DNA from: Streptomyces aurantiacus
Lineage (GTDB): Bacteria; Actinomycetota; Actinomycetes; Streptomycetales; Streptomycetaceae
NCBI RefSeq assembly: GCF_027107535.1
Contig: NZ_CP114283.1
Location: forward strand, 6,758,001-6,822,000
Reading direction: 5' to 3'
DNA: 64,000 nucleotides
The position numbers and the translations under genes were made by a program. Positions 1 to 64,000 of the stretch are shown here, in pieces (the first letter of the stretch is position 1; the number at the start of each line of letters is the position of its first letter). Under the pieces are notes generated by a model that was not told the origin of the DNA, did no database searches, and saw nothing but the letters and a program-made list of their open reading frames with translations.

Positions 1-646
1 AGTCCCGGCCGCCCGGCCCTGTGCCTTCGCGCAGCCAGACGTGGGCGACGTGCTGACCGCTGCTGGTCTCGGTCTCCTGGACCTCGACGCCCCGGGTCTT
101 CCAGACCTCGGCCGTCCGAACGCGCTCGGCCCCGCCGTCGGCCAGGGCCGTGCGCAACTCGACGACGATGTCGTCGGCCACGTCCGCAGCCCTCAGGGGG
201 GAGGGCTTTCCCGGCGGGAACGAACATGCCTCGTACGGCAGTTCACGTACGTCGACCTGCGGCGGGGACGCGGCCGGGACGACCTCGAAGCGGTAGCAGC
301 CTTCGTCATGGGCCCCGCCGATCAGCATTCCGGGCACCACGCCGACGAACCGGGTCGTGATCGTCACCCGCCCGCCACGCCGCTCGATCGACTCCTTCGA
401 CTTCTCGATGTCCACCACCGCCCGCTGGATCTCCGTGTCCAGCAGCACGCCGTCGACAGCGGCCTTCGCCAGGCGGTCCCGCGCGCCCTCGGCGGCCCCG
501 GTGACCTGGTCCCGCGCCTCGGCCCGGGTCTCCCTGCCGGTGTTCCAGACGGCCACCATCACACCCACGACGATCACGAGCGCGAGCATCAGCACACCCA
601 GACAACCGTTGATCAGACATCCCGCGCGTCCCCCGCGTCCAGCCAT
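1..646 (-). CDS. Hypothetical single-pass membrane protein (C-terminus beyond window)
   Basis: The reading frame starts at ATG 646 on the minus strand and stays open for 215 codons to the left edge, so the gene is truncated by the window, not broken. The N-terminus is short and basic, followed by a hydrophobic segment at about residues 9-33 that forms one membrane helix or an uncleaved signal anchor. Then comes a charged, probably helical stretch (about 37-85) and a mixed region with two cysteines. I recognise no catalytic motif or family. A purine-rich GGGAAG lies about 10 bases upstream of the start. It is divergent from the GH16 gene, with 269 bases between them. Probably a conserved actinobacterial protein of unknown role; the frame is convincing from codon use, the function is open. 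Confidence 0.7.
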   Translation of the reverse strand, partial: MAGRGGRAGCLINGCLGVLMLALVIVVGVMVAVWNTGRETRAEARDQVTGAAEGARDRLAKAAVDGVLLDTEIQRAVVDIEKSKESIERRGGRVTITTRFVGVVPGMLIGGAHDEGCYRFEVVPAASPPQVDVRELPYEACSFPPGKPSPLRAADVADDIVVELRTALADGGAERVRTAEVWKTRGVEVQETETSSGQHVAHVWLREGTGPGGRD

Positions 647-815
647 GCCCCCACACTTCCCGGGCCGCGGCCGGGGACCGCTCCCCTTCTCCGATACGTG
701 ACCGAACAGGCCCCGGACCGTGCCGCCGGCCGAGGACCCGAACGAGGACACGGCGGATCCGCCCCTTCACTGCGTGAACTCCCCGCCCTCTGCACGGCTT
801 TCTCTGTTTTACCTC

Positions 816-844
816 TTGACGACCCGGGCGCCGAAGAGCACATT
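816..844 (+). promoter_or_regulatory. Probable promoter of the GH16 gene
   Basis: TTGACG at 816-821 is followed after 17 bases by CACATT at 839-844. The -35 is good and the -10 is poor. It lies directly ahead of the palindrome at 861-876, as expected of a repressible promoter. Confidence 0.4.
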
Positions 845-860
845 GGCCCGCGCAGCTGCG

Positions 861-876
861 TTGAGAGCGCTCTCAA
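861..876. promoter_or_regulatory. LacI-family-type operator upstream of GH16
   Basis: TTGAGAGCGCTCTCAA is a perfect 16-bp palindrome centred on the CG step typical of LacI/CebR-type operators (the CebR site is TGGGAGCGCTCCCA). It sits 17 bases after a possible -10 and 40 bases before the GH16 start, so a bound repressor would block transcription. The regulator is not in this neighbourhood. Confidence 0.65.
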
Positions 877-915
877 CCATCCCCGCACCCCCACTCCGTA
901 CCCGAAGAGGCACCC

Positions 916-2295
916 ATGAGGGAAACTTCAGGCACACCTGTCAGACGTGGTCCACTCCGACGCACGCTCATCGCACTGGTCAGCGTCCTGAGCCTCGCGG
1001 CGGCCGGGGCCTCGGCGCAGGCGGACGCGCCCGCGCCGCCCAGCGGCTGGACGCAGGTCTTCGTCGACGACTTCAACGGCCCCTCGGGCACCGGCGTCAA
1101 CACCTCGAACTGGCAGTACGCGACCGGTCACGGCTACCCGGGCGGCCCCTCCAACTGGGGCACGGGCGAGATCGAGAACATGACGTCCAGCACGAACAAC
1201 GTGGCCCTGGACGGCAGCGGCAACCTCCGCATCACTCCCCGGCGCGACGCGGCGGGCAACTGGACCTCGGGCCGCATCGAGACCAACCGCACCGACTTCC
1301 AGCCGCCCGCCGGGGGCAAGCTGCGCGTCCAGTCCCGCATCCAGATGCCGAACGTGACGGGCGCGGCCGCGCGCGGTTACTGGCCGGCGTTCTGGATGCT
1401 GGGCGCGCCCTACCGCGGCAACTACCACAACTGGCCGAGCGTCGGTGAGCTGGACATCCTGGAGAACGTCCAGGGCCTGAACACCGTGTGGGCGACGATG
1501 CACTGCGGCACGAACCCGGGTGGCCCGTGCAACGAGACGACCGGCCTCGGCGGCTCCACCACCTGCCCGGGCGCGACCTGCCAGGCCGGCTTCCACACGT
1601 ACGGCATGGAGTGGGACCGGTCGACGAGTCCGGAGGAGATCCGCTTCTACGTCGACGGCGTCAACTACCACACCGTCCGCGCGAACCAGGTCGACGCGAC
1701 GACCTGGTCGAACGCCACGAACCACGGCTTCTTCATCATCCTGAACGTGGCGATGGGCGGCGGTTTCGTGGACGCCTTCGGCGGCGGCCCGGACGGGGCC
1801 ACGGTCCCCGGGCACCCGCTGGTGGTCGACTACGTCCAGGTGCTGCAGTCCGGCGGCGGCACCACACCTCCCCCGACCGGCAACCGTGACGCGTACAGCG
1901 CCATCCAGGCGGAGTCGCACGACGGCCAGAGCGGTACGAGCACCGAGTCCACCACCGACTCGGGCGGCGGCCAGAACATCGGCTCCCTCGCCAACGGCGA
2001 CTGGGCCCTCTACAAGGGCGTCAACTTCGGCTCCACGGCGGCCAGGCAGTTCAGCGCCCGGGTCGCGAGCGGTGTGGCGGGCGGCGCCAGTGGCCTGGTC
2101 GAAGTCCGCCTCGACAGCCGTACGAGCGCCCCGATCGGCACCTTCGCGCTCGCCAACACCGGCGGCTGGCAGAGCTGGCGGACCGTCCCGACGAACATCA
2201 GCAACGTCACCGGCACGCACGACGTGTATCTGACCTTCACGAGCGGCCAGCCCGCGGACTTCGTGAACGTGAACTGGTTCAGCTTCGGTCGCTGA
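916..2295 (+). CDS. Secreted GH16 endo-beta-1,3-glucanase with C-terminal CBM6
   Basis: A 459-residue extracellular enzyme predicted to cut beta-1,3-glucan (laminarin-type). Residues 1-36 form a Sec signal peptide with twin basic residues, a hydrophobic core and an ASAQA-like cleavage site. The GH16 jelly roll spans about 40-310; the catalytic signature ELDILE at residues 178-183 supplies the nucleophile E178, the helper D180 and the acid/base E183, in the beta-bulge form typical of laminarinases. A Gly/Thr/Pro linker near 315 leads to a CBM6 module (about 322-459) that binds glucan. The ATG at 916 follows GAAGAGG with a 5-base gap. It is monocistronic, under the palindrome at 861-876, and ends at a strong terminator. 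Family assignment is secure; exact glucan specificity is inferred. Confidence 0.93.
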   Translation: MRETSGTPVRRGPLRRTLIALVSVLSLAAAGASAQADAPAPPSGWTQVFVDDFNGPSGTGVNTSNWQYATGHGYPGGPSNWGTGEIENMTSSTNNVALDGSGNLRITPRRDAAGNWTSGRIETNRTDFQPPAGGKLRVQSRIQMPNVTGAAARGYWPAFWMLGAPYRGNYHNWPSVGELDILENVQGLNTVWATMHCGTNPGGPCNETTGLGGSTTCPGATCQAGFHTYGMEWDRSTSPEEIRFYVDGVNYHTVRANQVDATTWSNATNHGFFIILNVAMGGGFVDAFGGGPDGATVPGHPLVVDYVQVLQSGGGTTPPPTGNRDAYSAIQAESHDGQSGTSTESTTDSGGGQNIGSLANGDWALYKGVNFGSTAARQFSARVASGVAGGASGLVEVRLDSRTSAPIGTFALANTGGWQSWRTVPTNISNVTGTHDVYLTFTSGQPADFVNVNWFSFGR

Positions 2296-2323
2296 GAAGG
2301 AGCTCGAAGCAAGGAGTTCAGAC

Positions 2324-2357
2324 GTGGAGGGGCGGGCCGTCGGGCCCGCCCCTCCAC
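2324..2357. terminator. Bidirectional terminator between GH16 and AraC genes
   Basis: A perfect 15-bp GC stem (2324-2338 with 2343-2357) around a GTCG loop lies between two convergent genes, 28 bases after the GH16 stop and 7 bases before the end of the AraC gene. Confidence 0.85.
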
Positions 2358-2364
2358 GGGCGTC

Positions 2365-3264
2365 TCAGCGCAGCTCCGCCCGGAACGCCACCGGCGTCGT
2401 CCCCGTGTGCTGGGTGAAGAACTTGGAGAAGTTCGCCGCGTCGGGAAAGCCGACGACGACACCGATCCGGCCGATCGGCAGGTCCGTGTGGGCCAGCAGC
2501 CGCTTCGCCTCCAGGACGACCCGTTTGTCGATGAACCCCTTGGGGGTCTCGCCCGTCGCGGCGCGGACCGCACGGACGAGGGTGCGCCGGGAGTATCCGA
2601 GGGCGTCGGCGTAGGCACTGACGCTGTGGTTGGTGGCGAAGCCCTTCTCCACGGCCTCGCGGAATCGGGTGAAGGTGCTGTCTGTCTGCCCGTGCGCGGT
2701 GCCGGCGGCACCGGCCGCGAGATGGGCCAGACGCAGCAGGAACGCGGTCAGGGTGTGCCGCAGTACCGCGGTGTGCAGGCTGAGCGGCAGGGTGCCCGTG
2801 TCGACGTACTCGCGCTCCAGCTGGGCCAGGGAGTTCTCCAGCGCGGCGAGCTGTGCCGGGTCGGGACGCAGCAGCGGGGGCAGGTCGTGGCGGTAGAGGC
2901 CGGTCGCTTCGACGGTGGCGCGGGGCAGGAAGCCCGGCTGCATGATCAGGGCCGTGCCCCGGTAGTCGGCCGCCGAGAAGAAGCGGTGCACCTGACCGGG
3001 CCGGATCCACAGGACCTCGCCGTCCCTGGCCTCGTACTCGTCGAAGTCGACCATGTGCCTGACGGGAGCACCGCCCCGGAAGAGCAGGACCACGTGGAAG
3101 TCGATGCGGTGGACGCTCTCGATCCGCTCGCCCGGATGCCAGCCGCCGCCCGGCTCCATCGGGCCCACCTGCATACCCACGCCGAGAACGCTCAGGTCGA
3201 CGGGGAAGGGAAAGGTTCTGATGACGGCCCGGCCGTCGTCGTACGGGGTGCTTGTGTCCGTCAT
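2365..3264 (-). CDS. AraC-family transcriptional regulator
   Basis: A 299-residue regulator. The N-terminal half is a cupin-like ligand-binding domain (about 10-150; the stretch around WIRPGQVHRF is typical). The C-terminal 100 residues carry the two helix-turn-helix motifs of the AraC/XylS fold, with the second HTH around GVVVGFPDAANFSKFF. The start at ATG 3264 is chosen because AAGGA sits 5 bases upstream and the cupin domain begins right after it; the frame is open far upstream, but that part lies antisense to transketolase and is not protein-like. It is divergent from the tkt operon across 146 bases holding a 17-bp palindrome, so it may control itself and the pentose-phosphate operon. The effector is unknown. 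Confidence 0.9.
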   Translation of the reverse strand: MTDTSTPYDDGRAVIRTFPFPVDLSVLGVGMQVGPMEPGGGWHPGERIESVHRIDFHVVLLFRGGAPVRHMVDFDEYEARDGEVLWIRPGQVHRFFSAADYRGTALIMQPGFLPRATVEATGLYRHDLPPLLRPDPAQLAALENSLAQLEREYVDTGTLPLSLHTAVLRHTLTAFLLRLAHLAAGAAGTAHGQTDSTFTRFREAVEKGFATNHSVSAYADALGYSRRTLVRAVRAATGETPKGFIDKRVVLEAKRLLAHTDLPIGRIGVVVGFPDAANFSKFFTQHTGTTPVAFRAELR

Positions 3265-3341
3265 GTCCTTCTCGTGTCGACTCGGTCCCGCAGTCGTTGT
3301 CCCACTTTCACCACAGGCTGGCACAGGAGGACCTTCCCCGG

Positions 3342-3358
3342 TAAAAGTCAGACTTTTA
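3342..3358. promoter_or_regulatory. 17-bp palindrome in the AraC/tkt divergent promoter region
   Basis: TAAAAGTCAGACTTTTA is a perfect inverted repeat (7-bp arms, 3-base centre) in an otherwise GC-rich leader, 53 bases before the tkt start. It is a good candidate operator for the operon; AraC proteins usually bind direct repeats, so a different protein may use it. Confidence 0.55.
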
Positions 3359-3410
3359 AGGTTGAACGCACGAGAGCAGTTACCGGGCCACCAGTAAGGA
3401 TTTCTTGAAG

Positions 3411-5486
3411 ATGAGCGCGCAGGCACCTGACAGCTTCGAGTGGACCGAGCTGGACCGGCGAGCCGTCGACACGGCCCGTCTGCTGGCGGCGGACGCCGTG
3501 CAGAAGGTCGGCAACGGCCACCCCGGCACCGCGATGGCGCTGGCCCCGGCCGCGTACACCCTCTTTCAGAAGGTGATGCGTCACGACCCGGCGGACCCCG
3601 AGTGGACCGGCCGTGACCGCTTCGTCCTCTCCCCCGGCCACACTTCCCTGACCCTCTACACCCAGCTCTTCCTCTCCGGCTACGAGCTGGAACTGGACGA
3701 CCTGAAGGCGTTCCGCACCCACGGTTCGAAGACGCCGGGACACCCCGAGTACGGCCACACGGCCGGGGTCGAGACCACCACGGGCCCGCTGGGCCAGGGT
3801 GCCGCCAACGCGGTGGGCATGGCCATGGCCGCCCGCTACGAGCGTGGCCTGTTCGACCCGGACGCGCCCGAGGGCGAGTCGCCCTTCGACCACACGGTCT
3901 GGGCGATCGTCTCCGACGGCGACCTGGAGGAGGGCATCTCCGCCGAGGCGTCCTCCCTCGCGGGCCACCAGAAGCTCGGCAACCTCGTCTTCCTCTACGA
4001 CGACAACCACATCTCGATCGAGGGCGACACCGCCACGGCGTTCTCCGAGGACGTGCTGAAGCGGTACGAGGCGTACGGCTGGCACGTGCAGCGGATCGAG
4101 CCCGCGCTGGGCGGCGACATCGACGTGCACGCACTGCACCACGCCCTCACCGCCGCCAGGGCCGAGACCGGCCGCCCCTCGATCGTCGCGATGCGCACGA
4201 TCATCGCCTGGCCCGCCCCGAACGCGCAGAACACCGAGGCCTCGCACGGCTCGGCGCTCGGCGCGGACGAGATCGCGGCCACCAAGCGCCTGCTGGGCTT
4301 CGACCCCGAGCAGACCTTCGAGGTCCCCGACGAGGTCCTGCGCCACGCCCGGCGCGCCCTCGACCGCGGCGCCGAGGCGCACGCCGACTGGAACAAGCGC
4401 CTCGCCGAGTGGCGCACCGCTCGGCCCGACCGCTCGAAGCTCTTCGACCGGATCGTGGCCGGGCAGCTGCCCGAGGGCTGGGAGGCCGCGCTGCCGACGT
4501 TCGAGGCCGGCACGTCGGTGGCGACCCGCGCGGCGTCCGGCAAGGTCCTCCAGGCTCTCGGCGCGGTCATCCCCGAGCTGTGGGGCGGTTCGGCCGACCT
4601 CGCGGGCTCGAACAACACGACCATCGACAAGACGAGTTCGTTCCTCCCGAAGGGCAACCCGCTGCCGGAGGCGGACCCGTACGGCCGCACGATCCACTTC
4701 GGCATCCGCGAGCACTCCATGGCCGCGGAGATGAACGGCATCGCGCTGCACGGCAACACCCGCATCTACGGCGGCACCTTCCTGGTGTTCTCCGACTACA
4801 TGCGCAACGCCGTACGCCTGTCGGCCCTCATGCAGCTCCCGGTGACGTACGTGTGGACGCACGACTCGGTCGGACTCGGCGAGGACGGCCCGACGCACCA
4901 GCCGGTCGAACACCTCGCCTCCCTGCGCGCCATCCCCGGCCTGAACATCGTGCGCCCGGCGGACGCCAACGAGACCGCGACCGTCTGGGCGGAGATCACC
5001 CGGCGGCACGCGACGAACCCGGCCCCGCACGGCCTGGCCCTCACCCGTCAGGGCGTACCGACGTACGAGGCGAACGAGAACGCGGCGAAGGGCGGATACG
5101 TCCTGCGCGACGCCTCCACCGGGACGCCCGACGTGATCCTGATCGCCACGGGTTCCGAGGTGCAGCTCGCCGTCGCCGCGCGCGAGCAGTTGGAAGCCGG
5201 GTCAGTGGGCACCCGAGTGGTGTCGATGCCGTCCGTGGAGTGGTTCGAGGAGCAGTCCGCCGAGTACCGGGAGAGCGTCCTGCCGGCATCCGTGAAGGCC
5301 CGCGTGGCGGTCGAGGCCGGCATCGGTCTCACCTGGTACCGGTACGTCGGTGACCACGGACGCGTCGTCTCACTGGAGCACTTCGGCGCCTCCGCGGATG
5401 CCGGGACGCTGTTCGCGGAGTACGGCTTCACGGCCGACAACGTGGCCACGGCAGCGCGGGAATCCCTCGCGGCCCTCCGCGGTTGA
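3411..5486 (+). CDS. tkt: Transketolase
   Basis: Transketolase, 691 residues, normal length. It moves two-carbon ketol units between xylulose-5-P, ribose-5-P and erythrose-4-P in the non-oxidative pentose phosphate pathway, using thiamine diphosphate. The N-terminal motif GNGHPGTA, the ThDP signature beginning SDGD at residues 168-171 and the central [15 protein letters not shown] segment are all present, as are pyrimidine-binding and C-terminal domains. ATG 3411 is preferred, with AAGGA 10 bases upstream; an in-frame TTG at 3405 is possible. First gene of a seven-gene operon; tal starts 19 bases after its stop. Actinomycetes commonly hold a second copy elsewhere, so this may be one of two paralogues. 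Confidence 0.97.
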
Positions 5487-5505
5487 TCCGACCGCACGAA
5501 GGAAG

Positions 5506-6675
5506 ATGATCACTGTGACCGAAGCAACCGCAACCGCGGAAACTCTCAAGGCCCTCTCCCACGAGGGCGTCTCCATCTGGCTGGACGACCTGTCCCGCGA
5601 GCGCATCACGTCCGGCAACCTCGCCGAGCTCGTCGCGACCCGGCACGTCGTCGGCGTGACCACCAACCCCTCCATCTTCCAGGCCGCGATCGGGTCCAGC
5701 GAAGGGTACGAGGAGCAGCTCGCCGACCTCGCCGCCCGCCGCGTCACGGTCGACGAGGCCGTACGGATGATGACCACGGCCGATGTGCGCGCCGCCGCCG
5801 ACATCCTGAGCCCGGTGTACGACGCGACGGGCGGCCGGGACGGCCGGGTCTCCATCGAGGTCGACCCGCGCCTGGCCGACGACACGAGGGCGACGGTGGC
5901 CGAGGCCAAGCAGCTCTCCTGGCTGGTCGACCGCCCGAACGTGATGATCAAGATTCCGGCGACCCGGGCAGGGCTGCCCGCGATCACCGAGGTCATCGGC
6001 CTCGGCATCAGCGTCAACGTCACGCTGATCTTCTCGCTGGAGCGCTATCGCGAGGTCATGGACGCCTACCTGGCCGGTCTGGAGAAGGCGCAGGCCGCGG
6101 GCCTCGACCTCTCCACCATCCACTCCGTCGCCTCCTTCTTCGTCTCCCGCGTCGACAGTGAGATCGACAAGCGGCTGGCGAAGGTCGGCACGGACGAGGC
6201 CCTCGGTCTGAAGGGCAGGGCGGCGCTGGCCAACGCGCGGCTCGCGTACGAGGCGTACGAGAGCCGGTTCGGCTCCGCCGACGGTTCGGCACACGGGAGT
6301 GACCGCTGGACCGCCCTCGGCGGGGCCCGCGCCAACAAGCAGCGCCCGTTGTGGGCCTCGACGGGCGTCAAGGACCCGGCCTACAAGGACACGCTGTACG
6401 TCGACGAGCTCGTCGCGCCCGGCACGGTCAACACGATGCCGGAGGCCACACTGCACGCCACCGCCGACCACGGCGAGATCCGCGGCGACACGGTGCGCGG
6501 CGGTTACGCGCAGGCCCGCGCGGACCTCAATGCCGTCGAGAAGCAGGGCATCTTGTACGACGAGGTCGTGCGGCAGCTGGAGGACGAGGGTGTCGCGAAG
6601 TTCGAGGCCGCCTGGGGCGAGCTGCTGGACTCGGTCGCGGCCACGCTGAGCAGCAAGGGAGTTGACGGGGAATGA
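5506..6675 (+). CDS. tal: Transaldolase
   Basis: Transaldolase of about 389 residues, the longer TalB-type form found in actinomycetes. It exchanges a dihydroxyacetone unit between fructose-6-P and erythrose-4-P. The Schiff-base lysine is K149 in [15 protein letters not shown] and NVTLIFS are the other class signatures. The start is uncertain: ATG 5506 follows GAAGGA very closely, while GTG 5515 three codons later has better spacing (9 bases); both give the same mature protein. It ends in ATGA, overlapping zwf by 4 bases, so the two are translationally coupled. Confidence 0.95.
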
Positions 6676-8306
6676 GCGAGAAGCTTCCCGAGGAGTCCTC
6701 GGCGGAGGCGTCCGACGCCGCCGCGGACGCGACCGCGGCCGACCTGAAGCCCGAGTCCCTCCACGAGGTCCTGGACCTCGCGTCCGACTGGGACAACCCC
6801 CTCCGTGACCCGCGCGACCGGCGTCTGCCCAAGATCGCCGGCCCCTCCGGCCTGGTCATCTTCGGAGTGACGGGCGACCTGTCGCGCAAGAAGCTCATGC
6901 CGGCCGTGTACGACCTGGCCAACCGCGGACTGCTCCCGCCGGGCTTCTCCCTCGTGGGCTTCGCCCGGCGTGACTGGGAGGACGAGGACTTCGCGCAGAT
7001 CGTGCACGACTCGGTGCGCGAGCACGCGCGGACCGAGTTCCGTGAGGAGGTCTGGCAGCAGCTCGCCGAGGGCATGCGGTTCATCCCGGGCGACTTCGAC
7101 GACGACCAGGCGTTCAAGCAACTGCGGTCCGCGGTCGAGGAGTTGGACGCCTCCCGGGGCACCAGCGGCAACTACGCCTTCTACCTCTCCGTACCGCCCA
7201 AGTTCTTCCCGAAGGTCGTCCAGCAGCTCAAGAAGCACGGGCTGGCGAACGCGCCGGAGGGTTCCTGGCGGCGGGCCGTCATCGAGAAGCCGTTCGGCCA
7301 CGACCTCAGGAGCGCGCGGGAACTGAACAAGGTCCTGCACGACGTTTTCGACCCCGAGCAGGTCTTCCGCATCGACCACTACCTCGGCAAGGAGACCGTC
7401 CAGAACATCCTGGCGCTCCGCTTCGCCAACCAGATGTACGAGCCCATCTGGCACCGGTCGTACGTGGACCACGTACAGATCACGATGGCCGAGGACATCG
7501 GCATCGGCGGCCGCGCGGGCTACTACGACGGCATCGGGTCGGCCCGTGACGTCATCCAGAACCACCTGCTCCAGCTGATGGCGCTGACCGCGATGGAGGA
7601 GCCCATCGCCTTCGACGCCGACTCGCTGCTCACCGAGAAGCTCAAGGTCCTCAAGTCCGTGAAGCTGCCGGAGAACCTGGGCGAGCACACCGTGCGCGGC
7701 CAGTACGCGACCGGCTGGCAGGGCGGCGCGAAGGTGTGCGGCTACCTCGAAGAGGACGGCATCGACCCCGAGTCGACGACCGACACGTACGCGGCGGTCA
7801 AGCTGGAGGTCGACAACCGCCGCTGGGCGGGCGTCCCGTTCTACCTGCGCACCGGAAAGCGCCTGGGCCGCCGCGTCACCGAGATCGCCGTCGTCTTCCA
7901 GCGGGCCCCGCACTCCCCGTTCGACTCCACCGCCACCGAGGAACTCGGCGCCAACGCGATCGTCATCCGCGTCCAGCCCGACGAGGGCATGACGGTGCGC
8001 TTCGGATCGAAGGTGCCGGGTACGTCGATGGAGATCCGGGACGTGTCGATGGACTTCGCGTACGGCGAGTCGTTCACGGAGTCCAGCCCGGAGGCGTACG
8101 AACGCCTGATCCTGGATGTGCTGCTCGGCGACGCCAATCTCTTCCCCCGTCACCAGGAGGTGGAAGAGTCCTGGAAGATCCTCGACCCGATCGAGGACTA
8201 CTGGGACACGCACGGCAGGCCCGCGCAGTACGCCTCGGGCAGCTGGGGTCCCGAGGAAGCCGACGAGATGCTCGCACGAGACGGACGGAGCTGGCGCAGG
8301 CCATGA
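6672..8306 (+). CDS. zwf: Glucose-6-phosphate 1-dehydrogenase
   Basis: Glucose-6-phosphate dehydrogenase, 544 residues. It oxidises glucose-6-P to 6-phosphogluconolactone, making NADPH. The Rossmann motif [11 protein letters not shown] and the active-site signature RIDHYLGKE at residues 233-241 are intact. The first 35 or so residues are an acidic, Ala-rich extension before the conserved NPLRDP, longer than in enteric enzymes but usual in actinomycetes. It overlaps tal upstream (ATGA) and opcA downstream (ATGA, 8303-8306). The adjacency to opcA fits the known need of actinobacterial Zwf for the OpcA assembly factor. Confidence 0.97.
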
Positions 8307-9238
8307 AGATCGACCTGACCGACACCACGGCAAGCAAGATCAACAAGGCCCTCGTGGAAGGCCGCCGCGCCATCGGCACGCCAGCCGTGGGCATGGTCCT
8401 GACGATGGTCATCGTGACGGACGAGGAGAACGCGTACGACTCGATCAAGGCGGCCGAGGAGGCCTCGCACGAGCACCCCGCGCGCACCCTGGTCGTCATC
8501 AAGCGGCACGCCCGCACCCCTCGCGACCGCACGAACTCGCGCCTCGACGCCGAGGTGAGGGTAGGTGCCGACGCCGGTACCGGTGAGACGGTCATCCTGA
8601 GGCTGTACGGCGAGGTGTCCGACCACGCCGACTCGGTGGTCCTGCCGCTGCTGCTGGCGGACGCGCCGGTCGTCGTCTGGTGGCCCGTGGACGCGCCCGC
8701 GGTCCCGGCCAAGGACCCTCTCGGCGCGCTCGCCCAGCGCCGGATCACCGACATGTACGCCGTGGAGACCCCGCTGGAGGCCCTGGAGGCGCGCGCCGCC
8801 GCGTACGCGCCGGGCGACACGGACCTGGCCTGGACCCGGCTGACCCCGTGGCGCTCCATGCTGGCCGCCGCCCTCGACCAGGCCCGTACGGAGATCACCT
8901 CGGCCGCGGTCGAGAGCGAGGCGGAGAACCCGAGCGCCGAGCTGCTGGCCCGCTGGCTGGAGGCCCGCCTGGGTGTCTCGGTCGAGCGGGTCGTCACCGC
9001 CGGGCCCGTGGTCACCGCCGTCCGGCTCGGCACCGCGAACGGCGAGATCGTCATCGACCGGCCCGAGGGCCCGCTCGCGACGCTCTCCCTGCCCGGCCAG
9101 CCCTCGCGCACCCTCGCGCTGAAGGTCCGCAGCACCTCCGAGCTGATCGCCGAGGAACTGCGCCGCCTCGACGCGGACGAGATGTACGCCGTCGCCCTGC
9201 GCGGCGGCGACGAATCCGAGAGGGAGAGCCGTGCCTGA
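8303..9238 (+). CDS. opcA: Glucose-6-phosphate dehydrogenase assembly protein OpcA
   Basis: OpcA, 311 residues, an allosteric/assembly partner of Zwf in cyanobacteria and actinobacteria. Recognised from the opening [17 protein letters not shown], the conserved WWPVDAP segment near residue 127, and its place directly after zwf. ATG 8303 overlaps the zwf stop by 4 bases; the 3-prime end overlaps pgi by 8 bases. Cytoplasmic, no catalytic motif expected. Role inferred from family and operon position. Confidence 0.95.
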
Positions 9239-10880
9239 CACACCGAAGCTCACCCGCCGACCCGAGTGGACCGCGCTGGAGGACCACCGTGCCGGCCCGC
9301 TCCTCCATCCGCGGCTGCGCGAGCTGTTCGCCGCGGACCCGGAGCGCGCCGGGCGCTACACCGTGCGCGTGGGCGATCTGCTCATCGACTACTCGAAGCA
9401 CCTGATCACCGACGAGACGCTCGCGCTGCTCCAGGAACTCGCCACGGCCACCGACGTGTTCGGCCTGCGCGACGCGATGTTCCGCGGTGAGCGGATCAAC
9501 GTCACCGAGCAGCGGGCCGTCCTGCACACCGCGCTGCGCGCCCCGCGCGACGCGGTCGTCGAGGTCGACGGAGAGAACGTCGTGCCGAAGGTGCACTCCG
9601 TTCTCGACAGGATGGCCGACTTCTCCGAACAGGTCCGCTCCGGCAAGTGGACCGGGCACACCGGCAGGCGCATCCGCAATGTCGTCAACATCGGCATCGG
9701 CGGCTCCGACCTGGGCCCGGCCATGGCCTACGAGGCACTGCGCGCCTTCACCGACCGTGATCTGACGGTCCGCTTCGTGTCGAACGTCGACGGGGCCGAC
9801 CTGCACGAGGCCGTGCGGGACCTGGATCCGGCCGAGACGCTGTTCGTCGTCGCCTCGAAGACCTTCACCACCATCGAGACGATCACCAACGCGACCTCGG
9901 CACGGACCTGGCTGCTCGCCGGACTCGGCGGCGACCCACACGCCGTGGCCAAGCACTTCGTGGCGCTGTCGACGAACGTCGAGAAGGTCGCGGACTTCGG
10001 CATCGACACGGCCAACATGTTCGAGTTCTGGGACTGGGTCGGCGGCCGCTACTCGTACGACTCCGCCATCGGCCTGTCCCTGATGATCGCGATCGGCCCG
10101 GACCGGTTCCGGGAGATGCTCGAGGGTTTCAGGATCGTCGACGAGCACTTCAGGTCCGCGCCCGCGGAGGCCAACGCGCCTTTGCTGCTCGGCCTGTTGG
10201 GTGTCTGGTACGGCGACTTCTTCGACGCCCAGTCGCACGCGGTCCTGCCGTACTCGCACTACCTGTCCAAGTTCACGGCGTATCTCCAGCAACTGGACAT
10301 GGAGTCCAACGGCAAGTCCGTGGACCGCCAGGGCCGTCCCGTGGAATGGCAGACCGGCCCGGTCGTGTGGGGCACGCCCGGCACCAACGGACAGCACGCC
10401 TACTACCAGTTGCTCCACCAGGGCACCAGGACGATCCCGGCCGACCTGATCGGCTTCGTCAACCCGGTCGACGACCTGGGTCCCGAACTCGCCGCCCAGC
10501 ACGACCTGTTGATGGCGAACCTCTTCGCCCAGGGCCAGGCTCTCGCGTTCGGCAGGACCGCCGACGAGGTGCGTGCGGAGGGGGTTCCCGAGGAGCAGGT
10601 GCCGCACCGCACGTTCCGCGGCAACCACCCCACCACGACCGTCCTGGCCGCCGAGTTGACCCCCTCGGTCCTCGGCCAGCTGATCGCCCTCTACGAGCAC
10701 AAGGTGTTCGTGCAGGGCGCGATCTGGAACATCGACTCCTTCGACCAGTGGGGCGTCGAGCTCGGCAAGGTCCTCGCCAAGGCCGTCGAACCCGCCCTCA
10801 CCGAAGGCGCCGACGTCCCCGGCCTCGACCCGTCCACCACCGCCCTCGTGGCCACGTACCGCACTCTCCGGAAGAAGTGA
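9231..10880 (+). CDS. pgi: Glucose-6-phosphate isomerase
   Basis: Phosphoglucose isomerase, 549 residues, the normal full-length form. It interconverts glucose-6-P and fructose-6-P. The PGI signatures are present: [13 protein letters not shown], the [12 protein letters not shown] segment, and the C-terminal helix around [16 protein letters not shown]. The GTG start at 9231 follows AGGGAGAG and lies inside the end of opcA. Having pgi in the operon closes a loop: fructose-6-P from transketolase and transaldolase can be returned to glucose-6-P for another oxidative round, which suggests the operon is tuned to NADPH supply. gnd follows 6 bases later. Confidence 0.97.
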
Positions 10881-10886
10881 ACTGAC

Positions 10887-11774
10887 ATGACTGCGATGCA
10901 GCTCGGTCTCATCGGCCTCGGCAAGATGGGCGGCAACATGCGCGAGCGCATTCGCCGCGCAGGCCACACCGTCATCGGATACGACCGCAACCCGGACCTC
11001 GCCGACGTCAGCAGCCTCACCGAACTGGTGGGCAAACTCGAAGGGCCGCGGGTGGTGTGGGTGATGGTTCCGGCGGGTGCCGCGACCCAGTCCACCATCG
11101 ATGAGCTGGCCGAGCTCCTGGAGCCCGGTGACGTGGTCGTGGACGGCGGGAACTCCCGCTGGACGGACGACGAGAAGCACGCCGGGGAACTGGCGGCGAA
11201 GGGCATCGGCTTCGTGGACGCGGGCGTCTCGGGCGGTGTGTGGGGCCTGGAGAACGGCTACGCCCTGATGGTCGGCGGCGACGCCGAACACATCGCCCGG
11301 GTCCAGCCCGTCTTCGACGCCCTCAAGCCGGAGGGCGAGGCGGGGTTCGTCCACGCGGGCAAGGTGGGCGCCGGCCACTTCTCCAAGATGGTCCACAACG
11401 GCATCGAGTACGCGATGATGCAGGCCTACGCCGAGGGCTGGGAGCTCCTGCAGGCCGTCGACTCCGTCACCGATGTGCGTGAGGTCTTCCGCTCCTGGCA
11501 GGAGGGCACCGTCATCCGTTCCTGGCTGCTCGACCTCGCGGTCAACGCCCTGGACGAGGACGAACACCTGGAGAAGCTGCGCGGGTACGCGCAGGACTCC
11601 GGCGAGGGCCGCTGGACGGTGGAGGCGGCCATCGACAACGCCGTGCCGCTGCCCGCGATCACCGCCTCGCTCTTCGCACGGTTCGCGTCCCGCCAGGACG
11701 ACTCACCGCAGATGAAGATGGTCGCGGCCCTGCGCAACCAGTTCGGCGGCCACGCCGTCGAGTCCGCGAAGTAG
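10887..11774 (+). CDS. gnd: 6-phosphogluconate dehydrogenase (short GntZ-type)
   Basis: Oxidative decarboxylase converting 6-phosphogluconate to ribulose-5-P. At 295 residues it belongs to the short, often NAD-preferring class, not the 470-residue enteric type. The cofactor loop GLGKMGGNM, the substrate motif VSGGVWGLENG and the catalytic KMVHNGIEY are present. ATG 10887 follows GGAAGAAG; a second in-frame ATG at 10896 gives a start closer to the Rossmann strand. Sixth gene of the operon, with a gap of 6 bases before it and 5 after it. Cofactor preference is inferred from subclass only. Confidence 0.93.
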   Translation: MTAMQLGLIGLGKMGGNMRERIRRAGHTVIGYDRNPDLADVSSLTELVGKLEGPRVVWVMVPAGAATQSTIDELAELLEPGDVVVDGGNSRWTDDEKHAGELAAKGIGFVDAGVSGGVWGLENGYALMVGGDAEHIARVQPVFDALKPEGEAGFVHAGKVGAGHFSKMVHNGIEYAMMQAYAEGWELLQAVDSVTDVREVFRSWQEGTVIRSWLLDLAVNALDEDEHLEKLRGYAQDSGEGRWTVEAAIDNAVPLPAITASLFARFASRQDDSPQMKMVAALRNQFGGHAVESAK

Positions 11775-11779
11775 GAGTC

Positions 11780-12373
11780 ATGGGCGATCTCCTCCTCGTC
11801 CGCCACGGCGAGACCGAGTGGAGCAGGTCGGGACGGCACACCAGCTGGACCGACCTGCCCCTCACCCAGCACGGCGAGGAACAGGCCAAGTCCCTCGTCC
11901 CGCTCTTCACCGGGCGGCGGTTCGCCCTCGTACTCACCAGCCGGCTCGCCCGTGCGATACGGACGGCCGAGCTGGCCGGTGTGACCGGGGCGGTGTCCGA
12001 CCCCGATCTGCACGAGTGGGACTACGGGGCGTACGAAGGCGTCACCACGGTCGACATCCACCGCACCCGCCCCGACTGGTACCTGTTCACCGACGGTGTG
12101 CCGCCCGGCGCCGAGGGGCACCCCGGCGAATCGCCGGCCGAGGTGGGTGAGCGCGCCGACCGCGTGCTGGCCCGCGCGGAGAAGGCCCTGGACGACGGGG
12201 ACGTCCTCCTTGTCGCACACGGTCATTTCCTGCGGGTGCTGACCGCCCGGCGGCTGGGTCTGCCCGCCGGGGACGGACGGCTGTTCCGGCTCGAGACGGG
12301 CACGGTGAGCCGTCTCTCCCTGGAGCACGGCCGACCCGTGATCGCGGAGTGGAACTCCCTTCCACCACGGTAG
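11780..12373 (+). CDS. Histidine phosphatase family protein (phosphoglycerate-mutase-like)
   Basis: A 197-residue member of the branch-1 histidine phosphatase superfamily. The catalytic motif LVRHGETEW at residues 5-13 contains the phospho-accepting His8. The partner arginine (SRLARAIRTAEL), the acid (DLHEWDYGAYEG) and the second histidine (LVAHGHFLRV) are all in place. Probably a cytoplasmic sugar-phosphate or small acid phosphatase rather than a true mutase. It follows gnd by 5 bases and ends the operon before the terminator at 12407-12439, so a housekeeping role on a pentose-phosphate intermediate is plausible but not shown. Confidence 0.9.
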   Translation: MGDLLLVRHGETEWSRSGRHTSWTDLPLTQHGEEQAKSLVPLFTGRRFALVLTSRLARAIRTAELAGVTGAVSDPDLHEWDYGAYEGVTTVDIHRTRPDWYLFTDGVPPGAEGHPGESPAEVGERADRVLARAEKALDDGDVLLVAHGHFLRVLTARRLGLPAGDGRLFRLETGTVSRLSLEHGRPVIAEWNSLPPR

Positions 12374-12406
12374 TTCCCGGGGCCCGTGCCCCCGCACCGC
12401 TCGAAC

Positions 12407-12439
12407 GCCGGAGGGGCCGATCACTCGGCCCCTCCGGCG
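12407..12439. terminator. Bidirectional terminator after the pentose-phosphate operon
   Basis: A perfect 15-bp stem (12407-12421 region with 12425-12439, CGCCGGAGGGGCCGA and its complement) with a TCAC loop lies between convergent genes. Confidence 0.85.
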
Positions 12440-12441
12440 TT

Positions 12442-13404
12442 TCACGCGCGGTACTTCGGGTTGTTGTGCCATTTGACGATCTGCTTCTCCGGGTCACCCG
12501 TGTAGGACCAGGGTGTCCGGGTGAAGCGACGGCCGAGCAGCCGGAACAGTGAGGCGGTGATGTCCGGCACCGCGGCGTGCCCCGCGGCGTGGGCCAGGTG
12601 GTTCAGGTGCTGCACCTCTCCGGGTTCGACGGGACCTTCGGGACGTGCCGTGATCCAGCGCTGCCAGGTACGCCGGACGTCGTTGACCGCTCCGTCGTGG
12701 TTCCAGTGCTGGCCGATGCCGACGACCGCGCCCTGCTGGCCCTTCGCCCCCTCCTGGATGTAGCGGTACTCCTCCACCCGGGCGAACTGCACCAGGACGG
12801 GCAGCGCGCACCCCGGCGGCGCCACTCCCGCCGCGTCCCGGGCGAAGTCGTACATGATGCCGTGCGTACCGTGCCAGCGCGCCGAGTAGTAGTGCAGCAC
12901 CTGGAGGTGCCCCTCGACGCTGTACGGGTCACGCGCGTGCAACTCGTCCCACCAGCGGCCCAGTTCCTGCCGGCGCACCCCGCCGGGGTAGAGCCGCGCG
13001 ACGGCGATGAGGGAGATCCACGGCGTGGGGTCGTCGAGGTACGCGTCGGTCGCCTGGAGGCAGGCCATGACCGCGCCGTCGATACGGTTCTGGTCGATGG
13101 GCACGCCCCGGCCCGCGGCGATGGCCAGGTTGAAGGCCCGGGCCGTCTCCGTCGCGGCCCGCAGCATCAGCGCGTCGGCACTGCGGGGCTCGGCGGCCAG
13201 CCAGGACTCGGCCGTCGAGGTGCTCGCACAGGCCTGTGCGAGCAGCCTCATCCGGTGGCCCCGCGCCGTCCACGCGGGCCCGGTGGTCCGCAGCAGCTGC
13301 CTCAAACCCTGCCAGCGGCCGATGACGATGTCCTGCTTGGCCGAGGTGAGGGGCGCGTCGCCGCAGTCGGGGTCGAAGTCGGGGGTGAAACGGTCTCGCG
13401 CCAT
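12442..13404 (-). CDS. Conserved hypothetical helical-repeat protein
   Basis: A 320-residue soluble protein without signal peptide or membrane segment. Its sequence is largely helical, with repeated Ala/Leu-rich units resembling TPR or SEL-type repeats (for example around residues 25-110). The C-terminal third holds several conserved-looking aromatic residues (HWNHDGAV, KWHNNPKY). I know no function. ATG 13404 lies 11 bases after the stop of the APC permease on the same strand, so the two form an operon. It may be a cytoplasmic partner of the transporter or a stress protein. The frame is strongly supported by codon use and spacing. Confidence 0.85.
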   Translation of the reverse strand: MARDRFTPDFDPDCGDAPLTSAKQDIVIGRWQGLRQLLRTTGPAWTARGHRMRLLAQACASTSTAESWLAAEPRSADALMLRAATETARAFNLAIAAGRGVPIDQNRIDGAVMACLQATDAYLDDPTPWISLIAVARLYPGGVRRQELGRWWDELHARDPYSVEGHLQVLHYYSARWHGTHGIMYDFARDAAGVAPPGCALPVLVQFARVEEYRYIQEGAKGQQGAVVGIGQHWNHDGAVNDVRRTWQRWITARPEGPVEPGEVQHLNHLAHAAGHAAVPDITASLFRLLGRRFTRTPWSYTGDPEKQIVKWHNNPKYRA

Positions 13405-13415
13405 CGGGGCCCCTC

Positions 13416-14897
13416 TCAGAAGTCGGTGGGGAGACCCTCGTGGACGCGGGACCGCTCGCTCGCCGCGGCGTCGTGGTCGTCGGGAATGTAGTGCGTCTCG
13501 ACGACATGGCTGGCGTCCAGTTTCGCCGGCCGGTAGTAGTCACTGCCCTGCCGCCAGTACCAGAGCATGGGGATCAGGCCGACGGCCAGGCCGCCGATAC
13601 CGATGGTGATCGACGCGCTGCTCAGGTCGCCCAGTGATTCGACGAAGATCCAGAACATGAACAGGGCGCCGAGGAACGGCCACAGCCCGCCGAAGAAGAA
13701 GTTGGACGGGGACTTCAGCAGCATCTTGCGGTAGGCGACGACCACCGCGAGACCGGCCAGTCCGTAGTACACGGCGATCTGCAGACCGATCGCGGCGATG
13801 GCGTCGGCGAGGATGTCGCCGACCGAGCCGAGGGCGTTGGAGGCCACGAACATCCCGAGTGCCACGGCGCCGACCACGACGATCGCGACCCACGGGGTGT
13901 TCCACCGGGGATGCACCTTCCCCAGGGCACTGGGCATCGTCCGGTCGCGTCCCATCGCGAACAGCGACCGGGTGACCTGGATGAGTGTGGTCTCCAGGGT
14001 GGCGATGGTGGACAGCATCACGGCGACGATCAGCAGCTTGCCGCCCCAGCCCGGCCAGATCTCCTCGCCGAGCACCGCCAGGACGTTGGCGTCGTTCTCC
14101 TGGATCTGCTGCGAGGTGAGGATGACGTTCACCGCGATGGTGAAGACCTCGAAGAGGAGGAAGACGATGCCCACGCCGATCAGCCCCGCGAGGCCGGTGG
14201 TGCGGCGGCTGTCCTTGGTCTCCTCGCTGAGGTTGGACGTGACGTCCCAGCCCCAGTAGTAGAAGGCGGCGATGAGGGCGCCGGAGGCGAAGCCGCTCAT
14301 CCCGTCGAAGTGGCTGAAGCCGAGCCACGACCAGTCGAAGGGCCGGGCGCTGTCGGCGTGCAGCAGTGCGCCGATCGCGAAGAGGGCCAGGATGGCGAGT
14401 TCGACGCCGGACATGATGAGCTGGGCGCGGACGGTGAGCCGGGCCCCGCCGAGCACGACGAACAGCATGAGCAGGAACCAGCCCGCGCCGACGACGGTGG
14501 ACAGCGCCGTGTTGTCGGCGAGCCCCTCGTCGAAGAGGGAGAGCGTCATCGAACCGGCGGGCAGCGAACCGGCGACCATGAAGATGGTCGCGGAGATCAC
14601 CAGGGCCCAGCCGCTGATGAACCCGAGGAACGGGTGGAGCGTGCGGCCGACCCAGGAGTAGCTGGCGCCCGCGTTGGTGTCTATTCGGCTGAGGTAGCTG
14701 AACGCCAGCGCGATGCCCAGCATGGGTATCGCGCAGTAGAGGAGCGCCGCGGGGCTGGCCAGGCCGACCGCTCCGACGAGAACCGCGGTGGTCGCGGCCA
14801 GCGAGTACGCGGGGGCGCTGCCCGCGACCGCCATCACCACCGTGTCGAACGTACCGAGGACATTGGCCTGGAGCCCTCTGCCCCTGTTGTTGCTCAT
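13416..14897 (-). CDS. APC-superfamily amino acid permease
   Basis: A 493-residue inner-membrane transporter with about 12 hydrophobic helices. The N-terminal glycine-rich helix (TVVMAVAGSAPAYSLAATTA) and the next helices match amino acid/polyamine/organocation permeases. The C-terminal tail is cytosolic and acidic. Substrate unknown; an amino acid or amine taken up with a cation is likely. ATG 14897 has GGAAAG about 9 bases upstream. First gene of a two-gene operon with the hypothetical protein ending at 12442. Its leader (14898 onward) contains an AT-richer stretch near 15030-15060 that probably carries the promoter. Confidence 0.92.
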   Translation of the reverse strand: MSNNRGRGLQANVLGTFDTVVMAVAGSAPAYSLAATTAVLVGAVGLASPAALLYCAIPMLGIALAFSYLSRIDTNAGASYSWVGRTLHPFLGFISGWALVISATIFMVAGSLPAGSMTLSLFDEGLADNTALSTVVGAGWFLLMLFVVLGGARLTVRAQLIMSGVELAILALFAIGALLHADSARPFDWSWLGFSHFDGMSGFASGALIAAFYYWGWDVTSNLSEETKDSRRTTGLAGLIGVGIVFLLFEVFTIAVNVILTSQQIQENDANVLAVLGEEIWPGWGGKLLIVAVMLSTIATLETTLIQVTRSLFAMGRDRTMPSALGKVHPRWNTPWVAIVVVGAVALGMFVASNALGSVGDILADAIAAIGLQIAVYYGLAGLAVVVAYRKMLLKSPSNFFFGGLWPFLGALFMFWIFVESLGDLSSASITIGIGGLAVGLIPMLWYWRQGSDYYRPAKLDASHVVETHYIPDDHDAAASERSRVHEGLPTDF

Positions 14898-15291
14898 GGT
14901 TGCGCTGCTTTCCGTCCTGCACGAAGCGCGTGCGGGCATGCCCGACCGCGACAGGTGTAAGTGGGGGGTGTGGCCGATTCCGTGCAGCCGCGGTGCTCGC
15001 TCGGCGGGACGGTCGCTCCGTAGACGGAGTGATGATAGCGGTGGTGATTGAGGTTTCAAGGTCAACTCGTGGGTAATGTCCGCCTGCTTGCGGTTCACCG
15101 ATGAGCGGTGATAGCGCGCGGCCGCCCGCAGGAGGGCCCGCGGACCCTGGTGCGCGAGCCCGCACAGACCCCAACTTGCCCTCCGAACAACCGAGTTGAA
15201 TGATCCGGAAGACGTCGGGCCGGGCCCGTGGGAGAGGGCCCGGCCCGGTGGAGGTTGAGAATCGGGTAAGAGGAGGCGTCCCGGTGTGGAG
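14898..15291. other. Intergenic region between APC permease and QuiC gene
   Basis: These 394 bases hold no convincing gene. The right part contains the terminator for the shikimate operon (15216-15247). The middle (about 15010-15110) is relatively AT-rich and reads as the permease promoter on the minus strand. Confidence 0.6.
15216..15247. terminator. Terminator of the quiC operon
   Basis: CGGGCCGGGCCC at 15216-15227 pairs perfectly with 15236-15247 around an 8-base loop, 45 bases beyond the stop of the dehydratase gene. Confidence 0.75.
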
Positions 15292-17124
15292 TCAGCGCAC
15301 CGGTCGGCGTACGTGCTGCGCGGCCAGCCGCACCGGGGCGTTCTGTGCGCCGTAACCGCGGTAGTCCGCGTCGCGCTGGACCAGTTCGAAGAAGACCCGG
15401 CCGATCGTCTCCGTGTAGCAGTGGCGGAAGGCGCCGCCCGCGTCCCGGTCGTAGAGGATGCCGAGTTCGCGCAGGTCCTCCAGCTCCCCGTCGGCGAACC
15501 CGTACCTGGCCGCGAGGTCGTCGTAGTAGTTGGCGGGGATGTCGAGCAGCCGGCCGCCCGCGGCACGGAAGCGGCGGGCCGCCGTGACGAGGTCGTCGGT
15601 GGCGAGCGCGATGTGCTGGGCGCGACCGCCCTCGTCCGCACTCGGTGCGGGGCCGACGCCGAGGGCGATACGGACACTGCCGTCGGCGTTGGTGACGGCA
15701 CGGCTGCGCAGGAGCCCGTAGGGATCGGCGACGTCCACGCTGTCCCGGGCGTCGAGCCCGAGGACGCTGCGGTGGAAGAGGGCCGCCTCGTCGAACTGGT
15801 GCCAGGGCTGGGTGAGGGCGAGGTGGTCGATGCGGTGCACACCGCCGGTGGCCGGAGCCGCCTGCTCGGCGGGTTCGACGGGCTCGACGGGTTCGACGGG
15901 TTCGACGGGCTCGAAGTCGCTCGTCCAGCTGGGCAGTCCGGGCCGGCCGGTGGCGCAGAAGAACAGCTCGGTGCCGTCGGGGGCGGCGACGGCGTCCAGG
16001 GGGACGTCCTCGGGCGCGCGGCGGCGCGGCAGGACGGGGGCGAGCAACGACTCGGCGCGCCGGGCCGCGCCCGCCGGGTCGGGCGACTCCAGCCCGACGG
16101 CGGCGAGTCGGGTCCCGTCGCGCCGGGCGGCCGGGCCCGTGTTGAGCAGCAGCCGGGCCTCGCCCTGCTGCCACAGGTCGACCGGCTTGCTGCGGTGCCG
16201 GGCGGTCCGGGCGAAGCCGAGCGCTGCGAGGATCTCCGAAACCGGTTCGACGTCGGGGGTGACCAGTTCGGCGAAGGCGACACCGGTCGGCACGACGGGC
16301 GTCGGCGGCGCGCTGAGCCCGACGCTCTCCTGGAGCACGAGGAGCGAGCGCAGGGCGTCGACGGCGGTCGGACCGGCCTCGGCCTGGCGGAACACGTCGT
16401 TGAACACCTCCAGCGAGAGCGGCCCCCGGTAACCGGCGCGGATCACGTGCCCGACGAGCCCGGCGACGTCGAAGCCCCCCTGGCCCGGGAAGCAGCGGTA
16501 GTGGCGGCTCCACTGCAGTACGTCCATCGCCATCAGCGGGGCGTCGGCCAGCTGGAGGAAGAAGATCTTCTCGCCGGGGATGTCCTCGATGCCCTTGGGA
16601 TCGGAGCCCCGGGCGAGGATGTGGAAGCTGTCCAGGCAGGTGCCGAGCGCGGGATGGTCGGCGGCCTCGACGATGCGCCAGGCGTGGTCGTACGTGCTGA
16701 CGTGCCGGCCCCACGCCAGCGCCTCGTAGGCGACACGGACACCGAAGTCCTGGGCCAGGTCGGCGAGTCGGCGCAGCTGGAACGCGGCCAGCGCGTCGTC
16801 GTCCTCGGCGAGCGGCGACACGCTGGAGCACACCAGCACGGTGTCGGCCCCGAGCCGCTCCATCAGCCGGAACTTGTGCTCGGCCCGGCGCAGGGCACGT
16901 GCGAACTCCTCCGCCGGCAGGGCCTCGATGTCACGCATCGGCTGGTAGAGGTCGATGCTCAGCCCGAGGTCGGCGCAGCGGGCGCGGATCTCCTCCGGGC
17001 TGAGAGGGCTGGCGAGCAGGTCGTTCTCGAAGATCTCCACACCGTCGAAGCCGGCCCGCGCCGCGGCCGTGATCTTCTCGGTGAGGGGTCCGCTGAGAGA
17101 GACGGTGGCGATGGACGTACGCAC
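15292..17124 (-). CDS. quiC: 3-dehydroshikimate dehydratase, QuiC type (TIM barrel plus HPPD-like domain)
   Basis: A 610-residue fusion protein. Residues 1-270 form a sugar-phosphate isomerase/AP-endonuclease-2 TIM barrel with metal-ligand acids and histidines (e.g. YEALAWG, DSFHILARG, LEVFNDVFR). Residues 275-600 form a two-lobed VOC/4-hydroxyphenylpyruvate-dioxygenase-like domain with the facial-triad pattern H (VHRIDHLAL), H (AQHIALATDD) and E (VFFELVQR). This architecture is that of bacterial QuiC enzymes, which turn 3-dehydroshikimate into protocatechuate in quinate/shikimate catabolism. The GTG at 17124 follows AAGGAGC. A repetitive Pro-Glu-Val linker at about residues 404-419 joins the two lobes. 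The shikimate dehydrogenase gene lies 193 bases upstream, same strand. Function is inferred from architecture plus neighbours. Confidence 0.85.
   Translation of the reverse strand: MRTSIATVSLSGPLTEKITAAARAGFDGVEIFENDLLASPLSPEEIRARCADLGLSIDLYQPMRDIEALPAEEFARALRRAEHKFRLMERLGADTVLVCSSVSPLAEDDDALAAFQLRRLADLAQDFGVRVAYEALAWGRHVSTYDHAWRIVEAADHPALGTCLDSFHILARGSDPKGIEDIPGEKIFFLQLADAPLMAMDVLQWSRHYRCFPGQGGFDVAGLVGHVIRAGYRGPLSLEVFNDVFRQAEAGPTAVDALRSLLVLQESVGLSAPPTPVVPTGVAFAELVTPDVEPVSEILAALGFARTARHRSKPVDLWQQGEARLLLNTGPAARRDGTRLAAVGLESPDPAGAARRAESLLAPVLPRRRAPEDVPLDAVAAPDGTELFFCATGRPGLPSWTSDFEPVEPVEPVEPVEPAEQAAPATGGVHRIDHLALTQPWHQFDEAALFHRSVLGLDARDSVDVADPYGLLRSRAVTNADGSVRIALGVGPAPSADEGGRAQHIALATDDLVTAARRFRAAGGRLLDIPANYYDDLAARYGFADGELEDLRELGILYDRDAGGAFRHCYTETIGRVFFELVQRDADYRGYGAQNAPVRLAAQHVRRPVR
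15871..15915. repeat. Five 9-bp tandem repeats inside quiC
   Basis: Five in-frame copies of GGGTTCGAC/GGGCTCGAC encode the Val-Glu-Pro linker of the dehydratase. Each unit differs by at most one or two bases, so copy number could vary by slippage without breaking the frame. Confidence 0.85.
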
Positions 17125-17240
17125 GTTGCTGCTCCTTCACTTCCACTGCACGACAAGGAACGAACCCCCTTCAGGCCCCCACCTCACAACCCACGACAAC
17201 CCCGACCCAGCAGGACCGCCCCGCGGAACCCCGGCCCACC

Positions 17241-17273
17241 GAGGGGCGCGGGGAACTGCGCGACCGGCCACGA
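17241..17273. repeat. Streptomyces-type intergenic repeat, copy 1
   Basis: The stretch GAGGGGCGCGGGGAACTGCG and its continuation through CGACCGGCCACGA matches a motif I have seen often between Streptomyces genes. Related, more degraded copies lie at 24497-24540 and 44720-44746. It sits after the shikimate dehydrogenase gene and may work as a processing or termination element. Confidence 0.5.
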
Positions 17274-17317
17274 AGCACCCGCCCCACGACACCGATCACC
17301 CCACCCCCGAGGCGCCC

Positions 17318-18211
17318 TCAGCTCCGGGCACCGGCCGCACCGGCCACCCCCGCGAGTTCGGCGATGTCCGCCAGCATCCGCACACTGTCCGGCTCCCTCC
17401 CCGTGAAGAGCCGAAACGCGTCCGCGGCCTGGAAAACGGCCATTCCTCCGCCGTCGAGCGCCGCGCACCCCACTGCCCGGGCGGCCCGCAGCAGCTCGGT
17501 CTCCAGGGGCCGGTAGACGACCTCGGCGACCCACAGCCCGGGATGCAGCAGCCCGGCGGCGAACGGCAGTCCGGGGTGGGCGGCCATCCCCACGGGCGTG
17601 GCCTGCACGACACCGTCCGCGCCGTCGAGCAGCGCGCCCGGCCGGTCCGGCGTGGCGGCGGTCGCCCGGCCCGCGCCGAAGTGCCGGTTCAGCCCGGCCG
17701 CGAGCGTGGCCGCACGGTCCGGGACCGTGTCCACGACGGTGATGTGCCCCGCCCCGAGCGTGAGCACAGCGTGCGCGACGGCCGCGCCCGCTCCCCCGGC
17801 GCCCCACTGCACCACCCGCTCCAGCGGAGCGTCGGGCAGTCCGCGGGCGAACGACGCGGCGAACCCGGTGACGTCCGTGTTGTGCCCGATCGCGCGGCCG
17901 TCCTCGAAGAGGACGGTGTTCACCGCGCCGAGCGCCTCGGCCTGCGGGGCGAGCGCGTCGAGGTGTTCGATGACGTGCTGTTTGCAGGGGTGGGTGATGT
18001 TCAGCCCGTCGAAGCCCAGGTCGCGCGCGGCGCGCACCAGGTCTCCCACCGCGTCGGGCGGGACGCCGAGCGTGTCGATGTCGATGCGCCGGTACACGTA
18101 GCGCAGGCCCTGCCGGTCGGCCTCCCGCTCGTGCAGTGCCGGGCTGAGGGACGGGCCGATGCCCGCGCCGATCAGTCCGACGAGATACGAGTCCTTGACC
18201 ACGGCGACCAC
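17318..18211 (-). CDS. Shikimate/quinate dehydrogenase
   Basis: A 297-residue AroE-family oxidoreductase. The substrate domain shows SLSPALHE at about residues 20-27 and the NITHPCKQ catalytic-lysine motif; the nucleotide domain has GAGGAGAAV and the C-terminal DGGGMAVFQAADAF motif. Together with the QuiC-type dehydratase, the TetR regulator and a ShiA-like transporter it most likely oxidises shikimate or quinate for catabolism rather than serving aromatic biosynthesis. The GTG at 18211 is fixed by GGAGGT 5 bases upstream. First gene of the quinate/shikimate operon on the minus strand, directly downstream of the operator at 18234-18257. Quinate versus shikimate preference cannot be read from the sequence. 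Confidence 0.9.
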   Translation of the reverse strand: MVAVVKDSYLVGLIGAGIGPSLSPALHEREADRQGLRYVYRRIDIDTLGVPPDAVGDLVRAARDLGFDGLNITHPCKQHVIEHLDALAPQAEALGAVNTVLFEDGRAIGHNTDVTGFAASFARGLPDAPLERVVQWGAGGAGAAVAHAVLTLGAGHITVVDTVPDRAATLAAGLNRHFGAGRATAATPDRPGALLDGADGVVQATPVGMAAHPGLPFAAGLLHPGLWVAEVVYRPLETELLRAARAVGCAALDGGGMAVFQAADAFRLFTGREPDSVRMLADIAELAGVAGAAGARS

Positions 18212-18233
18212 GGCGGACCTCCAGAGCGGCTCA

Positions 18234-18257
18234 CTAATGTACGAACTAGTACGTTAG
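18234..18257. promoter_or_regulatory. Probable TetR operator in the dehydrogenase/tetR divergent promoter
   Basis: CTAATGTAC, a 6-base spacer, then GTACGTTAG: the half-sites match at 8 of 9 positions. This 24-bp imperfect palindrome is the normal size of a TetR operator and sits in the only AT-rich stretch between the divergent dehydrogenase and tetR genes. Confidence 0.7.
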
Positions 18258-18364
18258 CTATACCAGCATCCCGGGGCGACGGGAAGGCCCGCCGGACACC
18301 CGCGGCCGCACGGGAGAGCCTGCTTCTAGAATCGCGGCACTGGCCCCTCGCCCGAAGGAACCCG

Positions 18365-19030
18365 ATGACCAGCGTCGAAGAACCGGCACGGCCGAACGGG
18401 CGCATCCGTGACGCCGCCCGCACGAAGGCCGAGATCCTCGACGTCGCGACCCAGGAGTTCGCCCGGGCCGGCTACGACGGGGCCCGGGTCGACGAGATCG
18501 CCGCCCGCACCCGGACCACGAAGCGGATGATCTATTACTACTTCGGCGGCAAGGAACAGCTGTTCACCGCCGTACTGGAGCGGGCGTACGGCGTCATCCG
18601 CGAGGCCGAGCAGGGGCTCGACGTCGAACACCTGGACCCGGTCGCGGCCATCCGGCGGCTGGCCGAGCTGACCTTCGACCACCATGAGGCGCACCCGGAC
18701 TTCATCCGCCTGGTCAGCATCGAGAACATCCACGGGGCCGAGCACATCGCCGCCTCGGAGGAGCTGGGCAGAATCGGCTCGCCCGCCCTGGACGTGATCC
18801 GCCGCATCCTGGAGTCGGGGCGGGAGTCGGGCCTGTTCACGGCTGACGTCGACGCCGTGGACCTGCACGCGATGATCAGCTCGTTCTGCTTCTTCCGGGT
18901 CGCCAACCGGCACACCTTCGGGGCCCTGTTCGGCCGCGACCTGGTGGACCCGGCGCAGCGCGAGCACTACCGGAGCATGCTGGGCGACATGGTCATCGCC
19001 TACCTGACGGCGGACCGCGCGACGCGCTGA
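18365..19030 (+). CDS. TetR-family transcriptional regulator (quinate/shikimate island)
   Basis: A 221-residue TetR repressor. The HTH lies at about residues 38-60 (VDEIAARTRTTKRMIYYYFG with its typical YYYF end), followed by an all-helical ligand domain with several His and Phe residues. It is divergent from the dehydrogenase gene and separated by a 153-base region holding a 24-bp palindrome, so it most likely represses the catabolic genes and itself until quinate, shikimate or protocatechuate appears. ATG 18365 has AAGGAACCCG just upstream. The ligand is inferred from the neighbours. Confidence 0.9.
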   Translation: MTSVEEPARPNGRIRDAARTKAEILDVATQEFARAGYDGARVDEIAARTRTTKRMIYYYFGGKEQLFTAVLERAYGVIREAEQGLDVEHLDPVAAIRRLAELTFDHHEAHPDFIRLVSIENIHGAEHIAASEELGRIGSPALDVIRRILESGRESGLFTADVDAVDLHAMISSFCFFRVANRHTFGALFGRDLVDPAQREHYRSMLGDMVIAYLTADRATR

Positions 19031-19083
19031 GACGGAGCACGGACGCCGACGCGCCTCCACGCAAGATCCTTCGGCCGGACCTC

Positions 19084-19154
19084 TTGACACCCGGGAAACG
19101 TGAGCGCAACATCCGTAGCCAGCCACTACTAACTACCCAGTGGGTTAATTAACC
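19084..19154 (+). promoter_or_regulatory. Promoter and palindromes upstream of the MFS permease
   Basis: TTGACA at 19084-19089 and CAACAT at 19107-19112 (17-base spacing) form a fair promoter. Downstream lie two palindromes sharing bases: ACCCAGTGGGT at 19135-19145 and GGTTAATTAACC at 19143-19154. Both are unusual in this GC-rich sequence and differ from the TetR site at 18234. Confidence 0.5.
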
Positions 19155-19252
19155 GGGTCGCCCCCGGTGCGGCCGTCCCACACCCCAGGGATCCGGCACC
19201 TCTCCCCTCCGCTCACTCCGCCTGCGTCGGAGTTCCCCCGAAGGAGCACGCC

Positions 19253-20605
19253 GTGTCCGTCCCCGCAGCGCCCCTCGACGCGCCTCCCGGTCAGCCGAAG
19301 AAAGCCGCGACGGCCGCCTGGATCGGCAGCGCGCTGGAGTACTACGACTTCTTCATCTACGGCAGCGCGGCCGCGCTGATCTTCCCGGAGGTCTTCTTCG
19401 ACGAGTCGGACCCGGCCACCGCGACGCTCCTGTCGCTGGCCACGTTCGGGGTCGCGTACGCGGCCCGCCCGGTCGGGGCGCTCTTCCTCGGGCACTTCGG
19501 CGACCGCGTCGGCCGCAAGAAGATCATGGTCTTCACGCTGATCCTGATGGGCGTGTCGACGTTCCTCATCGGCTGTCTGCCGACCCGTGACCAGGTCGGC
19601 ACACTGGCCCCGGTGCTGCTGGTGATCTGCCGGGTCCTGCAGGGCATCTCGGCCGCCGGTGAGCAGGCCAGCGCGAACTCGATGTCTCTGGAACACGCGC
19701 CACCCGGACGACGCGGTTTCTTCACCAGCTTCACGCTCAGCGGCACCCAGGGCGGGCAGCTCCTCGCCACGCTCGTGTTCATCCCGGTCGCCGCGCTCCC
19801 CGAGGACCAACTGCTCTCCTGGGGCTGGCGGGTCCCGTTCTGGATGAGCATCGCGGTCGCCGTCGCCGGCTATGTCATCCGCCGCACCCTGGAGGAGACC
19901 CCGACCTTCACCCAGCAGGCCGCCACCGAGGGTGTCGCGAAGATGCCCCTCGCCGTGCTGCTGAAGGACCACTGGGCGGACGTCCTGCGGGTGGTCGCGG
20001 CCGCCCTCGTCGCCTCGGTCAGCACGATCTTCACCGTGTGGGCGCTGTCGTACGCGACCAGCGACGCGGTCGGCATGGACCGTACGTCGATGCTGTGGGT
20101 GGGCGCGCTCGCCAACCTCGTCGCCCTCGGGGCGATCCCGCTGTGGGCCACCCTGTCCGACCGCATCGGCCGCCGCCCCGTCTTCCTGATCGGCGCCGCG
20201 GGCAGTGGCGTACTGATGGTCGCCTACCTGTGGGCGATCTCCACGGGCTCGTACCCGCTGGTCCTGGTCCTCGGCATCATCACCTTCGGTGTCGTCTACA
20301 GCGCCGCGAACGGGGTCTGGCCGTCCTTCTACGGCGAGATGTTCTCGACCCGGGTCCGACTGTCGGGCATGGCCATCGGTACGCAGATCGGCTTCGCGGT
20401 CGCCGGGTTCGCGGTGACCTTCGCCGCGCAGATCGCGGGTCCCGACGGGGACGACTGGGGGGCCGTGGCCCTGTTCACGGCCGCGCTGTGCGTCCCGCCG
20501 GTGATCGCCGCGCTCACCGCACGCGAGACGCACAAGGTGGCGACGGAGCACCTCGGCGAGCGCGCGCTCCAGGAGTCACCGGGCCGCGCGACGGTGTCGC
20601 TGTAG
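19253..20605 (+). CDS. MFS transporter, metabolite:H+ symporter family (ShiA-like)
   Basis: A 450-residue, 12-helix major facilitator of the MHS family, which includes the E. coli shikimate permease ShiA. The signature ALEYYDFFIYG near residue 26 and the loop motif GHFGDRVGRKK between helices 2 and 3 are diagnostic; a second copy of the loop motif (SDRIGRRPVF) lies between helices 8 and 9. Its place beside shikimate catabolic genes makes shikimate, quinate or protocatechuate the likely substrate. The GTG at 19253 follows AAGGAG with 6 bases between. It is transcribed away from the dehydratase genes and ends at the terminator 20636-20668. Confidence 0.9.
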   Translation: MSVPAAPLDAPPGQPKKAATAAWIGSALEYYDFFIYGSAAALIFPEVFFDESDPATATLLSLATFGVAYAARPVGALFLGHFGDRVGRKKIMVFTLILMGVSTFLIGCLPTRDQVGTLAPVLLVICRVLQGISAAGEQASANSMSLEHAPPGRRGFFTSFTLSGTQGGQLLATLVFIPVAALPEDQLLSWGWRVPFWMSIAVAVAGYVIRRTLEETPTFTQQAATEGVAKMPLAVLLKDHWADVLRVVAAALVASVSTIFTVWALSYATSDAVGMDRTSMLWVGALANLVALGAIPLWATLSDRIGRRPVFLIGAAGSGVLMVAYLWAISTGSYPLVLVLGIITFGVVYSAANGVWPSFYGEMFSTRVRLSGMAIGTQIGFAVAGFAVTFAAQIAGPDGDDWGAVALFTAALCVPPVIAALTARETHKVATEHLGERALQESPGRATVSL

Positions 20606-20635
20606 CCGCCTCACGCGGGACCACAGGACATGCCT

Positions 20636-20668
20636 GAGCCCCCGGACAGCTTTCGCTGCCGGGGGCTC
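20636..20668. terminator. Bidirectional terminator between MFS gene and sugar operon
   Basis: GAGCCCCCGG at 20636-20645 pairs with 20659-20668, with an inner AGC/GCT extension. It lies between convergent genes. Confidence 0.8.
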
Positions 20669-20713
20669 GGGCACATCCGCCGAGGAGGTCAGGTCCCCGC
20701 GGGAGTCAGGAGG

Positions 20714-22552
20714 TCAGGTCCTCGCGGTGGTCAACGTGAGCCGCGGTTCGCCGTGTTCGTCGGCCTCACCGAGCACCGCGGTGAAGGACCCCGTACGCAC
20801 GACCAGTCCGTCCTCGGCCCGCTCGCAGACCAGGTCGAGCCGTCCGGAGTCCGCCGGTCCGTAGCGCACGGCGAAGACGTCGAGCCCCTCCGGCGCGTCC
20901 GGCGCGGGTCCGGCCTCCAGGGCGCTCGTCGTCCGTACGTGACGCCAGCCGGCGTCCGGGTCGCCGTACCCGCGCGGGTCGGCGGCCAGCGCGAACGCGG
21001 CCTGCTGCTGGGTGAGTTCGCTCCGAGCGTCGAAGGAGTCCGGCCCGTCCAGGGGGTGCGTCAGGCGCAGCTCACCGGCGGCCGCGACGAGCGGGAAGTC
21101 GCCCACCCGGCGGAACCGGTCCCCGTCCGCGGTGACGTACGGCATCCCGGCGAGCAAGTACCGCTCGCCGTCCAGCCGTTCGACGACCACCGTCGTCCAC
21201 AGCCGCGTGCCGTCCGTGACGTACAGGGACCGCACCCGGCGCAGCACATGGTCCCGGCCGACGACAGGCTTGGTCACGAGCTTGGCCGCGAGCCCACCGA
21301 CGCGCCGGTCCGCCACCCGCACCGCGCCCATCGGGCGGCACAGCAGGAAGCCGTCCGTCACGGGGCCGAAGCCGTGCTGCCGGTTGACGGCTGCCGCGAT
21401 GAGCACCGTGCCGCCCGCCTCGATCACGGAGGGAGTCATCCGGTCGTCGAACGACACCGTGACCGTGCCGGAGCGCAGTTGGTGGCGGGCGGGCGCCGTG
21501 CTCGGGGCGCGGTGCCAGCCGGTGGTGTCCTGGATCTGCCAGACGAGCATGAACGCGAAGTGCCCGTCCACGCCTCCGTCGGCCCCGACCGCGTGCCGGG
21601 CCCAGCGCGCGTCCCCGGCGTAGCGGCCGATGTCGGCTTTGATACGACGGCCGAAGTACCGCAGCCCGAGGACGGATTCGAAGGCGGAGTGCTGCTCGCT
21701 GTAGCGGGGCCCGCCGATGTCGAAGCCGCTCCCGCAGACGCGCGCGTCGATGTAGCGGGCCAGCGTCTCACCGTCCTGCGCGAAGACCTCCTCGCCGCTG
21801 ACCCGGTGGGCCTGGGCGAGGAACGACAGGGAGATCGGCCCGTAGTTGTTGTCGTACGCGCCGCCGTGCTCCGGCGGCAGCGGGGCGCCCCGGTCCCGTA
21901 CCCGGCGGGCGCGGATCTCGTCGGCGTACAGGCGCAGGGCCCTCTGCCGCACCGGCTCGCCCTCCTCGGCGGGGAGGTGACGGGCGAGCATCAGGCCGCC
22001 GACCACGCAGCCGATGGCCTGGTTCGCGGCGTCCTGCGGATTGAAGACCGTGGCCTCGGTCAGCCAGCGCCAGTACCCGCCGGCCACGCCCAGGAGTTCG
22101 CGGTACTGCTCCTCCTCGACGAGGCCGTCCGCCGCGTCGAGGACGTTGACCGCCTGGAGGAGCGCCCACACCGTGCTCGGCCAGTCGCCGATGGGGTGCG
22201 CGCCCGCCTCCAGTACGTAACGGGCGTACGGCAGGCCGGTGTCACGTGCCGTCAGGTTCGGATAGCCGGGGTTGTCCTCGGTGAAGACCCGCGAGCGCAG
22301 GTGGAAGGCGAGGCTGAGCCGCACGGCCTCCGGCAGGCGCGGGTCCTTGGTGCGGTGCCAGGCGAGCGCGAGCAGGGACGTGATGCCGAGCGAGGTGTCG
22401 CCGACGTCGTCGCAGGCCGCCGGGTTCTCGAGGCTGCCCTCGGAAGTGATCCGGGCCAGGGCCGTCTCGGTGACGCCCGCCAGTACGGCGTCGTACGCGG
22501 CGGGGTCGTCCGGCAGGTCGTGCAACGGCCCGCGCTGGTGGAGGAGATGCAC
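20714..22552 (-). CDS. Putative (alpha/alpha)-toroid polysaccharide lyase or hydrolase
   Basis: A 612-residue protein with no signal peptide. The first 330 residues are helical and rich in paired aromatic/acidic motifs (NQAIGCVVGG, GGAYDNNYGPIS, RYSEQHSAFES) that look like an (alpha/alpha) barrel; the last 280 residues are beta-rich, as in heparinase- or alginate-lyase-like enzymes. I cannot place it in a named family. Position is informative: the GTG at 22552 starts 4 bases after the stop of the second sugar permease, making it the last gene of the uptake operon. A cytoplasmic enzyme that cuts the imported oligosaccharide is the natural inference. Tyr and His in the DNNYG and EQH motifs are candidate catalytic residues. 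Confidence 0.75.
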   Translation of the reverse strand: MHLLHQRGPLHDLPDDPAAYDAVLAGVTETALARITSEGSLENPAACDDVGDTSLGITSLLALAWHRTKDPRLPEAVRLSLAFHLRSRVFTEDNPGYPNLTARDTGLPYARYVLEAGAHPIGDWPSTVWALLQAVNVLDAADGLVEEEQYRELLGVAGGYWRWLTEATVFNPQDAANQAIGCVVGGLMLARHLPAEEGEPVRQRALRLYADEIRARRVRDRGAPLPPEHGGAYDNNYGPISLSFLAQAHRVSGEEVFAQDGETLARYIDARVCGSGFDIGGPRYSEQHSAFESVLGLRYFGRRIKADIGRYAGDARWARHAVGADGGVDGHFAFMLVWQIQDTTGWHRAPSTAPARHQLRSGTVTVSFDDRMTPSVIEAGGTVLIAAAVNRQHGFGPVTDGFLLCRPMGAVRVADRRVGGLAAKLVTKPVVGRDHVLRRVRSLYVTDGTRLWTTVVVERLDGERYLLAGMPYVTADGDRFRRVGDFPLVAAAGELRLTHPLDGPDSFDARSELTQQQAAFALAADPRGYGDPDAGWRHVRTTSALEAGPAPDAPEGLDVFAVRYGPADSGRLDLVCERAEDGLVVRTGSFTAVLGEADEHGEPRLTLTTART

Positions 22553-22556
22553 GGAC

Positions 22557-23438
22557 TCAGCCCTTCATGCCCGAGGTGGCCAGGCCCTCTACCAGTCTCT
22601 TCTGGAAGATGAGGAAGCAGATGAGCGTGGGCAGCAGGGCGAGGGTCGACATGGCGAACATCGCGCCGTACGACGAGCCGCTCGTCTGGTCCAGGAACAG
22701 AGTGAGGCCCAGCGGGACGGTGAACTTGTCGTTCTGCTGGAGGTAGACGAGCTGGTGCAGGAAGTCGTCGTACGTCCAGATGAAGGTGAAGATCGTGGTG
22801 GTGATGAGCGCCGGCTTCATCAGCGGCAGGATGATCTTCCAGTAGATCTGGAAGGGGTTGGCGCCGTCCATCATCGCCGCCTGGTCCAGCTCGCGCGGGA
22901 TCGAGCGGATGAACTGGACCATCAGGAAGATGAAGAAGGCGTCCACCGCGAGGAACTTCGGCACGATCAGCGGCAGGAACGTGTTGATCCACGTCAGGTT
23001 GTAGAAGATCGTGTACTGCGGGATCAGGACGGCCTGCGTCGGCAGCATCAGCGTGCCGAGCATCAAGCCGAACCAGATCTTCTTCCCGCGGAACTCGAAG
23101 CGCGCGAAGGCGTAGGCGGCCAGCGAGCAGGAGATCACGTTGCCGATCACCGCGCCGATCGTGACGATCAGCGAGTTGGTGATGTAGAGGGAGAAGGAGT
23201 TTCCGGAGCCGCTCCAGCCCTCGGAGTAGTTCTCCGGGCGCAGCGAGCTCGGGATGAGCCCGGGCTGGGTGAAGATCTCGGTGTCGGGCTTGAGCGAGCT
23301 GCTCAGCATCCACAGCAGCGGATAGAGCATGACGATCGCCACACCGATGAGCACGGTGTGGATGAAGATGCGGCGTGAACCGGTGGCGGAGCGCAGCTTC
23401 TGCAGCGGCGACTTCGAGGCCGTGGTGATGGCGGACAT
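22557..23438 (-). CDS. Carbohydrate ABC transporter permease (MalG-type)
   Basis: A 293-residue inner-membrane component with six predicted helices and the EAA loop (ELDQAAMMDGANPFQIYWKI) that docks onto the ATPase. Typical of CUT1 sugar importers. It lies 18 bases downstream of the MalF-type permease and 4 bases upstream of the toroid enzyme. No ATPase gene is present here; Streptomyces sugar importers usually share the MsiK ATPase, so that is probably so here. Confidence 0.93.
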   Translation of the reverse strand: MSAITTASKSPLQKLRSATGSRRIFIHTVLIGVAIVMLYPLLWMLSSSLKPDTEIFTQPGLIPSSLRPENYSEGWSGSGNSFSLYITNSLIVTIGAVIGNVISCSLAAYAFARFEFRGKKIWFGLMLGTLMLPTQAVLIPQYTIFYNLTWINTFLPLIVPKFLAVDAFFIFLMVQFIRSIPRELDQAAMMDGANPFQIYWKIILPLMKPALITTTIFTFIWTYDDFLHQLVYLQQNDKFTVPLGLTLFLDQTSGSSYGAMFAMSTLALLPTLICFLIFQKRLVEGLATSGMKG

Positions 23439-23456
23439 GGGTGAAGGACTCCTCGC

Positions 23457-24440
23457 TCAGTCGTCGTAGTGGACCCAGTAGCGGCTGGCGATGAAGTTGA
23501 CCGCCGTGAAGCCTGCGATGACCAGGAACAACACCCAGGCGAGAGCCGAGGCGTATCCCATCTGGAGGTCGGTGAAGCCCTTCTTGTACAGGTAGAGGGA
23601 GTACAGCATGGTCGAGTTGAGCGGTCCGCCGGAGCCGTTGCTGATGACGAAGGCGGGGGTGAACGTCTTGAACGCGTCGATGATCTGCAGGACCACGTTG
23701 AAGAAGACGATCGGCGTCAGCAGCGGCAGGGTGATCTTGAAGAACCGGGTGACGGGCGTGACGCCGTCGATCGCGGCCGCCTCGTACACGTCCTTCGGCA
23801 GCTGCTTGAGGCCGGCGAGGAAGATGACCATCGGGGTGCCGAACTGCCAGACCGCCAGCAGGATCAGGGTGTAGAGCGCGGTGTCGGGGCTGGAGATCCA
23901 GTCCTGGCCCTTGATGCCGAACCAGGCGAGGAAGTCGTTGAACAGGCCGTCGCCGCCGAAGACCTGCCGCCACACGATGGCGATCGCGACCGCGCCGCCG
24001 AGCAGGGACGGCAGGTAGAAGGCGGCCCGGTACAGGCCGATGCCCCTGAGGTCGCGGTTGAGCAGCATCGCCACACCGAGGGCGAGCGCCAGCTTCAGCG
24101 GCACCGAGACGAGCACGTACAGCAGGGTGGCGTGCACCGAGTCCCAGAAGACCGGATCGTCGGTGAACATCTTGTCGTAGTTGTCCAGTCCGATCCACTG
24201 CGCGGGTGTCAGCAGGTCGAAGTTGGTGAAGGACAGGTACAGCGAGGCGAGCATCGGGTAGATCGTCAGGCCGAACAGGCCGACGAACCAGGGGGCCAGG
24301 AAGGCGTACGGCCACCAGCCCCCGCCGCGCCGTCTGGCGAGGCGGCGGCGCATACGGTCACGCTCCCGCTGGTCTGACGGGGTCGACGGAGCGGACTGCT
24401 CCTTCACGACCTCGTCGGTCTTCGCGGTGGTCATACTCAT
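23457..24440 (-). CDS. Carbohydrate ABC transporter permease (MalF/UgpA-type)
   Basis: A 327-residue permease with a basic cytosolic N-terminus (RERDRMRRRLARRR), six membrane helices and an EAA loop (KDVYEAAAIDGVTPVTRFFKI). It pairs with the MalG-type protein downstream. Two ATG codons compete: 24440 and 24434; the ribosome site GGGAG is better spaced for the second, which would remove two residues. Middle gene of the importer operon; the binding protein ends 139 bases upstream, with a repeat-containing gap between. Confidence 0.93.
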   Translation of the reverse strand: MSMTTAKTDEVVKEQSAPSTPSDQRERDRMRRRLARRRGGGWWPYAFLAPWFVGLFGLTIYPMLASLYLSFTNFDLLTPAQWIGLDNYDKMFTDDPVFWDSVHATLLYVLVSVPLKLALALGVAMLLNRDLRGIGLYRAAFYLPSLLGGAVAIAIVWRQVFGGDGLFNDFLAWFGIKGQDWISSPDTALYTLILLAVWQFGTPMVIFLAGLKQLPKDVYEAAAIDGVTPVTRFFKITLPLLTPIVFFNVVLQIIDAFKTFTPAFVISNGSGGPLNSTMLYSLYLYKKGFTDLQMGYASALAWVLFLVIAGFTAVNFIASRYWVHYDD

Positions 24441-24496
24441 CTCTCCCTGACCCTCTCCTGGTGTTTCTGTCGTGCGGCGCCGCTCGGCGCGCCCCC

Positions 24497-24540
24497 CGCG
24501 CCCCGTGAGGGGCGCGGGGAGCCGCACACCAGCCGTGGCC
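24497..24540. repeat. Streptomyces-type intergenic repeat, copy 2, with hairpin
   Basis: CGCGCCCC, a GTGA loop and GGGGCGCG form an 8-bp hairpin (24497-24516), followed by GGGAGCCGCACACCAGCCGT, related to the copy at 17241-17273. It lies between binding-protein and permease genes, where a stem could lower downstream expression relative to the binding protein. Confidence 0.5.
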
Positions 24541-24579
24541 GGTCCGCGGCCGCGAGCGGCGCGTCGGCTCAGCGGAGCG

Positions 24580-25911
24580 TCAGCCGCCCAGGATTCCGGC
24601 GGACTGGTCGAAGAACTCGCCGAGCTGCGCCTTGATCGACTTCTTGCCGAAGGCCACGGCGAGGTTCGACTGGAACAGCAGGTCCCAGATCTGGTCGGCA
24701 CCCTGCGGCGGGGGCGCGGGGGCCTCCAGGGCGTCGCTCGCCTTGCCGACCCGCTGGGAGATGTAGTCGGCGTTCTCCATGTTCAGCTTGTCCGTCTCGG
24801 TCAGACCCGAGGCGATCAGCTTGCGGGCCTTGTCCGTCGGCGGGATGCCGCGCAGCAGCTGCATGTCCTTGATCGCGGTGGCGTCCTGGGCGAAGAACGA
24901 CATGATCTTCACCGAGTCGGCGACCTTCTTGCTGGCCTTGGTGGCGCTCAGCAGCACACCGCCGTTGACGAAGTTGCCCTCGATCGCGCCGGAGAAGTCG
25001 CCCTGCGGGGTGGGCAGGAAGTCCAGCTGCGCGTCGGTGATCGAGCCGCCCGCGCCGTAGACACCGGAGTCGAAGGTGAACAGCGCCTTGCCGATGACGA
25101 CCGCGTTCTTGGTGAGGTCGTTGTGCGCGGCGGAGGTGATCGCCGGCGGCGGGCAGGCGTTGGCCTTGCGCATGTCGGCCCAGTACTCCCACCACTCCTG
25201 GAGGGTGGCGGCGGTGAAGCCGAGCTTCTTGCCGTCGGGCGAGAAGAAGGTCTCGCCGTGCTCACGGGCGAAGATCTCGAAGCACTGGAGGGTGCCGCCA
25301 CCGCCGTCGTCGACGCCGTAGATCTTGCCGCCACTCTTCTTGTAGACGTCGGTGGAGATCTTCTTCAGGTCGGCCCAGGTCCACTCGCGGTCCGGCAGCT
25401 TCAGGCCCAGCTTCTCCAGGCCGCTGCGGTTGACGGTGAGCTGGTTGACGCCGATGCCGGACGGGACGCCGTACAGCTTGCCGTCGACCGTGCCGGCGGC
25501 GAGGAGCGTCTTGGAGAAGCCGGTCAGGTCCAGGCTCTTGCCGACGTAGGAGTCGATCGGCGCGAGGACACCCTTGCGGGCGTACTGCGCGACCAGAGCG
25601 GTGTCCATCTGCAGCAGGTCGGGGGCGCTGCCGCCGGCGATGTTGGTGTTGAACTTGTCGAAGTACCCGTCGTAGCCGGAGTAGGTCTCCCGGATCTTGA
25701 TCTTCGGGTTCTTCTTCTGGAAGGTGGCCAGCGCCTTCTTGTAGGCCGCGTGCCGGTCGTCGCTGCCCCACCAGATCATGGTGAGGTCGCTGCTGGTGCT
25801 GCCGGCGCCGGTTCCACCGCTGCAGGCGCTCAGCGAGGTGCCGAGAGCGCCGGCGACTGCGATGCCGCTCGCGGAGCGGAACAGGGTTCTGCGCGAGATC
25901 TGGTGACCCAC
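24580..25911 (-). CDS. Sugar-binding lipoprotein of an ABC importer
   Basis: A 443-residue extracellular solute-binding protein (family 1, MalE-like). The N-terminus has a twin-arginine motif (RRTLFRSAS) followed by a hydrophobic stretch and the lipobox LSAC near residue 29, so it is likely exported by Tat and lipid-anchored. WWGSDDRHAAYKKAL and YVGKSLDLTGF are typical domain-1 features. The GTG at 25911 is set by AGGAGG with a 5-base gap. First gene of the importer operon, with a promoter at 26157-26186 and an operator at 26140-26153. Ligand unknown, but the last gene of the operon suggests an uronate- or hexose-containing oligosaccharide. Confidence 0.93.
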   Translation of the reverse strand: MGHQISRRTLFRSASGIAVAGALGTSLSACSGGTGAGSTSSDLTMIWWGSDDRHAAYKKALATFQKKNPKIKIRETYSGYDGYFDKFNTNIAGGSAPDLLQMDTALVAQYARKGVLAPIDSYVGKSLDLTGFSKTLLAAGTVDGKLYGVPSGIGVNQLTVNRSGLEKLGLKLPDREWTWADLKKISTDVYKKSGGKIYGVDDGGGGTLQCFEIFAREHGETFFSPDGKKLGFTAATLQEWWEYWADMRKANACPPPAITSAAHNDLTKNAVVIGKALFTFDSGVYGAGGSITDAQLDFLPTPQGDFSGAIEGNFVNGGVLLSATKASKKVADSVKIMSFFAQDATAIKDMQLLRGIPPTDKARKLIASGLTETDKLNMENADYISQRVGKASDALEAPAPPPQGADQIWDLLFQSNLAVAFGKKSIKAQLGEFFDQSAGILGG

Positions 25912-26139
25912 CGGGTCCTCCTGGATGTGCGTGACGGATCCCCTGGCCGTCGAGCGGCTCGGGTCTTTTCCCTGGGGTTTGTGCCTTCCGGCGTGCGGCC
26001 TCGCCCGGCCGCATCGCTCTGACGAGTGGGGGTCCCCGGCATGGGAGCCGCAGTCGCACGAGCGCGCCCTCGCACGGCTGCCGTACGTCGAGTCGAGTAC
26101 GGCGGGACGCCTCACCCAGGGCCGGGTCCCGCCGGCCAT

Positions 26140-26186
26140 GGAAAGCGCTTGTCCGGACATTGGCAGACCTGCGGCTGACCCGTCAA
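26140..26186 (-). promoter_or_regulatory. Promoter and LacI-type operator of the sugar-uptake operon
   Basis: On the minus strand TTGACG (26186-26181) and CAATGT (26162-26157) are 18 bases apart. Right after the -10 lies GGAAAGCGCTTGTCC (26140-26154 region), with the perfect core AAGCGCTT at 26143-26150. The same ten bases GAAAGCGCTT recur, inverted, at 54258-54267 before the GH115 gene. Confidence 0.6.
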
Positions 26187-27304
26187 TGCTTGACTCGCAT
26201 ACCACCGGTCACGGTTTGAATTCCATGGGCCACGGCAAGTCGGCTCGCACCCGCCACGGTGCCGCTGTCGCCGACCGTGCTGCTGACCACCTCGGTGGGC
26301 CAGCTGAGCCGCGCCAGCTCGGTCCGTACACCGGGCAGGAGCTGCGGAAACGCGCCGGTGCCGCCCCCCAGCACGATCAGCCCCGGGTCCAGCACGGCGA
26401 CCACCGCGGCGGCGAGCCGGCCCACGTCCGCCGCGTGCTCGCCGACCACGAGAGCGGCTGTGGCGTGTCTCTCCTCGGCGAGGGCGAAGAGCCGCTCGGG
26501 AGTACGGGGGCAAGGACCGTCGGTGCCCCGCCAGGCCTCCTCGGCCCGGCGCAGCAGGGATCGGGAGCCCATGCGCTCCTCCAGGGCCTCCTGGCGCGGT
26601 TCACGGCCGTCGTCCCACGGGTAGGGCAGCCGGGCCAGCTCTCCCGCGGCGCCGTTCGCCCCGCGCAGCACGTGGCCGCCGATGACGATGCCGAGGCCGA
26701 TGCCGACCCCGATCCGCAGATAGCCGAACGAGTCGCGGCCGCGCGCGGCGCCCTCGTGCAGTTCGGCGAGCGCGGCGCAGTTGACGTTGTTCTCCAGGTG
26801 GACGGGGACGCCCGGCGGCAGGGCGACGGCCATGGCGTCGAAGACGGGGCCGGCCTTGGCGGTCGCGGGGCGCATCCCGGTGCCCTCCCGATCCCGCGCC
26901 GTGACGTCGCCGACGGCGACGACGATGGCGCGCAGCGGGGCTCCGGCCGGAAGGGCGTCGAGAGCCTTGCGCACCGTGTCGGCGGCGTCCGCCCGGGGCC
27001 CGGTGCCCTGGGCGAGCAGGGTTCCGTCCAGGGCGCAGCCGCGCACCTGGGTGTGGGTGGGGCCCAGGTCGACGGCCAGTACGGCGCCCGCCGCGGGACC
27101 GAGGCCGTACACGGCGGCGGAACGGCCGGTACCGCCGGTCGCGGTGCCGGAGCAGGCGGCGAGCCCGGCGGCCTCCAGCTCGGCCACGGCCGTGGAGACG
27201 GTCGGCTTGGACAGTCCCGCACCGGCCGCCAGCTGGGGACGGGTGGCGGTGCCCGATGCGGCCAGTACGGCGAACACGGCGCGGGCGCTCTCGCTCAGGT
27301 TCAT
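26183..27304 (-). CDS. ROK-family transcriptional regulator
   Basis: A 373-residue repressor. Residues 12-45 form a winged HTH (TRPQLAAGAGLSKPTVSTAV), the remainder a ROK sugar-kinase-like domain with the DLGPTHTQVRG phosphate-loop relic and an IGVGIGLGIVIGG strand. The zinc-binding CxCGxxGCxE motif of ROK proteins is absent; the matching region reads NGAAGEL, so sugar sensing may differ from classical members. ATG 27304 follows AGGGAGAGC. Its gene sits between the importer operon and the BadF-type kinase; a 24-bp palindrome spans its own -35/-10 region. It probably controls itself and perhaps the uptake genes. Confidence 0.92.
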   Translation of the reverse strand: MNLSESARAVFAVLAASGTATRPQLAAGAGLSKPTVSTAVAELEAAGLAACSGTATGGTGRSAAVYGLGPAAGAVLAVDLGPTHTQVRGCALDGTLLAQGTGPRADAADTVRKALDALPAGAPLRAIVVAVGDVTARDREGTGMRPATAKAGPVFDAMAVALPPGVPVHLENNVNCAALAELHEGAARGRDSFGYLRIGVGIGLGIVIGGHVLRGANGAAGELARLPYPWDDGREPRQEALEERMGSRSLLRRAEEAWRGTDGPCPRTPERLFALAEERHATAALVVGEHAADVGRLAAAVVAVLDPGLIVLGGGTGAFPQLLPGVRTELARLSWPTEVVSSTVGDSGTVAGASRLAVAHGIQTVTGGMRVKH

Positions 27305-27376
27305 GCTCTCCCTCAGGTCATGCCGCAGCGGCCTGTCGCAACGGTTGTACGGCATGGGTTCCACAACCCTTGACGC

Positions 27377-27407
27377 ACCCTACTTCGTTAGTTAACTTCC
27401 TAACGAA
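27377..27407 (-). promoter_or_regulatory. ROK promoter with embedded 24-bp operator
   Basis: TTCGTTAG (27384-27391), an 8-base spacer, and CTAACGAA (27400-27407) are a perfect inverted repeat. On the minus strand TAGGGT (27382-27377) is a good Streptomyces -10 and TCGTTA (27406-27401) the possible -35, so the repeat fills the promoter spacer. This is a strong sign of autorepression. Confidence 0.7.
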
Positions 27408-27463
27408 CTCGTGCGGTACTCGCCTGCCGCACTCCCCCGAAGCCCGTCCCGGGGCTTCCCTAG

Positions 27464-27663
27464 GCCCTGTCGTCACATTGCCGTCGTCCGCCCGAAGGGC
27501 GGGCCGGGCGGCGTCCGGTGCGTGCTCTCGGCGTGCCGGCCGGAAGCCCTCGTACTGGACGTACCTGGGCTTTCGGCCGGTGCGGCAAGTGGGGGTCCCC
27601 CCGGCCGGTGGCTGGGGGAGCGTGCCGGACGTCGCCCGGCGGACGGGAATGTGACGACAGGGC
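27464..27663. mobile_element. MITE-like near-palindromic element, 200 bp
   Basis: The ends are 22-bp terminal inverted repeats matching at 21 positions: 27464-27485 begins GCCCTGTCGTCACATT and 27642-27663 is its reverse complement. Inside, the two halves continue to pair imperfectly, down to a central hairpin (CCGGCCGGAAGCCC near 27536 against GGGCTTTCGGCCGG near 27567). There is no coding capacity and no clear target duplication (flanks CTAG and TTGG). I have the impression that similar units occur between genes in other Streptomyces, but cannot verify this. It lies between the ROK promoter and the kinase gene and can fold into a large hairpin in either transcript. Confidence 0.7.
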
Positions 27664-27740
27664 TTGGTACACATCCGTAGGCACGGTTCGCCCGCCGCTC
27701 GCTTCGCATGCGCGTACCGCGCACCGACGAAAGAGGCTCC

Positions 27741-28658
27741 GTGCTGGACTCCACGCCCATCGCCGTCGGTATCGACGTGGGCGGCACCAAGACGCATCTG
27801 CGCGCGGAAGCCGGGGGCGACCCCGGCTTAGGGCCGGGTACGGTCGCCGATCACGTGCGCAGCAGCAGGGGATGGCGGCCGCACGATCCCGCGTCCGCCG
27901 CCGCCTGGCTGGCCGCACTGATCGACGACGCGTTGCCCCAGGGTGCGCGCCCCGCCTCCGTGGCCGTCGGCGGGCACGCCTGTGAGACACCTCGCCAGTG
28001 CGAGGAGATCCGCTCCGCTCTGCACGCCCTCCTCCACGTGCCCTGCCGTGTCGTCGGCGACGCCGAACTCCTCGTACCCGCGGCGGGTCTGGACAAGGGC
28101 GTCGGCCTCGTCGCCGGTACCGGTTCCGTCGCGGTGGGCCGGCTCGCCGACGGCACCGGGATCCAGGTCGGCGGCTGGGGCGCGGTGCTCGGCGACGAGG
28201 GCGGCTCGGCCGGGCTCGTACGCGAGGCCGCGCGGGCCGTGTGGGCGGCGCACGACCGCGCCGAACCGCCGGACGCGCTCGCCGACCGGCTGACCGCCGC
28301 CTTCGGAGTGTCCGAAGTACCCGCCCTGGGAGCGGCGCTGGAGAGCGCGACCGATGTCTCCGCGGAGTGGGGGCGCCATGCCCCCAGTGTGTTCGCGGCG
28401 GCCGAGGACGGCTCCTCGCTCGCCCTTCGAGTGATCGCCGAGGGCGGCCGCGCTCTCGCGTCGCTCGTCGTACGGCTCGCCGGACGCGGGGTCCCCGTGG
28501 ACGACGTCGTGGTGGCGGGCGGCACGGTGCTGCGCCAGCCGGTGCTGTACGAGGCGTTCACCGCCGCGCTCGCCGAGGAGCTGCCCTCGGCACGGCCGCA
28601 GCGGCTGCGCGTTCCGCCGGCCGAAGGGGCCGTGGCGCTGGCGCGGGCGCTGCTGTGA
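27741..28658 (+). CDS. BadF/BadG-family sugar kinase (N-acetylglucosamine kinase-like)
   Basis: A 305-residue ASKHA-fold kinase. Phosphate-1 motif GIDVGGTKT at residues 9-17, phosphate-2 motif VAGTGSVAVG and adenosine motif VAGGTVLRQP are all present. Family members phosphorylate N-acetylglucosamine and related sugars. The GTG at 27741 is preferred because AAGAGG lies 4 bases upstream and the first strand starts at once; an in-frame ATG at 27708 has no ribosome site. Divergent from the ROK regulator, with the MITE-like element between them. It likely phosphorylates a monosaccharide released from the imported oligosaccharide; sugar identity is inferred. Confidence 0.88.
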   Translation: MLDSTPIAVGIDVGGTKTHLRAEAGGDPGLGPGTVADHVRSSRGWRPHDPASAAAWLAALIDDALPQGARPASVAVGGHACETPRQCEEIRSALHALLHVPCRVVGDAELLVPAAGLDKGVGLVAGTGSVAVGRLADGTGIQVGGWGAVLGDEGGSAGLVREAARAVWAAHDRAEPPDALADRLTAAFGVSEVPALGAALESATDVSAEWGRHAPSVFAAAEDGSSLALRVIAEGGRALASLVVRLAGRGVPVDDVVVAGGTVLRQPVLYEAFTAALAEELPSARPQRLRVPPAEGAVALARALL

Positions 28659-28869
28659 AGGGGCCGCGGGCAGGGCGGTTTCCGCGACCGTTGAGTTCAC
28701 CACCGCGCGATGAGTCCGCTCGTTCAACTCGCGTTCACCGGTCCGGGATCAGCTCACGTGATCGGTGCGCGTTCAGCGCTTCGGTGCGAGTCCAGCACTT
28801 CGAGTTCCGCACTTTCGAGTTCATCCCTCCCGTCAAGACCTCAGCAGGACCAGAAGGAGAGGCACCTCC

Positions 28870-30795
28870 ATGCCCGGTGTGCACCCCCGTCCCCCTCGTG
28901 GCAGAGCCGGTATCGACCGGCGTGTGTTCCTGCGGAGTTCCGTGGGCGTCTCGGCCGGACTGATCGCGGCTCCCGCCGTCGTCGCCTGGCCGGCCACCGC
29001 GTCGGCGGCGACAGCGGCCGCCACGAACACGTCCGCCGCATTCGTGGACTCGTACACCACCAACGTCGTCACCAACCTCACGTCCGAGACCAACGCGGCC
29101 GTGCACATCCTCGACGGCTTCGCGCGCATCTGGAAGACGGGCACGGCCTGGAACACCGGCACCCCGCTGATGCCCGAGGTGCTGCGCGCCAACATGCGGT
29201 ACTGCGCGCGCGTCACCCGGCGCCGCACGGACGCCGAGGCCCGGACGGCGTTCGTCCAGGACCGCCAGCACCAGAGTTACGCGGTGATCGCGGGCCTCGG
29301 CCCGCTCGCCGGCCTGTACCGGAGCGGGGCGAAGGCCGTCACCGGCATCACCTCGGCGCCGGACGGTGTGCCGGCCGGCCGGATCAACGACGCGATCCCG
29401 GCCGACGCGCCCGCGGGCTCCGCGCTGGGCGCCGGTTCGTACACCTCGGACCTCGGCAAGGTCGCCGAGCTGGTCGACACCGTGCGCGGTCCGTTCGCGT
29501 CGAGCAACCCGTCGAAACTCGGCTACCAGTACCCCCGCCCGTGGCGCATGAACGAGGACAGCGAGGTCGTCGACACGGGGAGGACCGACGACCAGAGCTT
29601 CCCCGTCTACGAGTCCGACGTCGTGGTCGTCCCGCAGTTGCTGCGGCAGCGCGGCACGGACCCGGCCGACGACGGCGGCTTCACCAGCGGCCACACGAAC
29701 GCCTTCTACCTCGCGGCGCTGGCCATGGGGTACGCGGTCCCCGAGCGGTTCCAGGAGCTGGTGGCCCGTGCCTCCGAGCTCGCCCACACCCGCATCGTGG
29801 CGGGCATGCACTCCACCATGGACGTGGTCGGCGGCCGTGTCCTGTCGACGGCCCTCGCGGCGGCGGCCCTGGCCGACCCGAAGAACGCCGGCCTCAAGGC
29901 CGCGGCGCGGGCCCAGGCCGCGGCCTACTTCCAGGAGCACACGGGCACGACCGCGGACACCCTCTACGCCTACGCGCACTCGGCGGGCCGGGACACCGAC
30001 CCGTACGCGGACCGCGCGGTCAACCGGGCCGCGGTGAAGCCCCGGTTGACCTACGTGCTGCCCAAGCGGCGCGCTCACGACCGCATGACCGTGCCGAAGG
30101 GCGCCGAGGTCCTGCTGGAGACACGGCTCCCCTATCTCTCCGCGGCCCAGCGGCGCGAGGTGCTGCGGACGACCGCGCTGCCCGCCGGTTACGTCCTGCT
30201 GGACGGCTTCGAGAAGTGGGGGCGGCTGAACCTCTTCGCCGCCGCCGACGGATACGGGGCCTTCGACGCCGACGTGCACGTCACGCTCGACGCGGCCGCC
30301 GGGGGCTTCGCCGCCGCCGACACCTGGCGCAACGACATCGGCGGGCGCGGCGCGCTCGTCAAGCGCGGCAGCGGCACGCTGACCCTCACCGGCGACAACG
30401 AGTACTCCGGCGGCACCACGCTGGAGCAGGGTGTCCTCGCGACCGCCTCGGCCGACGCGCTGGGCTGCGGTGACATACGGGTGAAGGGCGGCACCCTGCG
30501 GGCGGCTTCGCCTCTTCGGGTGCGGGGCTCCTACACCCAGGCGTCCGGTACGACGCTGGAGGTGACGCTCCCGGGCGACGGCGACCCGGCGCTGAAGGTC
30601 GGCCGCCGGGTACTGCTCGACCGGGGCAGCAGGCTCGTCCTGCGGCTCGACGGTTCGCACCGCCCGAGGCGGGGCACGGTCCTTCCGGTGATCGAGACGC
30701 GGGCGCTGCAGGGGCGGTTCGCCGGCATCACGGTGGACGGGTTCCACACCGAGCCGGTCTTCACCTCGCGCGGGCTGTCGGTCCGTCTCACCTGA
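28870..30795 (+). CDS. Secreted PAP2-family acid phosphatase with autotransporter-type beta repeat
   Basis: A 641-residue exported protein. The Tat signal has DRRVFLRSS followed by a hydrophobic run and an ASA cleavage site near residue 41. The vanadium-peroxidase/PAP2 active site is complete: K-x6-RP (KLGYQYPRP), SGHT, and R-x5-H-x3-D (RIVAGMHSTMD). The C-terminal 180 residues contain a beta-strand repeat of the autotransporter-associated type (GTLTLTGDNEYSGGTTL), found mostly in Gram-negative passenger proteins and unusual on a Gram-positive phosphatase. ATG 28870 follows GAGAGG. Probably releases phosphate from organic esters outside the cell. Single gene, ending at two strong hairpins. 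Confidence 0.9.
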   Translation: MPGVHPRPPRGRAGIDRRVFLRSSVGVSAGLIAAPAVVAWPATASAATAAATNTSAAFVDSYTTNVVTNLTSETNAAVHILDGFARIWKTGTAWNTGTPLMPEVLRANMRYCARVTRRRTDAEARTAFVQDRQHQSYAVIAGLGPLAGLYRSGAKAVTGITSAPDGVPAGRINDAIPADAPAGSALGAGSYTSDLGKVAELVDTVRGPFASSNPSKLGYQYPRPWRMNEDSEVVDTGRTDDQSFPVYESDVVVVPQLLRQRGTDPADDGGFTSGHTNAFYLAALAMGYAVPERFQELVARASELAHTRIVAGMHSTMDVVGGRVLSTALAAAALADPKNAGLKAAARAQAAAYFQEHTGTTADTLYAYAHSAGRDTDPYADRAVNRAAVKPRLTYVLPKRRAHDRMTVPKGAEVLLETRLPYLSAAQRREVLRTTALPAGYVLLDGFEKWGRLNLFAAADGYGAFDADVHVTLDAAAGGFAAADTWRNDIGGRGALVKRGSGTLTLTGDNEYSGGTTLEQGVLATASADALGCGDIRVKGGTLRAASPLRVRGSYTQASGTTLEVTLPGDGDPALKVGRRVLLDRGSRLVLRLDGSHRPRRGTVLPVIETRALQGRFAGITVDGFHTEPVFTSRGLSVRLT

Positions 30796-30802
30796 CCGCC
30801 AC

Positions 30803-30858
30803 GCGGAGCGCTCCCCCGGAGCGCTCCGCACAGTTCCAGGCGCCCCGCACGGGGCGCC
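30803..30858. terminator. Two hairpins between PAP2 and graspetide genes
   Basis: GCGGAGCGCT (30803-30812) pairs with 30820-30829; GGCGCCCC (30839-30846) pairs with 30851-30858. They separate convergent genes and probably stop both transcripts. Confidence 0.8.
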
Positions 30859-30908
30859 GTCCGTGTCCGGTGGCGAGGGTGGCGGGGGCAGTGGTGATGA
30901 TGGTGTGG

Positions 30909-31898
30909 TCAATGACCTTCGATCGCCCACGCCCTGCCGCCGTTGGCCGGTGCGCCGGCCGGGCCGGGGGTGGCCAGCCAGTCGGCGACGGCGGCCGCGA
31001 TCGGCTGGCCCGACTCGATCTGCACGAATCCGAACTGGCCGGACTGGTTGCACTCCAGGAACCACCACATCCCCTCGGCGTCCTCGGCGAAGTCGAAGGC
31101 TCCGTAGGCGAGTTCGGCCTCACGGAGGTAGGCGAGCACTCCGGCCGCGATGCAGGACGGCGCGTCCACCGCCTGCCACGGGGCGTCGGAGGTGGCGAAC
31201 CGTACGTCCACCTCGTCCGGGTCGGCGTCCGGGGCGACAGCCTTGCGCGCGGCGAAGATCCGGTCGCCGACGCAGGTCAGCCTGATGTCGGCCCGCTTGG
31301 CCACCCGCCGCTGGAGCAGGGTCGGGCCGAAGGCGACAGCCGTGAAGTCCGTCTCGGGTGCGACCCTGCTGGTGGGCACCGCCCTGGGCGGCTCCTGCGG
31401 GTGCGCGCCCGAGACGGGCTTGACCACCAGATCCGGGTAGCGGTCCGCGAACTCACGGGCGGCCTGCGGGAACGTGGTGATCAAAGTGGCGGGTACGGGC
31501 AGGCTGCTGAGCTGGGCCAGGTGGAGCTGCCAGGGCTTGTGCCGGGCCCGTCGGGCCGCGTCGGGGTGGTTCATCCAGCGCGCGCCGGTGGAGCGGAGCA
31601 TGCCGTAGAGCGCCTGCGCGGACTCCTCGGTCAGCCAGTCGGAGGGCTCGGCGGCGTGGGCCGCGGGCACGCCGGGCCGGCGGACCCACACGGACCGCAG
31701 CCCGCTCATGCTCACCAGGCGGCCGCCGGCGGACAGATGCCCGCGAAAGGTGCCGTGCACGTACTCGCCCGACAGGGCCACCGGGCCGGGCAGGTCCGCG
31801 GGGTCGAGGCGGACGACCGGGACACCGTTCCCGTCGAGCTCCGCCACCACCATGTCCGCGGTCACATCCTGTTCGCACGTCAGGATCAGAACCGTCAT
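30909..31898 (-). CDS. tgmB: ATP-grasp ribosomal peptide maturase (graspetide ligase)
   Basis: A 329-residue ATP-grasp enzyme of the MvdD/TgmB class that forms side-chain ester or amide links in a ribosomal peptide. The N-terminal third is the pre-ATP-grasp peptide-binding domain; the ATP-grasp core has LVVKPVSGA, the LLQRRVAKRADIRLTCVG segment and the metal-binding end FLECNQSGQFGF. ATG 31898 is 16 bases after the stop of the precursor gene; the ribosome site is weak, suggesting coupled translation. It resembles the SAV_5884-type ligases of Streptomyces. No partner methyltransferase gene is next to it. Assignment rests on motifs plus the adjoining precursor. Confidence 0.9.
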   Translation of the reverse strand: MTVLILTCEQDVTADMVVAELDGNGVPVVRLDPADLPGPVALSGEYVHGTFRGHLSAGGRLVSMSGLRSVWVRRPGVPAAHAAEPSDWLTEESAQALYGMLRSTGARWMNHPDAARRARHKPWQLHLAQLSSLPVPATLITTFPQAAREFADRYPDLVVKPVSGAHPQEPPRAVPTSRVAPETDFTAVAFGPTLLQRRVAKRADIRLTCVGDRIFAARKAVAPDADPDEVDVRFATSDAPWQAVDAPSCIAAGVLAYLREAELAYGAFDFAEDAEGMWWFLECNQSGQFGFVQIESGQPIAAAVADWLATPGPAGAPANGGRAWAIEGH

Positions 31899-31914
31899 CG
31901 TCGGAGGTCCGGCT

Positions 31915-32106
31915 TCAGTCGTCGAAGTGGGTCTTCGAGCCCGCGGTCGAGGTCGTGGCCCCCAACTCCCGCAACACGGCGTAGTCATGAGCGGCGAGCC
32001 GCCCGTCCGGGAGCACGTTCAACTGCAGTCTGGAGTCATAGGCATACGGAACGCTGACCTCCAACTGCTGGGCCGGACGAGCATAGTTGAGCGCGAACGG
32101 TCGCAT
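31915..32106 (-). CDS. tgmA: Graspetide (omega-ester RiPP) precursor peptide
   Basis: A 63-residue peptide. The leader has the conserved PFALNYARP start and a Y-x-Y...LQLNVLPDG segment, typical of ATP-grasp target peptides of Streptomyces. The likely core is TTSTAGSKTHFDD at residues 51-63: four hydroxyl residues at 51-54, S57 and T59 as donors, D62 and D63 as acceptors for side-chain ester rings, with K58 as a possible amide donor. ATG 32106 is set by AAGGAG with a 5-base gap. Ring pattern, leader cleavage point and activity cannot be read from the sequence. Two-gene operon with the ligase. Confidence 0.85.
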   Translation of the reverse strand: MRPFALNYARPAQQLEVSVPYAYDSRLQLNVLPDGRLAAHDYAVLRELGATTSTAGSKTHFDD

Positions 32107-32831
32107 CGGTTCTCCTTGCTAGGTGCGGACCCGGACAAGCGGATCGTGACGCTCCGGCGTCACGTCGCCCGGCGGGTCCACAGGGCTTCCACGGAGATAT
32201 ACGAATCGAACTGGCGAATGGTTGCCTCACGCTGCGTAGTCACCGAAGCGGTACGGTTCGTCACTCGTTCCGATCGGGGGCGGACCTGCGTGCATAGGGC
32301 AGCCACTCGCCTCCTATGACGTACGCTCCGGGCCTACGGATCCGGCGCCGAGCCGCAGTTCAGCGCACTGGCGCACACTTCCGGCCACCCGCCGGACCGC
32401 CCGCCCCCCGGGCGCCGAGGGGCGGACGGCACCTGCGCGCGCCGGGACGCGGTACATCGCGGACATACGGCCGCGGCCATGGATCTCATGCGGCGGACAC
32501 CTCCCTCGTAGCGGCTGCTCCCACCGCGACCGACCGCCAACCGGGCCAGGTGAAAGACCAGTTGAAGCGAGAGGTGGATGCGGTCGAGCAGGCCGGGACC
32601 GCTGACGCGGACCGGACCGGCCGGCTGCTGGCCCACCGCGGGGGCGGCGGTCGCCTCCGCGAGTACCTGATTTCCGCGACCCGTCACAGGTGTGTCGTAC
32701 ATCTCACGTCGTACGGTCCGCGCGAGGTCGTCAGAAACCGCCCGTTCGGGAACTCTGCCCTGTTTCGGGGTTTCCCGCCCGGCTCGCGGAGGCCGGCCCT
32801 CCGGTCGTGGACACGCCCGGCGCGAAGTCCG
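32107..32831. other. Intergenic region upstream of the graspetide operon
   Basis: These 725 bases contain no convincing complete gene. Next to the precursor gene lie a 7-bp hairpin (GTGACGC/GCGTCAC at 32146-32163) and an AT-richer stretch (about 32195-32225) likely to hold the graspetide promoter. Plus-strand positions about 32549-32700 have codon-like GC at third positions and encode a helical, charged stretch starting VKDQLKREVDAVEQ, but there is no ribosome site and the continuation loses coding character. It may be the remnant of a regulator gene. Confidence 0.5.
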
Positions 32832-34013
32832 TCAGGCGGAACCGCCTGTCCGCAGTACGAAGTCCACTCCCTCGCGGGCGAGTTCGGCGAGCCACTCCTC
32901 GGACCGCCCGGCCGTCTCCGCCGCGCGGTGGAGGCCGGCCGGTACACCGCCGCCGAGGATCTGCCGTACGCCGAGCGCGAGCGTCCGTGAGACGCAGCGC
33001 GCCATCGCGCTCTCGTCGGCGTCCCCTTCGAGGTCCAGGAGGTAGCGCCCCGACCAGGTGCGTCCCGAGCCCTCACGGACGTCCAGTGACACGGCGAGGA
33101 CCACCCGGTCGCGGTCGGCGTCGGTGGTCGGGTAGCGGGCGGCCAGCTCCTGGGCGAGTGCCGTGATCCGCCGGTCGTCGCCGTGGCGGAGTTCCTCGAA
33201 GACCGGCTGCCAGGCGTCGAGCCAGCCGTCGAGGCGCAGCGTGCCGCGGACGAACGTCAGGGGCTTCCAGGCGGGCGGCAGCCCGTACTGCCCGACGAAC
33301 GGGACGCTGTCGCGGTTCGGGTAGACCTCGAAGGTCTCCCCGTCCACCACGTGGGTCCGGGTGGCCTCCCAGGGCAGCGCGGCCGTCGTCTCGGCGCCCG
33401 CCTCGATGTAACGGGCGGGTGAGCGCAGGGCGTTGAGGACTCCGGCCGGAGCCCAGCTGAAGCGGTACCTGAAGTCGTTCGGGACGGCGGGAATGCCTCC
33501 GCAGTACGAGGTGAGGCTCACCTCCGCGGCGGTGTCCGCGCCGATCTCCTGGCGGGCGCGGCCGATGAGGCTGTGCGCGAAGAGATGGTCGATGCCCGGG
33601 TCGAGTCCGGCTTCGGTGAGCACGACGACTCCGGCCGACGTGGCCGCGGGGACCTGGTCGAGGACCGCCTGCGAGACGTAGCTGGAGCAGGCGAAGTGGG
33701 CGCCGCCGCGCACACAGACGGCGAGCAGCGCCGCGTGTCCGGAGGCGGGCAGCATGGACACCACCACGTCTCCCGGGGCCAGTTCCGCTTCGAGGGCCTG
33801 CGGTGTGTACGCGCGCGGCTCGGCACGGCCGGTGAGGTGGAGCGCCGCCAGGCTCCGGGCGGCCCGCTGCTCGGTGCGGTGCCACAGGCGTACGCGGTCG
33901 GCGGCTTCGCAGAGCGCGGCCAGTCCGCTGCCGGTGGACAGACCCGCCCCGATCCAGTGGACCGTGCCGGAGGGGCGCACGGAGGCCGGAGCGGAACCAG
34001 CGGACTCAGGCAT
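32832..34013 (-). CDS. Saccharopine dehydrogenase-type reductase (saccharopine reductase family)
   Basis: A 393-residue NAD(P)-binding oxidoreductase of the saccharopine reductase/LysW-independent family. It has a Rossmann start (VHWIGAGLSTGSGLAAL) and the family signatures VVSMLPASGHAAL and LTEAGLDPGIDHLFA. The eukaryotic relative cleaves saccharopine to glutamate and aminoadipate semialdehyde. The ATG at 34013 overlaps the end of the LYS1-like gene by 8 bases. Last gene of a four-gene operon. Substrate inferred; other opine-like secondary amines are possible. Confidence 0.87.
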   Translation of the reverse strand: MPESAGSAPASVRPSGTVHWIGAGLSTGSGLAALCEAADRVRLWHRTEQRAARSLAALHLTGRAEPRAYTPQALEAELAPGDVVVSMLPASGHAALLAVCVRGGAHFACSSYVSQAVLDQVPAATSAGVVVLTEAGLDPGIDHLFAHSLIGRARQEIGADTAAEVSLTSYCGGIPAVPNDFRYRFSWAPAGVLNALRSPARYIEAGAETTAALPWEATRTHVVDGETFEVYPNRDSVPFVGQYGLPPAWKPLTFVRGTLRLDGWLDAWQPVFEELRHGDDRRITALAQELAARYPTTDADRDRVVLAVSLDVREGSGRTWSGRYLLDLEGDADESAMARCVSRTLALGVRQILGGGVPAGLHRAAETAGRSEEWLAELAREGVDFVLRTGGSA

Positions 34014-35067
34014 CGCCGAACTTCCCCTCTGTCGAGCCGAGTTCGTGGCACGCCTCGGTGAACCGGTCCAGGCAGCGCCCCCACGCCCCGCCCGTCCCGA
34101 ACTCCAGGAGGTGCGGTGTCAGGGCCGCCGAGAAGTCCGTGCTCGCCTCCTCGGGCAGCAGGGAGGGAAGGTTGTCGATGGCGATGAGGTCCAGGGCGGG
34201 CCGGTCGTGCAGGCGTCGTACGGGATCCGTCCAGTCGGTGATCGTGTCGTAGACCGGCAGGACGTTGTACGGGGAGCCGACGTCGCAGGTCACGTCGCAC
34301 ACGGTGCCGAGGCGGCGGCCCGGGTCGTCGAGGTCCTTGTCGGTGAGGAAGGGTGTGGCGGGCCCGGTGGTGAGCACCGTGTTCACCATCAGCTCGTGCT
34401 CCAGCAGGGCCTGCCGGTCCAGGGCGCGGGTCTCGGCGAGATCCCAGCGGGTGGGTTCGAGTCCGGCCTCGATGAGCGCGACCCCGGCTCCGCGTCCGGA
34501 GCGGCCCAGCGCCCCGATCACGAGTGAGGAGAATCGCTCGTCGCCGGACGCCGGGCGCAGGCCGGCGTCCAGTTCCTCCTTCGACGTCGGCCGCAGCGGA
34601 GCCGTCAGCCTGCCCCGGTGGTGCAGGACGGCGAGGGCGGCGCCCACATAGCCCGCCCAGTAGCCGAAGGCGGCGAGCCTGCGCCCGTCGTCGTCCACCA
34701 GGTACTCCAGGTCGAACAGCGCCCCGCCGCCTGCGACGAAGCGGCGCAGCAGCGCCCCGGCGCCGGACTGTGCCTTGTACGCGTGCCCGAAGAAGAGGTG
34801 CCGGTGCCTCAACTCCCCGGGGGCATCGGGCAGTTCCTTGAGGCCGACGATCACCGCGTCCGCCGGTGCGTCCCTCCAGGTTCCCGCCTCGACGACACGG
34901 CAGCCCGCCGCCTCGTACGCCTCGGCCGGGAAGATCCGCTGCGGGGACTCCTCGACGGTGAGCGTCACGCCGGCCTCGGCGAGCCGCCGGGCGTCGGACG
35001 GCACGACGGCGGTGCGCCGCTCGGTCGTACGGGTCTCGTGGCGCAGCCACAGGTGCAGCTCGGTCAT
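34006..35067 (-). CDS. Saccharopine dehydrogenase (lysine-forming type, LYS1-like)
   Basis: A 353-residue member of the AlaDH/PNT-fold saccharopine dehydrogenases. The opening LWLRHETRTTERRTAVVP and the mid-protein FFGHAYKAQSG segment are characteristic. The reaction joins lysine and 2-oxoglutarate through a reducible imine, or its reverse. It overlaps the FAD oxidoreductase by 4 bases (ATGA) and the downstream reductase by 8. Finding the two saccharopine enzymes side by side but separate recalls the fungal/animal pathway rather than the usual actinobacterial lysine degradation through cadaverine or aminovalerate. Confidence 0.87.
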   Translation of the reverse strand: MTELHLWLRHETRTTERRTAVVPSDARRLAEAGVTLTVEESPQRIFPAEAYEAAGCRVVEAGTWRDAPADAVIVGLKELPDAPGELRHRHLFFGHAYKAQSGAGALLRRFVAGGGALFDLEYLVDDDGRRLAAFGYWAGYVGAALAVLHHRGRLTAPLRPTSKEELDAGLRPASGDERFSSLVIGALGRSGRGAGVALIEAGLEPTRWDLAETRALDRQALLEHELMVNTVLTTGPATPFLTDKDLDDPGRRLGTVCDVTCDVGSPYNVLPVYDTITDWTDPVRRLHDRPALDLIAIDNLPSLLPEEASTDFSAALTPHLLEFGTGGAWGRCLDRFTEACHELGSTEGKFGDA

Positions 35068-36218
35068 ACGCGGTTGACCTCCGGTCGCGGGGCGTCGGCG
35101 GCGAACCGTTCGGCACGCAGCGGGGTGATGTCGACGAAGGGATCATGCCCCAGGTAGAGGTCACGGACGACCTCGCCGACGGCCGGTCCCTGGAGGAAGC
35201 CGTGCCCGGAGAACCCGGTCGCGTACAGGAAGCGGGAGACCGAACCGGCCTCGCCGATCAGCGCGTTGTGGTCCGGGGTGATCTCGTACAGGCCGGCCCA
35301 GCCGCCCGTCCTGCGCAGGCCGAGCAGGGAGGGGGCGCGGCGCTCCATGGCCGCGCACAGGCGGGGGATCCAGCGGTCGTGCGTCCCGGTGGCGAACCCG
35401 GTCTCCTCGTCGGGGTCCGACATGCCGACGAGGAGACCGGGACCTTCGGTGTGGAAGTACAGGCTGCTGGTGAAGTCGATGGTCATGGGCAGGCCGGGCG
35501 GCAGGTCGGGGGCCGGTTCGGTCACGGCGATCTGGCGGCGCAGCGGCTCCACCGGCAGGTCGACGCCGGCCATCGCGCCGACGGCCCGGGACCAGGCGCC
35601 CGCCGCGCAGACCACGGCCCCGGTGGCGATCCGGCCCAGGCGGGTGACGACGGCCGTGATGTCGTCACCCCGTGTCTCGATGCCGGTGACCTCGCAGTGC
35701 CTGACGATCCTCGCGCCGTGGCGGCGGGCGGCGGCCGCGTATCCGTGCACCACGGCCTCGGGGGTGCAGTGGCCGTCGTCCGGGGAGAAGGCGGCGGCCA
35801 GCAGCCCCTCGGTGGTGATCAGCGGCGAGAGGCGGCGGGCCTCGGCCGGGTCCAGCATGCGGCTGGGCACCCCGAGGCCGTTCTGCAGCCGTACCCCGGC
35901 CTCGAACGCCTCGACCTCCTCGGGTGTCGACAGGAGGAAGAGGTAGCCGACGCGGTGCAGCCCGATGTCGTGGCCCGTCTCCTCGCCGAAGCGGGCGAAC
36001 GCCTCCAGGCTCCGTGCGCCGAGCTGGATGTTGAGCTCGTCGGAGAACTGGGCGCGCACGCCTCCCGCGGCCCGCGAGGTGGACCCCGAGGCGAGTTCGT
36101 CCCGCTCGACCAGCACCACGTCGGGCACTTTGGCCCGCGCGAGGTGGTAGGCGATGCTCGCGCCCATCACCCCGCCGCCGATGACGACGACTCCCGCGCG
36201 CCCGGGCACACCTGTCAT
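35064..36218 (-). CDS. FAD-dependent oxidoreductase (DAO/sarcosine-oxidase family)
   Basis: A 384-residue flavoenzyme of the D-amino acid/glycine/sarcosine oxidase group. The dinucleotide motif VVVIGGGVMGASIAYHL starts near residue 10; the glycine-rich ATGFSGHGFLQGPAVGE close to the end is typical of secondary-amine oxidases. In this operon a secondary amine such as saccharopine or pipecolate would be a fitting substrate; a flavin-dependent saccharopine oxidase is known from fungi. ATG 36218 overlaps the cyclodeaminase-like gene by 4 bases. Soluble, cytoplasmic. Confidence 0.88.
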   Translation of the reverse strand: MTGVPGRAGVVVIGGGVMGASIAYHLARAKVPDVVLVERDELASGSTSRAAGGVRAQFSDELNIQLGARSLEAFARFGEETGHDIGLHRVGYLFLLSTPEEVEAFEAGVRLQNGLGVPSRMLDPAEARRLSPLITTEGLLAAAFSPDDGHCTPEAVVHGYAAAARRHGARIVRHCEVTGIETRGDDITAVVTRLGRIATGAVVCAAGAWSRAVGAMAGVDLPVEPLRRQIAVTEPAPDLPPGLPMTIDFTSSLYFHTEGPGLLVGMSDPDEETGFATGTHDRWIPRLCAAMERRAPSLLGLRRTGGWAGLYEITPDHNALIGEAGSVSRFLYATGFSGHGFLQGPAVGEVVRDLYLGHDPFVDITPLRAERFAADAPRPEVNRV

Positions 36219-37204
36219 GGGCGGGGCTCCCCTCCGCGGGCGCGTTCCCGCGCGGCGTCGATCACGGCCCAGGCTGCGGCGGCGTCCTGGACGCCGAGGC
36301 CGACGCTGTTGTAGTAGACGATGTCCCGCGCGCTCGTCCGTGCTTCGCGGCGGCCCGTGAGCACGGCGCCGAGCGGGATCAGGTCGTCGTGGGCGAGTGT
36401 TCCGGAGCGCAGCGCGTCCACCACGGGCCCGGCGTGTCCCGCCGCGGTCGCCGGATCGTCGACGACGACGGCGGCGGCTCTCCGGAGGACCGCGGGGTCG
36501 ACCTCGCTCCGGCTCGGTTCGAAGGAGCCGACGCTCACGACCGTGCATCCCGGCGCGAGCCATTCGCCCCGGACGACGGGTGTCCTGCTGAGGGTGCAGG
36601 CCGCGACCATGGGCAGTCCGGCCACGGCCTCCTCCGGCAAGTCCACGGCCTCGACGCTGATGGCGAGTTCGGCGGCGAGCAGCCGGGCCGCCCGGTCGCG
36701 CCGGTCCGGGGTGGGACTCCACAGCCGTACCGCTCGCAGGTCCCGCACCCGGGCGACGGACCGCGCGTGGGCGAGGGCCTGCGTGCCGGAGCCGAGGAGT
36801 CCGAGTTCGGCGCTGTCGGGGGTGGCGAGCGCGTCGAGGGCCACCGCGCTCGCGGCGGCCGTGCGCAGGGTCGTCACCTCCGTGCCGTCCATGACGGCGA
36901 CGAGGCGCCCGGTGACCGGGTCGAGGGCGTTGATCACGGCGTGCACGGTCGGCAGTCCGCCGGCCGCGTTGCCCGGGTTGACGCTGCCGAACTTGGCCAC
37001 GGCCCCGGTGTCCGCGGACAGCCGCGCGAGGTAGGCGAACACGACGCTGTCGTCGAGCCCGCTCGGGTGCATGATCTTCCCCGGCAGCTCGGCGGTGCCG
37101 TCGCCGAGTGCGGTGAAGGCGGCCCGCTGGGAGCGGATCGCGGCGTCGGTGTCGAGCAGGCCGGCCACCTGGTCGCGGGAGAGATGGAGGACGTCGTCGG
37201 TCAC
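36215..37204 (-). CDS. Ornithine cyclodeaminase/mu-crystallin family protein
   Basis: A 329-residue NAD(P)-dependent enzyme. The K-x-G motif AKFGSVNPGN (Lys near residue 70), the MDGTEVTTLRTAAASAVA helix and the Rossmann GLLGSGTQALAHA are intact. Relatives are ornithine or lysine cyclodeaminases (proline, pipecolate) and ketimine reductases. With saccharopine enzymes downstream, lysine-to-pipecolate or reduction of a cyclic imine fits. The GTG at 37204 follows GAAGAGGG. First gene of the operon. Confidence 0.9.
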   Translation of the reverse strand: MTDDVLHLSRDQVAGLLDTDAAIRSQRAAFTALGDGTAELPGKIMHPSGLDDSVVFAYLARLSADTGAVAKFGSVNPGNAAGGLPTVHAVINALDPVTGRLVAVMDGTEVTTLRTAAASAVALDALATPDSAELGLLGSGTQALAHARSVARVRDLRAVRLWSPTPDRRDRAARLLAAELAISVEAVDLPEEAVAGLPMVAACTLSRTPVVRGEWLAPGCTVVSVGSFEPSRSEVDPAVLRRAAAVVVDDPATAAGHAGPVVDALRSGTLAHDDLIPLGAVLTGRREARTSARDIVYYNSVGLGVQDAAAAWAVIDAARERARGGEPRP

Positions 37205-37266
37205 CCCTCTTCCCTTCCCCCGTCCGTACCGGTCTCACCACGTCCCGGGCGTCCGGGTGACGTGCC

Positions 37267-37311
37267 CGGCCGCCGCGCGCCGCAGGGGAGGTCGGCGGCG
37301 CGGGGCGGCCG
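37267..37311. terminator. Large GC hairpin between ribA-like gene and lysine-type operon
   Basis: A 17-bp stem with one mismatch (37267-37283 with 37295-37311) and an 11-base loop lies 13 bases after the GTP cyclohydrolase stop. It likely ends that transcript before the next operon starts on the same strand. Confidence 0.7.
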
Positions 37312-37324
37312 GGGCCGGGGCGCC

Positions 37325-37984
37325 TCAGACGCGGTGGCCCACGACGGCGTCCAGGTGGGGCAGATCGTGGTCCAGACGCTCGCGCTTGGTGCGGAGGTAG
37401 GTGATGTTGTCGTCGCAGGGCGGGATCAGCAGCGGCACCTGCGCGTCGACCTCGATGCCGTTGCGGAGCAACGCCTCCCGCTTGCGCGGGTTGTTGGACA
37501 GCAGTCTCACCGAGCGGACGCCGAGGTCGTGCAGGATGTCCGCGGCCACGCCGTAGTCACGGGCGTCCACGGGCAGTCCGAGCGCGAGGTTCGCCTCGAC
37601 CGTGTCGAGGCCCTCCGCCTGGAGCTTCATCGCCTGGAGCTTGGCCAGCAGACCGATGCCACGACCCTCGTGCCCCCGGAGGTAGATCAGAATGCCGCGG
37701 CCCTCCGCCGCGATCTTCCGCAGTGCGGTGGAGAGCTGGGGTCCGCACTCGCAGTGCCGGGACCCGAACGCGTCGCCGGTCAGGCACTCGGAGTGCAGCC
37801 GGGCGAGCATTCCCTCCTCCCGGATGTCACCGTATACCAGGGCCACTTGTTCGTCTCCGCGGGTACGGTCCAGGTAGCCGACGGCCTGGAAATCCCCGTA
37901 CACCGTGGGCAGCGGGGCATTCACGACCCGCTCGACGCCTGCGGAGTGGGATTTCCCGGCGAGTACGCCATCTATTTCTGTCAT
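37325..37984 (-). CDS. GTP cyclohydrolase II variant (Tyr-to-Met, FAPy-forming type)
   Basis: A 219-residue GCH II. Zinc ligands C67, C78 and C80 and the YLRGHEGRGIGL loop are intact, so the ring-opening chemistry should work. The residue equal to E. coli RibA Tyr105 is Met119 (in LQAMKLQ). In S. coelicolor the paralogue SCO6655 carries the same Tyr-to-Met change and was reported to stop at the formylated intermediate FAPy instead of releasing formate. The gene stands alone, without other riboflavin genes, and is divergent by 39 bases from a creatininase-family gene that could remove the formyl group. ATG 37984 has a weak AGGA site. A role outside riboflavin synthesis is inferred. Confidence 0.9.
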   Translation of the reverse strand: MTEIDGVLAGKSHSAGVERVVNAPLPTVYGDFQAVGYLDRTRGDEQVALVYGDIREEGMLARLHSECLTGDAFGSRHCECGPQLSTALRKIAAEGRGILIYLRGHEGRGIGLLAKLQAMKLQAEGLDTVEANLALGLPVDARDYGVAADILHDLGVRSVRLLSNNPRKREALLRNGIEVDAQVPLLIPPCDDNITYLRTKRERLDHDLPHLDAVVGHRV

Positions 37985-38023
37985 GATTCTGGTTCCTAAG
38001 CAGAGACGAAAGGTCGCGAGAAC

Positions 38024-38815
38024 ATGGTCAATTCGGGCGGTTCGGAAATACGGCTCACGATGTCAGGTCCGTTGCCGGTGGACACCACGGAAGACGTACG
38101 GGCACGAGGCGCCGATGTCGCCCGGCAGGTCGCCGTGCTCCCCGTGGGCAGCTTCGAGCAGCACGGTGCGTATCTTCCGCTGTCGACCGACACGCTCGTC
38201 GCGTGTGCGATCGCCCGGGAGGTCGCTGCAGCATTCCCCGTTCACCTCCTTCCTCCGGTGACGATCTCCTGCTCGCACGAACACGCGGCCTGGCCGGGAA
38301 CGGTGAGCATTTCCTCCGTGACACTCCATGCGATGGTGCGGGACATAGCCGAATCGCTGCGCCGCTCCGGGGTGGACACGCTCGTACTGATCAATGGTCA
38401 TGGCGGAAATTACGTACTGGGAAATGTAGTTCAGGAATCCTCCGCGGCCGGCGCTCGAATGGCTCTGTTCCCGGCGGCCGAGGACTGGGAGGCGGCACGG
38501 GTGGCGGCAGGGGTGGAGACCTCGCTGCTCACTGATATGCATGCGGGGGAAATTGAGACCTCCATTCTGCTGCACACGGATCCGGAATTCCTCAGGCCTG
38601 GCTACGAGACCTCCGACTTCGTCGCCGACGACCGTCGGCAGCTGCTCTCTCTCGGCATGTCGGCCTATACCAAGTCCGGTGTCATCGGACGCCCTTCGAG
38701 GGCGTCCGCGGGGAAGGGGAAGGAACTGCTGGCCTCGCTCGCCGACTCCTTCGGAGCGTACTTCTCGCTGCTGACATCGGAGTCCGGACTGCCGCCGGTG
38801 GTCGATTCGCACTGA
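38024..38815 (+). CDS. Creatininase-family amidohydrolase (possible FAPy deformylase)
   Basis: A 263-residue metal-dependent amidohydrolase. Ligand residues follow the family pattern: E45 and H47 in GSFEQHG, D56, H126 in NGHGGN, and the DMHAGEIETS segment with E176/E178. The family includes creatininase, MftE and the archaeal ArfB, which hydrolyses the formamide of FAPy. Its divergence from a FAPy-type GTP cyclohydrolase favours an ArfB-like role; no mycofactocin genes are nearby. ATG 38024 or 38060 could be the start, neither with a strong ribosome site. Its last 151 bases overlap the flippase-like gene on the other strand. Codon use is somewhat less GC-biased than its neighbours (e.g. AAT TAC, GGA AAT). 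Confidence 0.85.
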   Translation: MVNSGGSEIRLTMSGPLPVDTTEDVRARGADVARQVAVLPVGSFEQHGAYLPLSTDTLVACAIAREVAAAFPVHLLPPVTISCSHEHAAWPGTVSISSVTLHAMVRDIAESLRRSGVDTLVLINGHGGNYVLGNVVQESSAAGARMALFPAAEDWEAARVAAGVETSLLTDMHAGEIETSILLHTDPEFLRPGYETSDFVADDRRQLLSLGMSAYTKSGVIGRPSRASAGKGKELLASLADSFGAYFSLLTSESGLPPVVDSH

Positions 38816-40035
38816 GCGTCCCCGTCCCCGTTCCCTTCCGCTTCCGCGCGGCCCGGCTTCCGTGCTCCCGGCGACCGCGGGACCGGTCCGGCCGCCGCGC
38901 CGTCCTCACGCGGGCTCCGCAGTCCCCCGTACCAACGCGCCACCAGTACGGCGACACCGGGCAGGCTCGCGGCGAAGCTGAGCACGCCGTAGACGACGGC
39001 CACGGTCAGGCCCTGGGTCGCGCCGAGGCCCGCGGCGCCGAACGCCCAGGCGGTGACGCCCTCCCTCGGCCCCCAGCCGCCGACGTTCAGCGGCAGGCTC
39101 ATGGCGATCAGGGCCAGCAGCGCCAGCGGCACCAACTCGGCGGCGGACGCGGCGGACCCGGCGACCCGGGCCGCGAGCAGGAACATCAGGACGTGCCCCG
39201 CGAGCACCACGACGGACGAGATCACCACGCCCGGCCAGCTCCCGCGCGCCAGCAGTGCTCCGCGCGCCTCGGCGAGCGTGGCACGAACGGCCCGGCGGCG
39301 GCGGGACGTACGGGGCGATCTGCCCCGGCCCCGGACGGCGCCCACGGTGACGACCCCGCACAGCGAGACGACGGCCAGCAGCAGGGCGAGGTGCCGGGTC
39401 TGGGACAGGACCGGCGAGGGCTGTGTGAGCAGTACGGCCACACCCACCACGGCCAGGACCACCTGGCCCGCGACCCGCTCCAGGACGACGGCGCGTACTC
39501 CGCGGCCGACGTCCCCGGCGCTCTGCCCGTGCCGTACCGCCCGGTGCACGTCGCCGAGGACCCCGCCCGGCAGCGCCGCGTTGAGGAACAGCGCGCGGTA
39601 GTAGTCCGCGACGGCCGGGCCCAGCGGGAGCCTGAGCCGCAGGCCGCGGGCCACCACGCACCAGCGCCAGGCGCTGAACACCGTGGTGAGCACGCCGATG
39701 CCGAGCGCCGCGAGGAGCGTGAGCGAGTCGATGCGGCGCAGGCCGTCGAGGAAGACGCCGGTCCCCAGCCGCCAGGTCAGCACGGTGAGGATGACGACAC
39801 CGGCGATCGTGCCGAAGTGGGTGCGCAGGATCCGGGAGTCGAGGCGGGCGCGGACACGGCCCAGGAGGCCGGCCCCGCCGCCGTGCGGGCGCACGGCGGG
39901 CGGGCCGCTCTTCGCGGCGGTCCGCGACCGCGGCGCCGTCGCGTCGGCGCCGCGGTCGCGGACCGCCGCCGACAGTTCGTCGTCCAGGGCGGCCAGTGAC
40001 CGCGCCTCCTCTTCCGCCACGGCCTGCGCGCCCAT
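38665..40035 (-). CDS. Flippase-like membrane protein (lysylphosphatidylglycerol-synthase TM family)
   Basis: A 456-residue polytopic protein of the UPF0104/AglD-type family, with about eight hydrophobic segments between residues 75 and 395. The conserved YYRALFLNAALPGGVLGDVHRA and LPLNVGGWGPREG regions match the LPG-synthase transmembrane domain; the catalytic GNAT-like domain of MprF is missing. Such stand-alone domains are thought to move or modify lipid-linked compounds. The N-terminus has an Arg/Asp-rich repeat with an 18-base inverted repeat (39915-39965 region) in the DNA. ATG 40035 overlaps the methyltransferase stop by one base (TGATG), implying coupling. Its tail runs 151 bases into the opposite creatininase gene. 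Confidence 0.85.
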   Translation of the reverse strand: MGAQAVAEEEARSLAALDDELSAAVRDRGADATAPRSRTAAKSGPPAVRPHGGGAGLLGRVRARLDSRILRTHFGTIAGVVILTVLTWRLGTGVFLDGLRRIDSLTLLAALGIGVLTTVFSAWRWCVVARGLRLRLPLGPAVADYYRALFLNAALPGGVLGDVHRAVRHGQSAGDVGRGVRAVVLERVAGQVVLAVVGVAVLLTQPSPVLSQTRHLALLLAVVSLCGVVTVGAVRGRGRSPRTSRRRRAVRATLAEARGALLARGSWPGVVISSVVVLAGHVLMFLLAARVAGSAASAAELVPLALLALIAMSLPLNVGGWGPREGVTAWAFGAAGLGATQGLTVAVVYGVLSFAASLPGVAVLVARWYGGLRSPREDGAAAGPVPRSPGARKPGRAEAEGNGDGDAQCESTTGGSPDSDVSSEKYAPKESASEASSSFPFPADALEGRPMTPDLV

Positions 40036-41027
40036 CACACTTCCCCGCCCGGGCGGGCCAGCGCGAGCAGGTCGCTGTGGTGGACCACCGCGCGCAGCTC
40101 CCCCGCCTCGCACGCCGTGAGGCGCTCCTGGAGGTAGGCCGCCGCCGGGCCGGCCAGTTCCGGGCGCTGTTCGACGGCCGCGCCGACCCAGCCGCGCAGC
40201 CACTCCGCCGTCAGCGCGGACTCGTCGGGTCCGAGGCGCCACGCGCTGGGGTGCACCCGTACCGTCGCGCCGTGCCGGGCGAAGGCGTCGCAGGCCGCGT
40301 TGATCGCTTCGGGGCCGAGCAGGTCTCCGCGCCGCTGGTGGTCGTTGAACGCCTCGGCGATCTCGGCGTCCAGCGGATGGGCCGGGGTCAGTTCGACCCG
40401 TCCGACCACCGAGAGTGTGAGGAGGGCGGGGCAGCCGGCCCCGGCGCAGGCCGCGGCCAGTGTCTCGATCTCGTCGGGGGTGAGGACGTCCAGCAGCGCG
40501 GAGGCCGTCACCAGCGAGGCGCCGGCCAGGGCGTCCGCGGTGAGCCGGCCGACGTCGCCGCGCTGCGTCTCCACCGTGACCCGGCTGCCGTCGGCGGCCG
40601 AACGGGGTGACCCGACGGCGGCGAAGTGCAGCAGGTACGGGTCGTGGTCGTGCAGCACCCAGTGCTGGGGCCCGTCGAGCCGGGGCGCGAGCCAGCGTCC
40701 CATGGATCCGGTGCCGCAGCCGAGATCGTGGATGACGAACCCGTTGGCCCGCCGGGGCAGGTTCGCGAGCCGGATCCGCAGGGGATCGAGCAGCTCGGAG
40801 GCCCGGGCCGAGGCGTCGACGCCCTCGCGCAGCTGAAGCCACTCGGGGGCGTAACGGGTGGTGTCGTCGGTGGCTTCGCCGCGGGTGCGGTCGCCGAGCC
40901 GAATCGTTCCTGTGTCCCGTCCGCCGTCCACGGCCCCGGAACCGGCCTGCGTCATGTCGCCCGGTCCCGGCGCGGTCGTCGTAGCGGCCCCCGGAACCCC
41001 TGTCGGCGTGGTGCTCGTTCCGCTCAT
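40035..41027 (-). CDS. Class I SAM-dependent methyltransferase
   Basis: A 330-residue protein. The first 55 residues are Thr/Gly/Pro-rich and probably disordered. Motif I FVIHDLGCGTGSMGRWL near residue 97 binds SAM, with VLHDHDPYLL as the acidic loop and ASLVTASALLDVLTPDE as motif post II. Substrate unknown; operon context suggests the cluster metabolite. ATG 41027 overlaps the glycosyltransferase gene by 4 bases and has GGAGG upstream; the stop overlaps the flippase start. Confidence 0.9.
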   Translation of the reverse strand: MSGTSTTPTGVPGAATTTAPGPGDMTQAGSGAVDGGRDTGTIRLGDRTRGEATDDTTRYAPEWLQLREGVDASARASELLDPLRIRLANLPRRANGFVIHDLGCGTGSMGRWLAPRLDGPQHWVLHDHDPYLLHFAAVGSPRSAADGSRVTVETQRGDVGRLTADALAGASLVTASALLDVLTPDEIETLAAACAGAGCPALLTLSVVGRVELTPAHPLDAEIAEAFNDHQRRGDLLGPEAINAACDAFARHGATVRVHPSAWRLGPDESALTAEWLRGWVGAAVEQRPELAGPAAAYLQERLTACEAGELRAVVHHSDLLALARPGGEV

Positions 41028-42151
41028 GCCGCCCCCCTCCTTGCCTCGCTCTTCAGTCGCCCCAGGACACCCGACAGACTCCGGGCCGTGGTGGCCCAGC
41101 CTCCCAGGGACGCCCGGCGGGCCCGCGCGGCGGCCTTGAGGCGCCGGCGTACGTCTGCCTCGTCGAACCAGCCTCGCAGTTCCGCGGCGAGGGCCGCGGG
41201 ATTCTCCGGCGGGACGAGCAGGCCGGGCACCCCGCCGTCGGGTGCGCGCCCGACCGCTTCGGGGAGCCCGCCGACGTCCGTGGCCAGCACGGGAATCCCG
41301 CGGGCGAGCGCCTCGGTGACGGCCATGCCGTACGTCTCCGCGTACGAGGTGAGGACCATCAGGTCGGCGGAGGCGTAGCTCGCGTCGAGTGCGGCGCCCG
41401 ACTGGGGGCCGGCGAGGTGCAGCCGGTCGCCGAGGCCGTGTTCGTCGATCAGGTTCCGCAGTCCGGCCACGTACTCGGGGTCCTGGTTGAGGCCGCCGAC
41501 GAGGACGCAGCTCCAGCGCAGGTCGGTGACGGTGGCGAGGGCCTCGACGAGACGGTGCTGTCCCTTGCGCGGGGTGACCGAGGCCACGCACAGCAGTCTC
41601 GACACGCCGTCGGTGCCGGGTGCGAGCGGAGCGATGTCGGCGCCGGGGGCGGCGACATGGACCCGGTCGGGCGCCAGTCCGTGGTGGGCGACGAGTCTGC
41701 GGGCCGCCCACTCGCTGGTGGCGACGACGGCCGGCACGGCACGCAGGGTGCGGCGCTCCCGGGCGTCCAGGTCCGCGGCCAGCGCGGGCGTGAGCCCCGT
41801 CTCGTCACCGAGCGGCAGATGCACGAGGACGACCAGGCGCAGGCGTCCGGCCTCCGGGATGACGATCTCGGGGACCGAGCAGGCGACCAGACCGTCGAGG
41901 AGTACGACGGTGCCGTCGGCCAGGTCCGCGAGGGTGCGGGCCAGTTCGGCACGGGCCGGGGCTCCGGGCTGGGGCCAGCTGCCGTCGATGGCGTGCTTGT
42001 GCACCTGCCAGCCGAAGCCGGGCAGGTCGAGGCTGACCCGGGCGTCGTACACGTTGCCGCCGCTGGGCATGGTCGGGTCGTCCACTCCGCCGGGCATCAC
42101 GAAGTGCATGGCGCGCAGGGACATGGGGATGATGTCGGCGTGGTGGTTCAC
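41024..42151 (-). CDS. Glycosyltransferase family 4
   Basis: A 375-residue GT-B enzyme. The C-terminal half shows [19 protein letters not shown] (phosphate-binding) and the E-x7-E motif [16 protein letters not shown], diagnostic of GT4 retaining transferases. No signal or membrane segment. The GTG at 42151 overlaps the stop of the pterin-synthase-like gene by 4 bases (GTGA). Sugar donor and acceptor are unknown; the neighbouring CDP-alcohol phosphatidyltransferase and flippase make a lipid-linked acceptor possible. Confidence 0.9.
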
Positions 42152-42546
42152 AGCGCACGCTCGTAACTCGCCCAGGCGATGTGCGACTCGTGCAGGGTGA
42201 CCGTGATGCCGGCCAGGCCGCGGGCTCCCTCGCCCAGCGCCCCCTTCTCCACGCGCTCGGCGAGGCGGTCGGCGACGACCTTGGCCAGGAACTCCGTGGA
42301 GGTGTTGGTGTCGGCGAACACCGGCTCGTTGTCGAGGTTGCGGTAGTTCATCTCGGCCACCACCTCCCCGAGTTCCCTGGTGGCCAGTCCGATGTCGACG
42401 ACGATGTTGTCGTCGTCCAGCTCGGCGCGGCGGAACGTGGCGTCCACGAGGAACGTCGCTCCGTGAAGGCGCTGCGCGGGTCCGAAGACCTCTCCGCGGA
42501 AGCTGTGGGCGATCATCAGGTGATCGCGGACGGTGATGCTGAACAA
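42148..42546 (-). CDS. 6-pyruvoyl-tetrahydropterin synthase/QueD-fold protein with altered active site
   Basis: A 132-residue T-fold protein. The overall pattern of PTPS/QueD is clear: IAHSF near residue 13, LHG at 27-29, and the substrate-anchoring Glu E120 in LHESH. Key residues are not: A30 replaces the third zinc histidine (HGH is HGA), A24 replaces the catalytic cysteine, and the Asp-His pair of the triad reads N67-Y68 (MNYRNLD). A standard PTPS or carboxytetrahydropterin synthase reaction is therefore unlikely; it may bind a pyrimidine or pterin and do other chemistry. The start is a TTG at 42546 with a strong GGAGGG 7 bases upstream. First gene of the operon to 38665. Confidence 0.85.
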
Positions 42547-42812
42547 CGGACGACCCTCCAGGTGCGGCGCGTCTGACCCCTCTGCCGGGGCGTGCCGTGT
42601 AGTACGGCCGGTCCGTTCTCCGTGTTCAGGGGGTTCGGGGCGGAGTTTCGGACAGGGTGCCCGGGACAGGGCGGCCAGGGGCGCGTAGTGCGAACTTGAT
42701 TACCGACGTGCGGATTCGCTCCGCTCGGGGCGTGCGACCGGCGGCCGGCCCGGGAGGGCCGCCCGCGCCGGGCGCCGGGCGCGGGGCCGCGGATGTCACG
42801 GCCCCGTGCCGC

Positions 42813-43787
42813 TCAGGGGTAGCGGACCAGGTGGCACATGGCCGTCGTCTCTCCCGTGGTGAGCCCGGCCATCGCCTCGGGCAGGTCCTCGAAGGCGCAT
42901 TCGCCGGTGATCAGGGCGTCGAAGGCGGGATCCGCGAGGAGTTCGAGCGAGATGGCCAGCCGGTCGGCGTACGTGCGGCGGGAACTCCTGGCCGGTGAGA
43001 CGGACCCGACCTGGCTGCTGCGTATGACGAGGCGGCGGGAGTGGAACGCCTCGCCGAGCGGCAGGCTGACCTTCCGGTCGCCGTACCAGCTCAGTTCGAG
43101 GACGGTTCCCTCCGGGGCGAGGAGTTCGAGCGCGCGGGCGAGTCCGGCCTCGGTGGCGCTCGCGTGGACGACGAGGTCGCGGTCGCCCGCGGCGTCCTGC
43201 GGGAGGGCGAAATCGATGCCGAGGGCCCGCGCGAGGTCCGCGCGTGCCGGGTTGGCGTCGACGAGCTGGACCCGGGCGGCGGGATACCGGGCGAGGAGCG
43301 CGGCGACACTCGCGCCGACCATGCCCGCGCCGACCACGGAGATCCGGTCGCCGATCAGGGGCGCCGCGTCCCAGAGCGCGTTGACGGCGGTCTCCACGGT
43401 CCCGGCGAGCACGGCCCGCGCGGCGGGCACGTCGTCCGGTACGGGTGTGACGGCGCTCGCGGGGACGACGTACCGGCTCTGGTGCGGATAGAGACAGAAG
43501 ACGGTCCGTCCGACGAGTTCCGCGGGCCCCTCCTCCACGGTTCCGACATTCAGGTACCCGTACTTGACGGGCCCGGGGAAGTCCCCTTCCTGGAAGGGCG
43601 CCCGCATGGCGGCGTACTGACTCTCCGGCACCCCTCCGCGGAAGACGAGCGTCTCCGTTCCGCGGCTCACCCCCGAGAAGAGTGTTCGCACCAGGACCTC
43701 GCCCTCGGCGGGTTCCGGCAGGTGGGTGTCCCGGAGCTCGCCACGGCCGGGAGAGCTGAGCCAGAAGGCGCGGGCGGAGCGGTCCAT
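42813..43787 (-). CDS. MDR-family (zinc-type alcohol) dehydrogenase lacking zinc cysteines
   Basis: A 324-residue medium-chain dehydrogenase. Residues 20-110 form the GroES-like domain (LFSGVSRGTETLVFRGG); the Rossmann motif is ISVVGAGMVGASVAALL. The four structural-zinc cysteines and the usual catalytic cysteine are missing, as in zinc-independent branches. The H in CLYPHQSRY could still bind a metal. ATG 43787 is set by GGAGGATGCCGA; the open frame further upstream is ignored. It lies 266 bases upstream of the pterin-fold gene on the same strand, with hairpins between, so it may be a separate transcript. Divergent from the CDP-alcohol transferase gene across 144 bases. Confidence 0.87.
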   Translation of the reverse strand: MDRSARAFWLSSPGRGELRDTHLPEPAEGEVLVRTLFSGVSRGTETLVFRGGVPESQYAAMRAPFQEGDFPGPVKYGYLNVGTVEEGPAELVGRTVFCLYPHQSRYVVPASAVTPVPDDVPAARAVLAGTVETAVNALWDAAPLIGDRISVVGAGMVGASVAALLARYPAARVQLVDANPARADLARALGIDFALPQDAAGDRDLVVHASATEAGLARALELLAPEGTVLELSWYGDRKVSLPLGEAFHSRRLVIRSSQVGSVSPARSSRRTYADRLAISLELLADPAFDALITGECAFEDLPEAMAGLTTGETTAMCHLVRYP

Positions 43788-43931
43788 TCGGCATCCTCCT
43801 GAGTAGTCCATGTGAATGGGCTGAGCGGGCGGGCTGAACGATCGGGCGGCGAGCCACGTACCGACCTTTGCGAAGCCGCGCACAAGGTACGCGGCAATGA
43901 TCGTCTCTGTCACCTGGCCGGAGGATGTGCG

Positions 43932-44714
43932 GTGGCCCTGAACAACACGTACGACGCGAGGCTCTTGCAGCAGGAGACTGCCCTGGGAGCGGGCGTGCAG
44001 CTTCTGTTGCTGGCCGTGCTCGGCACGGCGATCGGCCTGGGCCCCGCGGGCTGGCTCACGGGGCTGGCCTTCGGCCTTGCGACGTGGGCGGTGCTCTCAC
44101 GCGCCCTGCACCGCTCGCGGCCTCGTTCCTTCGGGGTCGCGAACCGCGTGACGCTGGGTCGGGCCACCCTCGTCGGAGGGGTGACCGCCCTGGTCGCGGA
44201 CTCCTTCCAGAGTCCGCCGCCGGTGACGGTCCTGGTCGCGCTCACCGCGGTCGCCCTCATCCTCGACGCGGTCGACGGCAAGGTCGCCCGCCGCACCGGT
44301 TCCTCCACGGCGCTGGGGGCACGCTTCGACATGGAGGTCGACGCGTTCCTCATCCTGGTGCTCAGCGTGTACGTCGCCGCGTCGGTGGGCCCCTGGGCCC
44401 TCCTCATCGGCGCGATGCGCTACGCCTTCGTGGCGGCCGCCAAGTTCCTCCCGTGGCTCAACGGCACCCTCCCGCCGAGCACCGCCCGCAAGACGGTGGC
44501 GGCCCTCCAGGGAGTCCTGCTGCTGCTCGGCGGCTCCGGGATCCTTCCGTACGCCCTGACCTTCGGGGTCGTCGCCCTGGCCCTGGGCCTGCTGACCTGG
44601 TCGTTCGGCCGGGACATCGGGTGGTTGTGGCGGACGAGGGGCTCCGTCGAGCGCGAGGTGGCGCGCATCGAGGTGGAGCGCCTGCGCGAGACGGCGGGCG
44701 CGGGCGCCTCGTAG
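43932..44714 (+). CDS. CDP-alcohol phosphatidyltransferase family membrane protein
   Basis: A 260-residue membrane enzyme. The full signature D-x2-D-G-x2-A-R-x8-G-x3-D-x3-D is present (from LDAVDGKVAR to DMEVD, about residues 116-141), so both metal ions and the CDP group should bind. About six to eight hydrophobic helices. Family members join an alcohol (inositol, glycerol-P, choline) to a CDP-activated lipid; the alcohol here is unknown. The GTG at 43932 is fixed by GGAGGA with 6 bases between. It ends at the hairpin 44757-44796. Confidence 0.9.
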   Translation: MALNNTYDARLLQQETALGAGVQLLLLAVLGTAIGLGPAGWLTGLAFGLATWAVLSRALHRSRPRSFGVANRVTLGRATLVGGVTALVADSFQSPPPVTVLVALTAVALILDAVDGKVARRTGSSTALGARFDMEVDAFLILVLSVYVAASVGPWALLIGAMRYAFVAAAKFLPWLNGTLPPSTARKTVAALQGVLLLLGGSGILPYALTFGVVALALGLLTWSFGRDIGWLWRTRGSVEREVARIEVERLRETAGAGAS

Positions 44715-44719
44715 AGCGG

Positions 44720-44746
44720 CCCTGTAAGGGGCGCGAGAACCGTGCG
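44720..44746. repeat. Streptomyces-type intergenic repeat, copy 3 (degraded)
   Basis: CCCTGTAAGGGGCGCGAGAA followed by CCGTGCG resembles copies at 17241 and 24497 (GGGGCGCGGGGAACTGCGCG). It lies directly after a coding region, as they do. Confidence 0.4.
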
Positions 44747-44756
44747 CCCGCCCCCA

Positions 44757-44796
44757 CGAACCCGCAGCCGTGCACACAGCCTTCGCTGCGGGTTCG
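44757..44796. terminator. Bidirectional terminator between CDP-alcohol transferase and aldo/keto reductase
   Basis: CGAACCCGCAGC (44757-44768) pairs perfectly with 44785-44796, with a 16-base loop, between convergent genes. Confidence 0.8.
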
Positions 44797-44860
44797 CGTG
44801 TGACCGGCCGCACCCGCTCGGCGGAGCCGCGCATGTCCCGGCCCGCCTCTGGGCGGTGGG

Positions 44861-45739
44861 TCAGCGGCCGATCCTGTCCAGTTCCGCGATCTCGTGGTCC
44901 GGCAGGGACAATTCCGCCGCCGCGATGTTCTCGCGCAGGTGGGCCCGCGACGAGGTGCCGGGGATCAGGACCGTGGTCGCGGAGCGCTGGAGCAGCCAGG
45001 CCAGGGCCACCTGCTGGGGCGTGGCACCCAGGCGGGCGGCCACGTCGGTGAGCGTCTGCGACTGCAGCGGGCTGAAGCCGCCGAGGGGAAAGAACGCGGC
45101 GAACGCGATGTTCTGCGCCGCGCACCGCTCGACGAGGGCGTCGTCCTGGCGGTTGGCCAGGTTGTAGAGGTTCTGCACCGTGACGACGGGGGCGATGGCC
45201 TGCGCCTCGGTCAGCTGGGCGTCGGAGACGGCACTGATGCCGAGATGGCGGATCAGGCCTTCCTTCCGAAGCTCGGCCAGTGCGCCGAACTGGTCGCTCA
45301 GCGGCTCCTCGTCCGTTCCCCCGTCGTTGGAGCCGACGCGCAGGTTCACCACGTCGAGGGCGTCCACGCCGAGGTGCTGGAGGTTCTCGCGGACCTGGGC
45401 CTTGAGGTCCTCGGGGTCGCGCGACAGGATCCAGCTGCCGTCGTCGCCGCGGCGGGCGCCGACCTTGGTGACGATGCGCAGGCCGGCGGGGTAGGGATGC
45501 AGGGCCTCCCTGATGATCTCGTTGACCACGACCGGCCCGTAGAAGTCGCTGGTGTCGATGTGGGTGATGCCCCGCTCCACGGCCTCCCGCAGTACCGCGA
45601 CGGCCTCGTCCCGGTCCTTGGGCGGCCCGAAGACGTTGGGGCCCGCCAGCTGCATGGCTCCGTATCCCATACGGGTGATCGTCAGATCGTCCGCCGGGGT
45701 GAGGGTTCCGCCGGAGAGCGTGCCGGTTGCGTCCGTCAT
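44861..45739 (-). CDS. Aldo/keto reductase
   Basis: A 292-residue NADPH-dependent (beta/alpha)8 oxidoreductase. HIDTSDFYGP carries the catalytic Asp and Tyr, IVTKVGA the Lys; the usual LH of the fourth position reads NLR (DVVNLRVG), seen in a subgroup of bacterial AKRs. The C-terminal phosphate clamp is TVLIPGTSSRAHLREN. ATG 45739 follows GAAAGG. Divergent from an XRE regulator, a common pairing in Streptomyces in which the regulator controls the reductase. Substrate unknown. Confidence 0.93.
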   Translation of the reverse strand: MTDATGTLSGGTLTPADDLTITRMGYGAMQLAGPNVFGPPKDRDEAVAVLREAVERGITHIDTSDFYGPVVVNEIIREALHPYPAGLRIVTKVGARRGDDGSWILSRDPEDLKAQVRENLQHLGVDALDVVNLRVGSNDGGTDEEPLSDQFGALAELRKEGLIRHLGISAVSDAQLTEAQAIAPVVTVQNLYNLANRQDDALVERCAAQNIAFAAFFPLGGFSPLQSQTLTDVAARLGATPQQVALAWLLQRSATTVLIPGTSSRAHLRENIAAAELSLPDHEIAELDRIGR

Positions 45740-45900
45740 GGTGTGCCTTTCACCGCGTATCTGCGTCTGTGGGGACGTGGACGGGTTCGTCCTCCGCCGA
45801 CGCCGACTCTTCGCCCGCTCGGCCGCGGCCGGCAGTACCCCGCTGTTCCTGGGAGTGACAGGGACAGTCACCGGCGCCGGGACGGGCCTACGGTTGGTTC

Positions 45901-46821
45901 ATGGACGCCACGAACGCCCTCGGAGAGTTCCTGCGGGCCCGCCGCGCGCTGGTGCGGCCCGAGGACGCCGGGATCCGCCGCGGCGGTGGCCTGCGGCGCG
46001 TACCGGGACTGCGGCGCGAGGAGGTCGCGATGCTGGCCGGGATCAGCGCCGACTACTACCTGCGTCTGGAACAGGGCCGCGACCGCAACCCGTCGCTCCA
46101 GGTCCTGGAAGCCCTGGCCGACGTCCTGAACCTGGACGCCCCCGCCACCGCGCACCTGATCGGCCTGACCCGGGCGCGCCCGTCCCGGACCCGTCGGTCC
46201 GGCCGCGCCGGCGACAGCGGACGGGCCTCACGAAGGCCCGAGCCCGTGCCCCCCGGCATCCTCCAGCTCATCGACGGATGGCCGGGCAATCCCGCCTACG
46301 TCGAGAACAGGTTCACCGATGTACTCGCGGCCAACGCGCTGGCGACGGCCCTCTCCCCGAACCACTCCCCCGGCGTCAACCTCCTGAGGGCCATCCTTCT
46401 CGACGAGACCGAACGGGAACTGCGCCGGGACTGGGAGGAACTGACCGAGGCGGGAATCGCCGCCCTGCGGGCCAACGCCGGACCCGATGTCGACGATCCC
46501 CGCCTGGTGGAGCTCGTGGGCGAACTGTCCGTACGCAGTGAGCGTTTCCGCCGCCTGTGGGGCCGTCACGACGTGCGGCCCAAGCTTGCGCGCGTCATGC
46601 GGCTGCGTCATCCGAAGGTCGGCGACCTCGAACTGCAGTCCAACAAGCTGGCCATCAACGGCACCGACGGCTTGATCCTCAAGGTCTTCCACGCCGAACC
46701 GGGCAGCCGTGACGCCGAGCTTCTGGGCATCCTGGGGAGCTTGGCGGTGTCCCGCGAGGACCGCCACGACGACCGGAGTGCGTCCGCCTCCGACAAGCAT
46801 CAGGCCGTCGACGAGCAGTGA
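45901..46821 (+). CDS. XRE-family regulator with MmyB-like ligand domain
   Basis: A 306-residue regulator. N-terminal HTH at about residues 36-60 (RREEVAMLAGISADYYLRLEQGR), followed by a C-terminal MmyB-type PAS-like domain that in relatives binds a fatty acid or other small ligand. It starts 161 bases from the divergent aldo/keto reductase gene, which it probably controls. No obvious ribosome site before ATG 45901 (CGGTTGGTTC), so the message may be leaderless or nearly so. Confidence 0.92.
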   Translation: MDATNALGEFLRARRALVRPEDAGIRRGGGLRRVPGLRREEVAMLAGISADYYLRLEQGRDRNPSLQVLEALADVLNLDAPATAHLIGLTRARPSRTRRSGRAGDSGRASRRPEPVPPGILQLIDGWPGNPAYVENRFTDVLAANALATALSPNHSPGVNLLRAILLDETERELRRDWEELTEAGIAALRANAGPDVDDPRLVELVGELSVRSERFRRLWGRHDVRPKLARVMRLRHPKVGDLELQSNKLAINGTDGLILKVFHAEPGSRDAELLGILGSLAVSREDRHDDRSASASDKHQAVDEQ

Positions 46822-47043
46822 GCGAACAGCCCGAGCGGGCGCGCACGGAGACGGACTTCGTCGATCTGCCGCGCATGGTCGCGGGCATCACCGCGACAGG
46901 CGTCCCGCCCGAGGGGCATCTCGTGCGCCTCGGGCTTCCGCGTGCACCAATGACGGCGAGATGCCGTGTCACCGGGTGCGGGATTGCCGGACCTGGACGC
47001 GACGGGCGGGTACTCCGTGCTCCAGGACGCGACAGACAGGCGC

Positions 47044-48135
47044 TCAGTACTCCAGCTCGGGCCGCAGAGGCCCGCCCACCGCGTGGAGATGCCGCAGCAC
47101 CTGCGCGTACGAGTCGAGGAGTCCGGTCTCGTGGTACGCGATGCCGTGCCGGGCGCAGAACGCCCGCACGAGTCCCTGGGCACGGCGCAGGCTGGGCCGC
47201 GGCATGGAGGGGAAGAGGTGGTGTTCGATCTGGTAGTTCAGCCCGCCGAGCGCCAGGTCGGTGAGCCGGTGGCCGCGGATGTTGCGTGACGTCAGTACCT
47301 GTCGGCGCAGGAAGTCGATCTTGTCGTCCTTGCCGAACATGGGCATGCCCTTGTGGTTGGGGGCGAACGAGCAGCCCATGTACAGGCCGAACAGCCCTTG
47401 GTGCACGAGGAGGAAGCACACTGCCTGGAGGGGGGACAGCACCAGGAACAGGGCGGCGAGGTAGCCGACGAGGTGCGCCGTCAGCATGCTCGCCTCGGCC
47501 AGCCTGGTCGCCCGCCCGGTCCGCGCACCGGTGCCGTCGAACATCGCCCGTACACCGGCGACGTGCAGGGCGAGTCCCTCCAGCAGCAGCATGGGGAAGA
47601 ACAGCCAGGCCTGGTGGCGCGCCAGCCATGCGTACGCCCCGCTGCGGACCCGGGCCTGGTCCTCGGTGAAAGCGATCGCGCCGTCGGCGATGTCGGGGTC
47701 GCGGTCGACGTGGTTGGGGTGGGCGTGGTGCCGGGTGTGCTTGGAGATCCACCAGCCGAAGCTGAGACCGACCAGCAGGTCGGCGTGCACCCGGCCGAGC
47801 ACGTTGTTGACACCCTTGGAGGCGGCGATCTGGTGGTGGCCGGCGTCATGCCCGATGAAGGCGGTCTGGGTGAACATCACCGCGAGGAAGGCGGCGGTCA
47901 GCAACTGCCACCACGACGATCCGATCAGTGCGAAGGCGGTCCAGCCGGCGGCCAGCAGCAGCAGGTTCGCCCCGACCTTGACGGAGTAGTAGACCGGCCG
48001 CCGCTTCAGCAGCCCGCTCCGCTTCACCTCGCGGGAGAGTGCGGCGTAGTCGCTGCCCCGGCCGCTGGGCGGTGGTTGCGTCGTCAGGGCGTCGTCCGCC
48101 GGATCGGTGCCCCGGCCGATGGTGTCAGTGGTCAC
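47044..48135 (-). CDS. Membrane fatty-acid desaturase
   Basis: A 363-residue acyl-lipid/acyl-CoA desaturase with about four membrane helices and the three histidine boxes: HDAGHH (96-101), HTRHH (133-137) and QIEHH (302-306), which hold the di-iron centre. The Q-x2-HH form of the third box is typical of front-end and actinobacterial acyl-lipid desaturases. The GTG at 48135 follows GAGGA. The cold-shock gene lies upstream on the same strand, and adaptation of membrane fluidity at low temperature would link the two; a terminator separates them, so they are not one transcript. Confidence 0.93.
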   Translation of the reverse strand: MTTDTIGRGTDPADDALTTQPPPSGRGSDYAALSREVKRSGLLKRRPVYYSVKVGANLLLLAAGWTAFALIGSSWWQLLTAAFLAVMFTQTAFIGHDAGHHQIAASKGVNNVLGRVHADLLVGLSFGWWISKHTRHHAHPNHVDRDPDIADGAIAFTEDQARVRSGAYAWLARHQAWLFFPMLLLEGLALHVAGVRAMFDGTGARTGRATRLAEASMLTAHLVGYLAALFLVLSPLQAVCFLLVHQGLFGLYMGCSFAPNHKGMPMFGKDDKIDFLRRQVLTSRNIRGHRLTDLALGGLNYQIEHHLFPSMPRPSLRRAQGLVRAFCARHGIAYHETGLLDSYAQVLRHLHAVGGPLRPELEY

Positions 48136-48213
48136 GTTGTTCCTCTCGGGTGCGTGCGGACCGACGGCGCAGGGGCAGGGCGCCGGATACCGGAAGCACG
48201 TGGGGAAACACCA

Positions 48214-48242
48214 CGAGGCAGGCCCGCGCGGGGCCTGCCTCG
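48214..48242. terminator. Terminator of the cold-shock gene
   Basis: CGAGGCAGGCCC (48214-48225) pairs perfectly with 48231-48242 around a 5-base loop, 14 bases after the stop of the cold-shock gene. Confidence 0.8.
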
Positions 48243-48255
48243 GGCGGGACTCTTC

Positions 48256-48459
48256 TCAGAGGGGGCGGACCTGGTCGGCCTGCAGGCCCTTGGGGCCCTG
48301 GCTGGCGGTGAACTCCACCTTCTGGTCCTCCTCCAGGGAGCGGAAACCGTCGGTGTCGATGGCCGAGTGGTGGACGAAGATGTCGGCGCCGCCCTCGTCG
48401 GGGGAGATGAAGCCGAAGCCCTTCTCCGCGTTGAACCACTTCACGGTTCCTTGAGGCAT
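48256..48459 (-). CDS. Cold-shock protein (CspA family)
   Basis: A 67-residue OB-fold protein. RNP1 (KGFGFI) and RNP2 (DIFVHHSAI) are intact, so it binds single-stranded RNA or DNA and acts as an RNA chaperone or antiterminator. ATG 48459 follows GGAGA. The frame is open further upstream, but the protein is standard from [11 protein letters not shown] 9-bp hairpin (48565-48594) about 105 bases upstream lies in what may be a long 5-prime leader, as is common for csp messages. Confidence 0.96.
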
Positions 48460-48972
48460 GTGATGTCTCCTTCGGGTGACGGGTCTGTTCGGAGACCGCG
48501 CGCTCGCGCGGTTCACGGGTTGCCGGTCGTCAGCCGTCGAAGAAAAACCCCCGGGATACGACTGAGCGCCCGCTGTCAGAACTCCGCGGGCGCTTCCACG
48601 TTCGCAAACTTCAACTACAACCACTCCACACAACGTCCGGTGTGCCGGAAAGATTCCCGGTGCGAGCGAGAGAGGCCCGATCAGGCTCCCGCGGGTCCGC
48701 TCCGGGTCCGGAAGGGAGTACGGTGGCGGCATCGGGCGCACCTCGTACGCCGTCATCCGTGTCGGCGTCGCACTCGGAGAACGGCACAGGCCGGCGCACC
48801 TCGAATCCGGCCGGAAAAGAGCCGCACGATGCCTTCTGGCTCGTACCGTCCCGCCGTCTCCCGCAGCCCCTTCCCCGTCCGGCGACTGCAGGACCTCCAG
48901 GTCCGCGGATGTCTGCCGGGCATTTCAGGATCATGCGCACGGCCCTGAACCGACCAAGAGGATGCGGGACAC
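48460..48972. other. Intergenic region between cold-shock gene and small four-cysteine gene
   Basis: 513 bases without a convincing gene. On the minus strand it carries the cold-shock leader with a stem AGCGCCCGC (48565-48573) pairing with 48586-48594, and an AT-richer block at about 48600-48640 that probably holds the promoter. Open frames on the plus strand here lack a ribosome site and show poor coding character. Confidence 0.55.
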
Positions 48973-49245
48973 ATGTATTCACAGGACGCGATCTCCGGTC
49001 ACCGCCGAGGACGCCCCGAACCGACCGCCGAGATGCTCTCCGGGCTGGCCTGCCTCATGTGCGGCACCGACTACCGCAAGGCGCCCGACCCCGAGGCCGT
49101 GGTGGTCTCCCACCACGACGGCAGGCAACTGCTCGCCTGCCACGGGACGTGCGCACGCATGGCGAGCGGATCGGTCAACGGCCTCGCCGAGACGCCCCTC
49201 CCCCTGGAGGAACGCGTCCGCGGGCACCGGGACGGCCGTTCCTGA
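48973..49245 (+). CDS. Small four-cysteine protein of unknown function
   Basis: A 90-residue soluble protein with no signal peptide. Cysteines C27, C30, C56 and C60 form a CxxC...CxxxC pattern that could bind zinc; H47, H48 and H57 lie nearby. The centre (PDPEAVVVSHHDGRQLLAC) looks like a small beta-hairpin as in zinc ribbons. ATG 48973 has only a weak purine site. The next gene, the carboxyethyl-ornithine-synthase-like enzyme, starts 57 bases later on the same strand, so co-transcription is likely. I recognise no family. Confidence 0.65.
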   Translation: MYSQDAISGHRRGRPEPTAEMLSGLACLMCGTDYRKAPDPEAVVVSHHDGRQLLACHGTCARMASGSVNGLAETPLPLEERVRGHRDGRS

Positions 49246-49302
49246 CCCGGGCGGTCCCGGCGGCCACACCACGCACGACAACAACGAAATAGAAGGACGC
49301 GC

Positions 49303-50496
49303 ATGAGTCTGATGAGTCTCGGAGTACTCGCCTCCTCCCACAAGGAGAACGAGTTCCGGCTGCCGTTGCATCCCGCTCACCTCGAGCGGATCGACCCGGA
49401 CGTACGCGCGAAGATCCACCTCGAGGAGGGGTACGGCGAGCGGTTCGGCATCGGCGACGACGCGCTGCGGCAACTGGTGGCCGGGCTGCGCACCCGTGAG
49501 CAGCTCCTCGTCGAGTCCGACGTGCTGCTGCTCCCCAAGCCGATGCACGAGGACATCTCGCAACTGCGCGAGGGCCAGGTGCTGTGGGGCTGGCCGCACT
49601 GCGTGCAGGACGAGCGGATGACCCAGACCGCCATCGACCGACGGCTGACCCTCATCGCCTGGGAGGCCATGAACCACTGGACCTCCACGGGCGCCTTCAG
49701 CGTCCACGTGTTCCACAAGAACAACGAACTCGCCGGCTACTGCTCGGTGATGCACGCCCTGCAGCTCGGCGGGCTGACCGGCAGCTACGGCCGCCGTCTG
49801 CGCGCGGTGGTCATCAGCTTCGGCGCCACGGCGCGCGGGGCGGTCACGGGCCTGGGCGCCATGGGGGTCTCCGACGTCACGGTGCTCACCCAGCGTGCCG
49901 CGGCCGCCGTGGCCTCACCGATGCCCTCCGTGGTGATGGGCCACTTCGAGGAGCGGGAGGACGACCCTTCGCGTCTGCAGGCGCTCACCGGGCTCGGGCC
50001 CGTGCCGCTGGCGGAGTACCTGGCCGAGTTCGACATCGTCGTCAACTGCGTCCGGCAGGACACCGACGCACCACTGATGTTCGTCACCGAGGACGAGCTC
50101 GCGCTGTTCCGCCCGGGGACCTTCTTCGTCGACGTCGCCTGCGACGAGGGCATGGGCTTCGAATGGGCCCGGCCGACGACCTTCGGCGAGCCGATGCCCA
50201 CGGTGGGACCCGGCTGCCACTACTACGGGGTGGACCACAGCCCGTCCCATCTGTGGGACTCGGCCACCTGGGAGATCAGCGAGGCGGTCCTGCCCTACCT
50301 GCGCACGGTCATGAGCGGTCCCGAGTCCTGGCAGAGCGACGCCACGGTCAGGAACGCCATCGAGATCCGCGACGGTGTCGTCCTGAACCCGAAGATCATC
50401 TCCTTCCAGCGCCGGTCGACCGTCTATCCGCACACCCGCGAGGTCCCGGCCGCTCCCCTCCCCCCGGCGCCGCTCGCCTCCGTGCAGCCGGTCTGA
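49303..50496 (+). CDS. N5-(carboxyethyl)ornithine synthase-like oxidoreductase
   Basis: A 397-residue protein of the AlaDH/PNT fold. The N-terminus LGVLASSHKENEFRLPLHP and the HVFHKNNELAGYCSVMHAL segment resemble N5-(carboxyethyl)ornithine synthase, which reductively joins pyruvate to the side-chain amine of ornithine. A nucleotide-binding stretch follows (VVISFGATARGAVTGLGAMG). It is longer than the 313-residue lactococcal enzyme, mainly at the C-terminus, so the substrates may differ. ATG 49303 follows GAAGGA with 5 bases between. It follows the four-cysteine gene and converges on the LCP gene. Confidence 0.82.
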   Translation: MSLMSLGVLASSHKENEFRLPLHPAHLERIDPDVRAKIHLEEGYGERFGIGDDALRQLVAGLRTREQLLVESDVLLLPKPMHEDISQLREGQVLWGWPHCVQDERMTQTAIDRRLTLIAWEAMNHWTSTGAFSVHVFHKNNELAGYCSVMHALQLGGLTGSYGRRLRAVVISFGATARGAVTGLGAMGVSDVTVLTQRAAAAVASPMPSVVMGHFEEREDDPSRLQALTGLGPVPLAEYLAEFDIVVNCVRQDTDAPLMFVTEDELALFRPGTFFVDVACDEGMGFEWARPTTFGEPMPTVGPGCHYYGVDHSPSHLWDSATWEISEAVLPYLRTVMSGPESWQSDATVRNAIEIRDGVVLNPKIISFQRRSTVYPHTREVPAAPLPPAPLASVQPV

Positions 50497-50533
50497 GACG
50501 TCCCCGGCCGGGGCACGGCCGCCTCCCGCACGC

Positions 50534-51742
50534 TCACTTTCCCTGCGGGAGGGTCACCGGCCGGTCGTCCCTCAGCTCCGTGAAGAGTGTCCGTGCCCGG
50601 CGGTCGTCCCACTTCACGGCGCTGCCCTTGGAGGTGGCGAAACCGGGGTCGGAGACGGGCACGTTGATCTGCCGGCCGCCGCCCGCCGTGACGCCCCGCA
50701 TCGCCTGGAACAGCGACATGAGGTCCCGCAGGTCCGTGTCCTTGTCGACCACGAGTGTGTCGAGGCCCGCGCTGAGGGTCGGGAAGGACCTGGCCGGGTT
50801 CAGGAGGGTCCCGGGAGTCACCGCCTTCGCGGCGAGGGCGGTCAGGAACTTCTGCTGGTTGCGGGTGCGGCCCAGGTCGCCCTCGGCCTCCTGCTTGCGC
50901 TGCCGGACGAACGCCAGCGCCTTGCCGCCGTCGAGGGTCTGGCAGCCCTTTCGCAGGTCGGCGCCGGACTTGTCGTCCCTGATGTCCCGCTCGAGGCACA
51001 TGTCCACGCCGCCGACCGCGTCGACCACCCCGACGAAGCCCGCGAAGCCGATCTCCGCGTAGTGGTCGACGTGCAGCCCGGTGTTGCGTTCCACGGCCCG
51101 TACCAGCAGGTCGGGGCCGCCCAGCGAGAACGCGGCGTTGAGCTTGTTCGGCTCGGCGCGGTAGCTCCGGCCGGTCTCGGGGCGGACGTACGGCGGGATC
51201 GTCACCCAGGAGTCGCGCGGCAGGCTCAGCATCGTGGTGCCGTTCGCACCGGTGTGCAGCAGGATCATCGAGTCGGTGCGACGGCCCTCGGCCGAACCGG
51301 TGCGCAGATCCTGCCGGTCCCGCTCGGACAGTCCGTCACGGCTGTCGGAGCCCACGATCAGGTAGTTGGTGCCCCTGCCGCCCTCCGGTCGGTCCGGGAG
51401 CGCGCCGAGGTCGACCTCCTGGTCGAGTTTGGTGTCGGCCCACAGGTACGTGCCGGCGGTGGAAGCGAGCAGCACGACGAGAAGCAGGACCGCCAGCCGT
51501 ACCGCCCTGCGGCGGCCGGTGGGACGGGGTTTGGGAGATCTGCCACCGCCCGCCCGGCGGGGGCGGCTCCCGTCGCCCGTCCGTCCCGGTGTGGCGGGCG
51601 AGGGCATCCCGGGCAGTGGTGCCGTACGTGTCGAGGGCGGGGCGGAGTTGTTCCGTCCCGCCCTCGACGCGGCTGGGCGGGCCGGCTCCGCCACGCCCGT
51701 GCTCCGGTCGTGGCCCGCCGGGTGGTGGGTCCCGTCGTTCAT
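50534..51742 (-). CDS. LCP-family protein (LytR-CpsA-Psr)
   Basis: A 402-residue membrane-anchored phosphotransferase. About 75 Pro/Arg-rich cytosolic residues precede one helix (80-100); the extracellular LCP domain has YLIVGSDSRDGLSE, RRTDSMILLH and LSLPRDSWVTIP, whose Asp and Arg residues bind metal and the pyrophosphate of polyprenyl carriers. Such proteins attach wall polymers to peptidoglycan. ATG 51742 is chosen over an upstream in-frame GTG that overlaps a hairpin. It follows the deacetylase/GT2 gene by 45 bases, suggesting a joint cell-surface polymer job. Confidence 0.92.
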   Translation of the reverse strand: MNDGTHHPAGHDRSTGVAEPARPAASRAGRNNSAPPSTRTAPLPGMPSPATPGRTGDGSRPRRAGGGRSPKPRPTGRRRAVRLAVLLLVVLLASTAGTYLWADTKLDQEVDLGALPDRPEGGRGTNYLIVGSDSRDGLSERDRQDLRTGSAEGRRTDSMILLHTGANGTTMLSLPRDSWVTIPPYVRPETGRSYRAEPNKLNAAFSLGGPDLLVRAVERNTGLHVDHYAEIGFAGFVGVVDAVGGVDMCLERDIRDDKSGADLRKGCQTLDGGKALAFVRQRKQEAEGDLGRTRNQQKFLTALAAKAVTPGTLLNPARSFPTLSAGLDTLVVDKDTDLRDLMSLFQAMRGVTAGGGRQINVPVSDPGFATSKGSAVKWDDRRARTLFTELRDDRPVTLPQGK

Positions 51743-51773
51743 CGGCCTGTCCAGTCCCTCAACACATGGGGTC

Positions 51774-51788
51774 ACCCCGTCACGGGGT
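51774..51788. terminator. Short hairpin between GT2 and LCP genes
   Basis: ACCCCGTCACGGGGT is a perfect 6-bp stem with a TCA loop, at the stop codon of the GT2 gene. It may act as an attenuator within the operon. Confidence 0.4.
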
Positions 51789-53866
51789 CATCTCGTGGGC
51801 AGGCTCTTATACGGGGCGAGGTCGCCGATCTGTTCAGCCGCCGTACCGGAACGCTTCATGCGGTGCCACGTCAGCCGGCTGCCGAGCAGCGCGGCGACCA
51901 CCGACTGGATGACGACCAGATACATCAGCTGCCGGTAGACGACCAGTTGGAACGGCATCCACCACAGGGTCCGTACGCGCTCGCCGTCCAGCTTCAACGC
52001 ATAGCCGGCGCAGACCAGTTGGACAGCCATGAAGCCGAACCACACCCCGGCCGACGTGAGCGGGTCGAGGAACAGCACGCCGTACAGGGCGAACACGTCG
52101 ATGACCGGCGCCAGCAGCGGCAGGGCGACCTGGAAGAGCGCGAGGTAGGTGAGTCCGCGCCTGCCGAAGCGTCCGGCGACGCCCAGTTCCAGGACGGCAC
52201 CGCGGTGTTTCCACATGGACTGGATCGTGCCGAAGCACCAGCGGTAGCGCTGGCGCCACAACTGCCGCAGCGAGGTGGGCACTTCGGTCCAGGCGACGGC
52301 GGACTCCTCGTAGAGGACGCGCCAGCCCGCCCGCCACAGGGCCATGGTGAGGTCGGTGTCCTCGGCGAGGGTGTCGTCGCTGACTCCGCCGACGCCCATC
52401 AGTGCGTCCCGGCGGAAGGCCCCGATGGCGCCGGGAACGGTGGTCATGCACTCCAGCACCTCGAACATCCGGCGGTCGAGGTTGAAGCCGAAGCAGTACT
52501 CCAGGTGTTGCCACTTGGCGAGCAGGCCGCGCCGGTTGCCGACCTTGGTGTTTCCGCTGACCGCGCCGACGGCCGGGTGCGCGAGCGGCTGGACGAGGTG
52601 GTGGATGGCGTCCGGTTCGAAGACGGTGTCGGCGTCCACCATGACCAGGATGTCGTGACTGGCGTGTCCCAGACCGGTGTTGAGGGCGGCGGCCTTGCCC
52701 CCGTTGGGTTTGCGGATCACCAGCACCCGTGGGTCGCCGACACCTTCGGCGAGTTCCGCCGTACGGTCCGTGGAGCCGTCGTCGATCACGATGATCTGCA
52801 GCCGGGGGTAGTCGGAGGCGAGCAGGGAGCGGACGGTGGACTCGATCCCGGCCTCCTCGTTGTAGGCGGGCACGAGCACGGTGACCGGTTCCGTCACCTC
52901 CTTCAGCCAGGGGGCGCCGGGCCGGGAGCGTTCGAGCCGCCGGACATGGGCGCGGGCGAAGAGCACGAGCAGAAGCAGCCGCAGTACTCCGAGAGCGCCC
53001 GCGATGCCGAGCGTCCAGGTCATCGCGTTCGAGAACGCGCGCCCCAGGGTGGTGGCCCGGATCAGGGCGGTACCGCGCCATCGCTCGACGACCGACACCG
53101 GCTCGTACGGGGTCAGCCGGAGCCCGGCCGAGACGGTGGTGAAGCGGTCGGCGCCCGGGTTCCTGAGCAGCTTCCCCGTCTCCCGGTAGGCGGTCGCCGT
53201 CTGGCTGAGCTGGCGGACCAGGCCCTGTGCCGGTTTCCGGGACGCCTTGTCGGCGGCGACCAGCACGTAGCCCTGGTCGGTGGCACGCCGTGCCGCTGTC
53301 CACTCGCGGCCGCACAGGGTGTCGGGCGAGGTGGTCCGCGGCATCCGCAGCAGATTGGTGCGCAGGCCCGCCGTACCCGCCAACGCGCTCTGCGTGAGGT
53401 CGAGTTCGGCGGAGAAGCGGAGCGGTGACGTCTCGCCCAGGGCGGCGCCGGTGTAGGTGTTGGAGCCGATCTCGTGGCCCTCGGCGCGGATCCGCCGCAC
53501 GAGGTCCGGGTGGCGGGCGGCCCGGGAGCCGAGGAGGAAGAAGGTCGCGCGGGCCCGGTGCTGTTTCAGCAGGTCGAGGATGCGCGGGGTCCAGCGGGGG
53601 TCGGGGCCGCCGTCGAAGGTGAGGGCGACGGTGCGGGCGGGCATCGACCCGGTCTGTACGCCGTTGCGGTTGATCCCGATGACGGGGCCGCCGCCCGAGA
53701 CGGCGTCGGGGGCGGGTGAGGTGCAGTCGGACCGCGTGTCCGCGGCGTCGACCTCGTGGTTGGTCCAGCCCTCGAAGAGGAGGGCCGCGAACATCGCGGG
53801 CAGGACGAGTATCAGGAGCAGCCAGTGACCTCGCGGGTCGCGGGACTGCTTGTGGCGACCCCTCAC
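51788..53866 (-). CDS. Polysaccharide deacetylase-like / family-2 glycosyltransferase fusion
   Basis: A 692-residue membrane protein. A signal anchor (14-33) leads to an extracellular NodB-like domain (75-265), then a membrane helix near 290, a cytosolic GT2 domain (VTVLVPAYNEEAG, VMVDADT, EDTDLT and QRYRW motifs, all intact) and several C-terminal helices. It resembles processive hyaluronan/chitin/PIA-type synthases fused to a deacetylase. The deacetylase site is altered: TFDDGPD reads TFDGGPD (G86) and the NHTxxH metal motif reads SNTYTG (N136, G140), so all three metal ligands are lost and this half is probably inactive. The GTG at 53866 lacks a close ribosome site. Upstream of the LCP gene. 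Confidence 0.9.
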   Translation of the reverse strand: MRGRHKQSRDPRGHWLLLILVLPAMFAALLFEGWTNHEVDAADTRSDCTSPAPDAVSGGGPVIGINRNGVQTGSMPARTVALTFDGGPDPRWTPRILDLLKQHRARATFFLLGSRAARHPDLVRRIRAEGHEIGSNTYTGAALGETSPLRFSAELDLTQSALAGTAGLRTNLLRMPRTTSPDTLCGREWTAARRATDQGYVLVAADKASRKPAQGLVRQLSQTATAYRETGKLLRNPGADRFTTVSAGLRLTPYEPVSVVERWRGTALIRATTLGRAFSNAMTWTLGIAGALGVLRLLLLVLFARAHVRRLERSRPGAPWLKEVTEPVTVLVPAYNEEAGIESTVRSLLASDYPRLQIIVIDDGSTDRTAELAEGVGDPRVLVIRKPNGGKAAALNTGLGHASHDILVMVDADTVFEPDAIHHLVQPLAHPAVGAVSGNTKVGNRRGLLAKWQHLEYCFGFNLDRRMFEVLECMTTVPGAIGAFRRDALMGVGGVSDDTLAEDTDLTMALWRAGWRVLYEESAVAWTEVPTSLRQLWRQRYRWCFGTIQSMWKHRGAVLELGVAGRFGRRGLTYLALFQVALPLLAPVIDVFALYGVLFLDPLTSAGVWFGFMAVQLVCAGYALKLDGERVRTLWWMPFQLVVYRQLMYLVVIQSVVAALLGSRLTWHRMKRSGTAAEQIGDLAPYKSLPTR

Positions 53867-54423
53867 GGAACGTCGTCACCCCTCTCGGGCGATGCGCACG
53901 AGGTCGCCCAAGTGGACCGGTCCATGGGTGAGTTGGGGCGCGTGCTGCCGTGCCGGGGTGTCGCCGCGCGGTCCGTTCTCCTGCGGCCCCGGGCGTTGGT
54001 GATCGACGCGCTGCGGGCTGTCTGCTGCCACTGGCTGGCGGGGCCGGAGTTACGCATGGGGCGCGAGTCTAGCCACAGCTTTGCGATCACACGGGGTCAA
54101 CGCCGAGCCTCACAGGAACCCGCACCGTCACGGGAACGACTCCCGTCCGGGCGCCGAGCGCGTGACACACGGCCGCCCCCCTGCTCCCCACCGCACCCCG
54201 GAGAGCCGCCCGCAGGGATCTGGACGCCTTCATCACACCTGACCTAGGGTGCACAGTAAGCGCTTTCTTGCCGGAGCATGCCAATCCGTCGTCCGGCTGG
54301 GTGATCGCGCCCCGCGCCGTGCCCGTCGCTCCCCCGCCTCTCATCCCACCGAGTCATGCGCTCGGCCCAGCCGACGGCCCGGACGAGGCCTCGCGCGGGC
54401 CGGACGCGGAAAGGCAGCGCCTC
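53867..54423. other. Divergent control region between GT2 and GH115 genes
   Basis: The right part holds the GH115 promoter and operator (54221-54267). The left part probably carries the GT2 promoter on the minus strand. Short open frames here have no ribosome sites or recognisable products. Confidence 0.5.
54221..54267 (+). promoter_or_regulatory. GH115 promoter with LacI-type operator
   Basis: TGGACG (54221-54226), 18 bases, then TAGGGT (54245-54250), matching the Streptomyces -10. Five bases on lies GTAAGCGCTTTC (54256-54267), with the core AAGCGCTT shared with the operator at 26140-26153. The position at the transcription start suggests repression. Confidence 0.65.
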
Positions 54424-57420
54424 GTGCCGCACAACGAACCGCCGCTCGACGCACAGCAGAGCCCCTCACCCGCGTGGACCCGCAAGTCGTTCCTGCGGGG
54501 CATGGCGGCGGCCGGAGCGGCCCCGCTGATCCCCGGGGTGCTGCCCACGGCCGCCCGGGCCGCGTCGTCGGACCGGGCAGGCTTCCCCCTGGTGCGGGGC
54601 GGCGTGGCCGTCGACCTGTTCGTGGACCCGGCGGACGATCCCGCGGTGGTCCGCGCGGCCGGCGACCTGCGGGCGGACATCGAGCGGGTCAGCGGAACAC
54701 AGCCCCGACTGCGGCACGACCTGCCCGAGAAGGCCCCGCTGCTCGTCCTGGTGGGCACCATCGGCGCGAGCCCGGTGATCGACCGGCTCGTCAGGGAAGG
54801 GCGGCTGGACGTCTCCCGGGTGAAGGGCCGCTGGGAGGCGTCGGTGACCCAGGTCGTGGACCGCCCGGTCCGCGGAGTGGAACGCGCCCTGGTGATCGCC
54901 GGAAGCGACCGGCGCGGCACCGCCTACGGCATCTACGACACCTCGGAACGCATCGGGGTCTCGCCCTGGCACTGGTGGGCCGACGTCCCCGTGGAGCACA
55001 GCGACACCGTGACGGTCCCCGCGAGGACCCTCAAACGGTACGAGCCGTCCGTCCGCTACCGGGGCGTCTTCATCAACGACGAGCAGAACCTGACCACGTG
55101 GTCCCACCGCACCCAGGAGCCGGACAAGAACATCGGCCCGGAGACCTATCGCCGCGTCTTCGAACTGCTGCTCCGCCTCAAGGCCAACTACCTGTGGCCC
55201 GCGATGCATCCGTACTCCGACTTCTTCAACAAGCACCGGGAGAACCCCGAACTGGCCGACCGGTACGGCATCGTCGTCGGCTCCAGCCACCCCGAGGCCA
55301 TGCTGCGCAACGGCGTCCACGAGTGGGACCCCTGGGCCAAGGAACACCCGGCCCCGGACGGCGGCCTGCCGGTGTACGACTACACGGTGAACCCGGCCGT
55401 CATCTCCGACTACTGGCGGGCCCGGGCCCGCCAGAACGCCGGCTACGAGAGCAGCTGGACGCTCGGGATGCGCGGACTGCACGACTCCGCGCTGGAGACG
55501 AAGCACGCCACCACGATCCCGGAGAAGGTCGTGGTGATGAACGACATCATCGCGGACCAGCGCCGCCTGCTGACCGAGGAGGTCGGCCCCTCGGCCGAAC
55601 CGCAGATCTTCATCCCGTACAAGGAGGTCCTGGACCTCTACAACGCCGGTGTCCGGGTGCCGGACGACGTGACGCTGATCTGGCCGGACGACAACCACGG
55701 CAACATGCGCCAGTTGCCCGACGAGGCGGAACGGCGGCGCCCGGGCGGCAACGGCATCTACTACCACCTCTCCTACTGGGGCCGCCCCAAGAGCTACCTG
55801 TGGCTGGACACCACGCAACTGTCCAAGGTCTGGCACGAGTTGAGGCGCGTGTACGAGCACGGCGCCGACCGCATGTGGATCTTCAACGTGGGAGACGTCA
55901 AGTCGATCGAGACGGGGCTGTCCTTCTCCATGGACATGGCCTGGGACGTCGACCGCTGGGACGCCGACGACGTGGAGGACTTCCTCGTCGAGTGGGCCGG
56001 GCGGCAGTTCGGGCAGCGCCACGGCCGGGAGATCGCCGCCATCCGCACCGAGTACTACCGCCTCGCGGCTGAGCGGCGGCCGGAGTTCATCGACCGCGGC
56101 ACCTTCTCGCTCGTCCACCACGGGGACGAGGGGGGCCGCCGGATGGCCGCGTACGGCCGACTGCTGGAGCGGACCAGGGCGCTCGGGGCCAAACTGCCCG
56201 GGGCCTACCGGGACGCCTTCTACGAACTGGTCGAATACCCGGTGCACGGGGCGTACTTGATGAACCTGAAGTTCTACTGGGCGGACCGCAACGCTCTGGC
56301 GATCCGTCAGGGGCGAGGGGCGGGAGCGAACCGTTTCGCGGACCTGTCCGGCGCGGCCCACGCGGAGGAGGTGGCGATCACCAAGCGGTACAACACCGAG
56401 GTGGCCGGCGGGAAATGGGACGGGATCGTCAATCCGTATCCCTCACAGATCCCCAAGGCACCCGGCCGGCCGACCGTCACCCGGGTGGCCGTGAAGGACA
56501 CGTCCGGGGCAGGTGTGGCGGCGGAGGGCAACGAGACCGGGAGCGAGCGGCCCCTGTCCTTCACCTCGTACACCCGGGACCGGCGCTTCTTCGACGTGTT
56601 CAACACCGGCTTCCTCGCGCTGGACTGGACGGCGGAGGCGAGCCACCCGTGGGTGCGGCTGAGCTCGTCGGGCGGCGTCCTGACCGAGCAGACACGCGTG
56701 TGGGTGGAGATCGACTGGGAGCGGCTGCCCGAGGGCGCGTACGACGCGAAGGTGACCGTCACCGGCGCCGGGCAGGGCTTCGACGTGCCCCTGCGGGTGC
56801 TCAACGACGGGGAACGGGCGCGCGACCGGGCCCGCGGGTTCGTCGAGGCCCATGGCTACGTCTCGATCGACGCCGCCCACTTCGACCGGCGGGTGGCGCG
56901 TGGCGGAGCCCACTGGCGGACGGTGCGCGGGCTCGGCCGCCGCACGGCCGCCGTGGAGGCGGTGCCGTCGACGGCGGAACCGATCACGGAGGAACTCACC
57001 CGGCGGGCACCGGAGCTGCGCTACCGCGTCCGTTTCGCGTCCACCGGCGACTTCCCGGTCACCGTCTTCCGTCTGCCCTCCCTCGACGAGCGCGGGCACC
57101 GGCGGCTGGCCGTCGCCCTCGACGACCGGCCGGTCACGGTCCTGTCGGGCCAGGCCGTCGCCACCGGCAACCGGGGGGACGCCTGGGCCCGCAACGTGGA
57201 GGACGGGATCGAGAAGCTGACGACGACGGTGACCGTCACCGAACCCGGCGAGCACGTGCTGAGGCTCTTCATGGTCGACCCCGCGATCGCGGTGGACCAG
57301 ATCGTCATCGACACCGGCGGCCTGCCCGGCAGCTATCTCGCTCCTCCCGAGAGCTACCACCGCTCCTTCAATCCCGACCCCGAGCCCGCGGGTCAGAGCC
57401 CGGACACGCCCGACCGGTAG
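54424..57420 (+). CDS. Secreted GH115 xylan alpha-glucuronidase
   Basis: About 998 residues. GH115 enzymes remove 4-O-methyl-glucuronic acid side chains from xylan. The long catalytic region is recognised from ANYLWPAMHPYSDFFN, DDNHGNMRQLPDE, GIYYHLSYWGRPKSYLW and MWIFNVGDVKSIE, all typical; a C-terminal beta domain follows (about 720-990). A Tat-type signal (TRKSFLRG then a hydrophobic run to ARAA) lies at residues 19-47. The GTG at 54424 is preferred: GGAAAGG is 9 bases upstream. An in-frame TTG at 54268 would abut the operator and lacks a ribosome site. Monocistronic, ending at the 17-bp terminator. Confidence 0.92.
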   Translation: MPHNEPPLDAQQSPSPAWTRKSFLRGMAAAGAAPLIPGVLPTAARAASSDRAGFPLVRGGVAVDLFVDPADDPAVVRAAGDLRADIERVSGTQPRLRHDLPEKAPLLVLVGTIGASPVIDRLVREGRLDVSRVKGRWEASVTQVVDRPVRGVERALVIAGSDRRGTAYGIYDTSERIGVSPWHWWADVPVEHSDTVTVPARTLKRYEPSVRYRGVFINDEQNLTTWSHRTQEPDKNIGPETYRRVFELLLRLKANYLWPAMHPYSDFFNKHRENPELADRYGIVVGSSHPEAMLRNGVHEWDPWAKEHPAPDGGLPVYDYTVNPAVISDYWRARARQNAGYESSWTLGMRGLHDSALETKHATTIPEKVVVMNDIIADQRRLLTEEVGPSAEPQIFIPYKEVLDLYNAGVRVPDDVTLIWPDDNHGNMRQLPDEAERRRPGGNGIYYHLSYWGRPKSYLWLDTTQLSKVWHELRRVYEHGADRMWIFNVGDVKSIETGLSFSMDMAWDVDRWDADDVEDFLVEWAGRQFGQRHGREIAAIRTEYYRLAAERRPEFIDRGTFSLVHHGDEGGRRMAAYGRLLERTRALGAKLPGAYRDAFYELVEYPVHGAYLMNLKFYWADRNALAIRQGRGAGANRFADLSGAAHAEEVAITKRYNTEVAGGKWDGIVNPYPSQIPKAPGRPTVTRVAVKDTSGAGVAAEGNETGSERPLSFTSYTRDRRFFDVFNTGFLALDWTAEASHPWVRLSSSGGVLTEQTRVWVEIDWERLPEGAYDAKVTVTGAGQGFDVPLRVLNDGERARDRARGFVEAHGYVSIDAAHFDRRVARGGAHWRTVRGLGRRTAAVEAVPSTAEPITEELTRRAPELRYRVRFASTGDFPVTVFRLPSLDERGHRRLAVALDDRPVTVLSGQAVATGNRGDAWARNVEDGIEKLTTTVTVTEPGEHVLRLFMVDPAIAVDQIVIDTGGLPGSYLAPPESYHRSFNPDPEPAGQSPDTPDR

Positions 57421-57454
57421 GCGCCGACGGCCGGGCGGGCCCGTCCGGCAACCA

Positions 57455-57494
57455 CGTCCGGCCGGGTTCCCCGAGGAGGGAACCCGGCCGGACG
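57455..57494. terminator. Bidirectional terminator between GH115 and YihY genes
   Basis: A perfect 17-bp stem (57455-57471 with 57478-57494, starting CGTCCGGCCGGG) with a 6-base loop lies between convergent genes. Confidence 0.88.
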
Positions 57495-57499
57495 ACAGG

Positions 57500-58438
57500 T
57501 CAGGACCGGTGTCGATGCGGAACGTGGTGCGGTTCGTGGAGGTACCAGTAGCGACCGACGAGGGCACCACCGAAGACGACGAAGCCGACACCGATGAGCC
57601 AGGACGTCACGATCAGAACCGTGCCGACCGCACCGTACGAGACCGCGTTGCTCACGATCAGCGGGGAGAAGACCTGGGACGAGAACGCGCGAAGGCCGCC
57701 CAGCCCCACCACCGTGGCGATGGCGCCCGGCAGCAGGGCACGCCAGGGAATCCGGCCGCCCAGCAGGAATCGCTGCGCCCACCAGAAGAAGAGCACCCCG
57801 AGCAGCACGGACAGGCCGATCCGGCCCCATGAGCGCAGGACCCCCGATCCCAGGACCGCCCCGCTCTGCGCCTCGGCGAAGAGGTAGGCCGTCAGAGCGA
57901 CGAGCCACACCGCGCGTCGCCACACGGCGTGCCAGCGCCCGGCCGGCAGGTCCCACACCTTCTCGTAGCCGGTCTGGACGCTGCCCGCGAAGGTCACGCC
58001 GAAGAGCGCGAGCAGCACCACACTCAGGGCGCTGGTCGTACTCAGGACCTTGCGGGGCGCGGCGAAGAGGTCCTGTACGGAGTCGGCCGGCCGGCCGGAC
58101 AGCCCCATGCCGTCCACCACCCACAGAGCGAAGCCGCGCTCCTGGATCGGAACGGTCGCCGCGACCACGATCAGCAGCGGGGAGAGCGTCACCAGCCCCA
58201 GCGCCGCGAATCCCATCGCGCGGTGCAGAAGCTCCACTTCCTTGCCGCGCAGCCATACGCCTGTGCCTCGGGCACGGAGGGAACGCCTCAGCTCCCTGGA
58301 CCGGTGCCCGTGGCCGCGGAGTGCCCGTCCGCCCCTCTCGTCCCGGGGCCCGGACGGCGGGTCGTGACCGCCGTTGCGCCCCAGGACGAGAGAGCCGCGA
58401 CAGGCCTGCCGCAGCGACGACACGGCCCCGTGGCACAT
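57500..58438 (-). CDS. YihY/BrkB-family membrane protein
   Basis: A 312-residue polytopic membrane protein with about six helices after a 65-residue basic N-terminus. The FGVTFAGSVQTGYEKVWDLP and LVALTAYLFAE segments and the final helix (VLIVTSWLIGVGFVVFGGALVGRYW) fit the YihY family, once mislabelled ribonuclease BN. Function is unknown; transport has been suggested. ATG 58438 follows GAGGTG with 7 bases between. Most of its N-terminus is Arg-rich and may be disordered. Confidence 0.85.
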   Translation of the reverse strand: MCHGAVSSLRQACRGSLVLGRNGGHDPPSGPRDERGGRALRGHGHRSRELRRSLRARGTGVWLRGKEVELLHRAMGFAALGLVTLSPLLIVVAATVPIQERGFALWVVDGMGLSGRPADSVQDLFAAPRKVLSTTSALSVVLLALFGVTFAGSVQTGYEKVWDLPAGRWHAVWRRAVWLVALTAYLFAEAQSGAVLGSGVLRSWGRIGLSVLLGVLFFWWAQRFLLGGRIPWRALLPGAIATVVGLGGLRAFSSQVFSPLIVSNAVSYGAVGTVLIVTSWLIGVGFVVFGGALVGRYWYLHEPHHVPHRHRS

Positions 58439-58563
58439 GCGTGTTCACCTCGTCCTGTTCCCGTGCGACCGGCAGGGGAGCTCTCGTCCCGGCACCGGTC
58501 GGCCCCCCGCATCGCGGGTGGCTGCTTCCAGCGTGCCCCGGGGGCGCCGGATCTGCGACCGGC

Positions 58564-59430
58564 TCAGCGGCCTCCGCGCCCGTTCCGGGGAACCGCGGAG
58601 ACAGCCATGGCGTCCCGTCGCTGCTCGGGGCGGGCGGGCGCGATGATGGTGGGAGCGTGCCCGGGCGGTTCGAGACCGTCCGCTCCCAGTACCTGGCAGC
58701 GCTCCGGTCCGTGCCGGTACCACAGGGCGGCCGTCCAGGCACAGAGCAGCGCGTCGATGAGGTCCTCCCGGTGCTTGTAGTCGGCCGCCCGCTCGGGCGA
58801 GGGCTCCTCCAGCAGCCGGCGGGAGACGGGGTGCGAGGAGAGCAGGAGGGGCGGGTCGGCGGTTTCCAGGCCCGCCATGCGGGCGATCAGCACGTCGCAG
58901 GCCTGCGCCCGCACCGCTCGCCAGTCGGCGGCCGGCACGCGTGCCGGCCGCCGTTTGTAGGTGGGCCGTTCCAGGTCGTAGCCCAGTTCGCTCGCCCCGA
59001 CGAGAGCCGTGTACGGGTAGCACTCGGACAGGGCGAGGCCGCCGCCCGGCGGTCCGTCCCTGCCGTCGTCGTAGGACCAGCCCGCCTCCTGGAGCCGTTC
59101 CCGCAGGAGTACTCCGGCCAGGCGGGGAGAGCGCTGGTTGGTGCTGTTCGCGCTCACCTTCCAGCGTCCGTACCGCTGGCCGACCTGCCGTTCGCACGGG
59201 CGCTGGCCCGTCGGATTGGCGACGACCAGCGGGGCGTCGACGAAGACCAGTGTCGATCCGTCGACGGCCGTCCCGGCCAGCCATGCCGTCGTCTCGTCGA
59301 GGCCGCGGGTCCAGCCGCAGTCGATGACCTCGCCGTTGCCGTCGACGGCGGCGACGCCGGTCTCGTTGGGTCTGCGGGCTCCGCCCTGCGCCCAGGCCAG
59401 GTCGATGCCGATGAACCGCTCTATTCCCAT
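58564..59430 (-). CDS. DUF429 protein (predicted RNase H-like nuclease)
   Basis: A 288-residue protein. The DUF429 acidic core is visible: FIGIDLAWA near the start, LVFVDAPLVV around residue 61, and the C-terminal HREDLIDALLCAWTA. These acids suggest an RNase H-like metal nuclease, though no activity has been assigned to the family. ATG 59430 has no clear ribosome site; instead the upstream DNA is a four-unit tandem repeat (59431-59491) that begins at the start codon. It lies downstream of the amidohydrolase gene on the same strand. Confidence 0.87.
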   Translation of the reverse strand: MGIERFIGIDLAWAQGGARRPNETGVAAVDGNGEVIDCGWTRGLDETTAWLAGTAVDGSTLVFVDAPLVVANPTGQRPCERQVGQRYGRWKVSANSTNQRSPRLAGVLLRERLQEAGWSYDDGRDGPPGGGLALSECYPYTALVGASELGYDLERPTYKRRPARVPAADWRAVRAQACDVLIARMAGLETADPPLLLSSHPVSRRLLEEPSPERAADYKHREDLIDALLCAWTAALWYRHGPERCQVLGADGLEPPGHAPTIIAPARPEQRRDAMAVSAVPRNGRGGR

Positions 59431-59491
59431 GGGACGGTAGTACCAGAGACGGCAGTACCCGGAGACGGCAGTAGCAGAGACGGCAGAACCA
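59431..59491. repeat. Four 15-16 bp tandem repeats before the DUF429 gene
   Basis: Units are GGGACGGTAGTACCA, GAGACGGCAGTACCCG, GAGACGGCAGTAGCA and GAGACGGCAGAACCA. They abut the DUF429 start codon, so copy-number change would alter its leader. Confidence 0.85.
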
Positions 59492-59535
59492 GGGGGGCCG
59501 GGCCTGCGTCCCGTTCCGGCCGGACGGACGACGGC

Positions 59536-60360
59536 TCAGGTCCGCGGCGCGCCGGTCACCGCGTCGACGAGTTCCGCCAGCGCGGCCGCCACCCGGTGCA
59601 GGCCGGGGCCTGCCGGGCCGCCCGGCTCGGTCATGTAGACGTCCCGCCGGATCTCGATCATCAGGGCACCGACCCGCCGGTCGGTCCCGTAGTACTTCAG
59701 CGGGACGTACGTCCCCGAGAAGGGACTGTTGACGCCCGTACCGCCGAAGCCGGCGAACGCCTTCTCGGCGTGGGCGAGCAGGCCGGGCAGGGTGTGGAAG
59801 GAGTCGTGCCCCAGGCAGACGGGTGGCCGGGGGCCGTCGCCGTGGAGTTCGTACGGCAGCCGCTCGCCCGGGTAGGAGTGCACGTCGATGATCACGGCTC
59901 GTCCGGTGGCCTCCAGCCGCCGGGTCACGGCGTCGGTCATGGCGGCGGCGTAGGGGTGGAAGTACCGGTCGATGAGCGGCTCTTCCGGGTGGCCGTCCGG
60001 TCGGAGCGTCTTCCCGTGGGTGGTGCGGGTGTAGACGGCCCCCATGCCGACGGCTCGCATCTCCTCCCGTTCGTCCGGGAAGCGCTCGGGATCGACGACC
60101 AGTCGCGACAACCCGTTGACGAACCGCCAGGGTTCCTTCCGTCCGGGATCGTTCGCGGCCAGGGCGGCGGCCTCCGCGGCGATCCGGGCGGTGTGCGAGT
60201 CGGTGATGTGGTCCAACTCCCGTTCCAGCGCCGCGTCGTCGAGGACGATTCCGTCCCGTACGCCGGCGGGGACGACCCGGGAGGAGTGCGGTACGTGCAG
60301 GATCACTGGCGAGTCGGGGGCGCCCGGCACGAGCCGGTAGGGGGCCGGAGAACCGTTCAC
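59536..60360 (-). CDS. N-formylglutamate amidohydrolase family protein
   Basis: A 274-residue metal hydrolase of the HutG2/FGase family. ILHVPHSSRVVP near residue 20, HITDSHTARIA, the central VIIDVHSYPGE and MIEIRRDVYM carry the zinc and carboxylate-binding residues. Relatives cleave N-formyl-glutamate from histidine degradation or other N-acyl amino acids. No hut genes are near. The GTG at 60360 overlaps the stop of the Ser/Thr kinase gene by 4 bases (GTGA), so both proteins are made from one message; that pairing is unusual and unexplained. Confidence 0.88.
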   Translation of the reverse strand: MNGSPAPYRLVPGAPDSPVILHVPHSSRVVPAGVRDGIVLDDAALERELDHITDSHTARIAAEAAALAANDPGRKEPWRFVNGLSRLVVDPERFPDEREEMRAVGMGAVYTRTTHGKTLRPDGHPEEPLIDRYFHPYAAAMTDAVTRRLEATGRAVIIDVHSYPGERLPYELHGDGPRPPVCLGHDSFHTLPGLLAHAEKAFAGFGGTGVNSPFSGTYVPLKYYGTDRRVGALMIEIRRDVYMTEPGGPAGPGLHRVAAALAELVDAVTGAPRT

Positions 60361-62009
60361 CCGGGCTCCCCGGTCACGGTCACCTTGACGGAAAGATCAC
60401 CGGAGTTGTCCGCCAGGCAGGTACCGTCGCCGTCGTTGATGCGCAGTTCGAGCGTGCCCATGGCCGCTGCCTGGAAGGTCCATTCCTTGCCCACCAGGTC
60501 GCTCGTCTCGCCCTCGCCTCCCTCGGTGAAACGACCGAGGAGCGCGCCGAAGGGCGCCGACGCGTTGACCTTGCAGGTCGCCGCGGCGAAGTCCAGTGCC
60601 TTGTCGGTCGCGGGGTCGTACCCGTCGGGCCCGGTCAGCGGCATCTCGGGGTCGTCGACGGTCCACTGCCCCGAGGCGACGCGGACCGTGACCGTGTCGC
60701 CCGCCCGGATGAGCGTCTCGGTGACCCGCTGCCAGCCCTCCGTGCTGCGGACCACCGAGTCGTTGGCGGCGACGGGCGTCGGCGACAAGGGGGTCCCCGC
60801 TGCCCGGTCGGCCCCGCTCTCCTGGTCCTCGCGGTCCGCCGCGCCGTCCTGCGCGGCCCGCTCGAAGGGCGGGACCCCTACGAGGAGGAGACCGGCACCG
60901 GTCCCCGTGAAAAGGAGGGCGACGGCGGACGCGACCCACCACAGCAGCCGCTTGTCACGCCGTCCCGCGTTCCCTCCCCCCGTGTCACCGTTCCTCAACG
61001 CGGACGCCGTCTCGGCGTCGTACCGCGAGGTGAGCGAGACCGGCTCCGACCACGGGGCGTGCTGACGGGTCCGGGTCTCCGCGTCCGCGAGGGCGACGCC
61101 GGCCGGGGCCGGGACCTGGACGGTGGGCGTCGGCAACGGCGCCGTGTCCGCGGCTCCCTCGGCGGCGCGCCGCAGGGCGGCCGACGCGTCGGCCACGGAG
61201 GGCCGTTCCTCGGGCACCTTGCGCAGGAGCGCCTCGACGACCGGCAGCAGCGGGCCCAACTGCGCCGGGAGACTGGGCTCTTCGTACGCCACGGCGTGCA
61301 GGGTGGCCGCGTGCGCGGGGCGGCGGAACGGCGACGAGCCGGTGGCGGCGGTGACGAGTGTCGCGGCCAGTGACCACAGGTCCGAAGCGGGGCCGACCTG
61401 GCCGCCGTTGACACGTTCGGGCGCCATGTACTCGACGGAGCCCGCGAATTCACGGGAGTTCGTGTGGGCCTCACCGTCGTCCAGGACGGCGATCCCGAAG
61501 TCGGTGAGGACCGCGCTGCCGTCGCGGCGCAGCAGGACGTTGGCCGGTTTGACGTCCCGGTGCAGCGCTCCGACGGCGTGCACGGCCTCCAGCGCCCCGA
61601 GCAGCTGCGCCCCCAGCGCGGCGACCCTCCTGGGCTCCAACGGGCCGGACTGGCCGATGAGTTGGGCGAGCGAGGGACCGTCGACGAGCTCCATGACGAT
61701 CCACAGCCGGTTCTCGTGCTCGACCAGGTCGTGGACTCCGACCACGTGCGGGTGCGGCACCCGGGCGACCACCCGTGCCTCGCGCACGGCACGGCGCAGC
61801 CACCTTCGGTGGTCCTCGTCGCCCTGGGTGAAGACGTGCAGCTCCTTGGCCGCTACGTCCCGGGCGAGCAGTTGGTCGTGGGCCCGCCAGACCGTGCCCA
61901 TGCCGCCCCTGCCGAGCTGCTCGGCCAGCAGGTACCGGCCGGCGATCAGCCGCCCGGCCCCCCGTGCCGCGTACGCCGCGCCCTGCTGATCATCGCTGCC
62001 GGATAACAC
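60357..62009 (-). CDS. Membrane Ser/Thr protein kinase with LecA-like extracellular domain
   Basis: A 550-residue Hanks-type kinase. The kinase domain spans 24-280: GRGGMG loop, K55, HRDVKPAN (150-157), DFG (170-172), APE (196-198) all intact. A Pro-rich linker leads to one membrane helix (about 355-378). The outer domain (424-546) lacks PASTA repeats; GDTVTVRVASGQW, GPDGYDP, FGALLGRF and RINDGDGTCLADNSGDLSV match the pattern of the calcium/galactose lectin PA-IL (LecA), including the Asp...Thr...Asp-Asn ligand run. The GTG at 62009 is followed by TTA, the rare leucine codon read by the bldA tRNA, which could make translation developmentally controlled if this start is right. Ribosome site weak (GAGG next to the start). 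Confidence 0.87.
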   Translation of the reverse strand: MLSGSDDQQGAAYAARGAGRLIAGRYLLAEQLGRGGMGTVWRAHDQLLARDVAAKELHVFTQGDEDHRRWLRRAVREARVVARVPHPHVVGVHDLVEHENRLWIVMELVDGPSLAQLIGQSGPLEPRRVAALGAQLLGALEAVHAVGALHRDVKPANVLLRRDGSAVLTDFGIAVLDDGEAHTNSREFAGSVEYMAPERVNGGQVGPASDLWSLAATLVTAATGSSPFRRPAHAATLHAVAYEEPSLPAQLGPLLPVVEALLRKVPEERPSVADASAALRRAAEGAADTAPLPTPTVQVPAPAGVALADAETRTRQHAPWSEPVSLTSRYDAETASALRNGDTGGGNAGRRDKRLLWWVASAVALLFTGTGAGLLLVGVPPFERAAQDGAADREDQESGADRAAGTPLSPTPVAANDSVVRSTEGWQRVTETLIRAGDTVTVRVASGQWTVDDPEMPLTGPDGYDPATDKALDFAAATCKVNASAPFGALLGRFTEGGEGETSDLVGKEWTFQAAAMGTLELRINDGDGTCLADNSGDLSVKVTVTGEPG

Positions 62010-62172
62010 GCCTCGCTCACGCCCCTCCCGGTGGCAACCGCCCCACCGGCCCCATGCAGAATCGAACACCGGCGAGCATAGCGGTGCGGGGGAAGCGGAC
62101 TTGCCGTCGTGTGGGAGGGGCTGCCGGCGATCTGGGCGTGCCACGGCAGGGTGCCCGGGCCGTCACCGGATC

Positions 62173-63573
62173 TCATGGGTCCATCGGGTCCAGGTATCCG
62201 CCGAGGGTGTGGGTTCCGAAGTGCGCGGAGGGGGTCACGCGGTCCGCAGGGTGCACGTCGACGGGCGCGAGGGGGCCCGCCAGCGTGTACGTGCCCTCGT
62301 CCGCCGGGGGCGGAGCCGGGGCGGCAGCGGGCTGTGCCTCCGCACCCGGCGCCGTGGACGGCGCGTCGGGGTCCGGCGCGGCCGACAGTGACGGAGCGTC
62401 CGGTGCGGCGAAGTTCCGCGTTCCGTGCAGCCAGGCCACGTAGTCGTGAAGGCCGGTCTCCGACATGGCTGACAGCACCTTGTTGCGGGCGGCGGCCGTC
62501 TCGCCCCGCGCGTGCCAGAGGCCGACGCTGTCCCGGGCGAGCCGGTGCACTCGCGCCGTGCGTGCCCGGCGGGCCGCGTCGAAGCGGCGAAGCGCTGCGC
62601 CGAAATGCTCCGCCGAGCAGTTCAGCAGGTCTCCGAGAACCACCGCGTCCTCCAGCGCCATGCAGGCGCCCTGCGCCGCGTAGTGCAGCATCGGGTGGGC
62701 CGCGTCGCCGAGCAGGACGACGCGGCCGTCGGCCCAGACGTCCACCGGCTCCCGGTCGACCAGGACCCACGCCTTCCACTCCGTGCCCAGCTCCAGGAGT
62801 CGCTGTGCGGTGCCGCAGAGAACGGCGAACTGCTCACGCACCTCCGTCGCGGGCACGGCCACTCCGGCGAAGGTCTCGGCCGGCCGGTTCTCCACGCTGG
62901 GCGCCAGGTTCAGGAAACTGCCCCCGGCGATGGGATAGTGCACGAAGTGCCGGCCCGGCCCCGTCCACCAGGTCACCGACCGATGGCGCAGATCCTCGGG
63001 CACTCGCTCCATGGGCACGATCGACCGGTACACGGTGATACCGGCGTTGCGTGGCGGCCCGTCTCCGACCAGCTGCGCCCGGACGGCCGAGTGCAGGCCG
63101 TCGGCCCCGACGAGGGCGTCCGCGGCGAGGGTCCGTCCGTCCGCCAGCCGCACCCGCACCCCCCGGTCCGTGTGTTCGTACCCGGCGACCTGGCTGGACG
63201 ACCGCAGTTCGATCCCGTCGCTGTCCTGACAGGCCCGCAGCAACAGCCGGTAGAGCTCACCGCGGTGCACCACCACGTAGGGGTTGCGGAAGCGGGCCCG
63301 GTAGCGCTCCCCGAGCGGCATGCTGATCACGTGCTCACCGGACACTCCGTCCATGAACCGCAGTTCCTCGACGGGTACGGCGATGCGGCGGACGGCCGCG
63401 GCGAGGCCCAGCCGGTCGAGTGCGTGCATCCCGTTCGGGGCCAGCTGGATGCCCGCGCCGAGCTCGACGAAGTCGTCGCCGCGCTCGCACACCACCACAT
63501 GATGTCCCCGGGCCCTCAGGCTCAGCGCCGCGGCGAGGCCGCCTATGCCGCCGCCGGCGACCACCGTGGTCAT
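62173..63573 (-). CDS. FAD-dependent aromatic monooxygenase
   Basis: A 466-residue flavoprotein hydroxylase of the salicylate/3-hydroxybenzoate hydroxylase group. VVAGGGIGGLAAALSL at the start binds ADP, DALVGADGLHSAVR is the DG motif, and VVLLGDAAHPMLHYAAQGACMALEDA is the second FAD motif. The last 80 residues are Ala/Pro-rich and probably disordered. ATG 63573 overlaps the stop of the upstream ligase by 4 bases (ATGA), so the two are coupled and a CoA- or AMP-activated aromatic acid could be the substrate. Confidence 0.9.
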   Translation of the reverse strand: MTTVVAGGGIGGLAAALSLRARGHHVVVCERGDDFVELGAGIQLAPNGMHALDRLGLAAAVRRIAVPVEELRFMDGVSGEHVISMPLGERYRARFRNPYVVVHRGELYRLLLRACQDSDGIELRSSSQVAGYEHTDRGVRVRLADGRTLAADALVGADGLHSAVRAQLVGDGPPRNAGITVYRSIVPMERVPEDLRHRSVTWWTGPGRHFVHYPIAGGSFLNLAPSVENRPAETFAGVAVPATEVREQFAVLCGTAQRLLELGTEWKAWVLVDREPVDVWADGRVVLLGDAAHPMLHYAAQGACMALEDAVVLGDLLNCSAEHFGAALRRFDAARRARTARVHRLARDSVGLWHARGETAAARNKVLSAMSETGLHDYVAWLHGTRNFAAPDAPSLSAAPDPDAPSTAPGAEAQPAAAPAPPPADEGTYTLAGPLAPVDVHPADRVTPSAHFGTHTLGGYLDPMDP

Positions 63574-64000
63574 GCCGGTTCTCCGGCCCGCTCGTCCGCC
63601 GTGATCTCGCCCGAAGTCCCGGCCGGGCCGACGAGGCGGGCCAGTTCGAGCCGCTTGATCTTGGCCGTTGCCGTCTGCGGCAGGTCTGCCTGCCGCCACT
63701 GTTCCGGCTCGGCCATCTCCGGCAGGTCGGCCACCGCGGTCCGCCACAGGGCGCGGTCCAGCGGCCGGTCGTCCTTCGTGCACACCACCGGCCGCGGCGG
63801 TCCGCCCTCGGTGGGGATGATCACGACCTCGGACAGCTCGGGGATGCGCGAGAACAGCCGGTCCTCCACCGAGAGCGTGCTGCCGAAGCCGGGGATCTCG
63901 TCCACCTCACGGTCCATGAGGTGCAGACAGCCCCACCGGGTGCGGTAGCCGAGGTCGCCCATGCGCCACCACCGTTCGTCCGCCTGTCCCCGGAAGCGCT
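63570..64000 (-). CDS. Acyl-CoA synthetase/AMP-dependent ligase (C-terminal part)
   Basis: Only the last 143 codons lie in the window; the start is beyond the right edge. The adenylation-domain hinge motif appears as MGDLGYRTRWGCLHLMDREVD, where the hinge Asp-Arg precedes the mobile C-terminal lobe, and TATAKIKRLEL ends with the catalytic lysine. Such enzymes activate acids with ATP and CoA or a carrier. Coupled by ATGA overlap to the aromatic monooxygenase, so a benzoate- or salicylate-type acid is likely. Confidence 0.88.
   Translation of the reverse strand, partial: RFRGQADERWWRMGDLGYRTRWGCLHLMDREVDEIPGFGSTLSVEDRLFSRIPELSEVVIIPTEGGPPRPVVCTKDDRPLDRALWRTAVADLPEMAEPEQWRQADLPQTATAKIKRLELARLVGPAGTSGEITADERAGEPA

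What the first reader, a model, noticed from the sequence alone, without database searches (positions are those of the whole stretch)
37325..44714. Eight-gene block centred on a FAPy-forming GTP cyclohydrolase
A GCH II variant, a creatininase-family amidohydrolase, a T-fold pterin-synthase-like protein, methyltransferase, GT4, flippase-like membrane protein, MDR dehydrogenase and CDP-alcohol phosphatidyltransferase are packed together, four of them with 1-4 base overlaps. Archaea make FAPy with ArfA and remove its formyl group with the creatininase-family ArfB; here a GCH II variant could replace ArfA. The membrane genes suggest the pyrimidine or pterin product is linked to sugar or lipid. I know of no assigned product for this set.
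Basis: partly seen in the sequence, partly recalled or inferred. Interest (0 to 1): 0.85.

Follow-up and report, generated by a model that had tools for sequence, protein, structure and literature searches.

The report
Split GTP-opening gene cluster, product unknown
A block of eight neighbouring genes, kept in the same order in many Streptomyces and related to gene sets in other bacteria, appears to open GTP in two separate enzyme steps and to turn the product into an unknown, probably membrane-linked molecule.

Summary
The eight genes are real and at the stated coordinates. They form a conserved unit: 76 of 80 named Streptomyces loci show the same order and strands, the other four being cut by contig ends. 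The PTPS-like protein matches PDB 3D7J (SCO6650), so this is the SCO6648-SCO6655 type of region by gene count.

The FAPy reading gains support. The GCH II has Met119 where canonical enzymes have Tyr. Of 184 loci assembled, 149 have a readable GCH II: all 116 with a non-Tyr enzyme also encode the creatininase, none of the 33 with Tyr does. On the tree this is one, perhaps two, origins. Tyr-type loci carry a RibD_C reductase instead (31 of 33). A creatininase-family FAPy formamidase, BrbF, is known in Sinorhizobium (PMC9478397).

The core (MDR, PTPS-like, methyltransferase, mostly RibD_C and GT4) also occurs on Pseudomonadota plasmids. The product, probably glycosylated and membrane-linked, is unassigned; that part is inference. 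Caveat: close creatininase paralogues exist in genomes whose only GCH II has Tyr.

The parts
37325..37984 (-). GCH II variant, Met119 in place of the catalytic Tyr, CEC zinc loop; predicted to stop at the formylated pyrimidine (FAPy/AFRPP)
   Evidence: PF00925 218.8 bits; Met aligned to Tyr of 2bz0 and 4i14; residue table; counterpart of SCO6655 by gene count
38024..38815 (+). creatininase-family amidohydrolase, predicted formamidase for the GCH II product
   Evidence: PF02633 207.4 bits; E45, H47, D56, H126, H173, E176 conserved in at least 97% of 117; fold match to creatininases
38665..40035 (-). LPG_synthase_TM (flippase-like) membrane protein
   Evidence: PF03706 112.2 bits; ATG overlaps the MT stop by 1 base
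40035..41027 (-). class I methyltransferase of unknown substrate
   Evidence: Methyltransf_25 just under cut-off; AlphaFold model pLDDT 85 with class I methyltransferase matches; GT4 and a methyltransferase domain are fused in L246
41024..42151 (-). GT4 glycosyltransferase
   Evidence: PF00534 110.9 bits
42148..42546 (-). PTPS-like T-fold protein without the HGH zinc motif (FGPAQxxHGAT)
   Evidence: PF01242 77.1 bits; full-length match E 4.3e-74 to 3d7j, SCO6650
42813..43787 (-). MDR (zinc-binding alcohol dehydrogenase family, BchC-like) dehydrogenase
   Evidence: ADH_zinc_N 29.3 bits and BchC 50.9 bits, both below cut-off; present in 80 of 80 named loci and in the plasmid relatives
43932..44714 (+). 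CDP-alcohol phosphatidyltransferase family membrane enzyme; possible upstream start at 43812
   Evidence: PF01066 49.5 bits; motif DxxDGxxARx8GxxxDxxxD intact, also in 76 of 76 complete loci

Best explanation
The block is a dedicated biosynthetic pathway. A GCH II that has lost its deformylating Tyr opens GTP to the formylaminopyrimidine nucleotide. The creatininase-family enzyme removes the formyl group, giving 2,5-diamino-6-ribosylamino-4(3H)-pyrimidinone 5'-phosphate. This is the archaeal ArfA-ArfB logic made from bacterial parts, and it may keep the intermediate apart from riboflavin synthesis: the genome has two further GCH II genes, both with Tyr. The PTPS-like protein, MDR and methyltransferase then convert the diaminopyrimidine (in related clusters after reduction to the ribityl form by a RibD_C reductase) into a modified pyrimidine or pteridine. 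GT4 adds sugar, the CDP-alcohol transferase makes a phosphodiester link (to lipid or a polyol) and the LPG_synthase_TM protein moves the product across the membrane. Shown by sequence: gene unit, residue swap, partner coupling, conserved core. Inferred: every reaction, and above all the steps after deformylation.
For: Order identical in 76 of 80 named loci. Met119 for Tyr. 116 of 116 non-Tyr loci carry the creatininase, 0 of 33 Tyr loci do; zinc loop CEC in 116 of 116 vs CDC in 33 of 33. Within the genus, cluster-type creatininase is in 16 of 16 genomes with the PTPS-like gene and 0 of 12 without. The window genome and four of four other creatininase-cluster genomes examined (G211, G279, G321, G715) keep a separate Tyr GCH II. 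RibD_C reductase in 31 of 33 Tyr loci and 7 of 116 non-Tyr loci. Related core in eight annotated Pseudomonadota plasmid regions. GT4-methyltransferase fusion in L246. BrbF precedent (PMC9478397).
Against: The non-Tyr/creatininase link rests on one or two origins, not 116. In the class draw 30 genomes have a creatininase of the strong class (E below 1e-100); six of these lack the PTPS-like gene, a seventh (G056) has one in pieces, and the only GCH II in each of these seven has Tyr; these paralogues are 57-67% identical to the window's, so sequence alone does not fix the function. The creatininase fails the ArfB, MftE and creatininase equivalog cut-offs. 109 of 116 creatininase loci, the window's included, show no RibD_C reductase in the stretch, and the own genome has no close copy of the Streptomyces cluster reductase (at most 33% identity to the 8 of 13 PF01872 places held). 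No substrate is known for MDR, MT or GT4.
Confidence: 0.6

Rival explanations
1. Split GTP cyclohydrolase I: GCH II plus creatininase perform ring opening and deformylation, and the zinc-less T-fold PTPS-like protein catalyses the Amadori rearrangement and ring closure to a dihydropterin, which is then glycosylated and methylated (a pterin glycoside or glycolipid).
For: The PTPS-like protein keeps the PF01242 match and an invariant Glu120 while HGH is replaced by HGA; that ring closure needs no zinc is recalled chemistry of GCH I.
Against: Loci of the same core carry a RibD_C reductase (31 of 33 Tyr loci), which would reduce the ribose and block that closure. This is weaker for the window, whose cluster has none.
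Confidence: 0.2
2. The cluster is an auxiliary riboflavin or F420 precursor branch: it only supplies extra diaminopyrimidine, as the BrbF branch does in Sinorhizobium, and the other genes are unrelated neighbours.
For: BrbF makes riboflavin precursor (PMC9478397); PMC5041015 mentions, as unpublished, a PTPS subfamily in archaeal F420 synthesis (passage seen).
Against: All eight genes stay together in 76 of 80 loci, and the non-GCH genes form the conserved core in other bacteria. Tyr GCH II copies are kept beside it.
Confidence: 0.1
3. The creatininase has another substrate (for example a lactam or amide formed later in the pathway) and the GCH II deformylates normally despite Met119.
For: Close paralogues occur in genomes without a non-Tyr GCH II; family equivalog cut-offs not met.
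Against: Strict pairing with the residue swap; cluster creatininases and the paralogues lie on two sides of one branch (SH-aLRT 94, 40 rows); recalled assay that SCO6655 stops at FAPy.
Confidence: 0.1

Closest known systems
S. coelicolor SCO6648-SCO6655 region (SCO6650, PDB 3D7J; SCO6655)
   Same: PTPS-like protein about 87% identical over its 132 residues (my count on the alignment); SCO6655 is listed as GCH II (PMC2853524, passage), five locus tags from SCO6650, as here
   Different: No product or pathway found assigned; the S. coelicolor DNA itself was not fetched, so the genes between are matched by count only
BrbF, creatininase-family AFRPP formamidase of Sinorhizobium (PMC9478397)
   Same: Pfam-level family and proposed reaction
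   Different: Serves riboflavin; its FAPy-forming partner is said to be undiscovered; no such cluster described in the parts seen; its sequence was not compared
Archaeal ArfA-ArfB-ArfC start of riboflavin/F420 synthesis
   Same: FAPy nucleotide, separate deformylase, then RibD_C-type reduction (reductase in related clusters only)
   Different: GCH II variant instead of ArfA; creatininase below the ArfB model cut-off (39 vs 180 bits); goes on to GT4, MT and membrane genes
PTPS/QueD T-fold enzymes
   Same: PF01242
   Different: HGH replaced by HGA; QueD equivalog score 34 vs cut-off 89

Membership tests
Canonical GTP cyclohydrolase II (RibA) | PF00925 domain with three zinc Cys | tested here: met
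   218.8 bits; Cys invariant in 116 of 116 non-Tyr and 35 of 35 Tyr rows
Canonical GTP cyclohydrolase II (RibA) | Catalytic Tyr needed for deformylation (role recalled) | tested here: not met
   Met119 against Tyr in 2bz0 and 4i14
FAPy-forming GCH II (SCO6655 type) | Met at that position (recalled) and a place five genes from a SCO6650-type gene | tested here: met
FAPy-forming GCH II (SCO6655 type) | Product is the formylated nucleotide | not testable with these tools
   needs an enzyme assay
ArfA (GTP cyclohydrolase III) | ArfA-family sequence | tested here: not met
   only GTP_cyclohydro2 in Pfam at E up to 0.001
ArfB | NF033501 score above cut-off | tested here: not met
   39 vs 180 bits
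Mycofactocin MftE | TIGR03964 score above cut-off | tested here: not met
   130 vs 172 bits
Creatininase (creatinine hydrolase) | TIGR04448 score above cut-off | tested here: not met
   89.9 vs 235 bits
Creatininase superfamily | Metal-binding residues (roles recalled) and fold | tested here: met
   E45, H47, D56, H126, E176 conserved; the 26 matches with E up to 0.001 are all creatinine amidohydrolases, TM by query 0.62-0.71
BrbF | Same clade as SMc02977 | not tested
   SMc02977 sequence not fetched
PTPS / QueD | HGH zinc motif | tested here: not met
   HGA in 13 of 13 rows of A1
PTPS / QueD | PF01242 T-fold family | tested here: met
   77.1 bits; 3d7j
CDP-alcohol phosphotransferase | Catalytic DxxDG motif (recalled) | tested here: met

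The most novel reading that the evidence does not exclude
A widespread, unrecognised class of membrane-anchored redox compound: a ribityl-diaminopyrimidine or pteridine, methylated and glycosylated, joined through a phosphodiester to lipid and flipped to the outer face, where in Rhizobiaceae and Thiodictyon a clustered cytochrome b561 exchanges electrons with it. Streptomyces supplies it through a split GTP-opening module and perhaps makes it in the second (sporulating) mycelium.
Probability: 0.2. Interest if true: 0.92.

Novelty: new variant of a known kind. Interest (0 to 1): 0.72.

Why it matters
It turns an isolated biochemical oddity (a GCH II recalled to stop at FAPy) into a testable pathway: a split enzyme pair with a clear residue-partner rule, feeding a core found in two phyla and also on plasmids. 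It also suggests where to look for the missing FAPy-forming partner of BrbF: GCH II copies without the Tyr. The final compound would probably be new.

Tried and rejected
Rfam scan of the window: no family at gathering score. Papers: ten searches, nothing on the cluster as such; the paper on the SCO6650 structure could not be opened under a recalled DOI. AlphaFold model of the methyltransferase: pLDDT 85, but its matches are generic class I methyltransferases (TM by query at most 0.52 in the 50 listed), so no substrate. Rejected: 'the membrane genes are just neighbours' (they are conserved); 'creatininase is MftE' (score below cut-off; none of the other genes in the block matched a mycofactocin model). 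The creatininase count lost 35 loci, the window among them, because overlapping hits were dropped; it was redone per query. Three pairs of non-Tyr loci have identical GCH II cores, so 113 are distinct. PTPS-like genes with no other cluster gene found nearby: L027, L257, L266.

Results against a simple story: 34 of 184 loci have no GCH II in the stretch; at least seven of these are cut by contig ends and several others (L027, L254, L257, L260) are not cluster loci, but some, such as L203, L208 and L215, are otherwise well-populated clusters with neither GCH II nor creatininase. The 'archaeal-type' label for the RibD_C reductase holds only for the L148 example; those of L246 and L264 match the bacterial RibD C-terminal model better. 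Of the 21 plasmid records with a PTPS-like match, 16 stretches were fetched; in one (L266) there is no cluster, and in L271 only MDR, PTPS-like and GT4 were found.
Full report
What is there. The eight genes lie at 37325-44714 as described. PTPS-like, GT4, MT and flippase-like genes run on the minus strand with overlaps of 4, 4 and 1 bases; MDR is upstream on the same strand after 266 bases; the CDP-alcohol transferase is divergent from MDR; the creatininase is divergent from GCH II (39 bases apart) and convergent with the flippase-like gene.

Conservation. The PTPS-like gene is in 13 of 25 same-genus genomes and 0 of 16 others among 41 relatives. In 76 of these 80 all eight genes are present in one order and strand pattern; the four exceptions end at contig ends. 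Because they are the best matches, they say little about divergent relatives. Of 13 loci from unnamed relatives, 10 are complete, two contig-cut and one (L027) is a lone PTPS-like gene. In a class-wide draw 43 of 296 genomes match: 16 of 28 of the genus and 27 of 268 others. Other draws, with the wider alignment A2: 78 of 396 in the phylum, most of those outside the class weak; 28 of 100 in family f19; 37 of 61 in f39; 77 of 147 in the order, all in the genus.

Link to what is known. The PTPS-like protein matches one solved chain, 3d7j, 'Uncharacterized protein SCO6650', E 4.3e-74. PMC2853524 lists SCO6655 as GTP cyclohydrolase II (passage seen), five tags away, as here. By this count SCO6652 is the methyltransferase; PMC3610822 lists SCO6652, as a hypothetical protein, up 4.3 and 4.1 log2 units in second mycelium at 48 and 72 h against first mycelium (one section read). 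That SCO6655 makes only FAPy, with Met for Tyr, and that SCO6650 lacks zinc, are recalled from papers of Spoonamore, Bandarian and colleagues that are not held here.

The residue-partner rule. The window GCH II has Met119 where E. coli GCH II (2bz0; organism recalled) and the RibBA chain 4i14 have Tyr. I assembled 184 loci: 13 from unnamed relatives, 80 named, 30 and 60 from wider draws, and the window. 149 have a readable GCH II: 116 non-Tyr (Met 97, His 15, Leu 3, Gln 1), all with the creatininase in the stretch, and 33 Tyr, none with it. The gap between the two genes is under 500 bases in 103 of 116. Some Tyr loci are not clear cluster loci (L253 shows only a weak PTPS hit; L165 and L166 are divergent). 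113 of the 116 GCH II cores are distinct. The zinc loop reads CEC in 116 of 116 and CDC in 33 of 33. Of the other 35 loci, 33 have neither GCH II nor creatininase in the stretch, L221 is contig-cut with creatininase, and L245 has a cut GCH II. Outside the 184: seven Pseudomonadota plasmid clusters with RibA have Tyr and no creatininase hit, and two Streptomyces plasmid clusters have Met and creatininase. On a 74-row tree the non-Tyr sequences form one side of one branch (SH-aLRT 82) beside RibBA-type enzymes. So the rule reflects one or two origins kept ever since, with at least four further changes among Met, His, Leu and Gln and no return to Tyr in the rows used.

The creatininase. Metal-type residues are conserved in at least 97% of 117; the AlphaFold model (pLDDT 83) matches creatininases best. 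In the class draw 108 of 296 genomes have some match at E up to 1e-30; 30 have one below 1e-100, namely 24 genomes with the PTPS-like gene (16 of 16 of the genus, 8 of 27 others) and 6 without; 0 of 12 genus genomes without the PTPS-like gene have one. A seventh genome without the PTPS-like gene (G056) holds pieces, and G211 holds a second copy. Eight such paralogue loci were inspected: in seven (from G051, G123 twice, G093, G271, G287 and G211; not G330) a shared neighbour family lies just upstream; of four of these neighbours scanned, two have helix-turn-helix and one TPR matches, all below cut-off. The seven genomes without the PTPS-like gene have one GCH II each, with Tyr. Cluster creatininases and eight paralogues separate on a 40-row tree (SH-aLRT 94). 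BrbF of Sinorhizobium, also annotated as creatininase, deformylates the FAPy nucleotide; its authors write that it lacks sequence similarity to ArfB and that the enzyme making its substrate there is undiscovered (PMC9478397: abstract, discussion and passages).

The rest of the pathway. 31 of 33 Tyr loci carry a RibD_C reductase; the motif GxxTxxxDxPxL is in 49 of 49 reductase hits (its meaning recalled). For the L148 example the best NCBIfam is the archaeal 2,5-diamino-6-ribosylamino-pyrimidinone phosphate reductase, below cut-off (128 vs 186 bits), and the closest solved chains are 5xux and its variants, then 6p8c, 4xrb and 2azn; the L246 and L264 examples match the general RibD C-terminal model best. 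Seven of 116 non-Tyr loci also have a reductase, as does S. globisporus plasmid L277. On plasmids of Pseudomonadota and of Microbacterium the annotated neighbours are MDR, PTPS-like, GT4, MT and RibD with, in various subsets, CDP-alcohol transferase, LPG_synthase_TM, RibA and cytochrome b561 (L262, L263, L264, L267, L270, L276). L268 and L272 lack the adjacent GT4, and L265 shows no RibD. In L246, from another class of the phylum, GT4 and MT are one 641-residue protein and the PTPS keeps HGH. I read this as a core that modifies the diaminopyrimidine, with GT4, CDP-alcohol transferase and flippase-like protein finishing a membrane-linked product. No step after deformylation is shown.

Verdict. 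The FAPy/deformylase interpretation is well supported by comparison and precedent; the lipid or sugar linkage is plausible only. The system is a new variant of known riboflavin-precursor chemistry, with an unassigned end product.

Noticed in passing
L278, L279, L280, L281, L282, L284, L285: Creatininase paralogues about 57-63% identical to the window's sit just downstream of a shared gene family with weak helix-turn-helix or TPR matches. A possible regulator-amidohydrolase pair; G211 has it besides the cluster.
   Followed up: partly
L262 11528-12085; L264 12055-12582; L270 12026-12565; L276 12011-12544: Cytochrome b561 gene beside the RibD gene in Pseudomonadota versions of the cluster; in L264, L270 and L276 also a gene annotated as sulfatase (no Pfam match at 0.001 for that of L264).
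   Followed up: partly
L246 10216-12141: GT4 and methyltransferase domains fused in one 641-residue protein.
   Followed up: partly
L027, L257, L266 (PTPS-like matches at about 9496, 9768 and 9001): PTPS-like paralogues with none of the other cluster genes found nearby.
   Followed up: no
window 35064-37241: FAD-dependent oxidoreductase (DAO) frame beside GCH II; a strong match lies within 1.5 kb of GCH II in 41 of 76 complete loci.
   Followed up: partly
L178 5914-7110 and 7824-8453: One of the own genome's Tyr-type GCH II genes lies close to a frame that looks like a reductase followed by a deaminase, the reverse of the usual RibD order (recalled); RibD_C match, deaminase part judged by eye.
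   Followed up: no
window 38665-38815: Convergent 3' overlap of 151 bases between creatininase and flippase-like frames.
   Followed up: no
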